Shown here piece after piece: positions 1 to 64,000 of a DNA stretch of 64,000 nt. The notes beneath the pieces are model-generated. The model was not told where the DNA came from and made no database searches. It worked only from the letters and a program-made list of their open reading frames with translations. This stretch comes from Kibdelosporangium persicum (lineage in GTDB: Bacteria; Actinomycetota; Actinomycetes; Mycobacteriales; Pseudonocardiaceae), in contig NZ_JAAATY010000003.1 in assembly GCF_013280595.1 (NCBI RefSeq), positions 186,001 through 250,000 of the forward strand, in the 5' to 3' direction. Made by a program: the position numbers and the translations under genes. Within the stretch, counting starts at the first letter, position 1. The number at the start of each line of letters is the position of its first letter.

Positions 1-139
1 CGACGCGCTGAGCGACCTGGGAATCGACCTGGACGACGTGTTCAAGGTGCTCGAGGACGAAGGCGTCGACAAGTTCGAGAAGTCCTGGACCGAGCTGCTC
101 GAGACGGTGTCGGGCCAGCTGAGCAAAGCAAAGGGCTGA
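1..139 (+). CDS. tal: Transaldolase, C-terminal end (partial)
   Basis: Only the last 45 residues are in the window; the gene begins upstream. The frame from position 2 to the TGA at 137-139 ends in an amphipathic helix ([15 protein letters not shown]) of the kind that closes bacterial transaldolases. Transaldolase moves a dihydroxyacetone unit between sugar phosphates in the non-oxidative pentose phosphate pathway. Identity is strengthened by context: pgi, zwf and opcA follow in the same direction, which is the usual actinobacterial tkt-tal-zwf-opcA-pgl order. The gap to pgi is 9 nt, so co-transcription is likely. The assignment depends on a short tail plus gene order. Confidence 0.8.
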
Positions 140-148
140 GATTTCCCC

Positions 149-1753
149 ATGATCGAGATCTCCGTCGACATCGTCGACGACAAGCTCGCGGAGGAGACCG
201 CGACGCTGGTGCGGACGCTGGTGGCCGACAAGGTCGCCAGCCGGATCGCCGCACAGGACGCCACGCTGTGGGGTCCGGAGGCCGAGTCCGAGGCGGCCAT
301 CCGCCTCGGCTGGACCACTCTGCACGAGACGTCCCGGCCATTGCTCGCGCAGATCGACGCGTTGCGCGCCGAACTGCACTCCGAGGGCGTCGACCGGGTC
401 GTGCTCGCCGGCATGGGCGGGTCCTCGCTGGCGCCCGAGGTGATCACCGCGACCGCGGGCGTGCCGCTGGTCGTGCTGGACACCACGGACCCCGCGCAGG
501 TGGCCGACGCGCTGGCCGGCGACCTGTCCCGGACCGTGCTCGTGGTCTCGTCGAAGTCCGGTGGCACGGTCGAGACCGACAGCCACCGCCGGATCTTCGA
601 GAAGGCCTTCGGCGCGCAGGGCATCGACGCCGCGTCGCGGATCGTGGTGGTGACCGACCCCGGTTCGCCGTTCGAGAAGCTGGCCGCGGACGCGGGCTAC
701 CGCAAGGTGTTCCTGGCCGACCCGAACGTCGGCGGCCGGTACTCCGCGTTGACCGCTTTCGGCCTGGTCCCGTCCGGCCTGGCCGGCGCGGACATCGCGA
801 CCCTGCTGGACGAGGCGGCCGCCGCGGCGGCGGTGCTGGCCAAGGACGAGGACACCAACGCCGGGCTGGTGCTGGGCGCCGCGTTGGGCGTACGGCACTC
901 CGAGGGCGCCGAGAAGGTGGTCTTCGCCAACACCGACACCAGTGTGAAGGGCTTCCCCGACTGGGTGGAGCAGCTGATCGCGGAGTCGACCGGCAAGCAG
1001 GGCACGGGCCTGCTGCCGGTGGCGACCGAAGGCGTCGACGCGCCGGGCTTCGCCGACGCGGGTGACGACGCCACCGCGACCGCGATCGGCACCCCCGAAG
1101 GCGCCGCCCGGGTGTCCACCTCGGGCTCGCTGGGCGGGCTGTTCCTGTTGTGGGAGTACGCCACCGCGATCGCCGGCCGGTTGCTCGGCATCAACCCGTT
1201 CGACCAGCCGGACGTCGAGGCCGCCAAGAAGGCGGCGCGGGCGCTGCTGGACCAGCCGCCGGGCTCCGGTCAGGACGAGACACCGTCGCTTGTGGACGGA
1301 CCGGTCGAGGTGTACGGCGCGGAAGGCGGGTCGCTGACCGAGGTGCTGCGGTCCTTTGTGGCCTCGGTGCCGGAGTTCGGCTACATCTCCGTCCAGGCCT
1401 ACCTGGACCGGCTGGACGACGCGTCCGCGGCGCTGCTGCGGTCCGAACTGGCCAGGCGCACCGGATTCCAGACGACCTTCGGCTGGGGACCGAGGTTCCT
1501 GCACTCGACCGGGCAGTACCACAAGGGCGGCCACCAGAACGGGGTCTTCCTGCAGATCACCGGTGCGGTGCAGGACGACCTCGAAGTGCCTGACCGGCCG
1601 TACACCCTGGGCGTGTTGCAGCGAGCGCAGGCACTGGGCGACGGGCAGGTGCTCAAGCAGCGCGGCCGTCCGGTGCTGCGGCTGCACCTGACCGACCGGG
1701 CCGCCGGCCTCGCCCACCTCGTGAAAGCCGTGCAGGAGGTTGAACGGCCGTGA
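149..1753 (+). CDS. pgi: Glucose-6-phosphate isomerase
   Basis: 534 residues. Interconverts glucose 6-phosphate and fructose 6-phosphate in the cytosol, linking glycolysis to the pentose phosphate branch. Sugar-phosphate isomerase (SIS) motifs are clear: GMGGSS near residues 88-93, SSKSGGT near 134-140 in the phosphate-binding loop, and GGRYSALTAFGL in the middle. The length suits the actinobacterial Pgi type that sits in pentose phosphate clusters. The ATG at 149 lies 9 nt after tal. The stop overlaps the zwf start by 4 nt (GTGA at 1750-1753), so translation is probably coupled. Pgi is not always part of this cluster; here it feeds glucose 6-phosphate directly to zwf. Confidence 0.95.
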   Translation: MIEISVDIVDDKLAEETATLVRTLVADKVASRIAAQDATLWGPEAESEAAIRLGWTTLHETSRPLLAQIDALRAELHSEGVDRVVLAGMGGSSLAPEVITATAGVPLVVLDTTDPAQVADALAGDLSRTVLVVSSKSGGTVETDSHRRIFEKAFGAQGIDAASRIVVVTDPGSPFEKLAADAGYRKVFLADPNVGGRYSALTAFGLVPSGLAGADIATLLDEAAAAAAVLAKDEDTNAGLVLGAALGVRHSEGAEKVVFANTDTSVKGFPDWVEQLIAESTGKQGTGLLPVATEGVDAPGFADAGDDATATAIGTPEGAARVSTSGSLGGLFLLWEYATAIAGRLLGINPFDQPDVEAAKKAARALLDQPPGSGQDETPSLVDGPVEVYGAEGGSLTEVLRSFVASVPEFGYISVQAYLDRLDDASAALLRSELARRTGFQTTFGWGPRFLHSTGQYHKGGHQNGVFLQITGAVQDDLEVPDRPYTLGVLQRAQALGDGQVLKQRGRPVLRLHLTDRAAGLAHLVKAVQEVERP

Positions 1754-3276
1754 GCACATGGCAGAACCCGCTACGCGACCCGCGGGACAAGCGTCTGCCG
1801 CGCATCGCCGGACCGTGCGGCCTGGTGATCTTCGGCGTCACCGGTGACCTGTCGCGCAAGAAGCTGATGCCGGCGATCTACGACCTGGCCAACCGCGGCC
1901 TGCTGCCGCCGGGCTTCGCGCTGACCGGGTTCGCCCGCCGCGAGTGGGAGAACCAGGACTTCGCGCAGGTCGTCTACGAAGCGGTCAAGGCGCACGCGCG
2001 GACCCCGTTCCGCCAGGAGGTCTGGGACCGGCTGGCCGAGGGCATCCGGTTCGTGCAGGGCACCTTCGACGACGACGAGGCGTTCGACCGGCTCGCCGAG
2101 ACGGTGCGGCAGCTGGACGAGGAACGCGGCACCGGCGGCAACCACGCGTTCTACCTGTCGATCCCGCCCGCCGCGTTCCCGGTTGTGTGCAAGCAGCTCG
2201 CGCGCTCCGGACTGGCCCACCAGGACGGTGAGAGCTGGCGCCGCGTGGTGATCGAGAAGCCGTTCGGGCACGACCTGGAGAGCGCGCGTGAGCTCAACCA
2301 GATCGTCAACGAGGTCTTCCCCGAGGAGTCGGTGTTCCGCATCGACCACTACCTCGGCAAGGAGACCGTGCAGAACATCCTGGCGCTGCGGTTCGCCAAC
2401 CAGCTGTACGAGCCCATCTGGAACGCCAACTACGTCGACCACGTGCAGATCACCATGGCCGAGGACATCGGTCTGGGCGGCCGCGCGGGGTACTACGACG
2501 GCATCGGCGCGGCGCGGGACGTCATCCAGAACCACCTGTTGCAGCTGATGGCGTTCACCACGATCGAGGACCCGGTGTCGTTCTCGCCGCAGTCGCTGCG
2601 GACCGAGCGGATCAAGGTCCTGGCGGCGACCAAGCCGGCGCAGCCGTTCTCCGAGACGACCGCGCGCGGCCAGTACACCGGTGGCTGGCAGGGCGGCAAG
2701 AAGGTGCCCGGCCTGCTGGAGGAGGAGGGGTTCCCGCCCGACTCCAAGACCGAGACGTTCGCCGCGATCACGCTCGAGGTGAACACCCGCCGCTGGGCCG
2801 GTGTGCCGTTCTACCTGCGCACGGGCAAGCGGCTGGGCCGCCGGGTCACCGAGATCGCGGTGATGTTCAAGCGGGCGCCGCACCTGCCGTTCGACCAGAC
2901 CTCGACCGAGGAGCTCGGCCAGAACGCCGTGGTCATCCGGATCCAGCCGGACGAGGGCATCACCATCCGGTTCGGCTCCAAGGTGCCGGGCACCACGATG
3001 GAGGTCCGGGACGTCACGATGGACTTCAGCTACGGCCGGGCGTTCACCGAGTCGTCGCCGGAGGCCTACGAGCGGCTGATCCTGGACGTGCTGCTGGGTG
3101 AGCCGTCGCTGTTCCCGGTGGCCGACGAGATCGAGCGGTCGTGGGAGATCCTGGACCCGATCCTGGAGTTCTGGTCGCAGCAGGGCAGGCCGGATCCGTA
3201 CGCACCGGGTGAGTGGGGCCCGCCGTCGGCGGACAAGATGCTCGCCCGCACCGGCCGGACGTGGAGGCACCCGTGA
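1750..3276 (+). CDS. zwf: Glucose-6-phosphate 1-dehydrogenase
   Basis: 508 residues, the normal length. Oxidises glucose 6-phosphate to 6-phosphogluconolactone and makes NADPH, the first committed step of the oxidative pentose phosphate pathway. The N-terminal Rossmann motif GVTGDLSRKK is at residues 29-38, and the family signature RIDHYLGKE with the catalytic His lies near 197-205. The GTG start at 1750 overlaps the pgi stop. The stop overlaps the opcA start (GTGA at 3273-3276). In actinobacteria OpcA is needed for full activity of this enzyme, and opcA lies directly downstream. Confidence 0.97.
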   Translation: MSTWQNPLRDPRDKRLPRIAGPCGLVIFGVTGDLSRKKLMPAIYDLANRGLLPPGFALTGFARREWENQDFAQVVYEAVKAHARTPFRQEVWDRLAEGIRFVQGTFDDDEAFDRLAETVRQLDEERGTGGNHAFYLSIPPAAFPVVCKQLARSGLAHQDGESWRRVVIEKPFGHDLESARELNQIVNEVFPEESVFRIDHYLGKETVQNILALRFANQLYEPIWNANYVDHVQITMAEDIGLGGRAGYYDGIGAARDVIQNHLLQLMAFTTIEDPVSFSPQSLRTERIKVLAATKPAQPFSETTARGQYTGGWQGGKKVPGLLEEEGFPPDSKTETFAAITLEVNTRRWAGVPFYLRTGKRLGRRVTEIAVMFKRAPHLPFDQTSTEELGQNAVVIRIQPDEGITIRFGSKVPGTTMEVRDVTMDFSYGRAFTESSPEAYERLILDVLLGEPSLFPVADEIERSWEILDPILEFWSQQGRPDPYAPGEWGPPSADKMLARTGRTWRHP

Positions 3277-4226
3277 TCATCGACATGCCCACGACGAACA
3301 CGGCGAAGGTGAACGCCAAGATCGTCGAGCTCCGTCAGCAGGGTGGCGCGGTCGCGTTGGGCCGCGTGCTGACCCTGGTGATCGTCACCGACGACGGGGA
3401 GAAGACCGAGGAGGCCATCGACGCGGCCAACGAGGCCAGCCGTGAGCACCCCTGCCGCGTGATCGTGGTGGCCAGGGGTGCCCGGGAGGCCGCGCCGCGG
3501 CTGGACGCGCAGATCCGCGTCGGCGGCGACGCGGGTGCCTCGGAGGTCGTCGTCCTGCGGATCTACGGCGAACTGGTGGAGCACGGCGAGACGTGCGTGA
3601 TCCCGTTGCTGCTGCCGGACGCGCCGGTGGTGGCCTGGTGGCCGTCCGAGGCGCCGGAGAAGCCCGCCGAGGACCCGATCGGGCAGCTGGCACACCGCCG
3701 GATCACCGACGCCGCGACCGACCCAGACCCGACACGGGCGCTGGAGCAGCGTCGCCTGTCCTACGCGGAGGGCGACACGGACCTGGCGTGGACCCGGCTC
3801 ACCCAGTGGCGCGCCTACCTGGCCGCGGCGCTGGATTTGCCGCCGCACGAGGAGGTCACCGGCGCCACGGTGGCCGGTGCGACCGATTCGCCGTCGACGG
3901 ACCTGCTGGCCGGCTGGCTGGCGGCGTACCTGAAGATCCCGGTCCGCCGGGTGCCGCCGCGCAAGAACGCGCCGGGCATCAACTCGGTGGTGCTGGAACG
4001 CAAGTCCGGCGCGGTCGAGCTGACCAGGCCGGACGGCAAGGTCGGCACGCTGCGCCAGCCCGGGCAGCCCGACCGCCGCGTGGCGCTGGCGCGCCGCAAC
4101 GTGAAGGACTGCCTGGTCGAGGAGCTGCGCAGGCTCGACCCGGACGAGATCTACGAGGCCACCCTGCTCGAAGGCCTCAACCGGGTGAACATCGGCGCCG
4201 AAGAGCCAGCGGCCGCTCCCGCTTAG
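3273..4226 (+). CDS. opcA: Glucose-6-phosphate dehydrogenase assembly protein OpcA
   Basis: 317 residues from the GTG at 3273. OpcA is an allosteric effector or assembly factor for Zwf in actinobacteria and cyanobacteria. The N terminus (MPTTNTAKVNAKIVELR, after a short leader) and the motif VVAWWPSEAP in the middle are typical of the family. I chose the GTG that overlaps the zwf stop by 4 nt, because an upstream in-frame start would run 60 nt into zwf. A strong hairpin follows the stop, so the tal-pgi-zwf-opcA transcript probably ends here. The lactonase gene pgl, usually next, is displaced to 8581. Confidence 0.95.
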   Translation: MIIDMPTTNTAKVNAKIVELRQQGGAVALGRVLTLVIVTDDGEKTEEAIDAANEASREHPCRVIVVARGAREAAPRLDAQIRVGGDAGASEVVVLRIYGELVEHGETCVIPLLLPDAPVVAWWPSEAPEKPAEDPIGQLAHRRITDAATDPDPTRALEQRRLSYAEGDTDLAWTRLTQWRAYLAAALDLPPHEEVTGATVAGATDSPSTDLLAGWLAAYLKIPVRRVPPRKNAPGINSVVLERKSGAVELTRPDGKVGTLRQPGQPDRRVALARRNVKDCLVEELRRLDPDEIYEATLLEGLNRVNIGAEEPAAAPA

Positions 4227-4242
4227 CCTCTCGACCGCCGCA

Positions 4243-4280
4243 AGCCGGTGGGGTCGTCGGTCAGGCCCCACCGGCTTTCC
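4243..4280 (+). terminator. Rho-independent-type terminator after opcA
   Basis: A perfect 12-bp inverted repeat (AAGCCGGTGGGG at 4243-4254 and its complement at 4266-4277) with an 11-nt loop starts 16 nt after the opcA stop. The 3' side ends in TTTCCC, a short T tract as is usual in high-GC genomes. Confidence 0.8.
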
Positions 4281-4300
4281 CTTGCCCGCGTGTCCACCGC

Positions 4301-4366
4301 TCCGGCACCCCGAGATGCACTTTCCGGCACCCCGAGTTCGCCATTCCGGCACCCCGAGTTCGCCGT
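4301..4366. repeat. Three tandem 22-bp repeats between opcA and lon
   Basis: Three consecutive 22-bp units begin at 4301, 4323 and 4345. Each starts TCCGGCACCCCGAG. Units 2 and 3 differ at one base, and unit 1 diverges in its last 8 bases. A degenerate fourth unit seems to start at 4367. The block lies between the opcA terminator and the lon promoter and shows no convincing reading frame. I cannot say from one window whether this is a dispersed family in this genome. Confidence 0.8.
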
Positions 4367-4419
4367 TCGGCGGTCCGTTCGCTCTGGGCGATCTCCGGAA
4401 TGGTTCGTCGATCTACGTA

Positions 4420-4440
4420 GTTGAGCCAGACAGACTCAAG
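4420..4440 (+). promoter_or_regulatory. HAIR-type operator (HspR binding site) upstream of lon
   Basis: TTGAGC, 7 nt, ACTCAAG at 4421-4440 matches the HAIR consensus CTTGAGT-N7-ACTCAAG bound by the heat-shock repressor HspR. The site is 26 nt upstream of the chosen lon start. In Streptomyces lon is a known HspR target, so heat-inducible derepression is expected here. The hspR gene is not in the window. Confidence 0.82.
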
Positions 4441-4465
4441 CTTCTTCGTAGAGGGTGTGACAGCC

Positions 4466-6823
4466 GTGAGCGAGACGTTGAACCTCCCCGTTCTACCGCT
4501 GGATGACGTCGTCGTGCTGCCCGGAATGGTCGTGCCGGTCCGGCTCGCCGAAGCCGAGGCCAGGGCCGCGATCGACGCGGCGCAGGCCGCACAGACAGCC
4601 GGCCGGTCGAAGATCCTGCTGGTCCCCAGGCTGGACGGGAAGTACGCCAAAGCGGGCACGGTCGGCGAGATCGAGCAGATCGGCCGCCTGCCGGGCGGGC
4701 AGAAGGCCGCCGTCGTCCGCGGCATCTCCCGCGCCAAGATCGGTGCCGCGACCAGCGGCCCGGGTGCCGCGCTGTGGGTCGAGGCGACCGAAATGGACGA
4801 CCAGGCCGACGAACGGGCGCGTGACCTGGCCAAGGAGTACAGGAGCCTGGTCACCGCGATCCTGCAGCGCCGGGGCGCGTGGCAGGTCGTCGACCAGGTG
4901 CAGCAGGTGAGCGATCCGGCGCAGCTGGCCGACCTGGCCGGGTACGCCCCGTACCTCACCGAAGAGCAGAAGCTGTGGCTGCTGGAGACCCCGGACGTGA
5001 CCGAGCGGCTCGGCAAGCTCGTCACGTGGGCCCAGGAGCACATCGCCGAGCTGGACGTCGCCGAGACGATCAACAAGGACGTCAAGGAAGGCGTCGAGAA
5101 GCAGCAGCGCGAGTTCCTGCTGCGCCAGCAGCTGGCCGCGATCCGCAAGGAACTGGCCGAGCTGGACGGCAAGCCCGCGTCCGAGGAGCAGGACTACCGG
5201 GCCCGCGTCGAGGAGGCGGACCTGCCCGAGCACGTCGGGAAGGCCGCGCTCGACGAGGTCGACAAACTGGAGCGCACCTCGGAGCAGTCGCCGGAGGTCG
5301 GCTGGATCCGGACGTGGCTGGACACCGTCCTGGACATGCCGTGGAACACGCGGACCGAGGACAGCTACGACATCAAGGGCGCGCGGGCGGTGCTCGACGC
5401 CGACCACGCCGGCCTGGATGACGTGAAGGAACGGATCATCGAGTACTTGGCGGTCCGTCGCCGCCGGGCCGACCGTGGCCTGGGTGTTGTCGGCGGCCGT
5501 CGCAGCGGTGCGGTGCTGGCGCTCGTCGGTCCGCCCGGTGTCGGCAAGACTTCGCTGGGCGAGTCCGTCGCGCGGGCCATGGGCCGCAAGTTCGTGCGGG
5601 TGGCCCTGGGTGGCGTCCGTGACGAGGCGGAGATCCGTGGTCACCGCCGGACCTACGTCGGCGCACTGCCCGGCCGGATCGTGCGGGCCATCAAGGAGGC
5701 CGGTTCGATGAACCCGGTCGTGCTGCTCGACGAGATCGACAAGGTCGGCGCGGACTACCGGGGCGACCCGACCGCGGCGCTGCTCGAAGTGCTCGACCCG
5801 GCGCAGAACCACACGTTCCGCGACCACTACCTCGAGGTCGAGCTGGACCTGTCCGACGTGGTCTTCCTGGCCACGGCGAACGTCCTCGAGTCCATCCCCG
5901 GCCCGTTGCTCGACCGCATGGAGCTGGTGCAGCTGGACGGGTACACCGAGGACGAGAAGGTCGTCATCGCGCGTGACCACCTGCTGCCCCGTCAGCTGGA
6001 CCGGGCGGGCCTGACCGCCGAGGACGCGACGTTCGAGGACGACGCGTTGCGGCTGCTGGCCGGCGAGTACACCCGTGAGGCGGGCGTCCGGCAGCTGGAG
6101 CGGGCGATCGCGCGGGTGCTGCGCAAGGTGACCACCAAGCTGGCGCTCGGCGAGGACCTCACGTCGGTCCACATCGGAGCCGCGGACGTCAGGGAGTACC
6201 TGGGCAGCCCGAAGTTCAAGCCGGAGTCGGGCGAGCGCACGTCGGTCCCCGGTGTGGCGACGGGGCTCGCGGTGACCGGTGTCGGCGGCGACGTGTTGTT
6301 CGTCGAGGCCTCGTTGGCGGACAAGGAGACCGGGCACACCGGCGTGACGCTGACCGGGCAACTGGGCGACGTCATGAAGGAGTCGGCGCAGATCGCGTTG
6401 TCGTACCTGCGGTCGCGGGGCGCGGAGCTGGAGCTGCCGGTCGGTGACCTGTCCGAACGGAACATCCACATCCACGTTCCGGCGGGCGCGGTCCCGAAGG
6501 ACGGCCCGAGCGCGGGCGTCACGATGACCACCGCGTTGGCGTCGCTGCTGTCCGGGCGGCCGGTGCGGTCCGAGGTCGCGATGACCGGCGAGGTGTCGTT
6601 GACCGGCCGGGTCCTGCCGATTGGCGGCGTGAAGCAGAAGCTGCTCGCCGCGCACCGCGCCGGGCTGACCACGGTCCTGCTGCCCAAGCGCAACGAGCCG
6701 GACCTGGAGGACGTGCCCGAGACCGTGCTGAAGGAGCTGACCGTGCACCTGGTCAGCGACGTCCGGGAGGTCCTGAACCTGGCTCTGCGGCCGGCGACTT
6801 CGGAAGCCGCCATCGCGGCCTGA
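4466..6823 (+). CDS. lon: ATP-dependent Lon protease
   Basis: 785 residues. Hexameric cytosolic AAA+ serine protease that degrades misfolded and regulatory proteins. In order: N-terminal substrate-binding domain (about 1-200), helical linker, AAA+ module with Walker A GPPGVGKTS near 355 and Walker B VVLLDEIDK near 418, then the C-terminal protease domain with catalytic Ser682 in DGPSAG and Lys723 in GGVKQK. I chose the GTG at 4466 because GAGGGTG at 4453-4459 gives a well-placed ribosome site, and because a start at 4421 would lie inside the HAIR operator. A hairpin terminator follows. The gene interrupts the usual opcA-pgl neighbourhood. Confidence 0.96.
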   Translation: MSETLNLPVLPLDDVVVLPGMVVPVRLAEAEARAAIDAAQAAQTAGRSKILLVPRLDGKYAKAGTVGEIEQIGRLPGGQKAAVVRGISRAKIGAATSGPGAALWVEATEMDDQADERARDLAKEYRSLVTAILQRRGAWQVVDQVQQVSDPAQLADLAGYAPYLTEEQKLWLLETPDVTERLGKLVTWAQEHIAELDVAETINKDVKEGVEKQQREFLLRQQLAAIRKELAELDGKPASEEQDYRARVEEADLPEHVGKAALDEVDKLERTSEQSPEVGWIRTWLDTVLDMPWNTRTEDSYDIKGARAVLDADHAGLDDVKERIIEYLAVRRRRADRGLGVVGGRRSGAVLALVGPPGVGKTSLGESVARAMGRKFVRVALGGVRDEAEIRGHRRTYVGALPGRIVRAIKEAGSMNPVVLLDEIDKVGADYRGDPTAALLEVLDPAQNHTFRDHYLEVELDLSDVVFLATANVLESIPGPLLDRMELVQLDGYTEDEKVVIARDHLLPRQLDRAGLTAEDATFEDDALRLLAGEYTREAGVRQLERAIARVLRKVTTKLALGEDLTSVHIGAADVREYLGSPKFKPESGERTSVPGVATGLAVTGVGGDVLFVEASLADKETGHTGVTLTGQLGDVMKESAQIALSYLRSRGAELELPVGDLSERNIHIHVPAGAVPKDGPSAGVTMTTALASLLSGRPVRSEVAMTGEVSLTGRVLPIGGVKQKLLAAHRAGLTTVLLPKRNEPDLEDVPETVLKELTVHLVSDVREVLNLALRPATSEAAIAA

Positions 6824-6837
6824 CCAGCACGGACACC

Positions 6838-6869
6838 AAGCCACCCGCGCCACGGCGCGGGTGGCTTTT
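6838..6869 (+). terminator. Terminator after lon
   Basis: A GC-rich stem (GCCACCCGCGC at 6840-6850 with its complement at 6855-6865) and a 4-nt loop, followed by TTTT. It starts 14 nt after the lon stop and separates lon from the next gene. Confidence 0.85.
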
Positions 6870-6884
6870 CACACCCCTTGCGAC

Positions 6885-6914
6885 TAACCCCATGCGGGGG
6901 TATAAATGGGGTTA
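6885..6914 (+). promoter_or_regulatory. Leaderless promoter inside a 9-bp inverted repeat
   Basis: A perfect inverted repeat, TAACCCCAT at 6885-6893 and ATGGGGTTA at 6906-6914, flanks TATAAAT at 6901-6907. That element is placed as a -10 box whose transcript would start at or next to the A of the ATG at 6914. No Shine-Dalgarno sequence fits between them, so the mRNA is probably leaderless. The right arm reaches the start codon, so a protein bound here would block transcription. The obvious candidate is the ribbon-helix-helix protein encoded directly downstream. Confidence 0.6.
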
Positions 6915-7606
6915 TGCCAAAGATCAACGTGTACCTCCCCGACGAGCTGGCCGAAGCGGTCAAAGCGGCGTCCCTGCCCGTGTCCGCGATCTGCCAGCGC
7001 GCCCTGGAGCAATCAGTGCGTCGGGTGACGGCGATCCGGGCGATCGCGCTGAACGACTTCGACGACAGCCAGCTGACCCAGTTCACCGAGCGGACCCGCA
7101 CGGTGATCAGGCTGGCGGTGGAGGCGGCGGCGGGCGCGCCGAACGTGGGAACGGAGCACCTGTTAGCCGGAATCCTGCGGGAAGGCACCAACCTGGGGGT
7201 GCATGTCCTGCGAGCCATGGAAATCGACCCGAAGCTGGCGGAGACCGCTGTGGCCGCCCGGATTCCCACGGCCGGCGGAGAGCCGCCCACGAGGTTCAGC
7301 GACTTCGCCGCGAACGCGCTCGAACTGACCGTCACCGAGGCGCTCTCGTTGGGACACAACTACGTCGGCTGCGAGCACCTGCTGCTCGGCCTGCTGAGCG
7401 AGCCGGGCGGCACCGCCGGGGACGTCCTGCGTGAACTGGGTATGGACGTGAAGACCACACGCCAGACGGTGGTGGCCGCCCTGACCGGGTACCAGCACCT
7501 GCGCGCACAGCCCGGCAACGATCCGGTGCTGGCCGCGGTGCGCAAGGAACTGCAGCCGATCATCGAGCGGATCGAGCGGCTGGAACAGCGAGCGGACGGC
7601 ACCTGA
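6914..7606 (+). CDS. Ribbon-helix-helix / Clp N-domain fusion protein
   Basis: 230 residues. Residues 1-45 (PKINVYLPDELAEAVK) look like a ribbon-helix-helix DNA-binding domain, with the beta-strand NVYLP followed by two helices. Residues about 60-190 hold two copies of the Clp amino-terminal repeat, recognisable by TEHLLAGILRE and CEHLLLGLLSE. A short C-terminal helix (ELQPIIERIERLEQR) may mediate oligomerisation. There is no ATPase domain. Clp N-domains bind protein substrates or adaptors in ClpC and ClpB, so a repressor that senses proteolytic or folding state is a reasonable inference. The gene follows lon and has an operator-like repeat over its own start. The stop overlaps the next tiny frame (TGATG). 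Confidence 0.8.
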   Translation: MPKINVYLPDELAEAVKAASLPVSAICQRALEQSVRRVTAIRAIALNDFDDSQLTQFTERTRTVIRLAVEAAAGAPNVGTEHLLAGILREGTNLGVHVLRAMEIDPKLAETAVAARIPTAGGEPPTRFSDFAANALELTVTEALSLGHNYVGCEHLLLGLLSEPGGTAGDVLRELGMDVKTTRQTVVAALTGYQHLRAQPGNDPVLAAVRKELQPIIERIERLEQRADGT

Positions 7607-7665
7607 TGGGCCGGGCCATCCTGGTCGCGATCCTGGTGGCGATTCTGATAGGAGCCCTGGTGTGA
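7606..7665 (+). CDS. Putative 19-residue membrane peptide
   Basis: A frame of 19 codons (MGRAILVAILVAILIGALV) starts in the stop of the RHH/Clp_N gene and ends overlapping the GTG of the asparaginase gene (GTGA at 7662-7665). It would make one hydrophobic helix after a single Arg. No strong ribosome site precedes it, so it would depend on coupling from the upstream gene. It may be a true micropeptide or only a relay that carries ribosomes to the asparaginase start. Existence as a protein is uncertain. Confidence 0.35.
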   Translation: MGRAILVAILVAILIGALV

Positions 7666-8576
7666 GACGCGTGCTGCTCGTGGCCACCGGCGACACGATG
7701 GCGTACCTGCGTGATCCGCCCGGGATGGCGACCGGTTCGCAGTTGCTGTGCGGGATCGCCTACGTGCCCGGCGCCGGCGTCACCGTCGAGGACGTACTGG
7801 CCGAACCGAGCTGGGACACCTCACCGGGCACCATGCTGACGATCGCGCGCAGGGCTCGTGCCGCGCTGCTGGAAGGCTTCGACGGAGTGGTGATCACGCA
7901 TGGCGTCGACACGCTTGAGGAAACGGCGTTCCTCACCGAACTGGTCGTCGGGCACGTCCGTGGTGCCGTGGTCTTCACCGGCGCGACGAGTCCTTTCGAC
8001 GCACCAGGCAGCGACGGCCCGCCCAATCTGACCACGGCGATCGCCGCTGCCGCGGATCCGGCGGTGGACAGCACCGTCGTGTGCTTCAACGGCGAGCTGC
8101 ACGCGGCGAGATGGGTGAGACTGGCGACCGCCACGTCCTTCGAGTCCGGTCAAGTCCTGGGCCGGGTCGGCCGACAGGGCGTCACGATGACCGCGGCTCC
8201 CCCGCCGCGGCTGCCGGAGATCGACGGTGTCCCGGAGACCGACGTCGCGTTGATCAAGACGTACCCGGGGATGCCGCCGTCGTTGCTGACCGCGGCGACG
8301 GACGCGGGCGCGCGCGGCATCGTGCTGGAGGGCACGGGATCGGGCAACGTCCCGGTCGAGCTGTTCATCCCGATCAGCGAACTGACCGAATGGGACATCC
8401 CGGTGGTGATCGCGTCCCGGGCGAGAACGCCGGACATGACCAGCCTGGCCGCGAAGGTCGGGGCGATCAGCGCGCGCGGGCTGAGCCCCGGGCATGCCCG
8501 TATCGCGTTGATGGCCGCGCTGAGCGAGGGAGGGGTGCACTCGGCACGCGAGTGGTTCGATCACCTGCTTGGATAG
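7662..8576 (+). CDS. L-asparaginase family amidohydrolase
   Basis: 304 residues. Asparaginase-like fold; would hydrolyse L-asparagine to aspartate and ammonia. The first catalytic threonine motif reads ATGDTMAY near residues 8-15 (family usual TGGTIA), and the second reads HGVDTLEET near 80-88 (family usual HGTDTMEET). No signal peptide is present, so it is cytosolic. The GTG start at 7662 has AGGAG at 7650-7654. It is coupled to the two small frames upstream. The Gly-to-Asp change in the first motif is a mild departure, so the exact substrate is open. Confidence 0.85.
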   Translation: MRRVLLVATGDTMAYLRDPPGMATGSQLLCGIAYVPGAGVTVEDVLAEPSWDTSPGTMLTIARRARAALLEGFDGVVITHGVDTLEETAFLTELVVGHVRGAVVFTGATSPFDAPGSDGPPNLTTAIAAAADPAVDSTVVCFNGELHAARWVRLATATSFESGQVLGRVGRQGVTMTAAPPPRLPEIDGVPETDVALIKTYPGMPPSLLTAATDAGARGIVLEGTGSGNVPVELFIPISELTEWDIPVVIASRARTPDMTSLAAKVGAISARGLSPGHARIALMAALSEGGVHSAREWFDHLLG

Positions 8577-8580
8577 TGCC

Positions 8581-9348
8581 ATGACAGCAGCACCTCAGGT
8601 CGTGGTCCTGGCCAACTCGGATCTGCTCGCGGCGGCGACGGCGGCCCGTCTGGTGACCAAGCTGGTCGACGCCCAAGCTTCCAAGGGAACCGCTTCCGTG
8701 GTGCTGACCGGCGGCCGGACCGGGACCGCCGTGCTCGCTCAGCTGCTGGCCTCCCCGGCGAAGGACGCCGTCGACTGGTCGAACGTCGACTTCTACTGGG
8801 GCGACGAGCGGTTCCTGCCCTCCGGGCACCCGGAGCGCAACGAGACCCAGGCCCGTGATGCGTTGCTGGATCACGTACCGGTCGACCCGTCGCGGGTCCA
8901 CGCGATGGAACCGTCGGACGGGAAGTTCGGTGACGACCCGGACGCCGCGGCTGAGGCGTACGCCGGACTGCTGGCGTCCAAGGCCCAGCCGGACGACCAG
9001 GGACTGGTGCCGACGTTCGACGTGTGCCTGCTGGGTGTCGGCGAGGAAGGCCACACCGCGTCGATCTTCCCCGGCTCCCCCGCGGTCCACGAGACCGAGC
9101 GGACGGTCGTGGCGGTGCGCGACTGCCCGAAGCCGCCGCCCACCCGCGTGTCCCTGACGTTGCCCGCGATCCGGCGGTCCGGCGAGGTCTGGCTGCTCAC
9201 CGGCGGCGAGGCCAAGGCCGCCGCGATCGCGATGGCCCTGGGCGGCGCCGGCGAGGTCGAGATCCCCGCGGCCGGCGCCCGCGGCCGGCAACACACCCTG
9301 TGGCTGCTGGACAAGGCCGCCGCCGGAAAACTGCCGCCGCCGTCCTGA
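8581..9348 (+). CDS. pgl: 6-phosphogluconolactonase
   Basis: 255 residues, the usual size. Hydrolyses 6-phosphogluconolactone made by Zwf to 6-phosphogluconate. Family motifs include VVLTGGRTG near the N terminus, WGDERFLP, and the active-site loop LLGVGEEGHTASIFPG. The ATG at 8581 is 4 nt after the asparaginase stop; no strong ribosome site is seen, consistent with coupling. In most actinobacteria pgl directly follows opcA. Here lon, the RHH/Clp_N gene and the asparaginase lie between. Confidence 0.95.
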   Translation: MTAAPQVVVLANSDLLAAATAARLVTKLVDAQASKGTASVVLTGGRTGTAVLAQLLASPAKDAVDWSNVDFYWGDERFLPSGHPERNETQARDALLDHVPVDPSRVHAMEPSDGKFGDDPDAAAEAYAGLLASKAQPDDQGLVPTFDVCLLGVGEEGHTASIFPGSPAVHETERTVVAVRDCPKPPPTRVSLTLPAIRRSGEVWLLTGGEAKAAAIAMALGGAGEVEIPAAGARGRQHTLWLLDKAAAGKLPPPS

Positions 9349-9437
9349 CCGGCTCGCGGCCTGCGGGCTGGTCTGGCCGCAATTGCGGGCTGTACATATC
9401 CATGCACATGGCGGCACCGGTGACATAGCTTCGAACG

Positions 9438-10661
9438 GTGTCCGAGGACTCAGGCATCCGTGAGCTCGCCGGTCGGTACCGGCTGATCACGCCGCTGGGA
9501 CAGCGGGTGATGCGCGGGTGGGACCTGCACCTGCGCCAAGTTGTGGCGGTCCGGTTGTTCGCCCCACAGGACGAGCCGGACCGGTTCGTGCAGCGCGCGA
9601 GTACGTTGACGGACCTGTCCCATCCGGGTCTCGTGCGCGTGCTCGACGCCGGGATCGCCGACGGACGGCCGTTCCTCGTCCAGGAGTTCATCGCGGGCAC
9701 CCCGTTGCGGGCGCGGCTGTCCGAAGGACCGATGACCGCCGCCGAAGTGACCGAGCTCGGGACGGCGCTGGGCCGGGCGTTGGCGTACGCGCATTCGCAG
9801 GGCGTCGCGCACGGAGGCGTCCACCCGGGCAACATCTTGCTCGGGCCGAGCATGGAGCCGTATCTCACCGACGTCGGCATCGCGGAGACCACGGCCTTCT
9901 CCTACGTCGCACCGGAACAGGCCAACGGCGGAGAACCGGCCATGGCGTCCGATGTGTACTCATTGGGCCTCGTGCTGCTCGAAGCACTGACCGGCCGGGT
10001 CGAGTATCCCGGCGACGACGAGATCACCGCGCTGGCGAGAGTGAGCCGGGCGCCGATCGTCGATCCCGGTTCGCCGCACGCCCAGGCGTTGCGGGAGATG
10101 CTGCGGCCGGACCCGAACGACCGCCCGGACGCGGCCACCTGCGTGGACCTGTTGCGTGGTTCGTCGGCGAAATCCCGCGTGCAGACAAGAACCGTCCTGG
10201 TCGCCGCGGTCGCGGCGGCCGTCGCCGCCACGGGCATCGCGATCATGATGACCGTGGCGAAGCAGCAACCGCAGCCCCTGGTGGAGCCGCGCGTCGCGCC
10301 GCAGCAGGTGACTGTCACCGCTGAGGTGACGGCGACACCGACGGCCCCGGTCGCACCGCCGATCACCGAGGTCATGGACCAGTCGCCGGACGCGCCGCCG
10401 TCCTCGGCCGTGCAGCCGCCCGGCGGGACACCGCAGCCTCCCGCTTACGGCGGCCCGCACGACCAACCGGTGCTGGCGCATCCCGAACTGATCGCTCCGC
10501 CGGTGTACACGCAACAGTGGTTTCCCTGGTACCCGTGGGAACCGGCTCATCCGGACAACGCGCAGGTGAAGAAGCCACCGAAAAAACCCAAGAAGACGGA
10601 GAACTCACCTGCGTCCCCTCCCCCGCCGGCAGGCGGCGAGGAAGAGGACGAAGACGACTGA
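9438..10661 (+). CDS. Membrane-anchored Ser/Thr pseudokinase
   Basis: 407 residues. An N-terminal kinase-like domain (about 14-240) is followed by one transmembrane helix (about 252-271) and a Pro-rich extracellular tail that ends in acidic residues. Key catalytic residues are missing: the glycine loop is degenerate (LGQRVMRGW), the VAIK lysine is Arg39 in VAVRL, and the HRD motif reads HGG at 125-127, so the catalytic Asp is gone. Asn132 and Asp145 (DVG for DFG) remain. It should bind partners, and perhaps nucleotide, but not transfer phosphate by the normal mechanism. The GTG start is probably leaderless, with TAGCTT at 9426-9431 as -10. It ends 3 nt from the convergent GDPD gene. Confidence 0.85.
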   Translation: MSEDSGIRELAGRYRLITPLGQRVMRGWDLHLRQVVAVRLFAPQDEPDRFVQRASTLTDLSHPGLVRVLDAGIADGRPFLVQEFIAGTPLRARLSEGPMTAAEVTELGTALGRALAYAHSQGVAHGGVHPGNILLGPSMEPYLTDVGIAETTAFSYVAPEQANGGEPAMASDVYSLGLVLLEALTGRVEYPGDDEITALARVSRAPIVDPGSPHAQALREMLRPDPNDRPDAATCVDLLRGSSAKSRVQTRTVLVAAVAAAVAATGIAIMMTVAKQQPQPLVEPRVAPQQVTVTAEVTATPTAPVAPPITEVMDQSPDAPPSSAVQPPGGTPQPPAYGGPHDQPVLAHPELIAPPVYTQQWFPWYPWEPAHPDNAQVKKPPKKPKKTENSPASPPPPAGGEEEDEDD

Positions 10662-10664
10662 CGG

Positions 10665-12710
10665 TCAGCGCAGGCCGTTGCGCCGCGCCACCGCGATCAG
10701 CACGTCCGGGTCGTCGGAGATGACGCCGGTGACGCCGAGGTCGATCACCCGCTGGATGGTCGCCTCGTCGTTCACCGTGTACGGCACGACTTTCAGGCCG
10801 TACTTCGACTCCAGCACCGGGGCGTCCGGGCCGAAGTAGTACTTCGGGTCAGTGCGCAGGTACCAGTCGTCCGAGGGGACCTTGGTCTGCTTCGGGTCGT
10901 GCACCTGCCAGTTCGCCGACACGGTCGACGCGCCCGCGGCCCGCACCAGCTTGCCCAGGTCGCGGTACTTCCACCAGTCGAGGCCGCCGGTCCACGGGCT
11001 CTTGACCGACGGGTCACCGTAAGCGGCCATCAGCGAGCATTCGTCAGCGACGGTCCTGCACTCCTCCGGACCGTACTGCCAGACCAGCGCCACGGTCTCG
11101 ATGCGCCGGTCCAGGGCACGGGCCAGCCGGATGGTCCGCCAGTCGAACGACTGGATGGTGGCCCGCTGCGCCAGTCCGGCACGCCCGATCGCACCGACCA
11201 ACTGCGCGGTGAACTGCCAGTACGGTGCGGTGTCGTCGGCCGTCGGGCTGATCTTGGTCTCGATGTTGACCCGGACGTCGGTCCGGCCGCTCCGCTTGAC
11301 CAGGTCGAACACCTCGGCCAGGGTCGGGATCCGCGCACCGGGCGCGGCGACCTGCTTGGGGAACTCCGGCAGGGTCTTGCTGCCGCAGTCGATCGTCTTG
11401 ATCTGCGCCAGGGTCAGCTGCCGGATCTGCTTGCCGACGTACGGGAACTCCGGGTCACCCGGCTTGACCGGTGCCGTGTCGGCACAGTGTGAGCCGTTGA
11501 CGGTCCGGTCGTGGATGACGACCAGCTGGTTGTCCTCGGTCACCCCGGTGTCGAGCTCCAAGGTCGACACCTCGGGCAGGCCGAGCGAGTACTGGAACGC
11601 GGCCAGCGTGTTCTCCGGGCGCACCGACCGGCCGCCTCGGTGCGACTGGATGTCGAACGGCGACGCGTACGCGCGCGGAAGCTTGAACCCGCGCTGCTTC
11701 ATCAGCTCCCGCAGGCGGTCCGGGTAGTCGGTGATGATCCCGTCAACGCCGTCGTCGATCAGCTTGGCCATGGTCGGCACGTCGTTGATCGTCCACGGCA
11801 CGACCTTGATGCCGTTGCGGTGCGCGTCGCGGACCATGTCCTTCGTGACGTACGGCTTGTAGTCCGGGTCGGTCACCTTGCCGCTCTGCGGGAAACCGTG
11901 CACCGGCGAGAACGCGCTGGCCTTGAAGGACTTGACCGCGGCGATCGGGTCGCCGCCGAAGTCGTCGATGTCGATGCCGCCGAGCCACGGCGACTTGCCC
12001 GGCTTGCCGACCTGGAGGAAGTCGTAGTTGGTCAGTGCGGTCAGGGGCAGTTCCGGAGCGATCTGGCGCATCCGCATCAGGGCGCCCCAGTCGAAGCTCT
12101 GGATGCCGACCCGCCTGGTGAACCCGGCCGCCCGGATCTCCCGCGCGGTGACCTGCACGAACTGCTCGCGCGGCGCGGTCTCGGCAGGCGCGCCCGCCTC
12201 CACCTTGGTCTCGATGTTCAGCCTGACGTCGTCCGCGCGGTAGCGCTTGACCAGGTCGAACACCTCACGCAGCAGCGGCATCCGGGACCCGGGCGACGTG
12301 ACCGCGTTCGGGAAGTCGGGCAGCTTCTTCGATCCGCAGTCGAGTGTCCTGACCTGCGCGAGCGTCAGCGTGTTGACGTACTTGCCGACGTACGGGAACT
12401 CCGGGTCACCGGCTGTGGCCGGCGCGGTGTCCGCACATTTGCGGCCGTCGACGCGGCGGTCGTGCGTGACGACTGCCTGGCCGTCCTCGGTGATCTGCAG
12501 ATCGAGCTCGAGCGTGCTGACGCCGAGCCGGATCGCGGTGCCGAACGCGCTGAGCGTGCCCTCCGACCGCAGGCCGATCCCGCCGCGGTGGGCCTGTAAG
12601 TCGAAGTCGCCGTGCTTCTGCCGCTCGGCCTGTGCTGGCGCCGCGAACAGGCCCGCGACCATGACGGTCGCGAGACCCGCGAGGGCACTCTTCGGCCAGA
12701 TCCTTCTCAT
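10665..12710 (-). CDS. Secreted glycerophosphodiester phosphodiesterase with two catalytic domains
   Basis: 681 residues. A Sec signal peptide (cleavage near AQA, residue 28) precedes two GDPD domains, about 40-330 and 350-675. Both keep the catalytic histidines: AHRGG and THD in the first, SHRGG and IHD in the second, with metal-binding LELD in each. GDPD enzymes release glycerol 3-phosphate from deacylated phospholipids or teichoic acids. Tandem duplication in one chain is uncommon. The first domain has RSEGT where the family has PENT, so it may differ in activity. A PHO-box-like array lies just upstream, which fits phosphate scavenging. Divergent from the phosphodiesterase at 12859. Confidence 0.92.
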   Translation of the reverse strand: MRRIWPKSALAGLATVMVAGLFAAPAQAERQKHGDFDLQAHRGGIGLRSEGTLSAFGTAIRLGVSTLELDLQITEDGQAVVTHDRRVDGRKCADTAPATAGDPEFPYVGKYVNTLTLAQVRTLDCGSKKLPDFPNAVTSPGSRMPLLREVFDLVKRYRADDVRLNIETKVEAGAPAETAPREQFVQVTAREIRAAGFTRRVGIQSFDWGALMRMRQIAPELPLTALTNYDFLQVGKPGKSPWLGGIDIDDFGGDPIAAVKSFKASAFSPVHGFPQSGKVTDPDYKPYVTKDMVRDAHRNGIKVVPWTINDVPTMAKLIDDGVDGIITDYPDRLRELMKQRGFKLPRAYASPFDIQSHRGGRSVRPENTLAAFQYSLGLPEVSTLELDTGVTEDNQLVVIHDRTVNGSHCADTAPVKPGDPEFPYVGKQIRQLTLAQIKTIDCGSKTLPEFPKQVAAPGARIPTLAEVFDLVKRSGRTDVRVNIETKISPTADDTAPYWQFTAQLVGAIGRAGLAQRATIQSFDWRTIRLARALDRRIETVALVWQYGPEECRTVADECSLMAAYGDPSVKSPWTGGLDWWKYRDLGKLVRAAGASTVSANWQVHDPKQTKVPSDDWYLRTDPKYYFGPDAPVLESKYGLKVVPYTVNDEATIQRVIDLGVTGVISDDPDVLIAVARRNGLR

Positions 12711-12729
12711 GGGCGGGGATGCTTTCAGT

Positions 12730-12762
12730 CCCAGACGAACGAACCACGACCATTCACTGAAC
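12730..12762 (-). promoter_or_regulatory. PHO-box-like direct repeats upstream of the GDPD gene
   Basis: Read on the minus strand from 12762, three consecutive 11-nt units begin GTTCA, GGTCG and GTTCG. Actinobacterial PhoP binds direct repeats of 11 nt whose conserved 5' part is GTTCACC. The array ends 20 nt upstream of the GDPD start codon. glpQ-type genes are known PhoP targets in Streptomyces. Units 2 and 3 are weak matches. Confidence 0.5.
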
Positions 12763-12858
12763 TTTTCTCGGGACTACACCGAAAGGCGGTTTCCCCGGCA
12801 ACTGCTGACCAGGTTGGCTGTTAGCTCGTAAAGTGTTCACACCCTTTCTGGAGTTCCC

Positions 12859-15800
12859 GTGTCCTTACGCCAGCGGGCAGCCGCGCTGCCCCTGTTCCTG
12901 CTGGTGGGGCTGGCTACGCCGGCCGTCGCCACACCGGTGGTGGACCTGCCGGATACACCGTCGGTCCGTTCCGCGGTCGATCCGGCGCACCGCATCGAGA
13001 CGTCTCGGAGCACTCGGCCGGTTGCTCCCGGTGTGACGCTGAGCTCGTTCGACTGGTACGAGCCCGGTGATGCGGGCGGCTGGATACGCGGTGACTCGCT
13101 CACCGTCGACCTCGCCGCGGGCACCACAGTGGACTACCTGGACCCCGGGCTGGTCACCAAGGCGGAGCCGCTGTCCACTCAGGCCAGTGCCAAGCGCGCG
13201 GTCGCCGCGGTGAACGGGGACTTCTTCGACATCAACAACTCCAACGCCCCGCAGGGCGCGGGCATCAAGTCCGGCACGCTGGTCAAGTCGGCGCAGCCGG
13301 GACACAACCGGGCGGTCGGCATCGACGCTGCCGGGATCGGCCGCGTCATGGAGGTCTTCTTCGAGGGCACCCTGACGCTGCCCTCCGGCACGGCCAGGCT
13401 GACGCAGCTCAACAGCGCGCAGATCGACACCAACGGCATCGGCGTGTTCAACCCGGTCTGGGGCACGTACTCCCGCGACCGCGCGACACGGGGTGCCACC
13501 CGGGTCGCCGAGGTGATCGTGCAAGGCGACACGGTGACGCAGGTCCGGCCGGCTCCAGGCGCGGATGCCTTGCCCGCCAACGGCTACGCCCTCGTCGGGC
13601 GAGAGGCGGGCGCGGACACGCTGGCCGCCCTGAAGCCCGGTGACAAACTCACGGTGCGGTATTCCTCGCGGACCAGTGACGGCAGCACGCCCAAGGCGCT
13701 CATCGGCGGCAACCAGCTGCTGCTGCGCGACGGCCAGGTCGTCGCACCGGACGACCCGCTGCACCCACGGACCGCGGTCGGGTTCTCCGCGGACGGCAAG
13801 AAGATGTTCCTGTTGACCGTGGACGGCAGGCAGGCGCCCTACCTGCTCGGCCTCAACCTCAAGGACATGGCCGCCATCCTGAAGGAGATGGGTGCCCACA
13901 ACGCGTTGAACCTCGACGGCGGCGGTTCGTCCACGATGCTGGCGCGCGAACCGGGCACCACCGAGCTCGACGTCGAGAACACCCCTTCGGACGGCGCCGA
14001 ACGCCCAGTCCCGAACGGACTCGCGCTGTACGCGCCCGCGGGCAGCGGAAAACTGACCGGGTTCTGGGTGACCACGGCGAGCGACCCGGACCGGTCCCCC
14101 GGCGCGGGCCCGATCCCCGGTGGCCGTCCGGACCGCGTGTTCCCCGGGTTGACGCGGCGACTGGTCGCGCACGGGTACGACGAGACCTACGGTCCGGCCC
14201 AGGGTGCGCACACGTGGCACGCGGGCAGCGGCGGCCGGATCGGCAACGACGGCGTCTTCCACGCCACGCGCACCGGAACCACCAAGGTCTCCGCCCGTAA
14301 CGGCCGGATCTCCGGCGATGTGACCCTCACCGTGCTCGGTCAGCTCGCCCGGCTCACGCCGACGACATCACGTCTGAGCCTCGCGGGTGAAGGCGCCACG
14401 GCAAGCGTCGGCATTGTCGGCTACGACAACGACGGGTTCACCGCGCCGATCGAGCCCGCCGACCTCAAGCTGGACTACGACAGGTCCCTGGTGGAGATCA
14501 CACCGACCGAGAACGGCGCACTGCAGGTCAAGGGCCTCAAACCGCTCGGCTCCGCGATCATCACCGTCACCGCGGGCCAGCAGGTCACCAAGATCCCGGT
14601 GACCGTCGGGCTGGAGGAGCGCACGTTCGCCACGTTCGACGACGGCGCCTCGTGGACCTTTGGCTCCGCACGGGGCAGTGGTTCGGTCGCTCCGGTCCCG
14701 GATGGACACACCGGCGCCGGGCTGAAGCTGTCGTACGACTTCACCCAGTCCACCGGAACCCGTACCGCGTACGCGATCCCGCCGCAGCCGATCAAGATCC
14801 CGGGTCAGCCGCTGGCCCTCGGCGCGTGGGTGTACGGCAACGGCAAGGGCGAGTGGACCGCGTTCACCGTGATCGACGGCCAAGGCCAGACGCGGTCGCT
14901 GTACGGCCCGTACATCACGTGGACCGGCTGGAAGTACCTGGAGATCCCGGTTCCGTCCGCGATGGCGTTCCCGTTGACCGTGACCAGGTTCTACACCATC
15001 GAGACCAAGGCGGACCGGCAGTACACCGGCGAGGTGCTGATCGACGACTTCGTCGCCAAGGTGCCGCCGGATGTGCAGATCCCGCCGGAGACAGTTGTGC
15101 CTGACCGCATCGTGGTGCAGGACGGGACGGTCGGCGACCGGCCGTGGCGGTTCGCGGTCATGTCGGACGCCCAGTTCGTGGCCCGCAATCCGGACAGCGA
15201 CCTGGTGAAGGCCGCCCGCCGGACCTTGCGGGAGATCAAGGCACAGAAGCCGGACTTCCTGGTCGTCAACGGCGACTTCGTCGACGAGGCCGCACCGGCC
15301 GACCTCGCGCTGGCGCGCCGGATCCTGACCGAGGAGCTGGGCGACGAGCTGAAGTGGTACTACGTGCCGGGCAACCACGAGATCATGGGCCCGGGCACGA
15401 TCGACAACTTCCGCGCCGAGTTCGGGTCCACCAACCGGACCTTCGACCACAAGGGCACCCGGTTCGTGCTGCTGGACTCGTCGACCGGCACGCTCCGCGG
15501 CGGCGGCTTCGACCAGACCGCATTGCTCCGCGAAGCGCTCGACTCAGCTCGGAGCGACAAGTCGGTGCGCTCCGTCGTGGTGATGGAGCACCACCCGCCC
15601 AGGGACCCCACGCCCGCCAAGGGCAGCCAGCTGTCCGACCGGCTGGAGGCCTCCATGGTGGAGCAATGGCTCGGTGCGTTCCGGCACGAGACCGGCAAAG
15701 GCGCCGCGTTCATCGGTGCGCACGTCGGTGTGTTCCACGCGTCGCGGGTGGACGGTGTGCCGTATCTGATCAACGGCAATTCCGGCAAGGCCCCGGGTGG

Positions 15801-16224
15801 TAACTCCACACTGGGCGGCTTCACGGGATGGAGCCTGCTCGGTGTCGACAACAGTGCCGACACCAGGAACGGCCACAACAAGGGCCGGGACTGGCTCGCC
15901 GCCGAGATCCGCCCGCATGTCGACGCGCTGAGCATCGACGCACCGAGCGCGCTCAAACCTGGCGCCTCGGCGAAGGTCACGGCGACCTTGACGCAGGGCA
16001 CTCGCCAGGTCCCGGTCGCGTACCCGGTGAGTTACGACTGGTCCGGCTCGCCGAGCCTGTTGATCGGTGACTGGCGTGACCGGCGGCCGTGGCACATCGC
16101 GCGCCTCGATCCGGCGACCGGAGAGCTGACCGCGTTGCGGCCCGGCACCTTCACGGTCGCCGTGACGGTGAACGGGGTGACGCAACGGTCGACTGTTCAG
16201 GTGCGGCTGCGCGCCGCATCCTGA
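12859..16224 (+). CDS. Secreted phosphodiester glycosidase / metallophosphoesterase fusion
   Basis: 1121 residues with a signal peptide (residues 1-25). Residues about 60-400 form a phosphodiester glycosidase (NAGPA-like) domain, shown by AAVNGDFFD and LDGGGSSTM near 352-360. The middle has Ig-like or sugar-binding beta domains. Residues about 760-1010 form a calcineurin-type metallophosphoesterase with NGDFVDE near 803, GNHE near 837, HHPP near 911 and a final AHVGVFH near 953. The first metal motif reads SDAQ rather than DxH. It would remove sugar-1-phosphodiester caps and cut phosphodiesters outside the cell. Divergent from the GDPD gene, so the pair may attack wall teichoic acid or exogenous phosphodiesters. 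Converges on pabB with a 4-nt gap. Confidence 0.88.
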   Translation: MSLRQRAAALPLFLLVGLATPAVATPVVDLPDTPSVRSAVDPAHRIETSRSTRPVAPGVTLSSFDWYEPGDAGGWIRGDSLTVDLAAGTTVDYLDPGLVTKAEPLSTQASAKRAVAAVNGDFFDINNSNAPQGAGIKSGTLVKSAQPGHNRAVGIDAAGIGRVMEVFFEGTLTLPSGTARLTQLNSAQIDTNGIGVFNPVWGTYSRDRATRGATRVAEVIVQGDTVTQVRPAPGADALPANGYALVGREAGADTLAALKPGDKLTVRYSSRTSDGSTPKALIGGNQLLLRDGQVVAPDDPLHPRTAVGFSADGKKMFLLTVDGRQAPYLLGLNLKDMAAILKEMGAHNALNLDGGGSSTMLAREPGTTELDVENTPSDGAERPVPNGLALYAPAGSGKLTGFWVTTASDPDRSPGAGPIPGGRPDRVFPGLTRRLVAHGYDETYGPAQGAHTWHAGSGGRIGNDGVFHATRTGTTKVSARNGRISGDVTLTVLGQLARLTPTTSRLSLAGEGATASVGIVGYDNDGFTAPIEPADLKLDYDRSLVEITPTENGALQVKGLKPLGSAIITVTAGQQVTKIPVTVGLEERTFATFDDGASWTFGSARGSGSVAPVPDGHTGAGLKLSYDFTQSTGTRTAYAIPPQPIKIPGQPLALGAWVYGNGKGEWTAFTVIDGQGQTRSLYGPYITWTGWKYLEIPVPSAMAFPLTVTRFYTIETKADRQYTGEVLIDDFVAKVPPDVQIPPETVVPDRIVVQDGTVGDRPWRFAVMSDAQFVARNPDSDLVKAARRTLREIKAQKPDFLVVNGDFVDEAAPADLALARRILTEELGDELKWYYVPGNHEIMGPGTIDNFRAEFGSTNRTFDHKGTRFVLLDSSTGTLRGGGFDQTALLREALDSARSDKSVRSVVVMEHHPPRDPTPAKGSQLSDRLEASMVEQWLGAFRHETGKGAAFIGAHVGVFHASRVDGVPYLINGNSGKAPGGNSTLGGFTGWSLLGVDNSADTRNGHNKGRDWLAAEIRPHVDALSIDAPSALKPGASAKVTATLTQGTRQVPVAYPVSYDWSGSPSLLIGDWRDRRPWHIARLDPATGELTALRPGTFTVAVTVNGVTQRSTVQVRLRAAS

Positions 16225-16228
16225 CTGG

Positions 16229-17578
16229 TCACCCGACCGGGAACTCGGCGCCGAGGACGCGCAGCATCGCCGTGGCTTTCACGACGGTCTCGTCGAACTC
16301 GGCGCCGGGCTCCGAGGGATCGATGATCGCGCCACCGACGCCGAAACTGGCCTCGCCCGCCCGGACGACCAGGGTCCTGATGACGATCGACAGGTCGACG
16401 TGCCCGGACAACGAGAAGTAGCCGAGCGCGCCCGAATAGACACCACGCGGGCCCTGTTCGAGCGAGTCGATGATCTCCATGGTGCGGATCTTCGGCGCCC
16501 CGGTCATCGATCCGCCGGGAAAAGCCGCCTGTACACAGTGGACCGGCGAGACGTCCGGCCGGAGGCGCGCCCGGATCGTGCTGACGAGCTGGTGCACGGT
16601 CGCGTAGGTCTCGACTTCGAAGATCGCGGGCACCTGGACCGAACCCACGACCGCGCAGCGGCTCAGGTCGTTGCGGACCAGGTCGACGATCATGAGGTTC
16701 TCGGCCCGGTCCTTCTCGTTGACGGCCAGGTCCCGGCGCAGCGCCCTGTCCTGTGCGGGCGTCGCACCACGTGGCCGGGTTCCCTTGATCGGCCGCGATT
16801 CCACGGTCCCGTCAGGCAGGATCTGTAAGAACCGTTCGGGCGACGAACTGAGCACAGCCATGTCGCCGAGGCGCAGATAGGCACCGTACGGCGCGGGGCT
16901 TTGCCGCCGGAGCAACCGATACGCGTGCCATGGGTCGATATCGGCCTGCACGGACACCATGTTGGTCAAGCAGACCTCGTAGCTCTCGCCGCGCCGGATG
17001 GCCTCCTGGCACGACTCGATCATCTCGACGTAGGAGTCCCGGCTGTGCCGCGCGCGAACCTCCGGCGCGTGAATCGGGCCAACCGGCTCCGGCCGCGGTA
17101 ACGCGGCGAGTAACGCGGCGGTCGCGCTGATCCAGTCCCGGTCGGCGGAGACGAGGTAGACGTCGGCGGCGGCGTGGTCGAAGACGATCGTGCGGTCGAC
17201 GTACATCAGGACCGCGTCGGGATCGACGGACTCGAACGCACGGGACCCGCCGCATTCGGCCTTCAGCTCGTAACCGAGATAACCGACCCAGCCGAGGGTG
17301 AAGCCGAACGGCACGTCCGGCACCTCGACCGGGACCCGCAGCGCCTCGGCCAGCCAGTCGAACACGCCGGGACGCAGCACGTCACCGTCCAGCTCGATCC
17401 GGTCGGGCCAGGCCCGCATCACGCGACCGGCCGCGCCCATGAACGAGAACCGGCCGCCGGTCGCGCTGTCGAGCCAGAAGGCGTACGGCGCGTCCCGGTA
17501 CAGAGCGTCGAACGCCGCCTCGGCCGGCACCGCGTAACCGAGCCGGGTGACCTGGACCTCGGTTACCGCGACGTTCAC
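16229..17578 (-). CDS. pabB: Aminodeoxychorismate synthase component I
   Basis: 449 residues. Chorismate-binding enzyme that makes 4-amino-4-deoxychorismate for folate. The C-terminal catalytic half shows FLQILPDG, ESRPIKGTRPRG, DLVRNDLSRC and GSMTGAPKIRTMEI, the standard chorismate-binding motifs. There is no glutaminase domain, so it needs a separate PabA. I chose the GTG at 17578, which lies 4 nt after the stop of the ABC transporter gene. That spacing suggests coupled translation. Anthranilate or isochorismate synthase are relatives, but SRPIKGT and the single-enzyme context favour PabB. Confidence 0.85.
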   Translation of the reverse strand: MNVAVTEVQVTRLGYAVPAEAAFDALYRDAPYAFWLDSATGGRFSFMGAAGRVMRAWPDRIELDGDVLRPGVFDWLAEALRVPVEVPDVPFGFTLGWVGYLGYELKAECGGSRAFESVDPDAVLMYVDRTIVFDHAAADVYLVSADRDWISATAALLAALPRPEPVGPIHAPEVRARHSRDSYVEMIESCQEAIRRGESYEVCLTNMVSVQADIDPWHAYRLLRRQSPAPYGAYLRLGDMAVLSSSPERFLQILPDGTVESRPIKGTRPRGATPAQDRALRRDLAVNEKDRAENLMIVDLVRNDLSRCAVVGSVQVPAIFEVETYATVHQLVSTIRARLRPDVSPVHCVQAAFPGGSMTGAPKIRTMEIIDSLEQGPRGVYSGALGYFSLSGHVDLSIVIRTLVVRAGEASFGVGGAIIDPSEPGAEFDETVVKATAMLRVLGAEFPVG

Positions 17579-17582
17579 CCGG

Positions 17583-19304
17583 TCATTGTTCAACAGCCTC
17601 CGGGACGAGGAGCTGTGACGCCGCCAACTCCCGGTACAGCGGGGACGCCGACAGCAGTTCGTCGTGGGTCCCGGTGGCGGCCACCCGGCCGCGTTCGAGG
17701 ACGACGATCCGGTCAGCGGACACGACCGTCGACAGCCGGTGCGCGATGAGCAATACGGTGCACCGCTCCGCGGCCTGGTCGATCGCTTCGCGCAGGGCGA
17801 CTTCGTTGCGGGCGTCGAGCTGCGAGGTCGCTTCGTCCATGAGCAACACCTGCGGGCGTCGGAGCAACGCGCGAGCGATCGCGAGGCGCTGGCGTTCACC
17901 GCCCGACAAGGCGAGGCCGCGGGTACCGACCATGGTGTCCAGGCCGTCCGGCAACCGCTCGACCAGATCGTCCAGCCGCGTCGCCCGCAGCACTTCGGTC
18001 AGTTCCTCGTCGGTGGCGTCCGGCGCCGCGTACCGCAGATTGCTCTCGATCGTCCCGGCCAACGCGGGCGCGTCCTGCTCGACGTACCCGATGCGCCGCC
18101 GCACTTCGGCGCGTGTCATCTTCGCGATGTCGACGCCGTCGACGGTGATCAGGCCGCTCGCCGGCTCGTAGAACCGCTGGAGCAGGGCGAACAACGTGGT
18201 CTTGCCCGCGCCCGACGGTCCGACGAGCGCCGTGCGCCCGCCCGCGGGCGCCTCGAACGACACGCCGTCCAGCGCGGCCGACCTGCCCGCGTACTGGAAC
18301 TTGACGTTGTGCACCGCGATCCCCGGAGCACCGTCGCCGACGGCTTCGACCGGCTGGTCGACGTCGGTTTCGATGGCCAGCTCCTCGACCTCGTGGATCC
18401 GCTTCACCGCGCCGAGGCCCTGCTGCAACGTCGTGGTGCCCTGGACCAGCTCGCCCAGCGGCTCGGTCATGTAGAACACGGTGAGCAGGAACGCGATCAA
18501 CGTCGACAGTTCCAGCGAACCGGTGGCCGCCCACAGTCCGCCCGCGCCGAGCACGAGCAGGAACGGCACCGAGAACGCCAGGTTCATGATGCCGCCGACC
18601 AGCGCGCTGTACTTCGCACCGGCGAAGCCCGCCCGCATCGCTTCGCGGGCCGCGTCGGTGACCGCGGCCTCCTCCCTGGCTTCGGCACCGCTCGCTTTCA
18701 CCGTCCGGGCCGCTCCGAGCGCGCGGTCCAGTCCCGCACCCACCGCTCCGACCGCCTCCTGCGCCCGGGTGATCACCCGGCGGATCTTCGGCAGCAGCAC
18801 GCCCATGACCACGCCGACCACCGCCAGCGAGCCCAGCGTCAGCCCGGACAGGCGCGCGTCCAGCGTGAACATCACGATGACGGCACCGACGCCACCCGCG
18901 ACGCCCTTGACGATGCTGATCAACGCCTGCGTGGTGGCGCTCTGCAGCAACGTGCTGTCCGACGTCACCCGCGCGGTCAGGTCGCCCGGCGCCGACTTGT
19001 CCAGCTCGGGGATGCGCAGCCGGAGCAGCCTGCCGATCAACTGCCTGCGGACCGAGAACACGACTTTCTCGGCCGTCCGGTCCAGCAGGAACGTGTAGAG
19101 CGCGGCCAGCAGCGAACCGACGACGACCAGGACCGCCAGTGTCACGACCGGGCCACTCAGCGACGAACCGTCCGCAAGCGCGTCCACCACCGACTTGGTC
19201 GCCAACGGCTGCGCCAGATTCGCCGCAGCCGAGGCGAGTGCGATGACGAGCCCGACGCTCAGTGCAATCCAGTGGTCCTTGGCATACCCCAGTAACGTCC
19301 GCAC
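17583..19304 (-). CDS. ABC exporter, fused permease and ATPase
   Basis: 573 residues from the GTG at 19304 (RTLLGYAKDHWIAL). An N-terminal transmembrane domain with six helices (about 10-310) is followed by an ATPase domain with Walker A GPSGAGKTT, signature LSGGERQR, Walker B VLLMDEATSQLD and the H-loop IAHRLS. It would work as a dimer and export a lipid, peptide or drug; the substrate is unknown. The frame stays open upstream through a 15-bp repeat array that reads Val-Leu-Val-Asn-Ala again and again, but I judge that non-coding. pabB follows after 4 nt. Confidence 0.9.
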   Translation of the reverse strand: MRTLLGYAKDHWIALSVGLVIALASAAANLAQPLATKSVVDALADGSSLSGPVVTLAVLVVVGSLLAALYTFLLDRTAEKVVFSVRRQLIGRLLRLRIPELDKSAPGDLTARVTSDSTLLQSATTQALISIVKGVAGGVGAVIVMFTLDARLSGLTLGSLAVVGVVMGVLLPKIRRVITRAQEAVGAVGAGLDRALGAARTVKASGAEAREEAAVTDAAREAMRAGFAGAKYSALVGGIMNLAFSVPFLLVLGAGGLWAATGSLELSTLIAFLLTVFYMTEPLGELVQGTTTLQQGLGAVKRIHEVEELAIETDVDQPVEAVGDGAPGIAVHNVKFQYAGRSAALDGVSFEAPAGGRTALVGPSGAGKTTLFALLQRFYEPASGLITVDGVDIAKMTRAEVRRRIGYVEQDAPALAGTIESNLRYAAPDATDEELTEVLRATRLDDLVERLPDGLDTMVGTRGLALSGGERQRLAIARALLRRPQVLLMDEATSQLDARNEVALREAIDQAAERCTVLLIAHRLSTVVSADRIVVLERGRVAATGTHDELLSASPLYRELAASQLLVPEAVEQ

Positions 19305-19388
19305 ACAGCCGATGGTCCCGGTTCGCGGAGTGCCTCGGCATCGGTTCGCAGGATGACCATGGGTCGTCCTTGAGATGGTCAACACCGT

Positions 19389-19478
19389 GTTCACCAGCAC
19401 CGCGTTCACCAGCACCGCGTTCACCAGCACCGCGTTCACCAGCACCGCGTTCACCAGCACCGCGTTCACCAGCACCGC
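19389..19478. repeat. Six exact tandem 15-bp repeats upstream of the ABC exporter
   Basis: Six perfect head-to-tail copies of GTTCACCAGCACCGC fill 90 bp, starting 85 bp upstream of the exporter start codon. A seventh, degenerate copy precedes them at 19374-19388 (ending TCAACACC). On the minus strand the array reads as repeated VLVNA codons, with GTG as a possible start in every unit. Each unit contains GTTCACC. Confidence 0.95.
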
Positions 19479-19908
19479 CGAGACGTCGGCACCGGGAGAC
19501 CACCGGGCGGTGGCGCCGGATCACTGGACCGGAGCGCGCCGGAGCACACCACGCCGAATGCACCGGCGACTGCACCGGGCGGTGGTCCTCATTGCTCCGA
19601 CGACGTGCTCCTGGGTCCGTCGGAGCGTCACGGCGGGCGGTTCGCGTGCCTTTTCGGCCGTTGAAAGCCGCCGACATCCTGCGACAGGATCATCGGCATG
19701 CTCAAGCGGCGGCGGTCGTCGCCTTCCGTACGCCGCGGCACGGACCATTGCCAGCGATCGATTGCAGGTGCGGCAATGGATCGCCGGGCTGAGCCACGGA
19801 ACGGTCCGTTCCGGTCGTGGCCGGCCGCGGACGGATGCCCTTCCGGACGCGAACGGGTGAGACGGCGCACACATCGTCAGGAGCGCGCTACCGACGTTCG
19901 TCCATAGA

Positions 19909-19928
19909 GAATGTGCGATCGCACATTC
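19909..19928. promoter_or_regulatory. Perfect 20-bp palindrome, probable operator
   Basis: GAATGTGCGA followed by its exact reverse complement, TCGCACATTC, with no spacer. It lies about 290 bp upstream of the histidine kinase start. Such long perfect symmetry usually marks the site of a dimeric repressor. The cognate regulator is not evident in the window. Confidence 0.55.
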
Positions 19929-20195
19929 CTTGCCGACCGGGCGTCCGCGTTCGAGGATCGGACTGTCTTAACAGGGTGACGAAGGGCGAACACCCCACTC
20001 CCTTTCGTCAGAGAGGCCGAGCCAATGCCACGACAAAGACACCGGCCGGCCGAGGAGCATGGCGGGGCCACAAGCCCAGGCGATGTTCCCCGGCAACGAG
20101 GAGACGGCACCCCCATGCGGTCAGCGGCGACCGGGGGCAGCCAACCGCCATTGCCGATCCATGAGGACACGCAGGCCAAACCAAGGGGTTCCACG

Positions 20196-21404
20196 GTGGT
20201 CACGCACACTTTGACAGCCGGGCATGCGGGGGAAGTGGCCCACCAGGCCGCGCGCGCCCGAAATCCATACGCCAGCCTTGACCGCTTCAAACAGATCCAC
20301 CGCCATCCGGTCGCCAGAGGACTCGCGTTGGACGCTCTGGCGGTGATCGTCGCCGTGCTCGACGTGTGGCTGGTCATCCCGGAGAAGGCCCAGCCCTACT
20401 CGATCGTGCTGTCCGGCGTCGCCTGCACGGCCATGGTGCTGCGCAGACGGTTCCCCTTCCTGGCCGTCCTGATCACCGTCCCGGGCTTCCTGGCCGGCTG
20501 GGCGCAGCTCGCGGCGATGATCGCGCTGGGCACGCTGGCCGCACGCAAGCTGTGGACGTGGCAGACCATGGTCGCCGGCAGCCTGGTGTGGCTCAGCCGG
20601 TACGTGACGTGGCCGCTGAGCGACTTCGTCGAACTGAGCTGGCGCAAGCACGTCCTGAACGGCATGTACGGGGTCCTGGTCGCCGGGATGCCGATCGCCA
20701 TCGGACTGCTGCTGGCCCTGCGCAAGCAACTGTCCGCACGCCTGACCGAACTGGCCGAGAGCCGGGAACGCGAACAGCGGCTGCACGAACAGACCATCCG
20801 CGCCGCGGAACGCGCGAGCCTCGCCCGCGAGATGCATGACGTGGTCTCCCACCAGGTCACTCTGATCGCCATGCAGGCGGGCGCGCTGGCGGTGTCCGCG
20901 CACGACGAGGAATCCCGGCAAGGCGCCAACACGATCAGGCAACTGAGCAAACGCACGTTGGACGAACTGCGCGACCTGGTCGGCGTGCTGCGTTCGGGAA
21001 CGTTCGACGACGGCGTGCACCCCGGCCTGGAAGAGCTGCCGCAGTTGCTGCGCAACTCCGAAGTGCCGGTCGAACTGGCCGAGCAGGTGCTGCCCGACTC
21101 GGTGCCGCCCGCGGTGTCCCGTGCGGCGTACCGGACGGTGCAGGAGTCGTTGACCAACATCCACAAACACTCGCCGGGCGCCAAGGCGGTGATCCGGCTG
21201 TTCCCCTGCGGATCGGCGTTGATCGTCGAGGTCGTCAACGACCAGGCCGACCCGGAGATGACACACTCGGGCCGGTTACCCTCGGGCGGCCACGGCCTGC
21301 TCGGTGTCCGGGAACGCGCGGTGCTGCTCGGCGGGACGTTCCACGCCGGGCACACCCCGGACGGCGGTTTCCGGGTCTGCGTGACCTACCCGATGGAGAG
21401 CTGA
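20196..21404 (+). CDS. Sensor histidine kinase, NarL/DesK type, no partner regulator nearby
   Basis: 402 residues from the GTG at 20196, which has AAGGGG 7 nt upstream. An ATG at 20115 with GAGGAG is an alternative and would add 27 residues. An N-terminal membrane domain of about five helices (residues 35-165) is followed by a short coiled coil (RLTELAESREREQRLHEQ), the HisKA_3 phosphoacceptor motif REMHDVVSHQ, and an ATP-binding domain ending GGHGLLGVRERAVLLGG. It should autophosphorylate and signal to a LuxR-type response regulator, but none lies beside it. A bidirectional terminator follows. Confidence 0.88.
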   Translation: MVTHTLTAGHAGEVAHQAARARNPYASLDRFKQIHRHPVARGLALDALAVIVAVLDVWLVIPEKAQPYSIVLSGVACTAMVLRRRFPFLAVLITVPGFLAGWAQLAAMIALGTLAARKLWTWQTMVAGSLVWLSRYVTWPLSDFVELSWRKHVLNGMYGVLVAGMPIAIGLLLALRKQLSARLTELAESREREQRLHEQTIRAAERASLAREMHDVVSHQVTLIAMQAGALAVSAHDEESRQGANTIRQLSKRTLDELRDLVGVLRSGTFDDGVHPGLEELPQLLRNSEVPVELAEQVLPDSVPPAVSRAAYRTVQESLTNIHKHSPGAKAVIRLFPCGSALIVEVVNDQADPEMTHSGRLPSGGHGLLGVRERAVLLGGTFHAGHTPDGGFRVCVTYPMES

Positions 21405-21415
21405 ACAAGACAGCA

Positions 21416-21459
21416 CGAAACCCTCGTGAGTGCCCTACCGGCGCTCACGAGGGTTTTCG
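21416..21459. terminator. Bidirectional terminator between the histidine kinase and rbpA
   Basis: A perfect 13-bp stem (AAACCCTCGTGAG at 21418-21430 and CTCACGAGGGTTT at 21444-21456) with a 13-nt loop, followed by TTTCG on the plus side and a matching run of A on the other. It serves the two convergent genes. Confidence 0.88.
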
Positions 21460-21467
21460 GTTCCGGC

Positions 21468-21809
21468 TCAGCCTTCGCGCTGTGCCCGGAGCTTGGCCAG
21501 CGCCTCGGCGAGGATCGCCTCGCCGTCCGCGTCGGACCTGCGCTCCTTCACGTACGCCAGGTGAGTCTTGTACGGCTCGTTCCGGGGTGCGTTCGGCGGC
21601 GCTTGCTGGTCACGGCCACCCGGCAGGCCGCAGCGCGGGCAGTCCCACGACTCCGGCTCTTCGGCATCGACCGCGAACGACGGACGGGACTCGTGCCCGT
21701 TCGCACACCAGTAGGACACACGGCGACGCGGAGCGGACTCACCGCGCTCCGACTCACCCATCGGTCCCGCACCGACCCGGGTACCCCGAATCGCGTTACC
21801 ACCAGCCAT
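21468..21809 (-). CDS. rbpA: RNA polymerase-binding protein RbpA
   Basis: 113 residues. RbpA is an actinobacteria-only partner of RNA polymerase that binds the housekeeping sigma factor and stabilises the open complex. The central zinc-binding core is visible (SYWCANGHESRPSF and CPRCGLPGG), followed by the basic linker and the C-terminal sigma-interacting helix (RRSDADGEAILAEALAKLR). ATG at 21809 has GAGGG just upstream. The gene follows secG in the same direction with an 81-nt gap. Confidence 0.96.
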   Translation of the reverse strand: MAGGNAIRGTRVGAGPMGESERGESAPRRRVSYWCANGHESRPSFAVDAEEPESWDCPRCGLPGGRDQQAPPNAPRNEPYKTHLAYVKERRSDADGEAILAEALAKLRAQREG

Positions 21810-21890
21810 CGGCCCTCACACCCCCATCACACACGGCTATCCCGCAATGGTTGATCGGCGAACATTCGCACGTCCCCAGCGTCCGGCCGT

Positions 21891-22124
21891 TCACGCGATC
21901 TTGATCAGCAAACCGAGCCCGATGATGCAGATCAGCCAGATGACTCCGACCACCAGGGTGGCGCGGTCGAGGTTCTTCTCCACCACGCTCGACCCCGACA
22001 GGCTCGACTGCATACCGCCGCCGAACAGCGAGGACAGACCACCGCCACGGCCGCGGTGCAGCAGCACCAAGAGGATCAACAGCACGCTCGTGGCGATCAA
22101 ACCGATTTGCAGAGCCAGTTCCAT
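21891..22124 (-). CDS. secG: Preprotein translocase subunit SecG
   Basis: 77 residues with two transmembrane helices (about 5-22 and 56-75) joined by a Gly/Ser-rich loop (RGRGGGLSSLFGGGMQSS), the hallmark of SecG. It is part of the SecYEG channel that exports unfolded proteins. Position after gap-pgk-tpiA is typical of actinobacteria. The 114-nt gap to tpiA leaves room for its own promoter. Confidence 0.96.
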   Translation of the reverse strand: MELALQIGLIATSVLLILLVLLHRGRGGGLSSLFGGGMQSSLSGSSVVEKNLDRATLVVGVIWLICIIGLGLLIKIA

Positions 22125-22238
22125 TTCATCCTCGCTGTCGCACGGCAGGAATCACAGATTACCTCGTACGTGTCCCGCTTTGACCACGGGCCGTGTAAAG
22201 ACATGACACTTGCTGTACGTAAACAAATGTCGTGGGGC

Positions 22239-23024
22239 TCACACGAACGGCCCGCCGGCGGCCATCGCGGACAGCTTGGTGAACTCCTCGCCGTCCAGGC
22301 TCGCTCCGCCGACCAGAGCACCGTCGATGTCCGGCTGTGCGATCAGGTCTGAGATGTTGCTGGACTTCACCGACCCGCCGTAGAGCACACGGACCTTGCC
22401 CGCGACCTCGGCGCCGTACTTCTCCTCGAGCTGCTTGCGCAGCGCACCGCACACTTCCTGCGCGTCCGCCGGGGTGGCGACCTTGCCGGTGCCGATGGCC
22501 CACACGGGCTCGTAGGCGACGACGACCTTCTCCACCTGCTCGGCCTTGAGGCCCTTGAGGTCGGCGACGAGCTGCTCGTTGCAGTGGTTCACGTGCCCGG
22601 CGGCCTCCCGCACGTCGAGCTTCTCGCCGACGCACAGGATCGGCGTGATGCCGTGCTTGAGGGCCTGCTTGACCTTCTTGTTGATCAGCTCGTCGCTTTC
22701 CTCGTGGTACTCGCGGCGCTCGGAGTGCCCGACCACGACGTACTGGCAGCCCAGCTTGGCCAGCATCGGGCCGGAGATGTCGCCGGTGTAGGCACCCGAG
22801 TCGTGCGGGGCGAGGTCCTGCGCCCCGTGCTTGATCTGGAGTTTGTCGCCCTCGATCACGTTCTGCACGGCGCGGATCGCGGTGAACGGCGGCAGGACCG
22901 CGACCTCCACCTTCGCGTAGTACTTCTCCGGCAGCGAGAACGCGATCTTCTGCACCAGCGCGATGGCCTCGAGGTGGTTGAGGTTCATCTTCCAGTTGCC
23001 GGCGATCAGCGGCGTGCGAGCCAT
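22239..23024 (-). CDS. tpiA: Triosephosphate isomerase
   Basis: 261 residues. Interconverts dihydroxyacetone phosphate and glyceraldehyde 3-phosphate. Shows the substrate-binding GNWKMN at residues 10-15, GHSERR with the catalytic His, and [11 protein letters not shown] with the catalytic Glu. The ATG at 23024 is 6 nt after the pgk stop, so the two are coupled in the gap-pgk-tpiA glycolytic operon. Confidence 0.98.
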
Positions 23025-23030
23025 GGGTAC

Positions 23031-24227
23031 TCAGTCCTCCAAAACCGAGACACCGGGCAGTTCTTTGCCCTCAAGGAACTCCAGCGACGCGCCGCCGCCG
23101 GTCGAGATGTGCGAGAAACCGTCCTCGGGCAGGCCGAGCCGGCGCACGGCCGCGGCGGAGTCGCCACCGCCGACGACACTGAACGCCTTGCTGTCCACCA
23201 GCGCCTGGGCCACCGCCCTGGTGCCGCCGGAGAACGCCTCGAACTCGAAGACACCCATCGGGCCGTTCCAGAACACGGTGGCGGCGTCGGCCAGCTTCGA
23301 CGCGAACAGCTCACGGGTCCGCGGGCCGATGTCCAGGCCCTGCCGGTCGGCCGGGATCTGTGTCGCGGCGACGACCTCGTGCGGCGCGTCCGGGCCGAAC
23401 TCGGTCGCGGCCAGCACGTCCACCGGCAGCACGAGCTCGACACCGCGCTCGGCCGCCTCGTCGAGGAAGCCCCTGACCTGGTCGAGCTGGTCCTCCTGGA
23501 GCAGCGACTGGCCGACCTCGTGGCCCTGGGCCCTGAGGAACGTGTACGCCATGCCGCCGCCGACGAGCAGCCGGTCGACCTTGGTCAGCAGGTTCGCGAT
23601 GACGCCGAGCTTGTCGGAGACCTTCGCGCCGCCGAGCACGACGACATAAGGACGCTCGGTGTCCTCGGTCAGCTTGCGCAGCACGTCGACCTCGGCGAGG
23701 ACCAAGCCGCCCGCGTAGTGCGGCAGCCGCTTGGCCACGTCGTACACCGACGCCTGCTTGCGGTGCACGACGCCGAAGCCGTCGGAGACGTACGCGTCGG
23801 CGAACCGCGCCAGCTCGTCGGCCAGCGCGCCCCGCTCGGCCTCGTCCTTGCTGGTCTCGCGGGCGTCGAAGCGGATGTTCTCCAGCAGGGCGACCTCGCC
23901 GTCCCGCAGGGACTCCACGGCCGCCTGCGCGGACTCGCCGGTGACGTCCTCAGCCAGCTTGACGTCCTTGCCGAGCAGCTCACCGAGCCGCCTGGCGACG
24001 GGCCTGAGGGAGAACTGGGGGTCCGGCGCGCCCTTGGGGCGGCCCAGGTGCGCGGTGACGACCACGCGCGCGCCCGCGCCGGTGAGCTGCTGGAGCGTCG
24101 GCAGTGAGGCGCGGACGCGGCCGTCGTCGGTGATCGTCTCGCCGTCCAGAGGGACGTTCAGGTCGGCACGCACGAGCACGCGCCGACCTGACACACCCTC
24201 GGCCAGCAAATCAGCCAGGGTCTTCAT
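23031..24227 (-). CDS. pgk: Phosphoglycerate kinase
   Basis: 398 residues. Makes ATP and 3-phosphoglycerate from 1,3-bisphosphoglycerate. Motifs: [13 protein letters not shown] at the N terminus, TAHLGRPKG, and the C-terminal nucleotide loop with [10 protein letters not shown] chose the ATG at 24227 (MKTLADLL), 11 nt after the gap stop. Confidence 0.98.
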
Positions 24228-24238
24228 GACGGTCTGCT

Positions 24239-25315
<1,077 letters not shown>

Positions 25316-25442
25316 TCATCGCCACAGTGCCGACCGCGTCACTTTATCGAATCAGAACCCGGATGGTTGAACCGGATGTGCCCGGGCGGCGTGATCTTCG
25401 GTCAGAACCCGGACGCCCACCCACCACACTTGGAGGCATCTC

Positions 25443-25886
25443 TTGCCAGACCCCACTCGCCGCACGGTCGTGTGCGGGCTGCTAGCCGGTCTGGTCGCAC
25501 CGGTTTCGCTCGCCGCCTGCTCGTCGACCAGTGACACGCCGCCCGCGGCGCCACCCGCCCCGACCGGCGGTGGCGGCTCTGCCGGAGGCGGTGCCACGCC
25601 GCTCGCCAAGCTCGCCGACGTCCCTGTCGGCGGCGGGACGATCGTCAACGGCGGACCGGGCAGGGTCCTGCTGGTACGGCCGAGCGAGAACGAGGTCCGC
25701 GGCTACGACCCGGTCTGCCCGCACGCGGGGGCCAGCGTGGGCCTGCCTTCGGGCGGCACCATCACGTGTCCCGCGCACGGCAGCGTGTTCAACGCTTCGA
25801 GCGGCGACGTGCAGAAGGGCCCTGCCACGACCGGCCTGACGCCGGTCAACGTGAAGATCGACGGCGACAACATCGTCAGCGCGTGA
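25443..25886 (+). CDS. Rieske [2Fe-2S] lipoprotein
   Basis: 147 residues from a TTG start supported by GGAGG at 25432-25436. The N terminus has a Tat-like twin Arg (TRRTVV) and a lipobox LAAC, so it is probably exported folded and lipid-anchored. A Ser/Gly/Pro linker leads to a small Rieske fold with CPHAG and CPAHGSVF, giving the two Cys and two His ligands. It is too short to be a dehydrogenase subunit and probably shuttles electrons at the outer face of the membrane. No oxidase partner is adjacent. It resembles stand-alone actinobacterial Rieske proteins. Confidence 0.9.
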   Translation: MPDPTRRTVVCGLLAGLVAPVSLAACSSTSDTPPAAPPAPTGGGGSAGGGATPLAKLADVPVGGGTIVNGGPGRVLLVRPSENEVRGYDPVCPHAGASVGLPSGGTITCPAHGSVFNASSGDVQKGPATTGLTPVNVKIDGDNIVSA

Positions 25887-25887
25887 C

Positions 25888-25943
25888 CGGCACGGGCTGA
25901 TCGGCACAGCTTGATCGGCACGAGCTGATCGGCACGGCTTGAA
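25888..25943. repeat. Four tandem 14-bp imperfect repeats after the Rieske gene
   Basis: Four units of 14 bp start at 25888, 25902, 25916 and 25930. Each begins CGGCAC and ends in CTGAT, TTGAT or TTGAA. They fill the space between the Rieske stop and the terminator hairpin. They have no coding potential that I can support. Confidence 0.8.
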
Positions 25944-25948
25944 GGCTG

Positions 25949-25991
25949 CCCCGGCGTCGCGCACTTTCGGGAGGTGTGCGGGACGCCGGGG
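25949..25991. terminator. Terminator between convergent Rieske and hydrolase genes
   Basis: A perfect 10-bp stem (CCCCGGCGTC at 25949-25958 and GACGCCGGGG at 25982-25991) with an inner GCGCAC/GTGTGC pairing that extends the hairpin. It ends close to the stop of the minus-strand hydrolase and can serve both genes. Confidence 0.75.
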
Positions 25992-26001
25992 TTCTGTCTC
26001 G

Positions 26002-26829
26002 TCAGGTTTGTGGTGGCCGTGCCAGGAACTCGTCGACGGCCTGCCGGAAGGCGGCGGGCTGTTCGATCCACGGGTAGTGGCCGCAGTCCTCGATCACGGC
26101 GACCTCGCCGTGCGGGAACAGGTCCGCCAGCGCGACGACCGGCGCCAAGCCCGTCAGGCAGTCCCGTTCTCCGGCGACGACAAGCGTGGGTGCGGTCACC
26201 TCGCGCAACCTGGAGGCCAGGTCGGCGGGCGGCTGGACGCTGAAGTAGGCCTGGACCGCGGCGAGGTTCCAACGGCCGACCTGCGCGTGGCGCTGTTCGG
26301 TGGCCGTCCACTTCGCGTAGCCGACCGGTGCGGTGGCGCGGTTCCAGGCGTTGAACGCGTCGTCGCCGGACAGGTCGGGGCCTGCCTCGAAGGCCGCGAT
26401 CGCGGCGTCGAACGCCGGCTCACCGCGGCGGGCGTCGATGAGCTTCGGCGCGTCCGACGGCTCGGACACCAGATACGCCGACGGCGGGGTGATCAGCACG
26501 AGGCGTTCGACCCGCGACGGGAACTGGGCGGCGTAGGCGATGGCCAGCCGGGTGCCCGCGGAATGGGCGACGATCACCAGCCGGTCCTTGGCCAGGTGCG
26601 TCCGCAGGGAATCCACATCGGACGCCTGCGCCCAGGAGGAACCACCAGCACCGGACGGGGACTTCCCCACGCCTCGCAGGTGTGGCACGACGAGGCCGCT
26701 CAGCCCGGCCAGGTCACCCAGGTAACTCGGATGCCGCGCGGCCCCACCGGCAAGCGTGACAATGGGGCCGCCCTGCCCTGAGACGTCGTAGTGCAAGGAC
26801 ATACCGTCCGCGGCGACGTAGTTCGGCAC
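26002..26829 (-). CDS. Alpha/beta hydrolase, last gene of the polyester-hydrolase operon
   Basis: 275 residues, no signal peptide, so cytosolic. The fold shows the oxyanion region LAGGAARH, the nucleophile elbow AHSAGTR (Ser in AHSAG where GHSxG is common), the acid in GERDCLTG and the catalytic His in DCGHYPW. It resembles the large hydrolase group with esterases and proline iminopeptidases; substrate is unknown. It lies 9 nt after the stop of the substrate-binding protein gene and so looks like the seventh gene of the operon that begins with the secreted polyester hydrolase at 32307. A role in cutting imported ester fragments is inference from position. Confidence 0.85.
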   Translation of the reverse strand: MPNYVAADGMSLHYDVSGQGGPIVTLAGGAARHPSYLGDLAGLSGLVVPHLRGVGKSPSGAGGSSWAQASDVDSLRTHLAKDRLVIVAHSAGTRLAIAYAAQFPSRVERLVLITPPSAYLVSEPSDAPKLIDARRGEPAFDAAIAAFEAGPDLSGDDAFNAWNRATAPVGYAKWTATEQRHAQVGRWNLAAVQAYFSVQPPADLASRLREVTAPTLVVAGERDCLTGLAPVVALADLFPHGEVAVIEDCGHYPWIEQPAAFRQAVDEFLARPPQT

Positions 26830-26838
26830 ACCCCGATC

Positions 26839-28143
26839 CTAGGGCCCGACGAGCGCGACCTCCGCGGGTGTCTTGCGGGCTGTCGGCGCCGGGGTGATCG
26901 CGCCCTTCTCCCGGTCCGTGGTCATCGGTGCCTGGATCTCCCGCGTCGTGCTGTCGGGGTTGACCTGGAAGACGTACGCGCCGGTGTAGCCGGAGTGCGA
27001 CTGCGCGGAGAACCCGAACGGGGTCATGCCCGGGCCGCTGATCTGCCCTGATTCCATGGCCTGGACGAGTTTGGCACGGGTCAGGTCGCGGCCGGCGAGC
27101 TTGAGCGCGTGGGCGAACGTGTACGCCTGCGCCATGCCGAAGATGATCGTGTTGGTCAGCGGTTCGTTCGGGATGTACTTGGCGTGCACCTCGCGGAACA
27201 GCTGGATCCACGGGTCGTCGGCGCGGCCCGCGTCGGGCAGGTAGCCGGTGCCGATCATGCCGTTCAGCAGTGCGGGCGCGGAAACCTCGGTGCCGCCGCG
27301 TTTGGCGAAGTCCTGCAGCAGCCCGGTGAGGGTCGCGGGGTCGGCGCCGATGCTGCTGACCACGAACTGGGTCTTGTAGCCGAGGCGGGCCGCGGTGAGG
27401 ATCGACAGTGCGGTGAACGCCGGGACACACGAGCACACAACGACTTCGGCGCCCGCGGATTTCAGGGCGTTCAGCTGCGGCAGCACGTCGGTGTTGGCGG
27501 GGTCGTACGCCTGGCGCGACACGATCCGGTCGGCGAGGAACTGGTCGAGGCCCTTCTGCGCGTCCCGGCCGACGTCGTCGTTCTGGAACAGCAGCCCGAC
27601 CTTCCTGCCCGCCAGCTGGTCGGCGATGTACTTGCCCTGGATCTTGCCCTCGCGGGTGTAGTCGACCTGGAACCCGAACGTCTGCTTGCTCTTCGGGTCG
27701 TCCCACATCAGCGCGCCGGAGGAGACGAGCACGTCGGGCACGCCCTCGGTGTTGAGGTAGTCGACCACTTTGGAGTGTGTCGGCGTGCCCAGCCCGCCGA
27801 CGATCGCGAACACCTGGTCCTGCAACACGAGTTTCTTGACCACCTCGACCGTGCGGGTCGGGTTGTAGCCGTCGTCCTCGACCCGGTAGTCGATCTTGCG
27901 GCCGTTGATGCCGCCCTTGTCGTTGATGTAGCTGTACATCGCCTTCGCGGCAACGGAGATCCGGCTGTACCCGGGGGCGGCGGGCCCGGTCAGCGGCTGG
28001 TGCGTGCCGATCACGACAGTGTCGTCCGTGACGCCCGGCGCCGGGTCGCCCGACGCCGATCCACCGCCCGCGGGTTGCTCGCCTGCTCCCGAGCAGGCGC
28101 TGAGTAACAGCACGGACGCTGTCGCCAGGATGAGTGTTCTCAT
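26839..28143 (-). CDS. HAAT-family substrate-binding lipoprotein
   Basis: 434 residues from ATG 28143, with GGAAGGG upstream. A lipoprotein signal (LLLSAC, residues 13-18) is followed by a periplasmic-binding-protein type 1 fold: VVIGTHQPLTGPAAPG, DDGYNPTRTVEVV and FAIVGGLGTPTHS. This branch of branched-chain amino acid receptors is widespread in actinobacteria, and related receptors bind amides, aromatic acids or other small acids. The start overlaps the permease stop by 4 nt (ATGA). It delivers ligand to the two permeases and two ATPases encoded just upstream in the operon. The true ligand cannot be read from the sequence. Confidence 0.92.
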   Translation of the reverse strand: MRTLILATASVLLLSACSGAGEQPAGGGSASGDPAPGVTDDTVVIGTHQPLTGPAAPGYSRISVAAKAMYSYINDKGGINGRKIDYRVEDDGYNPTRTVEVVKKLVLQDQVFAIVGGLGTPTHSKVVDYLNTEGVPDVLVSSGALMWDDPKSKQTFGFQVDYTREGKIQGKYIADQLAGRKVGLLFQNDDVGRDAQKGLDQFLADRIVSRQAYDPANTDVLPQLNALKSAGAEVVVCSCVPAFTALSILTAARLGYKTQFVVSSIGADPATLTGLLQDFAKRGGTEVSAPALLNGMIGTGYLPDAGRADDPWIQLFREVHAKYIPNEPLTNTIIFGMAQAYTFAHALKLAGRDLTRAKLVQAMESGQISGPGMTPFGFSAQSHSGYTGAYVFQVNPDSTTREIQAPMTTDREKGAITPAPTARKTPAEVALVGP

Positions 28144-29126
28144 GGTTTTCCCTTCCGAACGGACTGCCACAAGCGGGCGAAGGCGCCATGGATGCCGCGC
28201 GGGAACACGAGCACCACGACGACAAGCACGGTGCCGAACACCGCGAGCGGCAAGTTCTGGGTGATGTTGGTGCTCAAGTCCAGCGAGTGGGTCACGTCGT
28301 TGGCCCACGCGGGCACGTAGACCAACGCGAGCGCACCCCACAGCGCGCCCCACAGGCTGCCGACTCCGCCGAGCACCATGGCGGCCAGCAACGACAGGGA
28401 AAGCGCGACGCTGAACGAGCCCGGCGCGGCCGTGCCGAGCAGGAATGCCTGCAGCCCGCCGGCCAGGCCGCCGCACGCGGAACTCAGCAGGAACGCCATG
28501 ATCTTCGTTCGTCCGATGTGGATGCCGGACAACGCGGCCGCCACCTCGTCGTCACGGACCGCGCGCAGCATCCGGCCGAACCGGCCGCGGACCACGTTCG
28601 CCAGCAGGACCAGCACAAGCAGTGTGGTCGTCCACACGACCCACGCCTGCCATTGCGTCTGCGGCACCTTCAGCCCGGCGGGCAGGCTGTTGACGGTGAA
28701 CGCCAGCCCGTTGCTGCCACCCAGGAAGTCCGGGAACCGTTGCGTGATCGCCGGTAGCCCGACGGCCAGGCCCAGTGTCGCACCGGCGAGGTACGGACCG
28801 TGCAGCCGTGCGGCCGCGGCACCGGTGAGCATGCCCGCCAGGCCCGCCGTGACGCCGGCGAGCAGGAGGTCCAGCCAGAACGGGAACGACGGCACGTAGA
28901 TCACCAGCAGCCCGACCGTGTACGCGCCGATGAACATGAAAGCGCCGTGTCCCAGGGAGATCTGACCGTTGCCGCCGGTGAGCAACGTCAGCCCGGCGAC
29001 CGCGACGAGGTAGTAGCCGACCGTCGCGATCCGCACGTTCGTGAACGGGTCGACCACCATCGTCAGCAGGACCACCGCGGCCAGGGCCGCCAGGGCGAGG
29101 AGGGTGTGCCGCAGCAGCAGGCTCAT
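28140..29126 (-). CDS. HAAT-family ABC permease, LivM type
   Basis: 328 residues from the ATG at 29126. About nine transmembrane helices, with the LivM loop motifs GGNGQISLGHGAFM and FPDFLGGSNG and the coupling region LRAVRDDEVAA. It pairs with the LivH-type permease to form the channel. It begins one base after the LivH stop and overlaps the binding-protein gene by 4 nt. Confidence 0.92.
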   Translation of the reverse strand: MSLLLRHTLLALAALAAVVLLTMVVDPFTNVRIATVGYYLVAVAGLTLLTGGNGQISLGHGAFMFIGAYTVGLLVIYVPSFPFWLDLLLAGVTAGLAGMLTGAAAARLHGPYLAGATLGLAVGLPAITQRFPDFLGGSNGLAFTVNSLPAGLKVPQTQWQAWVVWTTTLLVLVLLANVVRGRFGRMLRAVRDDEVAAALSGIHIGRTKIMAFLLSSACGGLAGGLQAFLLGTAAPGSFSVALSLSLLAAMVLGGVGSLWGALWGALALVYVPAWANDVTHSLDLSTNITQNLPLAVFGTVLVVVVLVFPRGIHGAFARLWQSVRKGKP

Positions 29127-29127
29127 C

Positions 29128-29979
29128 TCACACCCTCCTCGCCAGTCCGCGCCCGAACAGGCCATGGGGGCGCACGCTCAGCACGACGACGAGAATCGCC
29201 AGTGCGGCCAGCGTGACGAGCTCCGGTCCCAGATATCCGGACACATAGGACAGTCCGATGCCGGTGCCGAACCCGGCGATGACCGTGCCGATCGGGTTGT
29301 CCAGGCCACCGATGACAGCGGCGGTCAACGAGTACACGAAGATCCCGTCCAGCACAGTCGGATACAGAAGCGGTGGTACGGCAAGCAGTCCGGCCAGTGC
29401 TCCGACCGCCGCGGCCAGCGCCGTGCCCGCGGTGACCATCAGGCCCACACGCACACCGGCCAGCGCCGCGGCTTCGGGCGCGAAGGCGGCGGCTCGCATT
29501 CGCAGGCCCAACGACGTGAACTTGAACAGCAGCAACACGCCCGCCGCGGTGACGAGCACGACCAGGACCGCGAACACGTTGGCCGCGGAGAACAGTCCGC
29601 GGAAGTCGAAGGCGTAGCCGAAGGAACGGGGTTCGCTCGTCCACAGCATGCCCGCGACCGCTTGCACGACAAGCAGCAGGCCGAGGGTGACGATCACCGA
29701 GCCGAGTTCGCCGTGGGCGCGGGCCGGGCGGATGAGCAAGCGATCGCTCAGGGCGCCGAGCACCGCGCCTGCGACGATCGCCACCGCGAAGCCCAGCCAG
29801 TAGGTGCCCGTGACCTGGTTGACGGTGAAAGCGAAGTAGGTCGACAGCAAGGCCAGCGCGGGCTGGGCGAAGTTCACCACCCGGGTCGCCCGGAAGATGA
29901 TCACGAGCGACAGCCCCAGTGCCGCGTACACGGCCCCGCTCGCGAAGCCGCCGACCGTCAGCGTCCACCACGTGTTCAC
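29128..29979 (-). CDS. HAAT-family ABC permease, LivH type
   Basis: 283 residues from GTG 29979. Seven to eight transmembrane helices with LivH features: GLSLVIIFRATRVVNFAQ near the N terminus and AAVIGGLDNPIGTVIAG near the C terminus. The start overlaps the stop of the LivF-type ATPase (GTGA at 29976-29979). Confidence 0.93.
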   Translation of the reverse strand: MNTWWTLTVGGFASGAVYAALGLSLVIIFRATRVVNFAQPALALLSTYFAFTVNQVTGTYWLGFAVAIVAGAVLGALSDRLLIRPARAHGELGSVIVTLGLLLVVQAVAGMLWTSEPRSFGYAFDFRGLFSAANVFAVLVVLVTAAGVLLLFKFTSLGLRMRAAAFAPEAAALAGVRVGLMVTAGTALAAAVGALAGLLAVPPLLYPTVLDGIFVYSLTAAVIGGLDNPIGTVIAGFGTGIGLSYVSGYLGPELVTLAALAILVVVLSVRPHGLFGRGLARRV

Positions 29980-30670
29980 CGGTTCACCCCCAGATAGGCC
30001 TCGTGCAACGCCTCCGCCGAGATCGACTCGGCCGATCCGGCCAGCGCCACCTCGCCGAGCGCCAGCACGTAGGCCCGTTCGGCCACGGACAAGGCACTTC
30101 GCGCGTTCTGTTCGACCAGCAGCACGGTCAACCCGGTGCGGTCACGCAGATCCCGCAGCACGCGCATGATCGCCGCGGTCACCAGCGGCGCCAGCCCGAG
30201 CGAGGGCTCGTCCAGCAACAACACCCGCGGCCTGGCCATCAGGGCGCGGCCGATCGCGAGCATCTGCCGTTCCCCGCCGGACAGGGTGCTCGCCTGCCGT
30301 CCCAGCTTGCCGGCCAGCGGCGGGAACAGGGCCAGGACCTCGTCGAACGCCAGGTTGCGTCGCCACAACCCGCCGAGCCGGAGGTTCTCGCGGACGGTCA
30401 GCTCCCTGATCACGCCGCCGTGCTCGGGCACGTGGCCCAGCCCCATCCTGGCGACGCGGTCCGCGGGTAACCCGGCGATCTCGGTGCCGTCGAAGGAAAT
30501 CGACCCGGCGGCCGGCGCCACCAGGCCGCTGATCGTGCGCAGCAGGGTCGTCTTGCCCGCGCCGTTCGCACCGAGGACGGCGGTGAGCGTCCCCTCGGGC
30601 ACCGCGATGTCCACGCCGTTCAAGGCGTGCACGGCGCCGTATCTGGTCACCACGGACGACAGCGAGAGCA

Positions 30671-30671
<1 letters not shown>
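29976..30671 (-). CDS. HAAT-family ABC ATPase, LivF type
   Basis: 231 residues from the ATG at 30671. Walker A GANGAGKTT, signature LSGGERQ, Walker B VLLLDEPSLGLAP, typical of LivF. The ATG overlaps the LivG stop by one base (TGATG). Together with the LivG-type ATPase it powers the importer. Confidence 0.94.
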
Positions 30672-31428
<757 letters not shown>

Positions 31429-31432
<4 letters not shown>

Positions 31433-32307
31433 GAGTGAGGGCAGGTGTCCCGGTAGTCGGAGATGTCCCGGTCGTTCGGAGCCGGGCAGAGGAACTGCTC
31501 GTAGCGGGTGTCGTTGTCGACGAACCGCTTCAGCCACGAGATCATGTACTTGGCCATCGTGGTGTTCGGCGTCTGCGGGAAGAAGTGGCTGGCGTTGTCC
31601 AGCTCCATGTACGCCTTCTCCGAGGACGCCGGAATCGAGGTGTAGAACGGGATGGAGTGCGACGACACCGGGGCGATGCTGTCGTTCTCGCCGCCGATGA
31701 CAAACGTCGGCACCCGCAGGCCCGACCAGGATTTCTGGGTGTTCCACGCCGCGATCGGGATCGCCGCCTGCAGCGACGGCTGGTCGGCCGCGGCTTCCAG
31801 CGAACCGCCACCGCCCATCGAGTGCCCGGCCACAGCCAGCCGCGTGGCGTCGATCCGGGTGCGGACCGTGCTGCGCTGGGTCAGGTACGACAGCGCCGCC
31901 CGCAGCTGGTCGCCGCGGCTGTCCGGCTGGTCGAGGGTCGAGAGGGTGTCGATGGTGATCACCACGAACCCCTGGGAGGCGAGGCGCGGACCCATCCAGG
32001 AGATGCTGGACTGGGTCGCGGTGAAGCCCGGCGAGATGGCCAGCGCGCCGAACGTGCCTTCGCTGGTGCTCGTCGGGTAGTAGATCGTGCCGCCACCGAA
32101 TCCGGTCGCGGACAACCGGGACACGGTCGTCTGCGAGACCGAGAAGGGACCGCGAGAAGCCTCGATGCTGCTCTCGGTCGGGTCGGGGCCGCGTTCGTAG
32201 GGGTTCTCGGCATTGACCTCGTAGGCACCGGTGGCGGTGGCAGGGGCACCGGCGGCGATGAACGCGGCGATGGTGAGTCCGGTCAGGATCCGAACGCCTC
32301 TTCGCAT
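31429..32307 (-). CDS. Secreted polyester hydrolase of the cutinase / PETase family
   Basis: 292 residues with a signal peptide (1-27). The mature start [18 protein letters not shown] closely resembles the Thermobifida cutinase and LCC group. It has the catalytic Ser in GHSMGGGGS, Asp in ENDSIAPV, His in ASHFFP, the conserved Trp in AAWNTQKSW, and the paired C-terminal Cys in FLCPAP and DTCPHS. It should cut ester bonds of cutin-like or synthetic aliphatic/aromatic polyesters outside the cell. The oxyanion-hole Tyr of TfCut2 (SPGYTGT) is Phe here (SPGFTAT). GGAG lies 11 nt upstream of the ATG. It is the first gene of an operon with a full HAAT importer and is divergent from a TetR gene. Confidence 0.93.
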
Positions 32308-32432
32308 GATGCGCTGTTCTCCAATCGACTCTTCGTTGAGTGTCGGACGCGATCAGTGACTGACTGTCGCAAGCGGTGACCAGGGCACGCATCGGTGGAA
32401 TCGCCAGTCCTGGCCCGTGCCGGGCGGGTACT

Positions 32433-32456
32433 GGGCAGTACGGCCGTACGCTGCCG
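32433..32456. promoter_or_regulatory. Operator-like palindrome between the TetR gene and the polyester operon
   Basis: GTACGGCCGTAC at 32438-32449 is a perfect 12-bp palindrome. Flanking GGCA and CTGCC extend it with one offset base. TACGCT at 32447-32452 is placed as a -10 for a leaderless TetR transcript starting at 32459, so binding would shut off the regulator. The polyester hydrolase start is 131 bp away on the other strand, so control of that operon is plausible. Confidence 0.5.
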
Positions 32457-32458
32457 AC

Positions 32459-33067
32459 GTGAGCCCAACCGCCGAGGAGATCGTCCGGACCGCCGCGCAC
32501 TGGATCGACCGGGGAATCCGCCTGGACACCCGCACGCTGGCCGCCGAGCTGGGGATCTCCCGCACGACGCTGTTCCGCCGGGTCGGCAACCGGGAGGACC
32601 TGCTCGGCGACACCCTCTGGTACATGGGCGACCGGACGCTCAAGACGGCGCGAAGGGAATGGCAGACCAAGCACGGGACGGCGGTGCGTAGCCCCGACGG
32701 CCGGTTGCGGTGCCTGGAGGTGATGCGCCGCTACCGGGCGGACATCGCCGGGAACCAGGGCTTCCGCCAGTTCCTGAACGACGAGCCCGCGCTGGCGATC
32801 CGGGTGCTGACCGACCCGCAGGGCCGGGTCCAGCCGCGAGTGATGAGCGCGCACGTCGACCTGCTGAGGCGGGACGTCGAGGACGGCGGGTTCGTGCCGG
32901 TCGTCAGCCTGGAGAACCTCTGCTACGCGATCGTCCGGCTCGGTGAGGCGTTCCTGTACTCCGATGTCCTGGCCTCCCGGGCGCCGGACCTGGAGGCCGC
33001 GTCGACGCTGCTCGGTGCCCTGGTCGAAGGGCGGGTGACGGCGACGGAGCCGGCCGCGGGGTTGTGA
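32459..33067 (+). CDS. TetR-family transcriptional regulator
   Basis: 202 residues from the GTG at 32459. The N-terminal helix-turn-helix spans about residues 4-60 (TAEEIVRTAAHWID, then LAAELGISRTTLFRRVGNREDLL). The C-terminal ligand domain is not recognisable. Its divergent placement 151 bp from the polyester hydrolase/importer operon makes it the obvious candidate regulator, perhaps sensing a breakdown product. An upstream in-frame GTG at 32417 would place the operator-like palindrome inside the gene, so I prefer the later start. Confidence 0.85.
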   Translation: MSPTAEEIVRTAAHWIDRGIRLDTRTLAAELGISRTTLFRRVGNREDLLGDTLWYMGDRTLKTARREWQTKHGTAVRSPDGRLRCLEVMRRYRADIAGNQGFRQFLNDEPALAIRVLTDPQGRVQPRVMSAHVDLLRRDVEDGGFVPVVSLENLCYAIVRLGEAFLYSDVLASRAPDLEAASTLLGALVEGRVTATEPAAGL

Positions 33068-33089
33068 AACACTTCGCGCTGGTGTTTCA
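33065..33089. promoter_or_regulatory. Inverted repeat between the TetR gene and the LuxR gene
   Basis: TGAAACAC and GTGTTTCA, perfect 8-bp arms with a 9-nt spacer, begin at the TetR stop codon. No T tract follows, so an operator for the LuxR gene 31 bp downstream is more likely than a terminator, though either is possible. Confidence 0.45.
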
Positions 33090-33119
33090 TTCGGAGGGCG
33101 CTCACCGAGGAGGCCCTCC

Positions 33120-35030
33120 ATGTCGTCCGCATGGCACGAGAAGCTGCTGACGGACGCGCGCGCCGGTACGGGGGCGAGCAGCGTGCTGCTGGGCCCGGCG
33201 CCGGACGTCTCCCCCACGGACTTCACCGTGCTGCGGACAACCGGTCTTCAGTCGGAACGTGACCTGCCGTTCGCCGCGCTGCACCGGCTTCTGCTGCCCG
33301 TGGTGTCCGCGGACGACCTGCGCCGGATGCTGCGCGGCACGCCCTTCCAGTTGCGGTGTTCGGTACACGAGGTGCTGACCGGGTTGTCGGCTCAGCGGCC
33401 GGTTCTGGTGCGGGTGGACGACGCGCAGTGGCTGGACCAGGAGAGCTTGGATGTCCTGGGGTTCGCGGCCAGGCGGGTGGCCGGGCACCACATCGCGATC
33501 CTGATCACCGGTCGTCCCCAGTGGACCGGCGAGCAGCCGTCCGGCCTGGTCTGCCTGAGCGCCGAACTGGGCGACACCGTCGACGCGGCACAGCACGCCT
33601 GGCACGCCGGGCGGCCGGACTGGGCACGCACGCTGCTGTCGCGGGCGGACGTCGGCCGGGCGGCGCTGCTGCTCGGGGAAATCGAACTCCGGGACGGCGA
33701 CCCGGCCGTCGCCGTGCACGAACTGACCACGGCGGCCGGGCATCTGGACGACCCAGGTCCCGCTCTGCTGCTCGCCGGTGAGGCTCGGCGGCTGTGCGGG
33801 GACGTGCCCGGTTACCGCGCGATGGCACGCGCGGTGCCGTCGCGACCGGAACTGATGGCGGCGCACTTCCGTGGCCTGACCGCGACGTTCGAAGGCAGGC
33901 ACGCCGACGCCGCCGAACCGTTGCGGCTTGTCGTGCGGCTGGGCATGGCCGCGCCGGATGTGGCACCGGCGGTGTGGGCGGCCGAGGCGGCGTTCGCACT
34001 GGGCTTGGGCGAGAAGGCTTTCGAGTGCGCGTCGGCCGCGGTCAGCCGGGCCAGGCTGACCGGCCGGGAAGCCGCGTTGCCGTGGGCCCTGGTCCAGTTG
34101 TCCCTGGCCGCGATCGTGCTCGACCGGCACGAGATCGCGCTCGAGGCATCCGCGGAAGGCCTGGCCGCGTCCGGTGCGCAGCGCACCACCCGGACGGAAC
34201 ACCTTTCCCTGCTGGCGTTGTCGGCCGCGCTGCGAGACGACCGCGAGACCGCCCTGTCGCATCTGGACAACGCGGCGGCAGGCATCGCCAAGCGCGGCCT
34301 CGGCCGGCCGTGTGCGATCGCTTCCTGGGCGTACGCGTGTCTGGACCTGGCCGACGACCGGCCCGCGGAAGCGTTGGCACGGCTGGACGCCATGACGGCG
34401 GGGGTGAGCGGAGCGCAGCCCGCGATCCAGGCACTGGCGACGCCGCAACTGGTCGAGGCGGCGATTCTGGCCGGGCAGTACGACCGGGCGCACCGCGCAC
34501 TGGAGGTCTTCGACGGCTGGGTCCGCACCGGCGGCAACTCGGCGTGGCTGGCCCTGTCACACCGGTGCCACGGTCTGCTCACCGACGACGTCACCCATTT
34601 CGAGACGGCGATCGCCCTGCACCGCAAGGCAGGCGCCGCGATGGAGCTGGCACGGACGCAACTGCTGTACGCCAACCGCTTGCGGCTGCGGCGCCGGATG
34701 CTCGACGCCCGTGGTCAGTTCCGGTCGGCGCTGCGGGTGTTCCAGTCCATCGGCGCGCGACGGTGGATCGCCCGGGCTGAAGCCGGTTTGCGCGCCGCGG
34801 GCGAGACGGCCGGCGCGCCGAACGTCTCCCTCGCGGGCCTGACTCCCCAGCAGACGGCGATCTCCCGGCTGGTGGCGGTCGGCGAGACGAACAAGGAGAT
34901 CGCCCGGCGGCTGGTGATCAGCCACCGGACCGTCGACCACCACCTGCGCAACATCTTCACCACGCTGGGCGTGCGTTCCCGGGTGGAACTGGCCCGCCGC
35001 GTCACCAGCCTGGAGCAGGACCGGGCCTAG
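33120..35030 (+). CDS. LuxR-family (LAL-like) regulator without a P-loop
   Basis: 636 residues, shorter than the usual 850-1000 of LAL regulators. The C terminus is a GerE-type helix-turn-helix (LTPQQTAISRLVA, NKEIARRLVISHRTVDHHL). The centre (about 190-560) is made of TPR-like helices. The N-terminal ATPase lobe is reduced: where a GxxGxGKS loop is expected the sequence reads LLGPAPDVSPTDF, although a Walker B-like PVLVRVDDAQWLD remains near residue 95. ATP-dependent switching is therefore doubtful. The ATG at 33120 has GAGGAGG 7 nt upstream. Its stop overlaps the stop of the convergent LLM gene. Confidence 0.88.
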   Translation: MSSAWHEKLLTDARAGTGASSVLLGPAPDVSPTDFTVLRTTGLQSERDLPFAALHRLLLPVVSADDLRRMLRGTPFQLRCSVHEVLTGLSAQRPVLVRVDDAQWLDQESLDVLGFAARRVAGHHIAILITGRPQWTGEQPSGLVCLSAELGDTVDAAQHAWHAGRPDWARTLLSRADVGRAALLLGEIELRDGDPAVAVHELTTAAGHLDDPGPALLLAGEARRLCGDVPGYRAMARAVPSRPELMAAHFRGLTATFEGRHADAAEPLRLVVRLGMAAPDVAPAVWAAEAAFALGLGEKAFECASAAVSRARLTGREAALPWALVQLSLAAIVLDRHEIALEASAEGLAASGAQRTTRTEHLSLLALSAALRDDRETALSHLDNAAAGIAKRGLGRPCAIASWAYACLDLADDRPAEALARLDAMTAGVSGAQPAIQALATPQLVEAAILAGQYDRAHRALEVFDGWVRTGGNSAWLALSHRCHGLLTDDVTHFETAIALHRKAGAAMELARTQLLYANRLRLRRRMLDARGQFRSALRVFQSIGARRWIARAEAGLRAAGETAGAPNVSLAGLTPQQTAISRLVAVGETNKEIARRLVISHRTVDHHLRNIFTTLGVRSRVELARRVTSLEQDRA

Positions 35031-35917
35031 AGTTCGGCGAGGCGCCGCACGGCCGGTCCGGCATGCCGCGTGACCCACTCCGCGGGACGGCCCGGCGGGG
35101 GCATCAGGATCACGGTGTCCACACCGAGCTTGGCGTAGGCGGCCATCTCCTCGGTGAAGGCGTCGAGCCCGCCTTCGCTGAGCGACGTACCCGCGCCCGC
35201 GACCGTCTTGCGGATCGAGTCGTAGTCCCGTCCGACAGCGTCGCAGTGCTCACGCAGAACGCCGAGCTTGTGGCCGACGCCCTCGACGCCGAGCGAGGTG
35301 AAGAAGTTGCACGCGTCGCCGTACTGCGCGACCAGCCGCAGGGTCTTCCGCTCACCTCCGCCGCCGATCATGATCCGCGGACGCGGCGAGCTCACGGGCG
35401 GCGGCACGCACAGCGTCTCGGCCAACTGGTAGTGCTTGCCTTCGAACGGCCCGTTGTTGTCCGGGTCCCACATCTGCAGGCAGATCCGCAGCGTTTCCTC
35501 AAGCCGCTCGAAACGCTCCGCGGTCGGCGGGTACGGCACGCCGAGGCCGTTGTGCTCGCGCTCGTACCAGGCCGCGCCGATGCCGAGCGTCCCCCGCCCG
35601 CCGGACAGCACGTCGAGCGTGGTGACGATCTTGGCCAGCAGGCCCGGATGCCGATACGTCACGCCGGTGACCAGCGCGCCAAGCTGGACGGTCGACGTGT
35701 GCGCGGCGAGAAACCCCAATGTGGAGTACGCCTCGAGCATCGCGGCTTCCGCGCCGCCGTTGTGCTCCATCTGGAAGTAGTGGTCCATCACGGACATCCA
35801 GGCGACACCCGCCGACTCCGCGGCTTGCGCCGCCGCGGCCAGTTCGTCCCGGATCTCGTGACCGGGTTCGTCGAACTTCGTGATGTGCACACCGAGTCGC
35901 ACGGTCGATCGCCTCAT
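35027..35917 (-). CDS. LLM-class F420-dependent oxidoreductase
   Basis: 296 residues. Luciferase-like monooxygenase fold, probably using coenzyme F420 as in many actinobacterial relatives. Markers are SVMDHYFQM near residue 42, TLGFLAAHTSTVQLGALVTG, and GRGTLGIGAAWYEREH. The substrate is unknown. The stop overlaps the LuxR stop on the other strand. A MerR-type promoter lies directly upstream, so induction by an electrophile, oxidant or drug is likely. Confidence 0.88.
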   Translation of the reverse strand: MRRSTVRLGVHITKFDEPGHEIRDELAAAAQAAESAGVAWMSVMDHYFQMEHNGGAEAAMLEAYSTLGFLAAHTSTVQLGALVTGVTYRHPGLLAKIVTTLDVLSGGRGTLGIGAAWYEREHNGLGVPYPPTAERFERLEETLRICLQMWDPDNNGPFEGKHYQLAETLCVPPPVSSPRPRIMIGGGGERKTLRLVAQYGDACNFFTSLGVEGVGHKLGVLREHCDAVGRDYDSIRKTVAGAGTSLSEGGLDAFTEEMAAYAKLGVDTVILMPPPGRPAEWVTRHAGPAVRRLAEL

Positions 35918-35936
35918 TTCGCAGTGCCTGCGCGCG

Positions 35937-35967
35937 ACGCTATCCCCTGGAGCGCGCTCCAGGTCAA
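35937..35967 (-). promoter_or_regulatory. MerR-type promoter with an 18-bp palindrome in a 19-bp spacer
   Basis: On the minus strand, TTGACC (35967-35962) and TAGCGT (35942-35937) are separated by exactly 19 bp. A perfect palindrome, CCTGGAGCG and its complement at 35946-35963, fills the spacer. Overlong 19-bp spacers with centred palindromes are diagnostic of promoters switched by MerR-family activators. Transcription would start about 13 nt before the LLM gene. The MerR gene itself is not adjacent. Confidence 0.75.
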
Positions 35968-36052
35968 CACCGGACTGCGAGTCCCATGTAGAGGAAAGGC
36001 CGCACGCCCCGCCAGGGAACGTACGGCCGTCAGCGTGATCTCGCGCGTCGAG

Positions 36053-37039
36053 TCAGACCTCTTCCTCGAGCATTTCGGCGGTCACCGCGGCTTCGGTCGG
36101 CGGCAGGCCCAGGTCCTTGGCGCGCTTGTCGGCCATGGCCAGCAGGCGGCGGATACGGCCGGCGACAGCGTCCTTGGTCATCGGCGGCTCGGCGAGCTGG
36201 CCGAGTTCCTCCAGCGAGGCCTGCCGGTTGGCCAGCCGGAGCTTGCCCGCGGCGGTGAGGTGCTCGGGTGCCTCGGGGCCGAGGATCTCCATCGCGCGCT
36301 GCACACGGGCGGCCGCGGCGACGGCGGCCCGGGCCGAGCGGCGGAGGTTGGCGTCGTCGAAGTTGGCCAGCCGGTTGGCCGTCGCCCGCACCTCGCGGCG
36401 CATCCGGAATTCCTCCCAGGCCAGCACGGACGAATGCGCGCCCAGCCGGGTCAGCAGCGCACCGATCGCGTCGCCGTCACGGATGACGACCCGGTCCGCG
36501 CCACGGATCTCGCGTGACTTGGCCTGGATGCCGAGCCGGCGAGCCGCGCCCACCAAGGCCAGAGCGGCCTCGGGCCCCGGGCACGTGACCTCCAAAGCGG
36601 ACGAACGGCCCGGTTCGGTCAGCGATCCGTGTGCCAGGAAAGCACCGCGCCACGCCGCTTCGGCGTCGCACACGCCACCGGACACGACCGCGGCGGGAAG
36701 CCCGCGCACCGGACGCCCGCGGGGGTCGAGCAGGCCGGTCTGCCGGGCGAGCCCGTCCCCGTCCTTCACGACGCGCACGACGTACCTGGTGCCTTTGCGC
36801 AGGCCGCCGGACGTGATCACGTGCACATCGGCGTGGTGGCCGTAGAGCTCGTGGATCTCCTTGCGCAGTCGCCTGGCCGCCGAACCGGTGTCCAGCTCGG
36901 CCTCGACCACCACACGGCCGCCCACGATGTGCAGTCCGCCGGCGAAGCGCAGCAGGGAGGACACTTCCGCACGGCGACAGCACGTCTTGGACACAGCCAG
37001 TCTGCTCAGCTCGTCCTTGACTGCCGCGGTCATCGCCAC
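36053..37039 (-). CDS. whiA: Sporulation / cell-division regulator WhiA
   Basis: 328 residues. WhiA is a DNA-binding protein with an N-terminal LAGLIDADG homing-endonuclease-like domain and a C-terminal helix-turn-helix; with WhiB it controls sporulation septation in filamentous actinobacteria. The start [14 protein letters not shown] and the C-terminal [21 protein letters not shown] are characteristic. The GTG at 37039 is favoured because this N terminus is conserved; it lies 10 nt inside yvcK. Last gene of uvrC-rapZ-yvcK-whiA. Confidence 0.97.
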
Positions 37040-38082
37040 GTGTCCTCCTCTCCCCCGCCGGGCTCGCGCCCTGCGTATCCCACCATCTCCTGGCCACTCG
37101 CGCTCGTCGTTCCGGCTAACGCGTGCCGCAGGCTCCGCGCGAGCGCGCCCGGATCGTGACGATCCGCTGCTCCCGGCGTCGCGACCGGGGCCAGGTGTGC
37201 CCGCGCGCCGAGCGCGGCCGCGGCCCGCCGCAGCCGGTCCGGCGTCGACACCGCGTCGGCGTCGGCGATGACGGCGTCCACGCGGAGTTCTGGAGCGTGC
37301 TGGCAGAGTACGTCGAGATGCTGCTCAGGTGAGAACCCAGCCGTCTCACCTGGCTGCGGGACGAGATTGAGCACGACCACACGCGCTGCTTTCGTCTCGA
37401 CAAGCGCGCGATGCAACTCCGGCACCAACAGATGCGGCAGGACGCTCGTGAACCACGACCCCGGACCGAGCACCACGAGATCCGCCGAACGGACCGCGGC
37501 CAGCGCCTCCGGACACGCGGTCGGTACATCACCCGAACTGGTCTGGACCCCGATCCGCTTGACCCGGCCCGGTGTGGTCGCCACGGCGACCTGGCCGCGG
37601 ATCCGCCGGATCGCCGCCGGGTCCTCGTCGAGGCCCTCCACGTCGGCCTCGATGTCCAGCGGCTCACACGACATCGGCAGCACGCGGCCGGTCAGGCCGA
37701 GCATCCGGGCGGCTTCGTCCAGCGCGGCGACCGGGTCGCCGAGCACCTCGATCAGCCCGGACAGCACCAGGTTGCCGATCGCGTGCCCGGCCAGCGCGCC
37801 GGTGCCGCCGAACCGGTGCCGGAACACCGAGTTCCACAGCTTGGCGTTGTCGTCGGCGCCCGAGAGGGCCACCAGTGCCTTGCGCAGGTCGCCGGGCGGC
37901 AGCATGCCCAGTTCCCGGCGCAACCGGCCCGAGGAGCCGCCGTCGTCCGCGACGGTGACCACGGCCGTCACGTGCGGAGTGATCTCGCGCAGCGCGCTCA
38001 ACGTGGCGTGCAGCCCGTGACCACCGCCGAGTGCGACCACCCGCGGGCCGTCCGGCGCCGGCTCCCTGGACCTGTCGCTCAC
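37030..38082 (-). CDS. yvcK: Gluconeogenesis factor, YvcK/CofD-like
   Basis: 350 residues. YvcK proteins bind UDP-sugars and affect cell wall synthesis and carbon use. The nucleotide-binding [14 protein letters not shown] at residues 19-32, [12 protein letters not shown] near 43 and [10 protein letters not shown] are standard. The GTG start overlaps the rapZ stop (GTGA at 38079-38082). Confidence 0.94.
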
Positions 38083-38951
38083 TCGCGCCCCAAATCCCGG
38101 TGGACGACCTTCACGGCCATGCCGTCCTCCTTGGACAGCCTGGTGGCCAGCTCCTCGGACATCGCCACACTGCGGTGCTTCCCGCCGGTGCAGCCGATGG
38201 CCAGGGTCAGGTAGCGCTTGCCCTCCCTGCGGTAGCCCGCGCCGATCAGCCGCAGCAACTCGTGGTAGCGCTCGAGGAAGTCCTCGGCGCCCTCCTGGGT
38301 CAGCACGTAGTTGCGGACCTCGTTGTCCAGGCCGGTCTGCTCGCGCAGCTCCGGGATCCAGAACGGGTTGGGCAGGAACCGGACGTCCATCACCAGGTCG
38401 GAGTCCATCGGCAGGCCGTACTTGTAGCCGAACGACAGCACGGTGACGCGGGTCTGCATCTCCTCGCCGCCGCCGAACGCGTCCTCGATCTTGGCACGCA
38501 ACTGGTGCACCGACAGCGAGGTGGTGTCCAGGACCAGGTCGGCTTCCTCACGCAGCGGCGTCAGCAGGTGCCGCTCCGCCTTGATGCCGTCGATCAGCCT
38601 GCCGTCGCCCTGCATCGGGTGGCCGCGCCGGACGTGCTCGAACCGGCGGATGAGCAGTTCGTCGGTCGCCTCGAGGAACAGCACGCGCGGCTTGTACCCG
38701 CGGTTGTCCAGGTCCTTGATGACCGCCGACAGGTCCTCGGTGAACGCGCGGCTGCGCACGTCCATCACCACCGCGACCTTGGTGATCGCGCCGCGTGCCT
38801 GCACACCGAGCTCGACCATGGTCGAGATCAGCTCGGGCGGCAGGTTGTCCACCACGAACCAGCCAAGGTCCTCCAGACACTTGGCCGCCGTGCTGCGGCC
38901 CGCGCCGGACAGGCCGGTCACCACCGCCACTTCAATGCCGGATTCAGACAT
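38079..38951 (-). CDS. rapZ: RNase adapter / nucleotide-binding protein RapZ (YvcJ)
   Basis: 290 residues. P-loop [11 protein letters not shown] at residues 12-22 has Arg in place of the usual Lys, which I believe is common in actinobacterial homologues. The C-terminal half keeps the conserved [11 protein letters not shown] motif. In enterobacteria RapZ guides RNase E to a small RNA; in actinobacteria it is known only as part of this cluster. The ATG at 38951 (MSESGIEV) lies 8 nt inside the uvrC end. Confidence 0.93.
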
Positions 38952-40968
38952 CGTTCCCCTCTTTGTCCCTGGACAGGGCCGCCACGACGGCCTCCGCGGT
39001 GCGCCTGCCCACGCCCGGCACGCCGCTGATCTCGTCGACGCTCGCCGCACGCAGCCGTTTCAGCGAGCCGAAATGCTTGATCAACGCGGTCTTCCGCGTC
39101 TCGCCGAGACCGGGCACGTCGTCGAGGGCGGACGTGGTCATCCGCTTGGCCCGTTTCTGGCGGTGGTAGGCGATCGCGAAGCGGTGCGCCTCGTCGCGGA
39201 CGCGCTGCAACAGGTACAACGCCTCGCTGGTACGCGGCAGGATCAGCGGCTCGCTCTCGGCCGGTAACCAGACCTCTTCCAGCCGCTTGGCCAGGCCGAT
39301 CACCGCGACGTCACCGATCCCCATCTCGGTGAGCACGTCGGCGGCCGCGTTGGCCTGCGGCCCGGCGCCGTCGACCACGAGCAGGTTGGGCGGGTAGGCG
39401 AACTTCTTCGGCCTGCCCGTCTCCGGATCGATGCCCGGCGCAGATCCATGCTGCGCAGATCCATGCTGCGTGGACCCGTCGGGCGCGGTCTCGCTGATCA
39501 TCCGGTGGAACCGGCGGCGCACGACCTCCGCGATGGACGCCACGTCGCCCTGGGTGGCCGCCTCCCGGATGGCGAAGCGGCGGTACTCGGCCTTGCGCGG
39601 CAGGCCGTCCTCGAACACCACGAGCGACGCGACGACGTCACTGCCCTGGATGTGGCTGATGTCGACGCATTCGATCCGCAGTGGCGCGGTGTCCAGGCCC
39701 AGCTGGTCCTGCAGCTCCTGCAACGCCGCCGAACGAGCGGTGAGGTCGCCCGCGCGCTTGAGCTTGTGCTGCACGAACGCCTCTTTGGCGTTGCGCTCCA
39801 CGGTTTCCATCAGCGCACGCTTGTCGCCGCGCTGCGGAACCCGCAGCTGCACCCGTGATCCACGCAACACGGTGAGCCACTCGGCGATCGCGGGAGCGTC
39901 GTCGGGCAGTTCCGGGACGAGCACCTCACGCGGAACGGCACTGTTCTCACCAGAGCTGTTCTGACCCGGGCTGTTCTCCCCCGGGTCACCGTCGACCGGT
40001 TCGCCGGAGCTGGCCTGGTCGCCGTAGAACTGGCTGAGGAACTGGTCGACCAGGCCCGCGGTGCCGGTCTCCTCGGCCTTCTCGACCACCCAGCCCCGCT
40101 GACCGCGGACCCGTCCGCCGCGGACGTGGAAGACCTGGACAGCGGCTTCCAGATCGTCCTGCGCGAACGCGACCACGTCGGCGTCCGCGCCGTCGCCCAG
40201 CACGACGGCCTGTTTCTCCATCGCCCGCCGCAGCGCGCCGAGGTCGTCGCGCAGGCGCGCGGCCCGCTCGAACTCCAGCTCGGCCGACGCCTCGTGCATC
40301 TCCTTCTCCAGCCGGCGCATCATCGTGTCGGTGCGGCCGGCGAAGAACTCGCAGAAGTCGTCGACGATCCGGCGGTGTTCGTCGGCTGTGACCCGGCCCA
40401 CGCACGGCGCCGAGCACTTGCCGATGTCCCCGAGCAGGCACGGCCTGCCGATCCGGGACTGCCTGCGGAACACGTCACGCGTGCACGTCCGCGCGGGGAA
40501 CACTCTGAGCAGGACGTCGAGCGTCTCCCTGAGCGCCCACGCGTGCGCGTAGGGACCGAAGTAGCGCACGCCCTTGCGCCGCGTCCCCCGGTAGACGTGC
40601 AGCCGCGGGAACTCCTCGTTGAGGGTGACCGCCAGCACGGGATAGGACTTGTCGTCGCGGTAGCGGACGTTGAACCGCGGGTCGAACTCCTTGATCCAGT
40701 TGTACTCGAGCTGCAGCGCCTCGACCTCGGTGGCGACCACCGTCCACTCCACGGAGGCCGCGGTGGTGACCATCTGCGCGGTGCGCGGGTGCAGGCCGGA
40801 GACGTCGGCGAAGTAGGAGTTGAGGCGGCCGCGCAGGCTCTTGGCCTTGCCGACGTAGATCACCCGGCCGCCGGAGTCGCGGAACTTGTACACGCCAGGG
40901 GCGTCCGGGATCGTTCCGGGCGCAGGACGGTAACTCACACGACGATCGGTCGACGGATCGGCCACCAC
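38944..40968 (-). CDS. uvrC: Excinuclease ABC subunit C
   Basis: 674 residues. Makes both incisions in nucleotide excision repair. N-terminal GIY-YIG nuclease ([20 protein letters not shown], residues about 24-43), UvrB-binding motif, C-terminal RNase H-like nuclease ([16 protein letters not shown]) and two helix-hairpin-helix units ([17 protein letters not shown]). Two low-complexity insertions are visible: [14 protein letters not shown] before the RNase H domain, and [10 protein letters not shown] within it, the latter encoded by a 15-bp tandem duplication near 39438-39467. First gene of the uvrC-rapZ-yvcK-whiA operon. Confidence 0.96.
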
Positions 40969-41212
40969 ACAAGCCTAGGCGCAAGCACTGACACTCTGTC
41001 GAGTGACCACCGGTGCCGACCAGGACCTTACCGGCCCGGCTCGATCCCGGTGAGCGGGACCACAGTACGTGCGGCGGGCCATCCCGGGTCGGGCGACGGA
41101 GATCAACGGCTAACTGTCAAAAAGTCCCGACTGTCGTCGGATGTCCGGACCGCGCGGCGCCCCATAGCGTCACGAAGCCTCTGCCGGCCGCTCACCCCCC
41201 GGGGGGTTTCGG

Positions 41213-43480
41213 ATGCGAGTTCGCCGCTGTCTGACCCTGGCTGTCTGTCTGACGCTGTTGTCCCCGGTTCCCGCGCTGGCCGATCCGCCGGGGACCGGGC
41301 AGCCAGGTGAGTACCGCCCGGTGCGCGGTCCGTCGGCCCCGGCGGAACACCGGTTCCTGCAGAAGGCGATCCGCGGTGACACGATCCCGCGGCACGCCCA
41401 CGACACCGCCGCGCAGCAGGCGGCGAGGCTGCCGGTGGTCGGCGCGCGCTGGCAGCTGGCAGGGCCGACCAACGTCGGCGGCCGGATCGTGAGCCTGGCG
41501 CTGGACCCCACGCGGGCCGACACCGTCTACGCGGCCGCGGCCAGTGGCGGGCTTTGGCGGTCGACGGACGCGGGCCGTACCTTCGCGCCCGCATGGCCTG
41601 ACGACTCGACGCAGGCGATGGGTGCCGTTGTCGCCGCGGACGACGGCACGCTCTACGTCGGCACGGGCGAACCCAACCCTGGCGGCGGCAGCGTGACCTA
41701 CGAAGGCACAGGGGTGTACCGCTCCTCCGACGGCGGCAAGACCTGGCGCAGCATCGGCCTGCGCGACTCGGGCACCATCGGCGGGATCGCGGTCGACAAG
41801 GCCGACCCGAAGCGGCTTTTCGTCGCCGCCAACGGATCTCTCTACAGTCCCGGCGGCGACCGCGGCGTCTACCTGACCACCGACGGCGGTTCGAACTGGC
41901 AGCGTGTGCTCGACGTGCCGAACGAGTTCACCGGTGCGGCCGACGTGCAGATCGACCCGGCGAACCCCAAGCGCGTGTACGCCGTGCTGTGGGATCACCG
42001 CAGGACGCCGGTCAAACGCACCTACGGCGGTGAGGGGTCCGGGGTCTTCCGCAGCGACGACGGTGGACTGACGTGGCAACGGCTTGGCGGCGGGCTGCCC
42101 GCGGCCAGTCCGGACGTGGGCCGGATCGGGATCGGCGTCTCGGCTTCGCAACCAGGCCGGGTCTACGCGATCGTCAACAGCACAGCCGGGCCGTTCGCGG
42201 GTTTCTACACCTCCGGTGACGCGGGCACGACGTGGACCCGGCTGCCCGAACCGGATGTGCTGAAGTCGTCGCAGTCGACGTTCGGCTGGTGGTTCGGCAA
42301 GATCTGGGTCGATCCGGACGACGCCGAACACGTGCACGTCGCCGGCGTGCCGTTGCTGACCACAAAGGACGGTGGCGGCACGTGGACCGCCGACAGCACG
42401 TCGATCCACGTCGACCACCACGCGATGGTCTGGGACCCGCGCCACCCCGGACGCGTGTATCTGGGCAACGACGGCGGTGTGTACCGCTCCGACGCGAACG
42501 GCGACGGCGGCTGGATCAAGGCGGAGTACGAACCGTACACCCAGTTCTACAGCGCGGCGATCACCCCGCAGGACACCTCACGGATTTCCGGCGGCACCCA
42601 GGACAACGGGTCCCTGCGGTCCTGGAACGGCCCTGTGCCGATGGTCGATCCTGCGAGCAGATCTTCCGCGTTCAACGAGTACCTCGGCGGTGACGGCGAA
42701 GAGAACCTGATCAACCCGCGGGACAAGGACAACGTCTTCGCCTGCTACCAGTACGGCAACTGCTTCCGGTCGACCGACGGCGGCGGGACGATGACCTTCT
42801 TCACCCCGGCGACCACGGCCGACCGACGCAACTGGTTCACACCGGTGCAGTTCGACCCGTCGGACCCGAAAGTCCTGTACTACGGCGGGAACCGGCTCAA
42901 CCGCTCGGCCGACGGCGGCGTGACGTGGACGCCGATCAGCCCCGACCTCACCGGCGGGCCGGGCCAGGACACGTATCCGTACGGCACGATCACCACGGTC
43001 GCGGCCGCGCCGTCGGATCCGCGGACGATCTGGGCGGGCACCGACGACGGCCGCGTCTGGATCACCCGTGACCTCGGGGCGACGTGGACGAAGGTCCTCG
43101 ACGGGCAACCGTGGGTGACCAGGATCGCGGTGTCCGAGCGGGACGCGGCGACCGCGTATGTCACGTTGTCCGGTTACCGGTCCGGTTCCGACCAGCCGCA
43201 CGTGCTCATGACCCGCTCAGCCGGGGCGCGGTGGACCGACATCTCCGGGAATCTGCCGTCCGCTCCGGTCAACGACGTGGTCCTCGGCGCGGCGGGACTG
43301 ATCTACGTGGCCACCGATCAGGGCGTTTTCCTCGGCCACACCGCGATCGCGGGCCACTGGGCCCGGCTGGGCCACGGCATGCCGAGGGTCGCCGTCGACG
43401 ACATCGAGTACGACCCCCGCAACCACCGCCTGGTCGCGGCGACGTTCGGAAGGGGCCTGTACGCGACACCAGTCCTGTAG
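41213..43480 (+). CDS. Secreted BNR / sortilin-type beta-propeller protein
   Basis: 755 residues with a signal peptide (1-23, PALA). The mature chain is built from repeated BNR (Asp-box) units, for example GLWRSTDAGRTF, VYRSSDGGKTWRSIG, VYLTTDGGSNWQRVL, VFRSDDGGLTWQRLG and FYTSGDAGTTWTRLP, which predict one or two beta-propellers. The class includes sialidases and GH74 xyloglucanases. I do not see a convincing catalytic signature for either, so I leave function open. A C6G6 palindrome at 41195-41206 overlaps the region of the ribosome site. Confidence 0.85.
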   Translation: MRVRRCLTLAVCLTLLSPVPALADPPGTGQPGEYRPVRGPSAPAEHRFLQKAIRGDTIPRHAHDTAAQQAARLPVVGARWQLAGPTNVGGRIVSLALDPTRADTVYAAAASGGLWRSTDAGRTFAPAWPDDSTQAMGAVVAADDGTLYVGTGEPNPGGGSVTYEGTGVYRSSDGGKTWRSIGLRDSGTIGGIAVDKADPKRLFVAANGSLYSPGGDRGVYLTTDGGSNWQRVLDVPNEFTGAADVQIDPANPKRVYAVLWDHRRTPVKRTYGGEGSGVFRSDDGGLTWQRLGGGLPAASPDVGRIGIGVSASQPGRVYAIVNSTAGPFAGFYTSGDAGTTWTRLPEPDVLKSSQSTFGWWFGKIWVDPDDAEHVHVAGVPLLTTKDGGGTWTADSTSIHVDHHAMVWDPRHPGRVYLGNDGGVYRSDANGDGGWIKAEYEPYTQFYSAAITPQDTSRISGGTQDNGSLRSWNGPVPMVDPASRSSAFNEYLGGDGEENLINPRDKDNVFACYQYGNCFRSTDGGGTMTFFTPATTADRRNWFTPVQFDPSDPKVLYYGGNRLNRSADGGVTWTPISPDLTGGPGQDTYPYGTITTVAAAPSDPRTIWAGTDDGRVWITRDLGATWTKVLDGQPWVTRIAVSERDAATAYVTLSGYRSGSDQPHVLMTRSAGARWTDISGNLPSAPVNDVVLGAAGLIYVATDQGVFLGHTAIAGHWARLGHGMPRVAVDDIEYDPRNHRLVAATFGRGLYATPVL

Positions 43481-43521
43481 CCCATCCGACGATTCACCCA
43501 CAACACCAGGACATGTCAGGG

Positions 43522-45384
43522 TCACTCGCATCCGATCACGACGAGGTCGTCCCACCGGCCGGTCACAGTCCTGCGAGTGCTGTGCAGCAGCGTGTCCAGA
43601 AGCACCAAGCCGTATGCGTCCCGGTTTGGTTGTCCCGCGTCCATCGTCGCCCGAGCCTGGTCGTAGACGGACTTGAGCAAATGCGGCTGGATGATCACCA
43701 CTCTCGTCCGGTCCCTCGTGACACGAGTGCCGAGCTGGTGCACGAACAGGTCACTCCGGATGCGCTTGCCCTCGTACCACGCCGCCGGTTTGGTGATCCG
43801 CGGCCTGGTGAGCCGGTCGATCAGCACACTGTTGTCCAGAAGGCCGATGTTCTTCTCGGCCTGGCTGACCACCTGCTCGAACCTGGTCACCGCGATGCGG
43901 CGGTAACGCGAGCTGTTGTCGGCCGCCTTGACTTGGATCGCGGTCAGGGTGCCCTCGTTGTCCAGGTGCAGGAAGTCAGCGACCTCGCCGGCACCGTCAT
44001 CACACAGCAGCCAGTCATCCCCGAACTGTTGGACTACCCATGCGAACAGCGAGTCGTCGCCGTCCCGCGCGATCGCGTCATGGATCGCCTGATCGCCGCG
44101 TACGTCCGGCTTCTCCTTGGTCACCTGGAAACCGGTGAAGTCCTCGAACAAGAGGTTCGAGAAGGGCTGGTCAGCCAAGTTCTCCCGGTAGATCTTGCCG
44201 GCGGTGAACGCGTGCCCGGACTCGTAGTGCACGGTAAGCAGGTCACCATCGCCGATGGCGTCCTTGATCTCCCGCACGATGCGCTCGGCGGACGGCGGAC
44301 CGGAAAGCCGGACATCCATGGCGAAACCGCCGCGTGTTTCGACCGGTTTGATCACCAGGGCACCTGCGACGCTACCCCCGTCGCCCACGTCCACGATCGC
44401 TGCCGCGCCACCTGGATCACCTCGAACTTCAAGCAGCACGTCACGCAGCCGCTCGGCTCGGGTGATCTGGTCGTCGTCGACATTCGGTTCGGTACGTAAC
44501 TGATCCGGGGTCGTGATCGACACGTCGAACGCTCCATGAACCCTGGCCAGGTCCTCCTCCATGACCGCGAGGTACCGGAACGGCGCATCCGGTGAACGTT
44601 CGGCCGTCAACGACTTCTCCAGCAGGTCGAGCAGTTCGGCCGCGATCTTGAGGAATACCTCGAAGTTCGGCGTCGGCTTCCACGAAACGCGGGACTTCGC
44701 CGAGAAGGTGACACCGTCGCGCAGGAGCACAGACTCCTCGGCGGGCTGGAAATCAACTTTCGCCGCAGTCAACGCGTAGGAGCCGTCCGCTATAGGATCC
44801 AACGCGTCCTGAATCCGCATACCACCCATCGCCTTGCTGTCCGGTTTGGTCGTCCGCCTGCGGTGTACACCACGCATCCAGCCATTATTCCCGTCTCCAC
44901 GGAAAATGTCCGACAGCACATCGGTCGAAATGAGCCGGAATGGCGCCGCCTGCCGGAGTACCCACCGCTGGAACTGAGCGGAGGAGGTGATGTCACTGTA
45001 GACCGCGACCATGTTGTTCCGGCGTACGGCGACCGTCAGTTCGTTGACCATGTCAAGTCGGCCGGATTCCTTGGCCGCCCAGCCCGGAACCCGGAAGGCC
45101 GTCCTGGTGACCGCGTACATCCGGTCCAGTCCGAGCCCGAGGGATTCCAGAGCGCCGAACTCACCGACCTCGCCGGGCCCGGCGAGGTCGATCTCGTCTC
45201 CGAGACGGATCGACACCGCGTACCCCTGATCGTTCGCGGATTTGATCAGAAACCGTCGCAAAGCTTTGAACGCCGTATCCGGGTCATCACAAGAACACTC
45301 CAGCACGGTCACCGAGAAGTACGGTTTGAGATCCGTCAGACGGAGTCCGACACGTGCCTGCCCGTTGAAACTCGATGCGGTCAC
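43522..45384 (-). CDS. Unrecognised 620-residue protein with a possible C-terminal PD-(D/E)XK motif
   Basis: I do not recognise this protein. From the GTG at 45384 it has 620 residues and no signal peptide or membrane segment. The C-terminal part reads GEVADFLHLDNEG, then LTAIQVKAAD: an Asp at the end of one strand and Q-x-K on the next, the spacing of a PD-(D/E)XK nuclease with Gln for Glu. The N-terminal 400 residues have no motif I know. TAACGT at 45397-45392 fits a leaderless -10. Base composition in the 5' half is visibly lower in GC than the neighbours. It stands alone between two unrelated genes, which suggests recent acquisition and possibly a defence role (inference). Confidence 0.7.
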   Translation of the reverse strand: MTASSFNGQARVGLRLTDLKPYFSVTVLECSCDDPDTAFKALRRFLIKSANDQGYAVSIRLGDEIDLAGPGEVGEFGALESLGLGLDRMYAVTRTAFRVPGWAAKESGRLDMVNELTVAVRRNNMVAVYSDITSSAQFQRWVLRQAAPFRLISTDVLSDIFRGDGNNGWMRGVHRRRTTKPDSKAMGGMRIQDALDPIADGSYALTAAKVDFQPAEESVLLRDGVTFSAKSRVSWKPTPNFEVFLKIAAELLDLLEKSLTAERSPDAPFRYLAVMEEDLARVHGAFDVSITTPDQLRTEPNVDDDQITRAERLRDVLLEVRGDPGGAAAIVDVGDGGSVAGALVIKPVETRGGFAMDVRLSGPPSAERIVREIKDAIGDGDLLTVHYESGHAFTAGKIYRENLADQPFSNLLFEDFTGFQVTKEKPDVRGDQAIHDAIARDGDDSLFAWVVQQFGDDWLLCDDGAGEVADFLHLDNEGTLTAIQVKAADNSSRYRRIAVTRFEQVVSQAEKNIGLLDNSVLIDRLTRPRITKPAAWYEGKRIRSDLFVHQLGTRVTRDRTRVVIIQPHLLKSVYDQARATMDAGQPNRDAYGLVLLDTLLHSTRRTVTGRWDDLVVIGCE

Positions 45385-45397
45385 GTCACGGACGTTA

Positions 45398-45908
45398 ACC
45401 CAAGAAAGAGGTCCGACGACAAACACTGCCACACATTGCCTGACATTGACACAGAAATGTCCACACGTTGTTACTCGGACAATCACCCACAAGCGAGAGC
45501 CGACGCCGCGGGCCAGGCCGTGCTCACCGATGAGGTCGTTGGGCTGCACGGATATGCGGAACTTCGTCGTTGATCGCCGAGGCGACCGAGGGCCGGTTGT
45601 GTGCGTCGATGGCCGCGCCCGTTCACGACAGCGGCACGGTCGCCGATAGCCTGGGCCACGCGGCCAGCGACGACCTGCACCTCACGGCGGCCCGATTCGG
45701 CAGCGACCCGGGCGAATCGGGCGGACTTTGGGCGCCCACGCCGGACCTGCGCGTCAACGCCGGCATCGGCATGACGATGAATGATCCGCGTGGCGACTTT
45801 CCGCTTGCGCCAAGCAAGGTGACCGGTTGCGAGCCGGAAAGGCAGGTGGTGACGTCGTAGTGGTTCCCGGCCCTCTGGTGCTACTCCCGTTGTGGCAAAA
45901 TTCGTCGG
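45398..45908. other. About 510 bp without a confident gene
   Basis: The part nearest the orphan gene (45398-45500) is relatively AT-rich and carries scattered TGTGGACA and CAATGT words, as expected for a promoter region. From 45500 to 45900 short frames are open on both strands, but none shows a domain, a good ribosome site or convincing codon use. It may contain a decayed gene. Confidence 0.5.
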
Positions 45909-46661
45909 ATGGGAGACCGGCTGAGGGTGCAGCGTGGCGGTTCCGGCGACGCTGTGGTGTTGCTGTTGCACGGTTTGGGCGCCACCGGAGATGTCTGGCA
46001 AGGCGTGCACGAGCAACTCGCGGACGGCCCGTGCCGCTGGATCACCCCCGATCTGCCTGGTCACGGCGGGTCTGCTGCCCTGCCGCGCTACACCTTCGGG
46101 CACATGGCCGCCGCGTTGGCCGAACTGCTCGACGGCGAGGAGCACGTGGTCGTCCTCGGTCATTCGCTGGGCGGCGTGCTGGGTTTGACGCTGGCCAGCG
46201 GCTGGTTCGGCGGTTCGGTCGACCGCGCGTGCGGCCTGGGCATCAAGGTCGCGTGGTCGGCGGCGGAACTCTCGGGCGCCAAGTCGTACGCCGAGCGCCC
46301 GAACAAGCTGTATGTGGGCCGGACCGAGGCCGCGGAACGCTACCTGAAGGTGTCGGGACTCGGCGGCCTGGTCGACGTCGACGACCCGCGCGTGGACTTC
46401 GGACTGGTCGGCACGCCGGACGGATGGCGGTTGGCGTGCGACCCGAAGACGTTCGCGGTCGGCCGTCCCGACGTGCCTGGCTTGCTGGCAGCCAGCCAGG
46501 CCGAGGCCGTGCTCGCGTGCGGTGAACAGGACCAGATGTGCAGCCCTGAGCAGGTCAGGGAAGTCGACGCGAACGCCGTCATCCTGCCTGGCCTCGGCCA
46601 CAACGCGCACGTCGAGGACCCGGGCGCGATGGTCAAGCTGATCTCGGACCTGTTGAGCTGA
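45909..46661 (+). CDS. Alpha/beta hydrolase
   Basis: 250 residues, cytosolic. Oxyanion motif LLHGLGATGD, nucleophile elbow GHSLGGV, catalytic acid in CGEQDQM and catalytic His in LGHNAHVEDP. It belongs to the broad esterase/lactonase hydrolase group; substrate unknown. Not close enough to other genes to infer an operon. Confidence 0.85.
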   Translation: MGDRLRVQRGGSGDAVVLLLHGLGATGDVWQGVHEQLADGPCRWITPDLPGHGGSAALPRYTFGHMAAALAELLDGEEHVVVLGHSLGGVLGLTLASGWFGGSVDRACGLGIKVAWSAAELSGAKSYAERPNKLYVGRTEAAERYLKVSGLGGLVDVDDPRVDFGLVGTPDGWRLACDPKTFAVGRPDVPGLLAASQAEAVLACGEQDQMCSPEQVREVDANAVILPGLGHNAHVEDPGAMVKLISDLLS

Positions 46662-46688
46662 CTCGTCACAACGGCGCCACCGTGCAGG

Positions 46689-46716
46689 TTGGGGACAACT
46701 CGATGGTTGTGGACAA
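46689..46716. promoter_or_regulatory. Two DnaA-box-like sequences
   Basis: TTGTGGACAA at 46707-46716 is an exact complement of the actinobacterial DnaA box TTGTCCACAA. TTGGGGACAA at 46689-46698 has one change. They are in the same orientation, 18 bp apart. Two boxes do not make an origin. Confidence 0.4.
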
Positions 46717-46995
46717 CTGGGCTTAACGGATCTTCGCCGCGGCCCGGTTGTCGGTGGTGCCGCGTACGCTGGATTCCGGGGCCGGAGGCCGCACCCGAAC
46801 CGCAGGCCACACCCGAACCCGCAGGCCACACTCACCCACACTGCCCCGAAGTGGCCACCATCGTCGGTCCCGGTCGGCCGCTGCCGGCCATCCTTTCCCT
46901 CGGCGCCTCACGTTGCCGACTCACCGGCCGAACAGCCCCGGATCAGCCCACGCAAGAACCTGGCCCGCCACCCGGACACCACTACTCCCAGCCCA

Positions 46996-47038
46996 AGGGG
47001 GAGCCTTCGCGTCAAAACCCGACATCGAAGGCTCCCCT
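46996..47038 (-). terminator. Terminator after the fucosidase gene
   Basis: GGGGAGCCTTCG and its complement CGAAGGCTCCCC pair across a 16-nt loop. The hairpin begins about 40 nt beyond the minus-strand stop at 47077. Confidence 0.75.
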
Positions 47039-47076
47039 GTCAGGCCAAAGTACCGATGGGGTCCGACAGGAATCGG

Positions 47077-50000
47077 TCAGCCGAAGGCTCGGGTGCGCCA
47101 AGCGGGGATTTCGGCCGCGGTCAGGGCGTCGGCGAAGATCGCCGCCCGGTCGACCGCGCCGGTCAACCGTTGGCCGCCGTTCTGGTCGACGGCGAACCGC
47201 AACTGGCGCGTGGCGCACCCGTTGATGCCGTCTTCCGGAACTGTGGCTCCACCAATCCGATTGCCGTCGACGTACACGTCGATCTGGCCGCTGTCGGTCA
47301 TGGTGATCACCAGGTCGACGTACCGTCCGGTCGGCACGGCCGCGTTGGTGGTCACGTTCTGGTTGGAACCGATGAACCGGATGTTGTTCGACGGTGTCAG
47401 GTCGATCAGGACGCCGTCAGTGCCCGGATCGCCGCTCGGCTGGAAGTCGAACAACCGCCGGTACGACCCGGAACCGTCGATTTTCACCTCGGCGGCGAAC
47501 GTCGCCTCGCGCAGGAAGCCGAGTGACGTGTCCGCCGTGCGCAGGAACGACCCGTTGAGCACCAAACCGGATCCGGTCGGCGCGGACGCGTCGTAAGTCG
47601 CGGTGCCGTCAATGGTCGCGTCCCGATTGAACGACGACTTGTCGTCAACGGCGTTCCCGGACACCGGATCCCACGCGACGATCGGTGCGTTCGCGGACGG
47701 GATCGCACATGGCGGCAGCGGATCGATCCGGACCAGCGTGACGCCGGACGCATGCACACCTCGTCCGTTCAGCACGGCGCGCAAACCTTGGTACTTCGCC
47801 GCGCTCGCGGACGGCGTGACAGTGAACGTGTACGTCCTCGTCTGTCCACGTCGGACCGACGGAACCCGCTGGCTCGTCGGTGCCGCGGTCCACCCTTCCG
47901 GCAGAGCCATGGTCAGCTCCGACGCCGGGACCGGCCCGCCATGTCCGGTGACCGACACCTTCGCGTCGAACGGTGTCCCCGCCACGACGCGTTCCGGCGC
48001 GTCCACCGCCACCGACACGTCTGCGACGGCCATGTAGGTGTTGCCCGCAGCGGCGTCGAACTGGATCTCTTCGCCAGCGCGCTGGTGCGGAACGTCGCGC
48101 CCGCTTTGGTTGTCGACGAGGCGATACCGGCTGGCGAACATCTCGCTGGCCACCTTCACCTGGCCCGCGTGCCCGGGCTTGAGCGTGATACGTGTTGGCA
48201 CGCCGCCAACCCAGTCGGTGTCGACTGTGACGTCCCCACGCGCCCGTAGCCCGCGTACGGAACCGCTGTCCCAGAAAGCCGGTGCGGCGGGCAGCACGTC
48301 GATGACGCCGCGGTGGCTCTGCAGCAGCATCTCCGCGACGCCTGCGGTCGCGCCGAAGTTGCCGTCGATCTGGAACGGCGGATGGGTGTCCCACAGGTTG
48401 TCCAGTGTGCTGCTCTTCAGCAACTCCTCCAGCATCAGATGCGAGTGGTCGCCGTCCAGCAGCCGTGCCCAGAAGTTGATCTTCCAGGCCTTGCTCCAGC
48501 CGGTGCCACCGTCCCCGCGCGCGGTCAGCGACTTCTCCGCCGCCGCGACCAGGTCCGGGTTCCGCTGAGGCGTGATCTGCCTGCCGGGGTGCAGCGCGAA
48601 CAGGTGCGACACGTGCCGGTGCGTGTTGCCCGGGTCGTCCCAGTCCTGCTTCCACTCCTGCAACTGTCCCCAGCTGCCGACACGCAGACCCGGGTCCAGC
48701 CGGTTCAGGACGTCGCTGGCTTGCTGGGAGAAAGTCAGGTCACCCAGTTTGCCCGCCGCTTCGGCGGTGTTGGTGAACAGATCCCACACGATCTGCTGCG
48801 ACATCGCCGCGCCCGCCGAGAACGGTCCATGCTCCGGCGAATAGCTCGGGGTCACGACCAGCTTGCCGTCCCGCGGGTCCGCGACCAGTTCGTCGATCCA
48901 GAATTCGGCGAGCGACTTCATCATCGGGTACGCGCGTTCGCGCAGGAACGTCTCGTCGCGCGTGAACAGGTAGTGCTCGTAGTAGTGCTGCGCGAGCCAT
49001 GCTCCCGCTTCCGGGAACCAGAACGCCGTCGCCCAGTCGTGCACGCCGGTGAAGCCGAACGGGTTGGTCTCGTTGTGCACGACCCAGCCGTCGTTGCCGA
49101 ACATCTCCTGCGCCGTTCTCCGCCCTGCCGGGACCATCGAGTCGACGTAGTCGAAGAACGGTTCGGTCGTCTCGGACAGGTTCGTGGTCTCCGCGGGCCA
49201 GTAGTTCATCTGCAGGTTGATGTTGACGTGGTAGTCCGCGCTCCAGGGCGGCGACGTCGAGTTGTTCCAGACACCTTGCAAGTTCGCCGGCAACGAACCG
49301 CCGCGCGAGGACGCGATCAACAGATACCGGCCGTACTGGAAGTGCAGCACTTCGAGCGCTTTGCGCGCTTCGGACGCCAACGCCGTTCCGCGGTACGCGC
49401 GCAGCAAGTCGTCGGTTGGCATGTCGGGCAGGTTCTGTCCAACGTCGAGCGACACGCGGTCGAAAAGCGCACGGTGGTCGCGAACGTGCGCGTCCCGCAA
49501 CGCGGTGAACGGTTTCGCGACAGCCGCGTTCACACGTTCGGTGACGACGTCGTGCGGGTCTGCCGACCGGTAGGTCGGGTGGACGTTCGAGTAGTTCGTG
49601 CCCGCCGCCAGAACGAGCGTGACGGCGTCGGCGCCGTTGACAGTCACCGAACCGTCAGCGTTGTCCGTTCGCGTGCCGCCTTCGTTGCGCACCTGAAGCT
49701 GCGACTCGAAGCGCATGCCGTTGTCGTTCAGATTGCCCGCGAACGTGATCCGTCCGTCCCGGGCGGCAAACGACCGCGACCGGTTGTCCGGCGCGGTGTA
49801 CGAGACCGTGAACGAAACGCGGCCCGGCTGACTGGCGCTGATGCGTCCCACCAGCACGTCGTCGGGGGCGGAGGCGAAGTACTCGCGGGTGAACGTCGCC
49901 CCGCCGGACGCGTAGGTGACTCCCGCGACGGCGGCGGCGATGTCGAGGCTGCGCCAGTAACCGGTGACGTCCGGCGGCGCCTGCGGCTGCGAGATCCGCA

Positions 50001-50430
50001 CGTCGCCGAACGTCTGGTAGGCGCCGAAGCCGATCTTGCCCTGGCCGAGCACACTGGCCACCCACTCGGGCGCCGCCTGCCCCTCGGCGGCGATCCGGTC
50101 CTGCACTTGTTCGATGGCGCCGGGGCGTGGCGAACGCCAGTTGCCGAAGTCGTAGCCGGGCGAACCGGGGCCGCCGGTCCACAAGGTCTTCTCGTTGAAC
50201 TGCAGCTGTTCGTTCTGGACGCCGCCGAAAACGCTCGCCCCCAGTGCGCCGTTGCCGATCGGCAGCGACTGTGATTCCCAGTCGGTCGCGGGTTCGTCGT
50301 ACCAGAGCTTCAACCCGGTGTCGCGCGGCGCCTGCTGCTCGCCGTAAGCGCCGGCGGCCGTGGTGAGTGTCGCCATGGATAACGCCATGACCACCGCTGC
50401 GACCGCGGCCGTTCCTCGTTGAACGCGCAT
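47077..50430 (-). CDS. Secreted GH95 alpha-L-fucosidase-like enzyme with a LamG domain
   Basis: 1117 residues with a signal peptide (about 1-30). The GH95 core begins with SLPIGNGALGASVFGG near residue 56 and FNEKTLWTGGPGSPG, and the (alpha/alpha)6 barrel holds HVNINLQMNYWPAE and PPFQIDGNFGATAG. A beta-sandwich of the NEW3 type follows (about 795-885), then a concanavalin/LamG-like domain (about 890-1115). GH95 enzymes cut alpha-1,2-fucose or, in some, alpha-galactose from glycans. I chose ATG 50430 because GAGGA lies 9 nt upstream; the ATG at 50439 leaves no room for it. Confidence 0.92.
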   Translation of the reverse strand: MRVQRGTAAVAAVVMALSMATLTTAAGAYGEQQAPRDTGLKLWYDEPATDWESQSLPIGNGALGASVFGGVQNEQLQFNEKTLWTGGPGSPGYDFGNWRSPRPGAIEQVQDRIAAEGQAAPEWVASVLGQGKIGFGAYQTFGDVRISQPQAPPDVTGYWRSLDIAAAVAGVTYASGGATFTREYFASAPDDVLVGRISASQPGRVSFTVSYTAPDNRSRSFAARDGRITFAGNLNDNGMRFESQLQVRNEGGTRTDNADGSVTVNGADAVTLVLAAGTNYSNVHPTYRSADPHDVVTERVNAAVAKPFTALRDAHVRDHRALFDRVSLDVGQNLPDMPTDDLLRAYRGTALASEARKALEVLHFQYGRYLLIASSRGGSLPANLQGVWNNSTSPPWSADYHVNINLQMNYWPAETTNLSETTEPFFDYVDSMVPAGRRTAQEMFGNDGWVVHNETNPFGFTGVHDWATAFWFPEAGAWLAQHYYEHYLFTRDETFLRERAYPMMKSLAEFWIDELVADPRDGKLVVTPSYSPEHGPFSAGAAMSQQIVWDLFTNTAEAAGKLGDLTFSQQASDVLNRLDPGLRVGSWGQLQEWKQDWDDPGNTHRHVSHLFALHPGRQITPQRNPDLVAAAEKSLTARGDGGTGWSKAWKINFWARLLDGDHSHLMLEELLKSSTLDNLWDTHPPFQIDGNFGATAGVAEMLLQSHRGVIDVLPAAPAFWDSGSVRGLRARGDVTVDTDWVGGVPTRITLKPGHAGQVKVASEMFASRYRLVDNQSGRDVPHQRAGEEIQFDAAAGNTYMAVADVSVAVDAPERVVAGTPFDAKVSVTGHGGPVPASELTMALPEGWTAAPTSQRVPSVRRGQTRTYTFTVTPSASAAKYQGLRAVLNGRGVHASGVTLVRIDPLPPCAIPSANAPIVAWDPVSGNAVDDKSSFNRDATIDGTATYDASAPTGSGLVLNGSFLRTADTSLGFLREATFAAEVKIDGSGSYRRLFDFQPSGDPGTDGVLIDLTPSNNIRFIGSNQNVTTNAAVPTGRYVDLVITMTDSGQIDVYVDGNRIGGATVPEDGINGCATRQLRFAVDQNGGQRLTGAVDRAAIFADALTAAEIPAWRTRAFG

Positions 50431-50486
50431 GCTCGTCATTCCTCGCTGTCATGACAGGACGACTAACGAGGCTAGAGATCCGATGT

Positions 50487-50499
50487 CTTGACCGTCAAG
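50487..50499. promoter_or_regulatory. Operator-like palindrome upstream of the fucosidase
   Basis: CTTGAC, C, GTCAAG is a perfect 13-bp palindrome 57 bp upstream of the fucosidase start. Position and form suit a sugar-responsive repressor. The regulator is not nearby. Confidence 0.45.
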
Positions 50500-50642
50500 G
50501 CGTGACGAGCAGACACAAACAGACAGAAACGCCCAAGATGCTCGGATGTCTGTCCCGCTGTGCGTAAAACGCGAGCTAACCGGGCGGGGAGGCGTTTCCT
50601 CCAGGCCACAGTGACATGGATGCGCTTCCGTGTCGGCGTGAG

Positions 50643-52867
<2,225 letters not shown>

Positions 52868-52878
<11 letters not shown>

Positions 52879-53491
52879 TGTGGCCCTGCCCCGACCCGGT
52901 TGCGGTCGCGATGTGAGGCACGGCAAGTCGCTCGACGTACTTGGCCAGCACGTCCACCTCCAGGTTCACCACGTCCCCCGGCTGCCGGAGCCCCAGCGTG
53001 GTCAGCGACAACGTGGTCGGGATCAGCGCGACGGAGAACCGGTCGCCCTCGACCGACGCCACCGTCAGCGACACCCCGTCGATCGCGATCGAGCCCTTCT
53101 CCACGACGTACTTGGCCAAGTCAGCGGGCAGTTCGAACGTGGTGCGCCCGTCCCCGGCACGGGAGACGAACACGCCGGTGCCGTCCACGTGCCCCTGAAC
53201 GATGTGGCCGCCGAGCCGGTCACCGAGCGCCATCGCGCGCTCGAGGTTGACCTGGTCGCCCGCGTGCGCCTTGGCGAGGCTGGAGCGCAGCAGCGTCTCG
53301 TGCACCACGTCGACGGTGAACGCGCCGCCGGACACGTCGACCACGGTCAGGCACACGCCGTTGACCGCGATGGAGTCGCCGTGTTTGGCGTCGGACGTCA
53401 CCAGCGGGCCCGCGACGGTCAGCCGCGCCGCGTCCGGCAACGGCTCGACGGCCACGATCTCGCCGCGCTCCTCGACGATCCCGGTGAACAT
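52868..53491 (-). CDS. ribE: Riboflavin synthase alpha chain
   Basis: 207 residues. Converts two lumazine molecules to riboflavin. Starts [12 protein letters not shown], as the family does, with two lumazine-binding repeats ([10 protein letters not shown], then [12 protein letters not shown]). It follows rpe by 2 nt. ribD, often between rpe and ribE in actinobacteria, is absent here. Confidence 0.97.
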
Positions 53492-53493
53492 GC

Positions 53494-54168
53494 TCAGGCT
53501 CCTCCCCTGGTCCGCGCCGCGCGGTCACGCAGCGCCGAGATGGCTTTCCCGGGATCGTCCGCGTTGTAGACGGCCGAACCGGCCACGAAGCAGTCGACTC
53601 CGGCGTCAGCTGCCAACTCGATCGTCTCGCTGTTGATTCCCCCGTCGATCTCGACCAGCAGGTTCAGGTGCCCGGTGTCGACCAGCCCGCGCGCCTGCCG
53701 GACCTTGTCGAGCACCTCCGGCATGAACGACTGGCCGCCGAACCCCGGCTCGACCGACATCACCAGCAGGGTGTCGTAGTGCTTGAGCACGTCGATCCAC
53801 GGCTCCAGCGGAGTGCCCGGTTTGATCGACAACCCGGCTTTGGCGCCTGCCGCCCTGAGGTCCTTGGCGAGCTTGACCGGGTCGCCCGCGGCCTCGGCGT
53901 GCACGGTGACGTTGTACGCGCCTGCCTCGGCGTACCCGATCGCCCAGCGGTCCGGGTCGTCGATCATCAGGTGACAGTCCATCGGGATGTCGGTCACCTT
54001 CAGCAACGCCTCGACCACCGGCAGTCCCAGGGTCAGGTTCGGGACGAAGTGCGCGTCCATCACGTCGACGTGCACCCAGTCCGCCCCCACGATCCGAGCC
54101 AGCTCGTCGGCCAGGCGGGCGAAGTCGGCGGACAGGATGCTGGGGGCGATCATGGGGCTTTCGGACAC
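53494..54168 (-). CDS. rpe: Ribulose-phosphate 3-epimerase
   Basis: 224 residues. Interconverts ribulose 5-phosphate and xylulose 5-phosphate. Motifs: [29 protein letters not shown] with a metal-binding His, [13 protein letters not shown], and VEIDGGIN. It leads directly into ribE, giving a plausible link between ribulose 5-phosphate supply and the RibB reaction that uses it. Confidence 0.97.
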
Positions 54169-54177
54169 ATCAGGAGT

Positions 54178-54696
54178 CTATGGTCGATCGGTTCCGGCGA
54201 CCGGAAGGGCATCCAGCACGTGCGTCCACGCGCGGTCAGGTGAGACCGGCGTCACCAGGGCACCCGCGCTCCGCAGCGTCGCCAGGTGACCGGGCCATGC
54301 CGGATGGCCTGCCTGCGCGTCGGACAGCTGCGGGCACACCGAGACATGCACGGAGGGATCTCCGAGCGCTTCGCAGAGCACGGTGAGCGCCTGGTTGTCG
54401 GCGATGCCCAGCGCCAATTTGGCCGTGGAGCCCGCGCTGGCCGGCGCGAACAGGAAAGTGCGCGGGTCCGGATGCGGACGCGGTTCGCCCGGCAACCGCG
54501 ATCGGCTGCGTACCGGCAGGTCGGTCAGCTGTGTGAGCCGCTCGAACTCGCCGGACGCCGTCAGCCATCGCTCCGCGGTCGGCGTGAGCGTGATCGCCAG
54601 CCGCCAGCCGCGCTCGACGGCCGGCCGGGCGATTTCGTCACACAACCGCCGGTCGACGCCGTAACACGCGGCGACGACCAAACCAAGGACAGCTAT
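54178..54696 (-). CDS. Flavoprotein-family protein (HFCD-like)
   Basis: About 172 residues. Flavin-binding Rossmann-like fold related to phosphopantothenoylcysteine decarboxylase: GLVVAACYGVDRRL at the N terminus, ITLTPTAERWL, FLFAPASAGSTAKLALGIADNQAL and HPAWPGHL. Homologues seem to start just before VLGLVV, but no ATG, GTG or TTG is at that place. The frame offers ATA at 54696-54694, overlapping the stop of the upstream gene (ATAG) with AGAAGGA 6 nt ahead, or a GTG at 54759 inside the upstream gene. The start is therefore uncertain. Confidence 0.75.
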   Translation of the reverse strand: MAVLGLVVAACYGVDRRLCDEIARPAVERGWRLAITLTPTAERWLTASGEFERLTQLTDLPVRSRSRLPGEPRPHPDPRTFLFAPASAGSTAKLALGIADNQALTVLCEALGDPSVHVSVCPQLSDAQAGHPAWPGHLATLRSAGALVTPVSPDRAWTHVLDALPVAGTDRP

Positions 54697-55070
54697 GACT
54701 CGTCCTTCTGCTCTCGTTGCCGAGCCGCCTTGCGCTGCTGCTCCGCACGTTCCCGGCACTTGCGCAGAAACTCCTCGTCGTCGTCAGGGTTCACCGCCAC
54801 GTGCCGGCCCGGCCGGTCGTACTCGGGGAACCGGCTGGGTGGCGCCTGCCGGTAACCACCGCCAGCGCCGCCGAAGCCGGCGCGCTCAGGGCGCCCGGCG
54901 ACCAGCCACAGGATGGAGCCGATCAACGGCAGCAGCAACACGATGAACAACCAGCCCATCTTGGGCACGTTGCGGGTGGTCCCGTCGACGGTGGTGATCA
55001 CGTCGACCAAACAGAAGATCCAGAGGCCCATCACGATGATGCTGAACAGGCCACCAGCGAATAACGGCAT
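54693..55070 (-). CDS. PLDc_N-type small membrane protein
   Basis: 125 residues. Two transmembrane helices (about 4-24 and 42-61) with PKMGWLFIVLLLPLIGSILWLV, the signature of the phospholipase D nuclease N-terminal (PLDc_N) domain. There is no catalytic HKD part. A cytoplasmic tail rich in charged residues follows (DDDEEFLRKCRERAEQQRKAARQ, given here only in outline as a basic coiled segment). ATG 55070 has GGAGAG upstream. Function unknown. Confidence 0.85.
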   Translation of the reverse strand: MPLFAGGLFSIIVMGLWIFCLVDVITTVDGTTRNVPKMGWLFIVLLLPLIGSILWLVAGRPERAGFGGAGGGYRQAPPSRFPEYDRPGRHVAVNPDDDEEFLRKCRERAEQQRKAARQREQKDES

Positions 55071-55210
55071 GGGTGTCTCTCCGCCCCAGAAGACAGGTCC
55101 GTGTGAAGGGCGGCCAGTGTCCCAGGCCTGCCCGGCCGGGCGGTTCCCCGGGTCCGGATACCGCCCGAAATCACCGGACAACGCCGCCGTCAGGCGATTG
55201 AATGCCGTGC

Positions 55211-55624
55211 ATGACGACACGACGCACCGCCATCGCCGGCATGGTCACCGCCCTGATGCTCGGTCTGACCGCCGCCGGAACCGCCGCGCCGGCCACCGTC
55301 GAGCAGACACCTGGGGAGCCCTACAAACGCACCGAGTTGTACTTCGGCGGCAGCAGGCCGGACGGTTCGCCGATCACCCCGGCCGACTTCGAGGTGTTCC
55401 TGGACAAGGAGGTCACGCCCGCGTTCCCGGACGGGCTGACCTGGCTCGAGGCGCACGGTCAGTGGATGGGCGGCAAAGAGGACTCGTACGTACTGATCCT
55501 GCTGTATCCGTACGACAAGCGGGAAGCCAACCGCGAGATCGAGGAGATCCGCACCGACTACAAGACCCAGTTCCAGCAGCAGTCCGTGCTGCGCGCCGAC
55601 AGCGTCGAGCGGGTCTCGTTCTGA
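55211..55624 (+). CDS. Secreted DUF3574 protein
   Basis: 137 residues from ATG 55211. A signal peptide (1-26) precedes a single small domain with YKRTELYFGGSRPDG, FLDKEVTPAFPDGLTW, and GQWMGGKEDSYVLILLYP, which I recognise as DUF3574. Biochemical role unknown. Converges on rsmB with a strong shared terminator. Confidence 0.8.
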   Translation: MTTRRTAIAGMVTALMLGLTAAGTAAPATVEQTPGEPYKRTELYFGGSRPDGSPITPADFEVFLDKEVTPAFPDGLTWLEAHGQWMGGKEDSYVLILLYPYDKREANREIEEIRTDYKTQFQQQSVLRADSVERVSF

Positions 55625-55638
55625 CGCACTGACCTGCC

Positions 55639-55678
55639 CGCGCTGATTGCTGCGAGGCTTCTCGGAGCAATCAGCGCG
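55639..55678. terminator. Bidirectional terminator between the DUF3574 gene and rsmB
   Basis: Perfect 13-bp stem: CGCGCTGATTGCT at 55639-55651 pairs with AGCAATCAGCGCG at 55666-55678 across a 14-nt loop. It sits midway between two convergent stops. Confidence 0.8.
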
Positions 55679-55690
55679 ATCGCGTCACGC

Positions 55691-57109
55691 CTAAATCTTC
55701 CGGATCATCGCGCAGTACATCGCGTCCGTGCCGTGCAGATGGGGCCAGAGCTGCACGTCGGGGCCGCCGCCGAGATCGGGCACGCCGGGGAAGAACTCGC
55801 GCGCGTCCAATTGCTCCGCCTTGGTCCGGCGCACCACGTCGCCCACGACACCGACGGTCTCGGACAAGTGCGGTGAGCACACGACGTACGCGACCACCCC
55901 GCCGACCCGGACCAGGTCCATCGCGGAAAGCAGCAGTTCGCGCTGGAGCTTGGTCAGATCGCCGACGTCCGACTGCTGGCGCCGCCAGCGCGCCTCCGGC
56001 CTGCGCCGCAACGCACCGAGGCCGGTGCACGGAGCGTCCACGAGCACTCGGTCGAAACTGCCCGGTTCGAAACCGGTGTCCCGGCCGTCGGTCACGTGCA
56101 CGGTGACCGGCTGCCCCTCGGTGGCGTTCTCGATGAGCCGCGCCCGGTGCGGGGCCTTCTCGACCGCGTCGACGGTCGCGCCACTCAACCCGGCCAACGC
56201 ACCGAGCAGCGCGGCCTTACCGCCCGGGCCCGCGCACAGGTCCAGCCACCGTTCGTCGGATCCGGTCAACGCCGGCCGTGTCAAAGCGACCGCGCACAAC
56301 TGGCTGCCTTCGTCCTGCACCCCGGCGAAGCGTTCCCGGACGGGCTCCATGTCGGACGGATCACCCGCCCCCGCCTCCAGCCGAACGCCGTACGGCGAAT
56401 AAGGCGCCACGTCGCCGCCGGTGATCGCGGCAAGCTCTTCCGCGGTGATCTCGCCCGGCCGGGCGACCAGGTGCACGGCCGGCCGGTCGTCGTCGGCTTC
56501 CAACGCGGCCTTCAGGCTCTCGCCCTTGTCGCCGAGCGAGTCCGCGAACGCGCGCGCGATCCAGCGCGGGTGGGCGGTCGCCGTCGCCAAGTACCCGATC
56601 GGGTCTTCCTCACGGGCGGGCGCCAGCTTGGCCACCCAGTCGTCCTCGGTGTGCTCGCCGACCTTGCGCAGCACCGCGTTGGCGAACCCGGCCAGCCGGG
56701 ACCCGACGTCGAACCGCGCCAGATCCACAGTGGACGACACAGCGGCGTGCGCGGGAATCCTGGTCCGCAACAGCTGGTAGGCACCCAGCCGCAGGACGTC
56801 GAGCAACTGCTTGTCCACTTGGGACAGCGGCCGGTCCGAGCACGCCGCGATCACCTGGTCCAGCCAGCCCATCGCCCGGCATGTCCCGTACGCCAGTTCC
56901 GTGGCCAACGCCGCGTCACGACCGGTGATCCGCCGTTCCCGGAGCAGTCCAGGCAACACGAGGTTGGCGTACGCGTCACGGTCGCGCACTGCGCGCAACG
57001 TGTCCAACGCCGCGCGACGAGCCTGGTCGTCCATCGGTGGCCGAGGAGCGGACGGCTCGCGGCGCCGTGGTGGGTGCGCCCGCCGTGGCCGGGACGGTCG
57101 GTGCGTCAA
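55691..57109 (-). CDS. rsmB: 16S rRNA (cytosine-5)-methyltransferase RsmB
   Basis: 472 residues. An N-terminal NusB-like domain (about 28-165) joins an SAM-dependent methyltransferase with [31 protein letters not shown] and [10 protein letters not shown] containing the two catalytic Cys. The first 25 residues are basic and low in complexity, as in other actinobacterial members. The start is a TTG at 57109 that overlaps the fmt stop (TTGA); the Met at residue 26 is an alternative. Third gene of def-fmt-rsmB. Confidence 0.95.
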
Positions 57110-58035
57110 GACAATCGTTCTCCTTGCTCGACCCGGGCGCCGCGCGCCCAGTCGGTCGCAGCCATCTTCTTCTTGCCCGGCGCCTGGACATCGCCCAGCC
57201 GCACGGGTTGCGTCGCGGTGCCGACGAGCACACGTTTGCGTTCCACTTTGACCTCACCGGGCGGCAGCGCCTCGGCGGCAGCGACCGTCACCGGCCCCAG
57301 TTTGAGCCGCTCACCCCGGAACTGCGCCCACGCGCCCGGATCCGGCGTGACCGCGCGGACCAGCCGGTCCACCGCGATCGCCGGCTGGGTGAGGTCGACG
57401 TGCGCGTCCTCCACAGTGATCTTGGAGGCGTAGCTGACGCCGTCGGCCTCCTGCTGCTCCACCGCGCGGATCGTGCCGTCCTCAATACCGTCCAACGTGG
57501 ACACCATCAGGTCGGCGCCCGCGACCGCCAGCCGGTCCAGCAGCACTCCGGCGGTGTCGTGCGGGCGGATCGGCTCGGTCAGCACACCGAAGACCGGCCC
57601 GGCGTCCAACTCTTTGACGATCCGGAACGTGCTGGCGCCGGTGATCTCGTCACCGGCCCTGATCGCAGCCTGGACCGGCGCCGCACCCCGCCATGCGGGC
57701 AACAACGAAAAGTGCAGATTCACCCAGCCGTGTACCGGGATGTCGAGCGCCACCTGAGGCAGCAAGGCCCCGTAGGCGACAACCGGGCAGCAATCCGGAG
57801 CGATCTCGGTCAACCGCTCCAGAAATTCCGGCTCTTTGACACGCTGCGGCATGAGCACCTCGATGCCGTGCTCGTCGGCCAACGCGCCGACAGGCGACCG
57901 CACGACGTGACGACCGCGGCCCGCGGGCGCGTCCGGCCTGGTCACCACCGCGACGACCTCGTGGCGTGGTGAGTCGATCAGCGCCTGCAGAGTGGGGACC
58001 GCGGGCTCCGGCGTCCCGGCGAAGACCAGCCGCAT
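57106..58035 (-). CDS. fmt: Methionyl-tRNA formyltransferase
   Basis: 309 residues, standard length. Formylates initiator Met-tRNA. Starts [16 protein letters not shown], with the formyl-binding motif [20 protein letters not shown] and the Asp in GITG-like GDEITGAS. The C-terminal tRNA-binding domain follows. ATG 58035 is 4 nt after the def stop. Confidence 0.97.
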
Positions 58036-58039
58036 GGTT

Positions 58040-58585
58040 CTAGAAGCCTCCGAACAGCGCGTGCGGATCCTGCTTGATCGCCGGCATCGCGCCGGTGAAC
58101 CACGACGCCTGGCGGATCTCCCGCATTGCCTGCTTGCGGGTCTCCTGGTCGAGCCGGTCGAGGAACAGCACGCCGTCGAGGTGGTCGGTCTCGTGCTGGA
58201 TGCAGCGCGCCAGCAGGTCGGTGCCTTCGATCTCGATCGGTTCGCCGTACATGTTCCACCCGGTCGCGACGATGTTGCGCATCCGCCGCGTCTCCCAGGT
58301 GAAACCCGGGATGGACAGACAACCCTCGTCGCCGTCCTGACACTCGTCGTCGATCGCGTTCCACGTCGGGTTGACCATGTGCCCGGCGAACCCGTCACAG
58401 TGATACGTGAACACCCGCAGGCCCACACCCAGCTGAGGGGCAGCGAGCCCGGCACCGCCCTGTGACTCCATGGTGTCCCACAGGTCCTGGACGAGCGTGC
58501 GGAGCTCCTTGTCGAACTCGACGACCTCGTCCGCGCGCGTGCGCAGCACCGGATCGCCGAAAAGCCTGATCGGTTGGATGGTCAC
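58040..58585 (-). CDS. def: Peptide deformylase
   Basis: 181 residues. Removes the formyl group from new proteins; metal enzyme. The three motifs are intact: GGAGLAAPQ near residue 43, EGCLS near 91, and QHETDHLDG near 130. Coupled to fmt, the pair that adds and removes the same group. Confidence 0.97.
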
Positions 58586-58596
58586 GACGGTCGATT

Positions 58597-58913
58597 CTAC
58601 GGACCGTCAGAGAACGGTTTCACAGGCGACCAGCGCGGCAACGCGGCGTTCAACGACCTACCGACCGGTTGGGTGGTGCATGGCGCCCCGCCTCTCGACG
58701 TGATGTCGCGGATCTTGCCCAGGCAGCGCGACCGCTTGCCGACGTGCATGAAGATCGCCGACGCGGTCCAGCTTGATGTTTCGTCTGTGACGTTCTCGGC
58801 CATGACGCCGCCCATCGACACAGTGCCGATAGCCGCCTCCTCCGCACCGGCCACGTTGAGGTTCCCGAACTGGATGTCGCGGAAGGCGCCGCACGTTTCC
58901 GGACCATCAACGT
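58597..58913 (-). pseudogene. Remnant resembling the C-terminal part of a GH28 polygalacturonase
   Basis: An open frame of about 105 codons between the thiolase stop and def reads FRDIQFGNLNVAG, then AIFMHVGKRSRCLGKIRDI. That resembles the beta-helix of GH28 enzymes, where parts read FRNI-F-NL and FIKLGNRGRGPG-IRNI. Catalytic motifs and a start are missing and there is no ribosome site, so it looks like a decayed end. The match is by eye and weak. Confidence 0.35.
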
Positions 58914-60092
58914 TCAAATACGTTCGACGATCGTGGCGTTCGCCAGCCCTCCGGCTTCGCACATGGTCTGCAGGCCGTACCGGCCGCCGTTCTGTTCCAG
59001 AACCGACAGCAACGTCGTCATCAACCGCGCGCCACTCGCACCCAACGGGTGACCGATGGCGGTCGCTCCGCCGTTGACGTTCACCTTCGCCAGGTCAGCG
59101 CCTGTTTCCGCTTGCCATGCGAGCACAACGCTGGCGAACGCCTCGTTGACCTCGAACGCGTCGATGTCCGAGAGCGTGAGGCCCGCACGGTCGAGCACCT
59201 TGGCGGTCGCCGGGATGATGCCGGTGAGCATCAGCAGGGGATCGTCGCCGACGACCGCGAAACTGTGCAGTCTGGCGCGCGGCTTGAGGCCCAGTCGCTG
59301 GGCGGTCTCGCTGCTGGTGATCAGGACCGCGGCGGCGCCGTCGTTGACCGGCGACGAGTTGCCCGCGGTCACGTGCCAACCGATCTCCGGAAAGCGCCTG
59401 GCCCAGTAGTCGTCGTAGAACGCCGGTTTCAGTCCGGCCAGAACATCCACAGTGGTCGACGGACGGACCGACTCGTCCATCCGCACCTCGTCGGCGCCGA
59501 CCTTCAACGGCACGACATCACGGTCGAACCGGCCGTCAGCCCACGCCGCGGCAGCGCGTTGATGACTCGTGGCGGCGAACGAATCCAACTGGGCCCGGCT
59601 CAATCCCCAGCGAGCGGCGATCAGCTCGGCACTGATGCCTTGCGGCACGAGTCCGTCCGGGTAGCGGGCGGCGACCTGCGAACCGAAGAAATCGCGGCCG
59701 TCACGCTGGCTGCCGATCGGCACGTGACTCATCGACTCGATCCCTGAGGCGATCACGACGTCGTACGCACCGGCGATCACGCCCTGCGCGGCGAAGTGAA
59801 TGGCCTGCTGACTGCTGCCGCACTGCCGGTCGACCGTGACGGCCGGCACTGAGTCCGGCAGTCCGGCGGCGAGCGCCGCCCACCGGGCGGTGTTGCCGCT
59901 TTGCTCGCCGATCTGGCCGACGGCGCCGGAGAGCACGTCGTCAACCAGCGCTGGGTCGATCCCGGTTCGGTCGATGAGCGCCCGGATAGCATGCGCATGC
60001 AGGTCGACGGGGTGCACGCTCGCCAACGCCCCCGAGGCCTTGCCTTTACCGATCGGCGTGCGGACCGCGTCGACGATCACAGCGTCCCTCAT
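58914..60092 (-). CDS. Thiolase (acetyl-CoA C-acyltransferase)
   Basis: 392 residues from ATG 60092, with AAGGAGG 6 nt upstream. Catalytic Cys91 in QCGSSQQAI, the GHPLGASGAR His motif, and the second Cys in the C-terminal CEAGG (family CxGGG). It would cleave 3-oxoacyl-CoA or condense acetyl-CoA. The substrate range is not readable. Divergent from the HxlR/thioesterase pair across two operators, so the three genes probably form one regulon for acyl- or aryl-CoA turnover. Confidence 0.92.
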   Translation of the reverse strand: MRDAVIVDAVRTPIGKGKASGALASVHPVDLHAHAIRALIDRTGIDPALVDDVLSGAVGQIGEQSGNTARWAALAAGLPDSVPAVTVDRQCGSSQQAIHFAAQGVIAGAYDVVIASGIESMSHVPIGSQRDGRDFFGSQVAARYPDGLVPQGISAELIAARWGLSRAQLDSFAATSHQRAAAAWADGRFDRDVVPLKVGADEVRMDESVRPSTTVDVLAGLKPAFYDDYWARRFPEIGWHVTAGNSSPVNDGAAAVLITSSETAQRLGLKPRARLHSFAVVGDDPLLMLTGIIPATAKVLDRAGLTLSDIDAFEVNEAFASVVLAWQAETGADLAKVNVNGGATAIGHPLGASGARLMTTLLSVLEQNGGRYGLQTMCEAGGLANATIVERI

Positions 60093-60110
60093 GGCCAACC
60101 TCCTTGTTGA

Positions 60111-60156
60111 CTTGCTTGAAGCAAGCCTACTTCGAGTACACTTGCTTCGAGCAAGT
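60111..60156. promoter_or_regulatory. Twin operators in the thiolase/HxlR intergenic region
   Basis: Two near-identical palindromes share CTTGCT and AGCAAG arms with a 3-bp centre: CTTGCTTGAAGCAAG at 60111-60125 and CTTGCTTCGAGCAAG at 60141-60155. Their centres are 30 bp apart, close to three helical turns. They lie between the thiolase start (60092) and the HxlR start (60176) and probably bind the HxlR protein. Confidence 0.8.
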
Positions 60157-60175
60157 CAATGTGAGGAGCGTCCCC

Positions 60176-60649
60176 GTGCTGCGTCAGGACTGGTCGAAAC
60201 ACCCTTGCCCGATCGCCCGATCACTCGATGTCGTCGGCGATCCCTGGGTCTTGCTGGTGCTCCGGGAGGCGCTTTTCGGCGCGACGAGGTTCGAGCAGTT
60301 CCGCGAACGTCTCCAGGTCGCCGACAACGTGCTGACCCGGCGCCTCGGTCAGATGGTCGACGCCGGACTGCTGCGGCGCTCCCCGTACCGCGGCAAACAG
60401 CGGACGCACGAGGAGTACGTGATCACAGACGCCGCCGCGGATCTCCTCCCCGTGCTCGACGCGTTGGCCCGCTGGGGCGAGCAGCACACGCAAGCGCCCG
60501 AACGCCACGTCGAGATGTTCTTCGTCCACCGGTCAGCCGGCCACAGGAGCACCGAGATGACGGTGTGCACCACGTGCGGCGAACGGCTGACTTTCGAGGA
60601 CCGGGCCTACCAACGGCAGTGGGCCGGCACGGCAGAGAGGCGATCATGA
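60176..60649 (+). CDS. HxlR-family transcriptional regulator
   Basis: 157 residues from the GTG at 60176, with GAGGAG 7 nt upstream. Winged-helix HxlR domain: CPIARSLDVVGDPWVLLVLRE with the conserved N-terminal Cys11, then NVLTRRLGQMVDAGLLRR. A short C-terminal extension carries CTTCGERL, a CxxC pair that could bind metal. Cys11 raises the possibility of redox or electrophile sensing. Overlaps the thioesterase start by 4 nt (ATGA). Confidence 0.92.
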   Translation: MLRQDWSKHPCPIARSLDVVGDPWVLLVLREALFGATRFEQFRERLQVADNVLTRRLGQMVDAGLLRRSPYRGKQRTHEEYVITDAAADLLPVLDALARWGEQHTQAPERHVEMFFVHRSAGHRSTEMTVCTTCGERLTFEDRAYQRQWAGTAERRS

Positions 60650-61119
60650 CGACCCGTACCCGGACGTATCACTGGCAGGAGCCCGCGTCCCCGCCGGACC
60701 TGCCGGGTCTGGAGATCATGCGCGGCCTGCTGGCCGGGGAGATCCCGCCGCCACCGATGATCCAGACCCTCGGTCTCGACCTGATCGAGGTCGAGACCGG
60801 CCGTGTCGTCTTCGCCGTCAAACCGGCCGAGTACATGTACAACGGCTCGGGCATCGTCCACGGCGGATTCACCGCGTCCATGATGGACAGCGCGGCAGGA
60901 TGTGCGTTGCACACCACATTGCCCGCGGGCGTCGGGTACACCTCGCTCGACCTCTCGGTCAAATTCCTCAGAGCGATCACCGAGCAATCCGGTGCCATCC
61001 GATGCGTGGGCACGCTGGCGCACGTCGGTCGCCGGACGGCGCTGGCGGAAGCGCGCATGACGGACGCCACCGACCGCCTGCTCGCCTCCGCCACCAGCAG
61101 CTTGATGATCTTCAGGTGA
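60646..61119 (+). CDS. PaaI-type hotdog thioesterase
   Basis: 157 residues. Hotdog fold with NGSGIVHGGFTASMMDSAAG, the PaaI/YdiI active-site helix, then TSLDLSVKFLRAI. It would release free acid from an acyl- or aroyl-CoA. Coupled to the HxlR gene and divergent from the thiolase. A perfect hairpin terminator follows. Confidence 0.9.
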   Translation: MTTRTRTYHWQEPASPPDLPGLEIMRGLLAGEIPPPPMIQTLGLDLIEVETGRVVFAVKPAEYMYNGSGIVHGGFTASMMDSAAGCALHTTLPAGVGYTSLDLSVKFLRAITEQSGAIRCVGTLAHVGRRTALAEARMTDATDRLLASATSSLMIFR

Positions 61120-61122
61120 CGG

Positions 61123-61153
61123 GTGCGGGATCCGCGCAGCGCGGATCCCGCAC
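61123..61153. terminator. Terminator between thioesterase and chitinase genes
   Basis: Perfect 13-bp stem, GTGCGGGATCCGC at 61123-61135 and GCGGATCCCGCAC at 61141-61153, with a 5-nt loop. Lies between convergent stops. Confidence 0.8.
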
Positions 61154-61160
61154 GCTGTAA

Positions 61161-63122
61161 TCAGCCGATGCCCTGGTGCACGGCGGTCATCAGCTCACCG
61201 TCCGGGGTGTCACCGTCCATGGACCAGATCATCGCGCCGCCCAGCCCGTTGCTGGTGATCCACGCGGTCTTCCTGGCGATCTCCACCGGGTCGTCGTACG
61301 TCCAGAACGTGCTGCCGTTGAACAGCCACGAATGACCGGCCGCAGCGTCTCGGTGCACTTGGTAGCCACTGCCCAGCAATGGCTTGATCAGTTTGTAGTC
61401 GTTGATGCCCGCCTCATAACGGCCGGGCGCGGGTCCGGTCGCCGGTTGGTGCAGCCCGTTGTTGGCGTTGGTCACCCCGGTCCAGCCGCGGCTGTAGAAC
61501 GGCACGCCCAACACGAGCCGGTTCGCGGGTGCTCCCTGGCTGGTCCACGCGTTCGCGGCGATCTCGATGCTGTACGGCTTCGGGCCGGGGTCGCCGGCAG
61601 GCAGCCGCAGCGCGGACTGGTTGTTGGTCACCGTCTCCCAACCGCCGTGCAAGTCATAACCTTGCAACGTGGCGAAGTCGAGCGAGGCGAAAATCTGGCT
61701 CACCTCGAAGCCCGCGGTCACCTTGTCCGGGTCAGCGGGCAGGAACGCGGTCAGCTCGTAGTGCTTTCCGGTCGTGCTGCCGTACGCGTCGAGCTGCCGC
61801 CGCCACTCCTGGACCAGAAGCGTGAAGTTCTGCTTGTCCTCAGGACGCACGACGTTGCCGACGTTGCCTTCACTGCCCGGCCACTCCCAGTCCAGGTCGA
61901 TGCCGTCGAAGACACCGGCCGCCGAACCGGGACCGCCCTGCGGTTCGCCGCCGATCTGCGGCAGGTTGCCCTTGATCCACATGTCCAGGCACGACGAGAC
62001 GTGCGCCTGGCGCGAGGCCGCGGTCAGCGCCGCGTTGGAGAAGTACTTCGACCAGGTCCAGCCGCCGAGCGACAGGTTGACCTTCAGGTGCGGGTACTTG
62101 GCCTTCAACTGCCTGATCTGGTTGAGGTTGCCCGCCAGCGGCTGGTTGTAGGTGTCAGCCTGGCCGTTGACGGTCAGGTCCGCGGTGAAGCGCCGCTGGT
62201 AGTCCGCCCACGCGTCGCCCTGGCCGAGCTGGTTGGCCTGGAAGCACCGCCCGGCGGAGTCGATGTTGCCGAACGCGTAGTTGATGTGCGTGAGCTTCGC
62301 GGCCGAACCCGAGGTGTCGAGGTTCTTGATGTAGTACGCGCGGTCGTAGACGCTCCACTGCGTGAAGTAGCCGATCTTGCGCTTGCCACCAGGACCGGGG
62401 TCTCCGGACTCCTTCGTGGTCGTCGACACCGGCGCGCTCAACGCGGAGACGTTTCCGGCCTTGTCGCGCGCCCGCACCCGGAACGTGTACGTCGTCGACG
62501 GCTGCAAGCCTCCGGCGGTGAACGACGTCGACGTCGCGGTGCCGATGGGGGTCGTCGAGTCGCCCTGGAAGACGTCGTAACCGCTCACGCCGATGTTGTC
62601 GGTCGACGCGGTCCAGCTCAGCGGAACAGTGCTGCTGGTTGGCGCGCCCGCGGTCAAACCAGAAGGCACGCTCGGCGCTTCGGTGTCCGGCGTGCCGGAG
62701 GACCCGTCACACGGACTGCCGTTGACGGTGCAGTTGACCGGCGAGCCGGGGCCGGAACCGTTGAACCCGAAAGCTGTCGTGGCACCCGCTGCCACATTTC
62801 CGTTGTAGGAGCGGTTCACGAACGTGTAACTGTCGCCGACGCGGGTCATGCCGGCTTCCCAGGCCGATCCGATGCTGGTGCCCGCGGGCAGGTCGAACTT
62901 GACGGTCCAGCCGTTGAGCGGGGTGCTGTCGCCGGCCTTGACGACGACCTGGCCGGTGAAGCCGGTGCCCCAGTCGGACACCTTGCTGAACGTCGCGGTC
63001 GGGGTGGCGGCGGCTTGCGCCGTTCCGGGCAGAACGGTGCCGGACAAGCCGGTCAAGGCGAGTGTTGTCGCGGCCAGCAGAACGCCGAACCGCTGTCGCC
63101 GAGCTGACGGTCTCGATGACAT
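61161..63122 (-). CDS. Secreted GH18 chitinase with CBM2 and fibronectin III domains
   Basis: 653 residues from ATG 63122. In order: signal peptide (1-37, AQA), CBM2-type chitin/cellulose-binding domain (about 40-140, with paired Cys in NCTVNGSPC), fibronectin III (about 150-240), and a GH18 catalytic domain (about 255-650) with DGIDLDWEWP near 405-414, whose Glu is the catalytic acid, and SLGGWTWSK. It degrades chitin in the exo- or endo-mode typical of Streptomyces family 18 enzymes. Two DasR-type operators lie upstream, which predicts induction by chitin breakdown products through GlcN-6-phosphate. Confidence 0.95.
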   Translation of the reverse strand: MSSRPSARRQRFGVLLAATTLALTGLSGTVLPGTAQAAATPTATFSKVSDWGTGFTGQVVVKAGDSTPLNGWTVKFDLPAGTSIGSAWEAGMTRVGDSYTFVNRSYNGNVAAGATTAFGFNGSGPGSPVNCTVNGSPCDGSSGTPDTEAPSVPSGLTAGAPTSSTVPLSWTASTDNIGVSGYDVFQGDSTTPIGTATSTSFTAGGLQPSTTYTFRVRARDKAGNVSALSAPVSTTTKESGDPGPGGKRKIGYFTQWSVYDRAYYIKNLDTSGSAAKLTHINYAFGNIDSAGRCFQANQLGQGDAWADYQRRFTADLTVNGQADTYNQPLAGNLNQIRQLKAKYPHLKVNLSLGGWTWSKYFSNAALTAASRQAHVSSCLDMWIKGNLPQIGGEPQGGPGSAAGVFDGIDLDWEWPGSEGNVGNVVRPEDKQNFTLLVQEWRRQLDAYGSTTGKHYELTAFLPADPDKVTAGFEVSQIFASLDFATLQGYDLHGGWETVTNNQSALRLPAGDPGPKPYSIEIAANAWTSQGAPANRLVLGVPFYSRGWTGVTNANNGLHQPATGPAPGRYEAGINDYKLIKPLLGSGYQVHRDAAAGHSWLFNGSTFWTYDDPVEIARKTAWITSNGLGGAMIWSMDGDTPDGELMTAVHQGIG

Positions 63123-63179
63123 GGGGCCTCTTCCTCGCAGGGGGGCAGGGTTGTGGCAGGAAGACCACACGGAACAGTT

Positions 63180-63219
63180 ATTGGTCCAGACCAGTGATCA
63201 ACTCAAGGTCTAGACCAAG
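63180..63219 (-). promoter_or_regulatory. Two DasR-type (dre) operators upstream of the chitinase
   Basis: TTGGTCCAGACCAG at 63181-63194 and AAGGTCTAGACCAA at 63205-63218 match the dre consensus ACTGGTCTAGACCAGT and the direct repeats long known in Streptomyces chitinase promoters. Their centres are 24 bp apart. They lie 58-97 bp upstream of the start codon, where the promoter is expected. Confidence 0.85.
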
Positions 63220-63270
63220 CTTCGTCACCTGACCGCAACCAGTCCACGCGGGAAACGTCGTTTCACGCGA

Positions 63271-63304
63271 GAAAGCGCCCTGACACGCGTGTCAGGGCGC
63301 TTTC
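63271..63304. terminator. Terminator after the gamma-glutamyltranspeptidase gene
   Basis: A perfect 34-bp palindrome, GAAAGCGCCCTGACACG and its complement, ends in TTTC on both strands. It lies 22 nt beyond the minus-strand stop at 63327. Confidence 0.85.
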
Positions 63305-63326
63305 CCCGATTCCTGTCCGGAAGCCG

Positions 63327-64000
63327 CTACCAGCGAGCCGGAATCACCACAGCGGCCGAACCACCGCCACGCCGCACAGTTTCCGCCGCCGCGATCCAGC
63401 GGCCGTCAGGCAAACGCTCCACACCGGTCGCCGCACCGATCTCGGCGGCGGCCTGGACGTTGAAGCCCTGCCCGCGCTTCATCAGCGGGTCCGCCTCGGG
63501 CTGCGCCAGGAACTCCTTCTCCACCTGGGCCAGTGCCGCGTTGCGCTGCGAAGCCCGTGGTTCCGCGATCGCGTTCTTGAGCGTCATACCCCGATCCACT
63601 CGCCCGGTGATCACCTGGGTGACCGTGGTGATGATCGAAGCGCCGCCGGGCGAACCGGTCGCGAGAAACGGCTTGCCGTCGCGCAGCACGATGGTCGGCG
63701 CCATCGACGAACGCGGACGCTTGCCGGCCGCGGGCAGGTTCGGGTCGGGCACGCCGGGGACCAACGGCGCGAAGTTGAAGTCGGTCAGCTCGTTGTTGAG
63801 CAAGAACCCACGTCCCGGCACGACAATCCCGTTGCCGCCCTCAGACTCGATCGTCAGCGTGTACGACACGACGTTGCCCCACGCGTCAGCGGTCGTCAGG
63901 TGCGTGGTGTGCTGGCTGCCGATCTCCGCGGGCGCACCCTGACCAGCGGTCGCACACGGCTGCGGGTTGCGGGGATCGCCAGGCGCGACGGGGCTCGTGA
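63327..64000 (-). CDS. Gamma-glutamyltranspeptidase, C-terminal part (partial)
   Basis: About 224 codons are visible; the gene continues beyond 64000. The frame includes GSQHTTHLTTADAWGN, where Thr after His marks the autoprocessing site and catalytic N terminus of the small subunit. Further on are GRGFLLNNELTDF and TGSPGGASIITTV, typical of the GGT small subunit, and a C-terminal beta region. The enzyme hydrolyses or transfers gamma-glutamyl groups, as on glutathione, usually outside the membrane. The signal peptide cannot be seen. Confidence 0.93.
   Translation of the reverse strand, partial: TSPVAPGDPRNPQPCATAGQGAPAEIGSQHTTHLTTADAWGNVVSYTLTIESEGGNGIVVPGRGFLLNNELTDFNFAPLVPGVPDPNLPAAGKRPRSSMAPTIVLRDGKPFLATGSPGGASIITTVTQVITGRVDRGMTLKNAIAEPRASQRNAALAQVEKEFLAQPEADPLMKRGQGFNVQAAAEIGAATGVERLPDGRWIAAAETVRRGGGSAAVVIPARW

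What the first reader, a model, noticed from the sequence alone, without database searches (positions are those of the whole stretch)
26002..33067. Polyester hydrolase fused by translation to a complete HAAT importer: a candidate depolymerise-import-hydrolyse system
Seen: seven minus-strand genes run from 32307 to 26002 with overlaps or tiny gaps (ATGA, TGATG, GTGA, 1 bp, ATGA, 9 bp). The first encodes a secreted cutinase/PETase-family enzyme, then LivG, LivF, LivH and LivM types, a binding lipoprotein, and a cytosolic alpha/beta hydrolase. A TetR gene with an operator-like palindrome is divergent. Known: HAAT importers carry amino acids, amides and some aromatic acids; TfCut2/LCC-type enzymes release aromatic acids or hydroxy acids from polyesters. 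Inference: the importer takes up the hydrolase products, the last hydrolase cuts imported esters, and TetR senses a product. I know of no described cutinase-HAAT operon.
Basis: partly seen in the sequence, partly recalled or inferred. Interest (0 to 1): 0.85.

Follow-up and report, generated by a model that had tools for sequence, protein, structure and literature searches.

The report
Bacterial cutinase wired to an importer
In soil actinobacteria the gene for a secreted polyester hydrolase is tied to genes for a nutrient importer, side by side here and by a shared DNA switch in many relatives, which suggests a system that breaks natural polyesters outside the cell and takes up the pieces.

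Summary
In detail: PETase/cutinase, livG, livF, livH, livM, binding lipoprotein and alpha/beta hydrolase form one tight minus-strand run. The link is not peculiar to this strain: of 36 family genomes with both genes, 13 (five genera) have them within 10 kb, against 0.18 expected; linkage changes at least six times on the importer tree.

The stronger link is regulatory. A 21-bp element lies upstream of the cutinase (32389-32409). In 150 family genomes a degenerate exact pattern has 40 sites, 33 before PETases and 4 before liv operons; the reversed pattern has none. In Thermobifida fusca the only three near-matches precede its two cutinases and its unlinked liv operon, the last shared with a divergent gene. 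A LAL regulator usually adjoins; it resembles Streptomyces LipR, an activator of lipA.

The binding protein lacks LivJ's amino-group glutamate and best matches a PDB entry titled fatty-acid-binding protein. I propose a LipR-type cutinase-importer regulon for cutin/lipid-derived fatty acids. Regulator binding and cargo are inferred; 71 of 94 related importers show neither link. The cytosolic hydrolase is accessory.

The parts
31429..32307 (-). secreted PETase/cutinase-family hydrolase (292 aa)
   Evidence: PF12740 419 bits; PDB matches are PET hydrolases and cutinases, best 435 bits; NCBIfam BHET hydrolase NF051441 502.5 bits, under its cut-off of 520; GHSMGG, END and SHF motifs read in the translation
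30671..31432 (-). LivG-type ATPase
   Evidence: ABC_tran and BCA_ABC_TP_C
29976..30671 (-). LivF-type ATPase
   Evidence: ABC_tran; closest NCBIfam models UrtE and LivF, under cut-off
29128..29979 (-). LivH-type permease
   Evidence: BPD_transp_2 72.9 bits
28140..29126 (-). LivM-type permease
   Evidence: BPD_transp_2 124.5 bits
26839..28143 (-). HAAT-type substrate-binding lipoprotein (434 aa)
   Evidence: Peripla_BP_6 197.6 bits; best PDB match 4N03 by sequence and by fold
26002..26829 (-). cytosolic alpha/beta hydrolase, accessory, not conserved with the importer
   Evidence: Abhydrolase_1; neighbourhoods
32389..32409 (-). conserved 21-bp element, candidate site of the LAL (LipR-like) regulator, 82 bp upstream of the cutinase start
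   Evidence: alignment, whole-genome searches, contexts, coordinates
32417..33067 (+). TetR-family regulator (second possible start 32459)
   Evidence: TetR_C_36 121.4 bits; conserved beside the cutinase in 12 distinct divergent loci
33120..35030 (+). LuxR-type (LAL, LipR-like) regulator of 636 aa, without a Walker A motif in this strain
   Evidence: GerE 53.5 bits, AAA_16 weak; relatives and HTH comparison

Best explanation
A LipR-type (LAL) regulon couples secreted cutinases and lipases to a HAAT-type ABC importer. The cutinase cuts natural polyesters or lipids (most likely cutin- or suberin-like plant polyester) outside the cell; the LivGFHM importer with its lipoprotein takes up released aliphatic (hydroxy) acids; these are activated and oxidised inside. 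A LAL regulator acts at the 21-bp element before cutinase genes and before liv operons or its own gene and switches them on together; in the window cutinase and importer stand in one run behind one copy of the element. Shown here: gene order, repeatedly formed linkage, and the shared element with high genome-wide specificity. Inferred: that the LAL protein binds the element, that the run is one transcript, the cargo, and the role of TetR.
For: Linkage: 13 of 36 genomes with both genes within 10 kb, 0.18 expected; at least six changes on a tree of 94 scored loci; in L098, L099, L101, L102 and L106 cutinase is 79-84% and TetR 70-78% identical to the window's but the binding protein only 45-47%; cutinase-LAL-liv runs with 32-33% binding proteins in L321, L322, L324, L325. 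Element: 40 sites in 150 genomes, 33 before PETases, 4 before liv, 3 before PF01083-type cutinases, reversed control 0; 29 sites in 394 genomes of the class, 13 before PF12740 or Lipase_2 genes, 9 before livG, 4 before a LAL gene beside liv, 3 unassigned, reversed control 0; three sites in T. fusca. Regulator: LAL beside cutinase, liv or both, HTH 53-75% against 30-48% identity elsewhere in ten comparisons; Streptomyces LipR activates lipA (review PMC12134079, passages). Cargo: 4N03 best match; no equivalent of LivJ Glu226 in 20 of 20 relatives aligned; fatty-acid-CoA-ligase-like gene by TetR and acyl-CoA, aldehyde and alcohol dehydrogenases after liv and LAL in T. fusca.
Against: 71 of 94 scored importer loci have neither cutinase nor element; only 33 of 141 PETase genes in the family sample have an exact element. 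L109 is linked but has no element. In L098 a PucR-like gene lies between cutinase and liv. In T. fusca the liv site lies between livG (188 bp) and a divergent SDR gene (84 bp) and points towards the SDR gene. In the window's own genome two of three sites at up to one mismatch lie inside unrelated genes. The window LAL lacks Walker A. Binding proteins of other clades in the regulon match other PDB entries better than 4N03. No binding, transcript or ligand data.
Confidence: 0.6

Rival explanations
1. The importer takes up aromatic or short dicarboxylic products (terephthalate, monoalkyl phthalates, adipate), as PatDABC takes up phthalate and monoalkyl phthalates.
For: PatDABC precedent (PMC10973024, passages); the cutinase is close to PET hydrolases; aromatic-binding HAAT proteins are among the fold matches.
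Against: Best sequence and fold match is the entry titled fatty-acid-binding protein; neighbours are of fatty-acid type; the other regulon enzymes are cutinase, lipase and related hydrolases.
Confidence: 0.17
2. The importer carries amino acids or another general nutrient and is merely co-expressed with secreted hydrolases in a starvation or developmental response.
For: Most relatives of the importer stand without cutinase or element and with other regulators; the title of the S. exfoliatus paper, seen in a reference list, calls lipA expression bldA-dependent.
Against: No equivalent of LivJ Glu226; the element is confined almost wholly to cutinase or lipase, LAL and liv genes.
Confidence: 0.15
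3. The cutinase and importer are neighbours by chance or by shared descent of one insertion between whiA and gapA, with no common function.
For: Adjacency within a genus is inherited, so the 13 genomes are not independent.
Against: Different gene orders, different importer clades, at least six changes on the tree and a shared element where unlinked.
Confidence: 0.05

Closest known systems
Streptomyces lipAR operon with the LuxR-family activator LipR
   Same: Secreted PF12740 enzyme with a LAL gene beside it: of 30 Streptomyces PF12740 loci fetched, 23 have a LAL match within 1.5 kb and 18 have an upstream element above 17 bits. The review says LipR acts at conserved sequences upstream of -35 (PMC12134079, passages).
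   Different: No importer is part of the described lipAR operon as far as those passages say; the window adds liv, TetR and a LAL without Walker A. The LipR site and protein were not compared directly (primary paper not held).
PatDABC importer of Rhodococcus jostii RHA1
   Same: ABC importer for acids and half-esters released by ester hydrolysis (PMC10973024, passages).
   Different: Aromatic cargo; no cutinase; the neighbouring hydrolase PatE is recalled, not seen in a call. PatD sequence not compared.
Thermobifida fusca cutinases
   Same: Same PF12740 family; both genes carry the element upstream.
   Different: Not linked to liv; the importer is elsewhere in the genome beside a LAL gene and dehydrogenases.
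Polysaccharide utilization loci (recalled)
   Same: Works like: secreted depolymerase, importer and local regulator together.
   Different: Polyester instead of glycan and an ABC importer; not a member.

Membership tests
Bacterial cutinase / PET hydrolase (PF12740) | family profile above cut-off | tested here: met
   419 bits, cut-off 28
Bacterial cutinase / PET hydrolase (PF12740) | Ser-Asp-His triad and secretion signal | tested here: met
   read from the translation and its alignment to PET hydrolases; signal judged by eye, no signal predictor run
Bacterial cutinase / PET hydrolase (PF12740) | activity on polyester | not testable with these tools
   NF051441 (BHET hydrolase) 502.5 bits, under its cut-off of 520
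HAAT-type ABC importer | two ATPases, two PF02653 permeases, Peripla_BP_6 binding protein | tested here: met
HAAT-type ABC importer | amino-acid ligand: acidic residue for the amino group (LivJ Glu226, numbering and role recalled) | tested here: not met
   gap at that column in 20 of 20 relatives aligned with LivJ and LivK
Fatty-acid-binding HAAT protein (4N03 type) | closest in sequence and fold | tested here: met
   79 bits, next 42 bits; Foldseek rank 1, other SBPs close behind; for other importer clades 4N03 is not first
Fatty-acid-binding HAAT protein (4N03 type) | binds fatty acid | not testable with these tools
   no ligand data; 4N03 seen by title only
LipR-type regulon | LAL regulator beside a secreted lipase or cutinase | tested here: met
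   LAL 33120-35030 in the window; Streptomyces 23 of 30 loci
LipR-type regulon | conserved sequence upstream of the enzyme gene | tested here: met
LipR-type regulon | ATPase (Walker A) in the regulator | tested here: not met
   no Walker A match in the window LAL, present in many relatives
LipR-type regulon | regulator binds the element and activates | not testable with these tools
   HTH conservation only

The most novel reading that the evidence does not exclude
Actinobacteria hold a general polyester utilization regulon: one LipR-type LAL switch and one DNA element control the secreted cutinases (including the T. fusca enzymes of PET research), other cutinase and lipase families, and a HAAT-type importer for cutin-derived hydroxy fatty acids, which would be the uptake step for the natural role of PET hydrolases. 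Several different importer clades have been recruited to it.
Probability: 0.48. Interest if true: 0.85.

Novelty: new variant of a known kind. Interest (0 to 1): 0.73.

Why it matters
A single 21-bp element that marks cutinase genes and an importer operon across several actinobacterial families offers a way to find further polyester-degrading enzymes by their switch, predicts an uptake system and its cargo class, and can be tested in T. fusca, where the genome has only three near-matches. I found no paper on a cutinase-HAAT link in the held library (listings only); most subscription journals are not in it.

Tried and rejected
TetR operator palindrome: ungapped dyads no better than shuffles. 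Cytosolic hydrolase as a system part: not conserved; a 37% relative lies near one other importer locus, L104. Literature: listings for 4N03 (12 of 914 shown) and for cutinase regulation in Thermobifida (15 of 49 shown) gave nothing on point by title; lipase listings led to the review; CamABCD seen in a listing only. Suberin paper PMC5158115: passages only, no transporter result. Plasmids: one match, 34.9% identity. LAL next to the 29 best PETase loci by tblastn in 1.5-kb flanks: 12 of 29, an undercount because longer stretches of some of these loci show a LAL gene. Sites judged chance or unassigned: L293, L299, L302 of 29; L246, L249, L255, L261, L262 of 24; a one-mismatch site in G132, L233, of the 17.

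Limits: genes outside the window were called by my own script, so starts and distances are approximate. The matrices were trained partly on loci they scan; the whole-genome searches carry the weight, though their patterns come from these families and the genomes were picked for holding such loci. One search kept the best 80 of 578 matches. In one search, 19 of 113 rows were dropped for short flanks. The tree is a quick one.
Full report
Observation. The window lies in an unnamed 10.35-Mb genome. The closest named records in the binding-protein search are one titled Rhodococcus rhodnii (94%) and Kibdelosporangium aridum (93%); their contig lengths equal those of G065:C15 and G131:C17, both of the window's genus, so the genus is probably Kibdelosporangium and the first title probably wrong. 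The genome has three strong PF12740 genes; the other two have no liv set or LAL gene in the stretches fetched.

Is the link conserved? In 150 genomes of the family the binding protein matches at 1e-60 in 45 and PF12740 in 82. Thirty-six have both; in 13 of these the two lie within 10 kb (203 bp to 5.2 kb; a fourteenth, G100, at 11.2 kb) against 0.18 expected by random placement. The 13 fall in five genera and are not independent. The cutinase is upstream on the same strand in three genera and downstream on the same strand in two; in two Nocardiopsaceae it is downstream and convergent. On a quick tree of 113 binding proteins with 94 scored (15 linked, 79 unlinked, 19 dropped for short flanks) linkage changes at least six times; whether by gain or loss the tree cannot tell.

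The same cassette with different importers. In L098, L099, L101, L102 and L106 the cutinase is 79-84% and TetR 70-78% identical to the window's while the binding protein is 45-47%; in L098 a PucR-like gene stands between cutinase and liv. In L321, L322, L324 and L325 cutinase, LAL and livGFHM with a 32-33% binding protein are contiguous. In L327 and L328 liv genes, LAL and cutinase adjoin with yet another binding protein (checked for L327). In L119, L125 and L126 the LAL-ligase-TetR-cutinase cassette stands without a liv set.

A shared DNA element. The TetR-cutinase intergenic regions share a block of about 21 bp in all 12 distinct divergent loci aligned (15 rows with duplicates); three further rows, in which the genes are not divergent, lack it. 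In 24 genomes picked for such loci, a pattern at up to 2 mismatches gave 37 sites, 17 of them with at most one mismatch; 16 of the 17 lie before a PETase or a liv operon; the reversed pattern gave three sites. A degenerate exact pattern in the 150 family genomes gave 40 sites in 38 genomes, none reversed: 33 within 1 kb 5' of a PETase domain and all in its orientation, 4 about 3.5 kb upstream of the binding-protein gene, that is, before livG, and 3 before PF01083-type cutinases (one confirmed by Pfam, two by similarity) next to a ligase and a luciferase-like gene. Seen from the other side, 33 of 141 PETase genes have an exact site. In 394 genomes of the class the pattern gave 29 sites in 24 genomes, none reversed: 13 before PF12740 or Lipase_2 genes, 9 before livG, 4 before a LAL gene beside liv, 3 unassigned or chance (my classification). 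Three of the nine livG sites are shared with a divergent gene of another kind and most others with a divergent LAL gene.

Thermobifida fusca is the clearest unlinked case. L175 is named T. fusca and lies in G150. Its whole genome has three sites at up to one mismatch, none reversed: before each of the two cutinases and before the liv operon. The third lies between livG (188 bp) and a divergent SDR gene (84 bp) and points towards the SDR gene, so its target is ambiguous; in Murinocardiopsis (L153) a like site before livG has no divergent gene. T. cellulosilytica has the same three kinds and a fourth before another secreted hydrolase, whose relative in Streptomonospora also has a site. The Thermobifida cutinase sites lie 335-464 bp from my gene starts, in Pseudonocardiaceae 57-313 bp. 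In 11 genomes at up to one mismatch 19 of 24 sites could be assigned; in the window's genome two of three lie inside unrelated genes.

The regulator. A LAL gene adjoins cutinases without liv, liv without cutinase or both. Ten others are 53-75% identical to the window LAL in the HTH but 30-48% elsewhere. Streptomyces is the bridge to the literature: 48 of 121 genomes have a PF12740 match at 1e-90; of 30 loci fetched 23 have a LAL match within 1.5 kb, and 18 have an upstream element above 17 bits, 24 above 10. A 2025 review (PMC12134079, passages only) says that lipA and the downstream lipR form an operon activated by LipR through conserved sequences upstream of -35. The primary paper is not held, so identity of its site with this element is inference.

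The cargo. The binding protein's best PDB match is 4N03 by sequence (79 bits, the next 42) and by fold of a good AlphaFold model (mean pLDDT 89; rank 1, others close behind); its title reads fatty acid ABC transporter substrate-binding protein. LivJ Glu226 (numbering recalled) aligns to a gap in 20 of 20 relatives. A ligase closest to long-chain-fatty-acid-CoA ligases, under their cut-offs, lies by TetR in L069, and acyl-CoA, aldehyde and alcohol dehydrogenases follow liv and LAL in T. fusca. Binding proteins of other clades in the regulon match other PDB entries first. I prefer cutin- or lipid-derived (hydroxy) fatty acids over terephthalate or adipate; this is inference.

Against: 71 of 94 scored importer loci have neither cutinase nor element, so the importer is a general type that the regulon has recruited. 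L109 is linked but has no element. The window LAL lacks Walker A, so in this strain TetR may have taken over.

Novelty. Cutinase, HAAT importer and LipR control are each known. Their union in one regulon I did not find in the held library: searches (no paper; two; six; five), judged from titles and abstract starts. I rate it a new variant of a known kind.

Noticed in passing
window 33120-35030; L067 15494-17419; L068 2981-4495: In the window and its two closest relatives the LAL regulator is short (504-641 aa by my calls) and has no Walker A match, while many relatives have one and are 760-1088 aa.
   Followed up: partly
L071 4873-5796, L074 6876-7796: In Actinokineospora-like genomes a MpaB/Lcp (rubber-oxygenase-type) gene stands directly before livG.
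   Followed up: no
L079, L080, L081, L203, L204: A secreted tannase-like DUF6351 gene stands divergent to livG in Amycolatopsis and relatives, without cutinase.
   Followed up: no
L132 4971-5918: An NMT1-like second binding protein stands before livG in an Amycolatopsis; genes of like size are there in its relatives.
   Followed up: no
L254, L279, L335: The element also precedes PF01083-type cutinases next to a ligase and a luciferase-like monooxygenase.
   Followed up: partly
L266 1628-2467, L263 536-1387: A secreted hydrolase weakly like PETase (under cut-off) has the element upstream in T. cellulosilytica and Streptomonospora.
   Followed up: partly
window 24239-36053: The block sits between whiA-like (36053-37039) and gapA (24239-25246) genes, as in two close relatives.
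   Followed up: no
L128: A record titled Rhodococcus rhodnii NRRL B-16535 has the contig length of G065:C15, which is of the window's genus; the title is probably wrong.
   Followed up: partly
TetR-cutinase intergenic regions, window about 32350-32380: A second block resembling TTGCCACAGTC is shared by most divergent TetR-cutinase loci and could be a TetR site.
   Followed up: no
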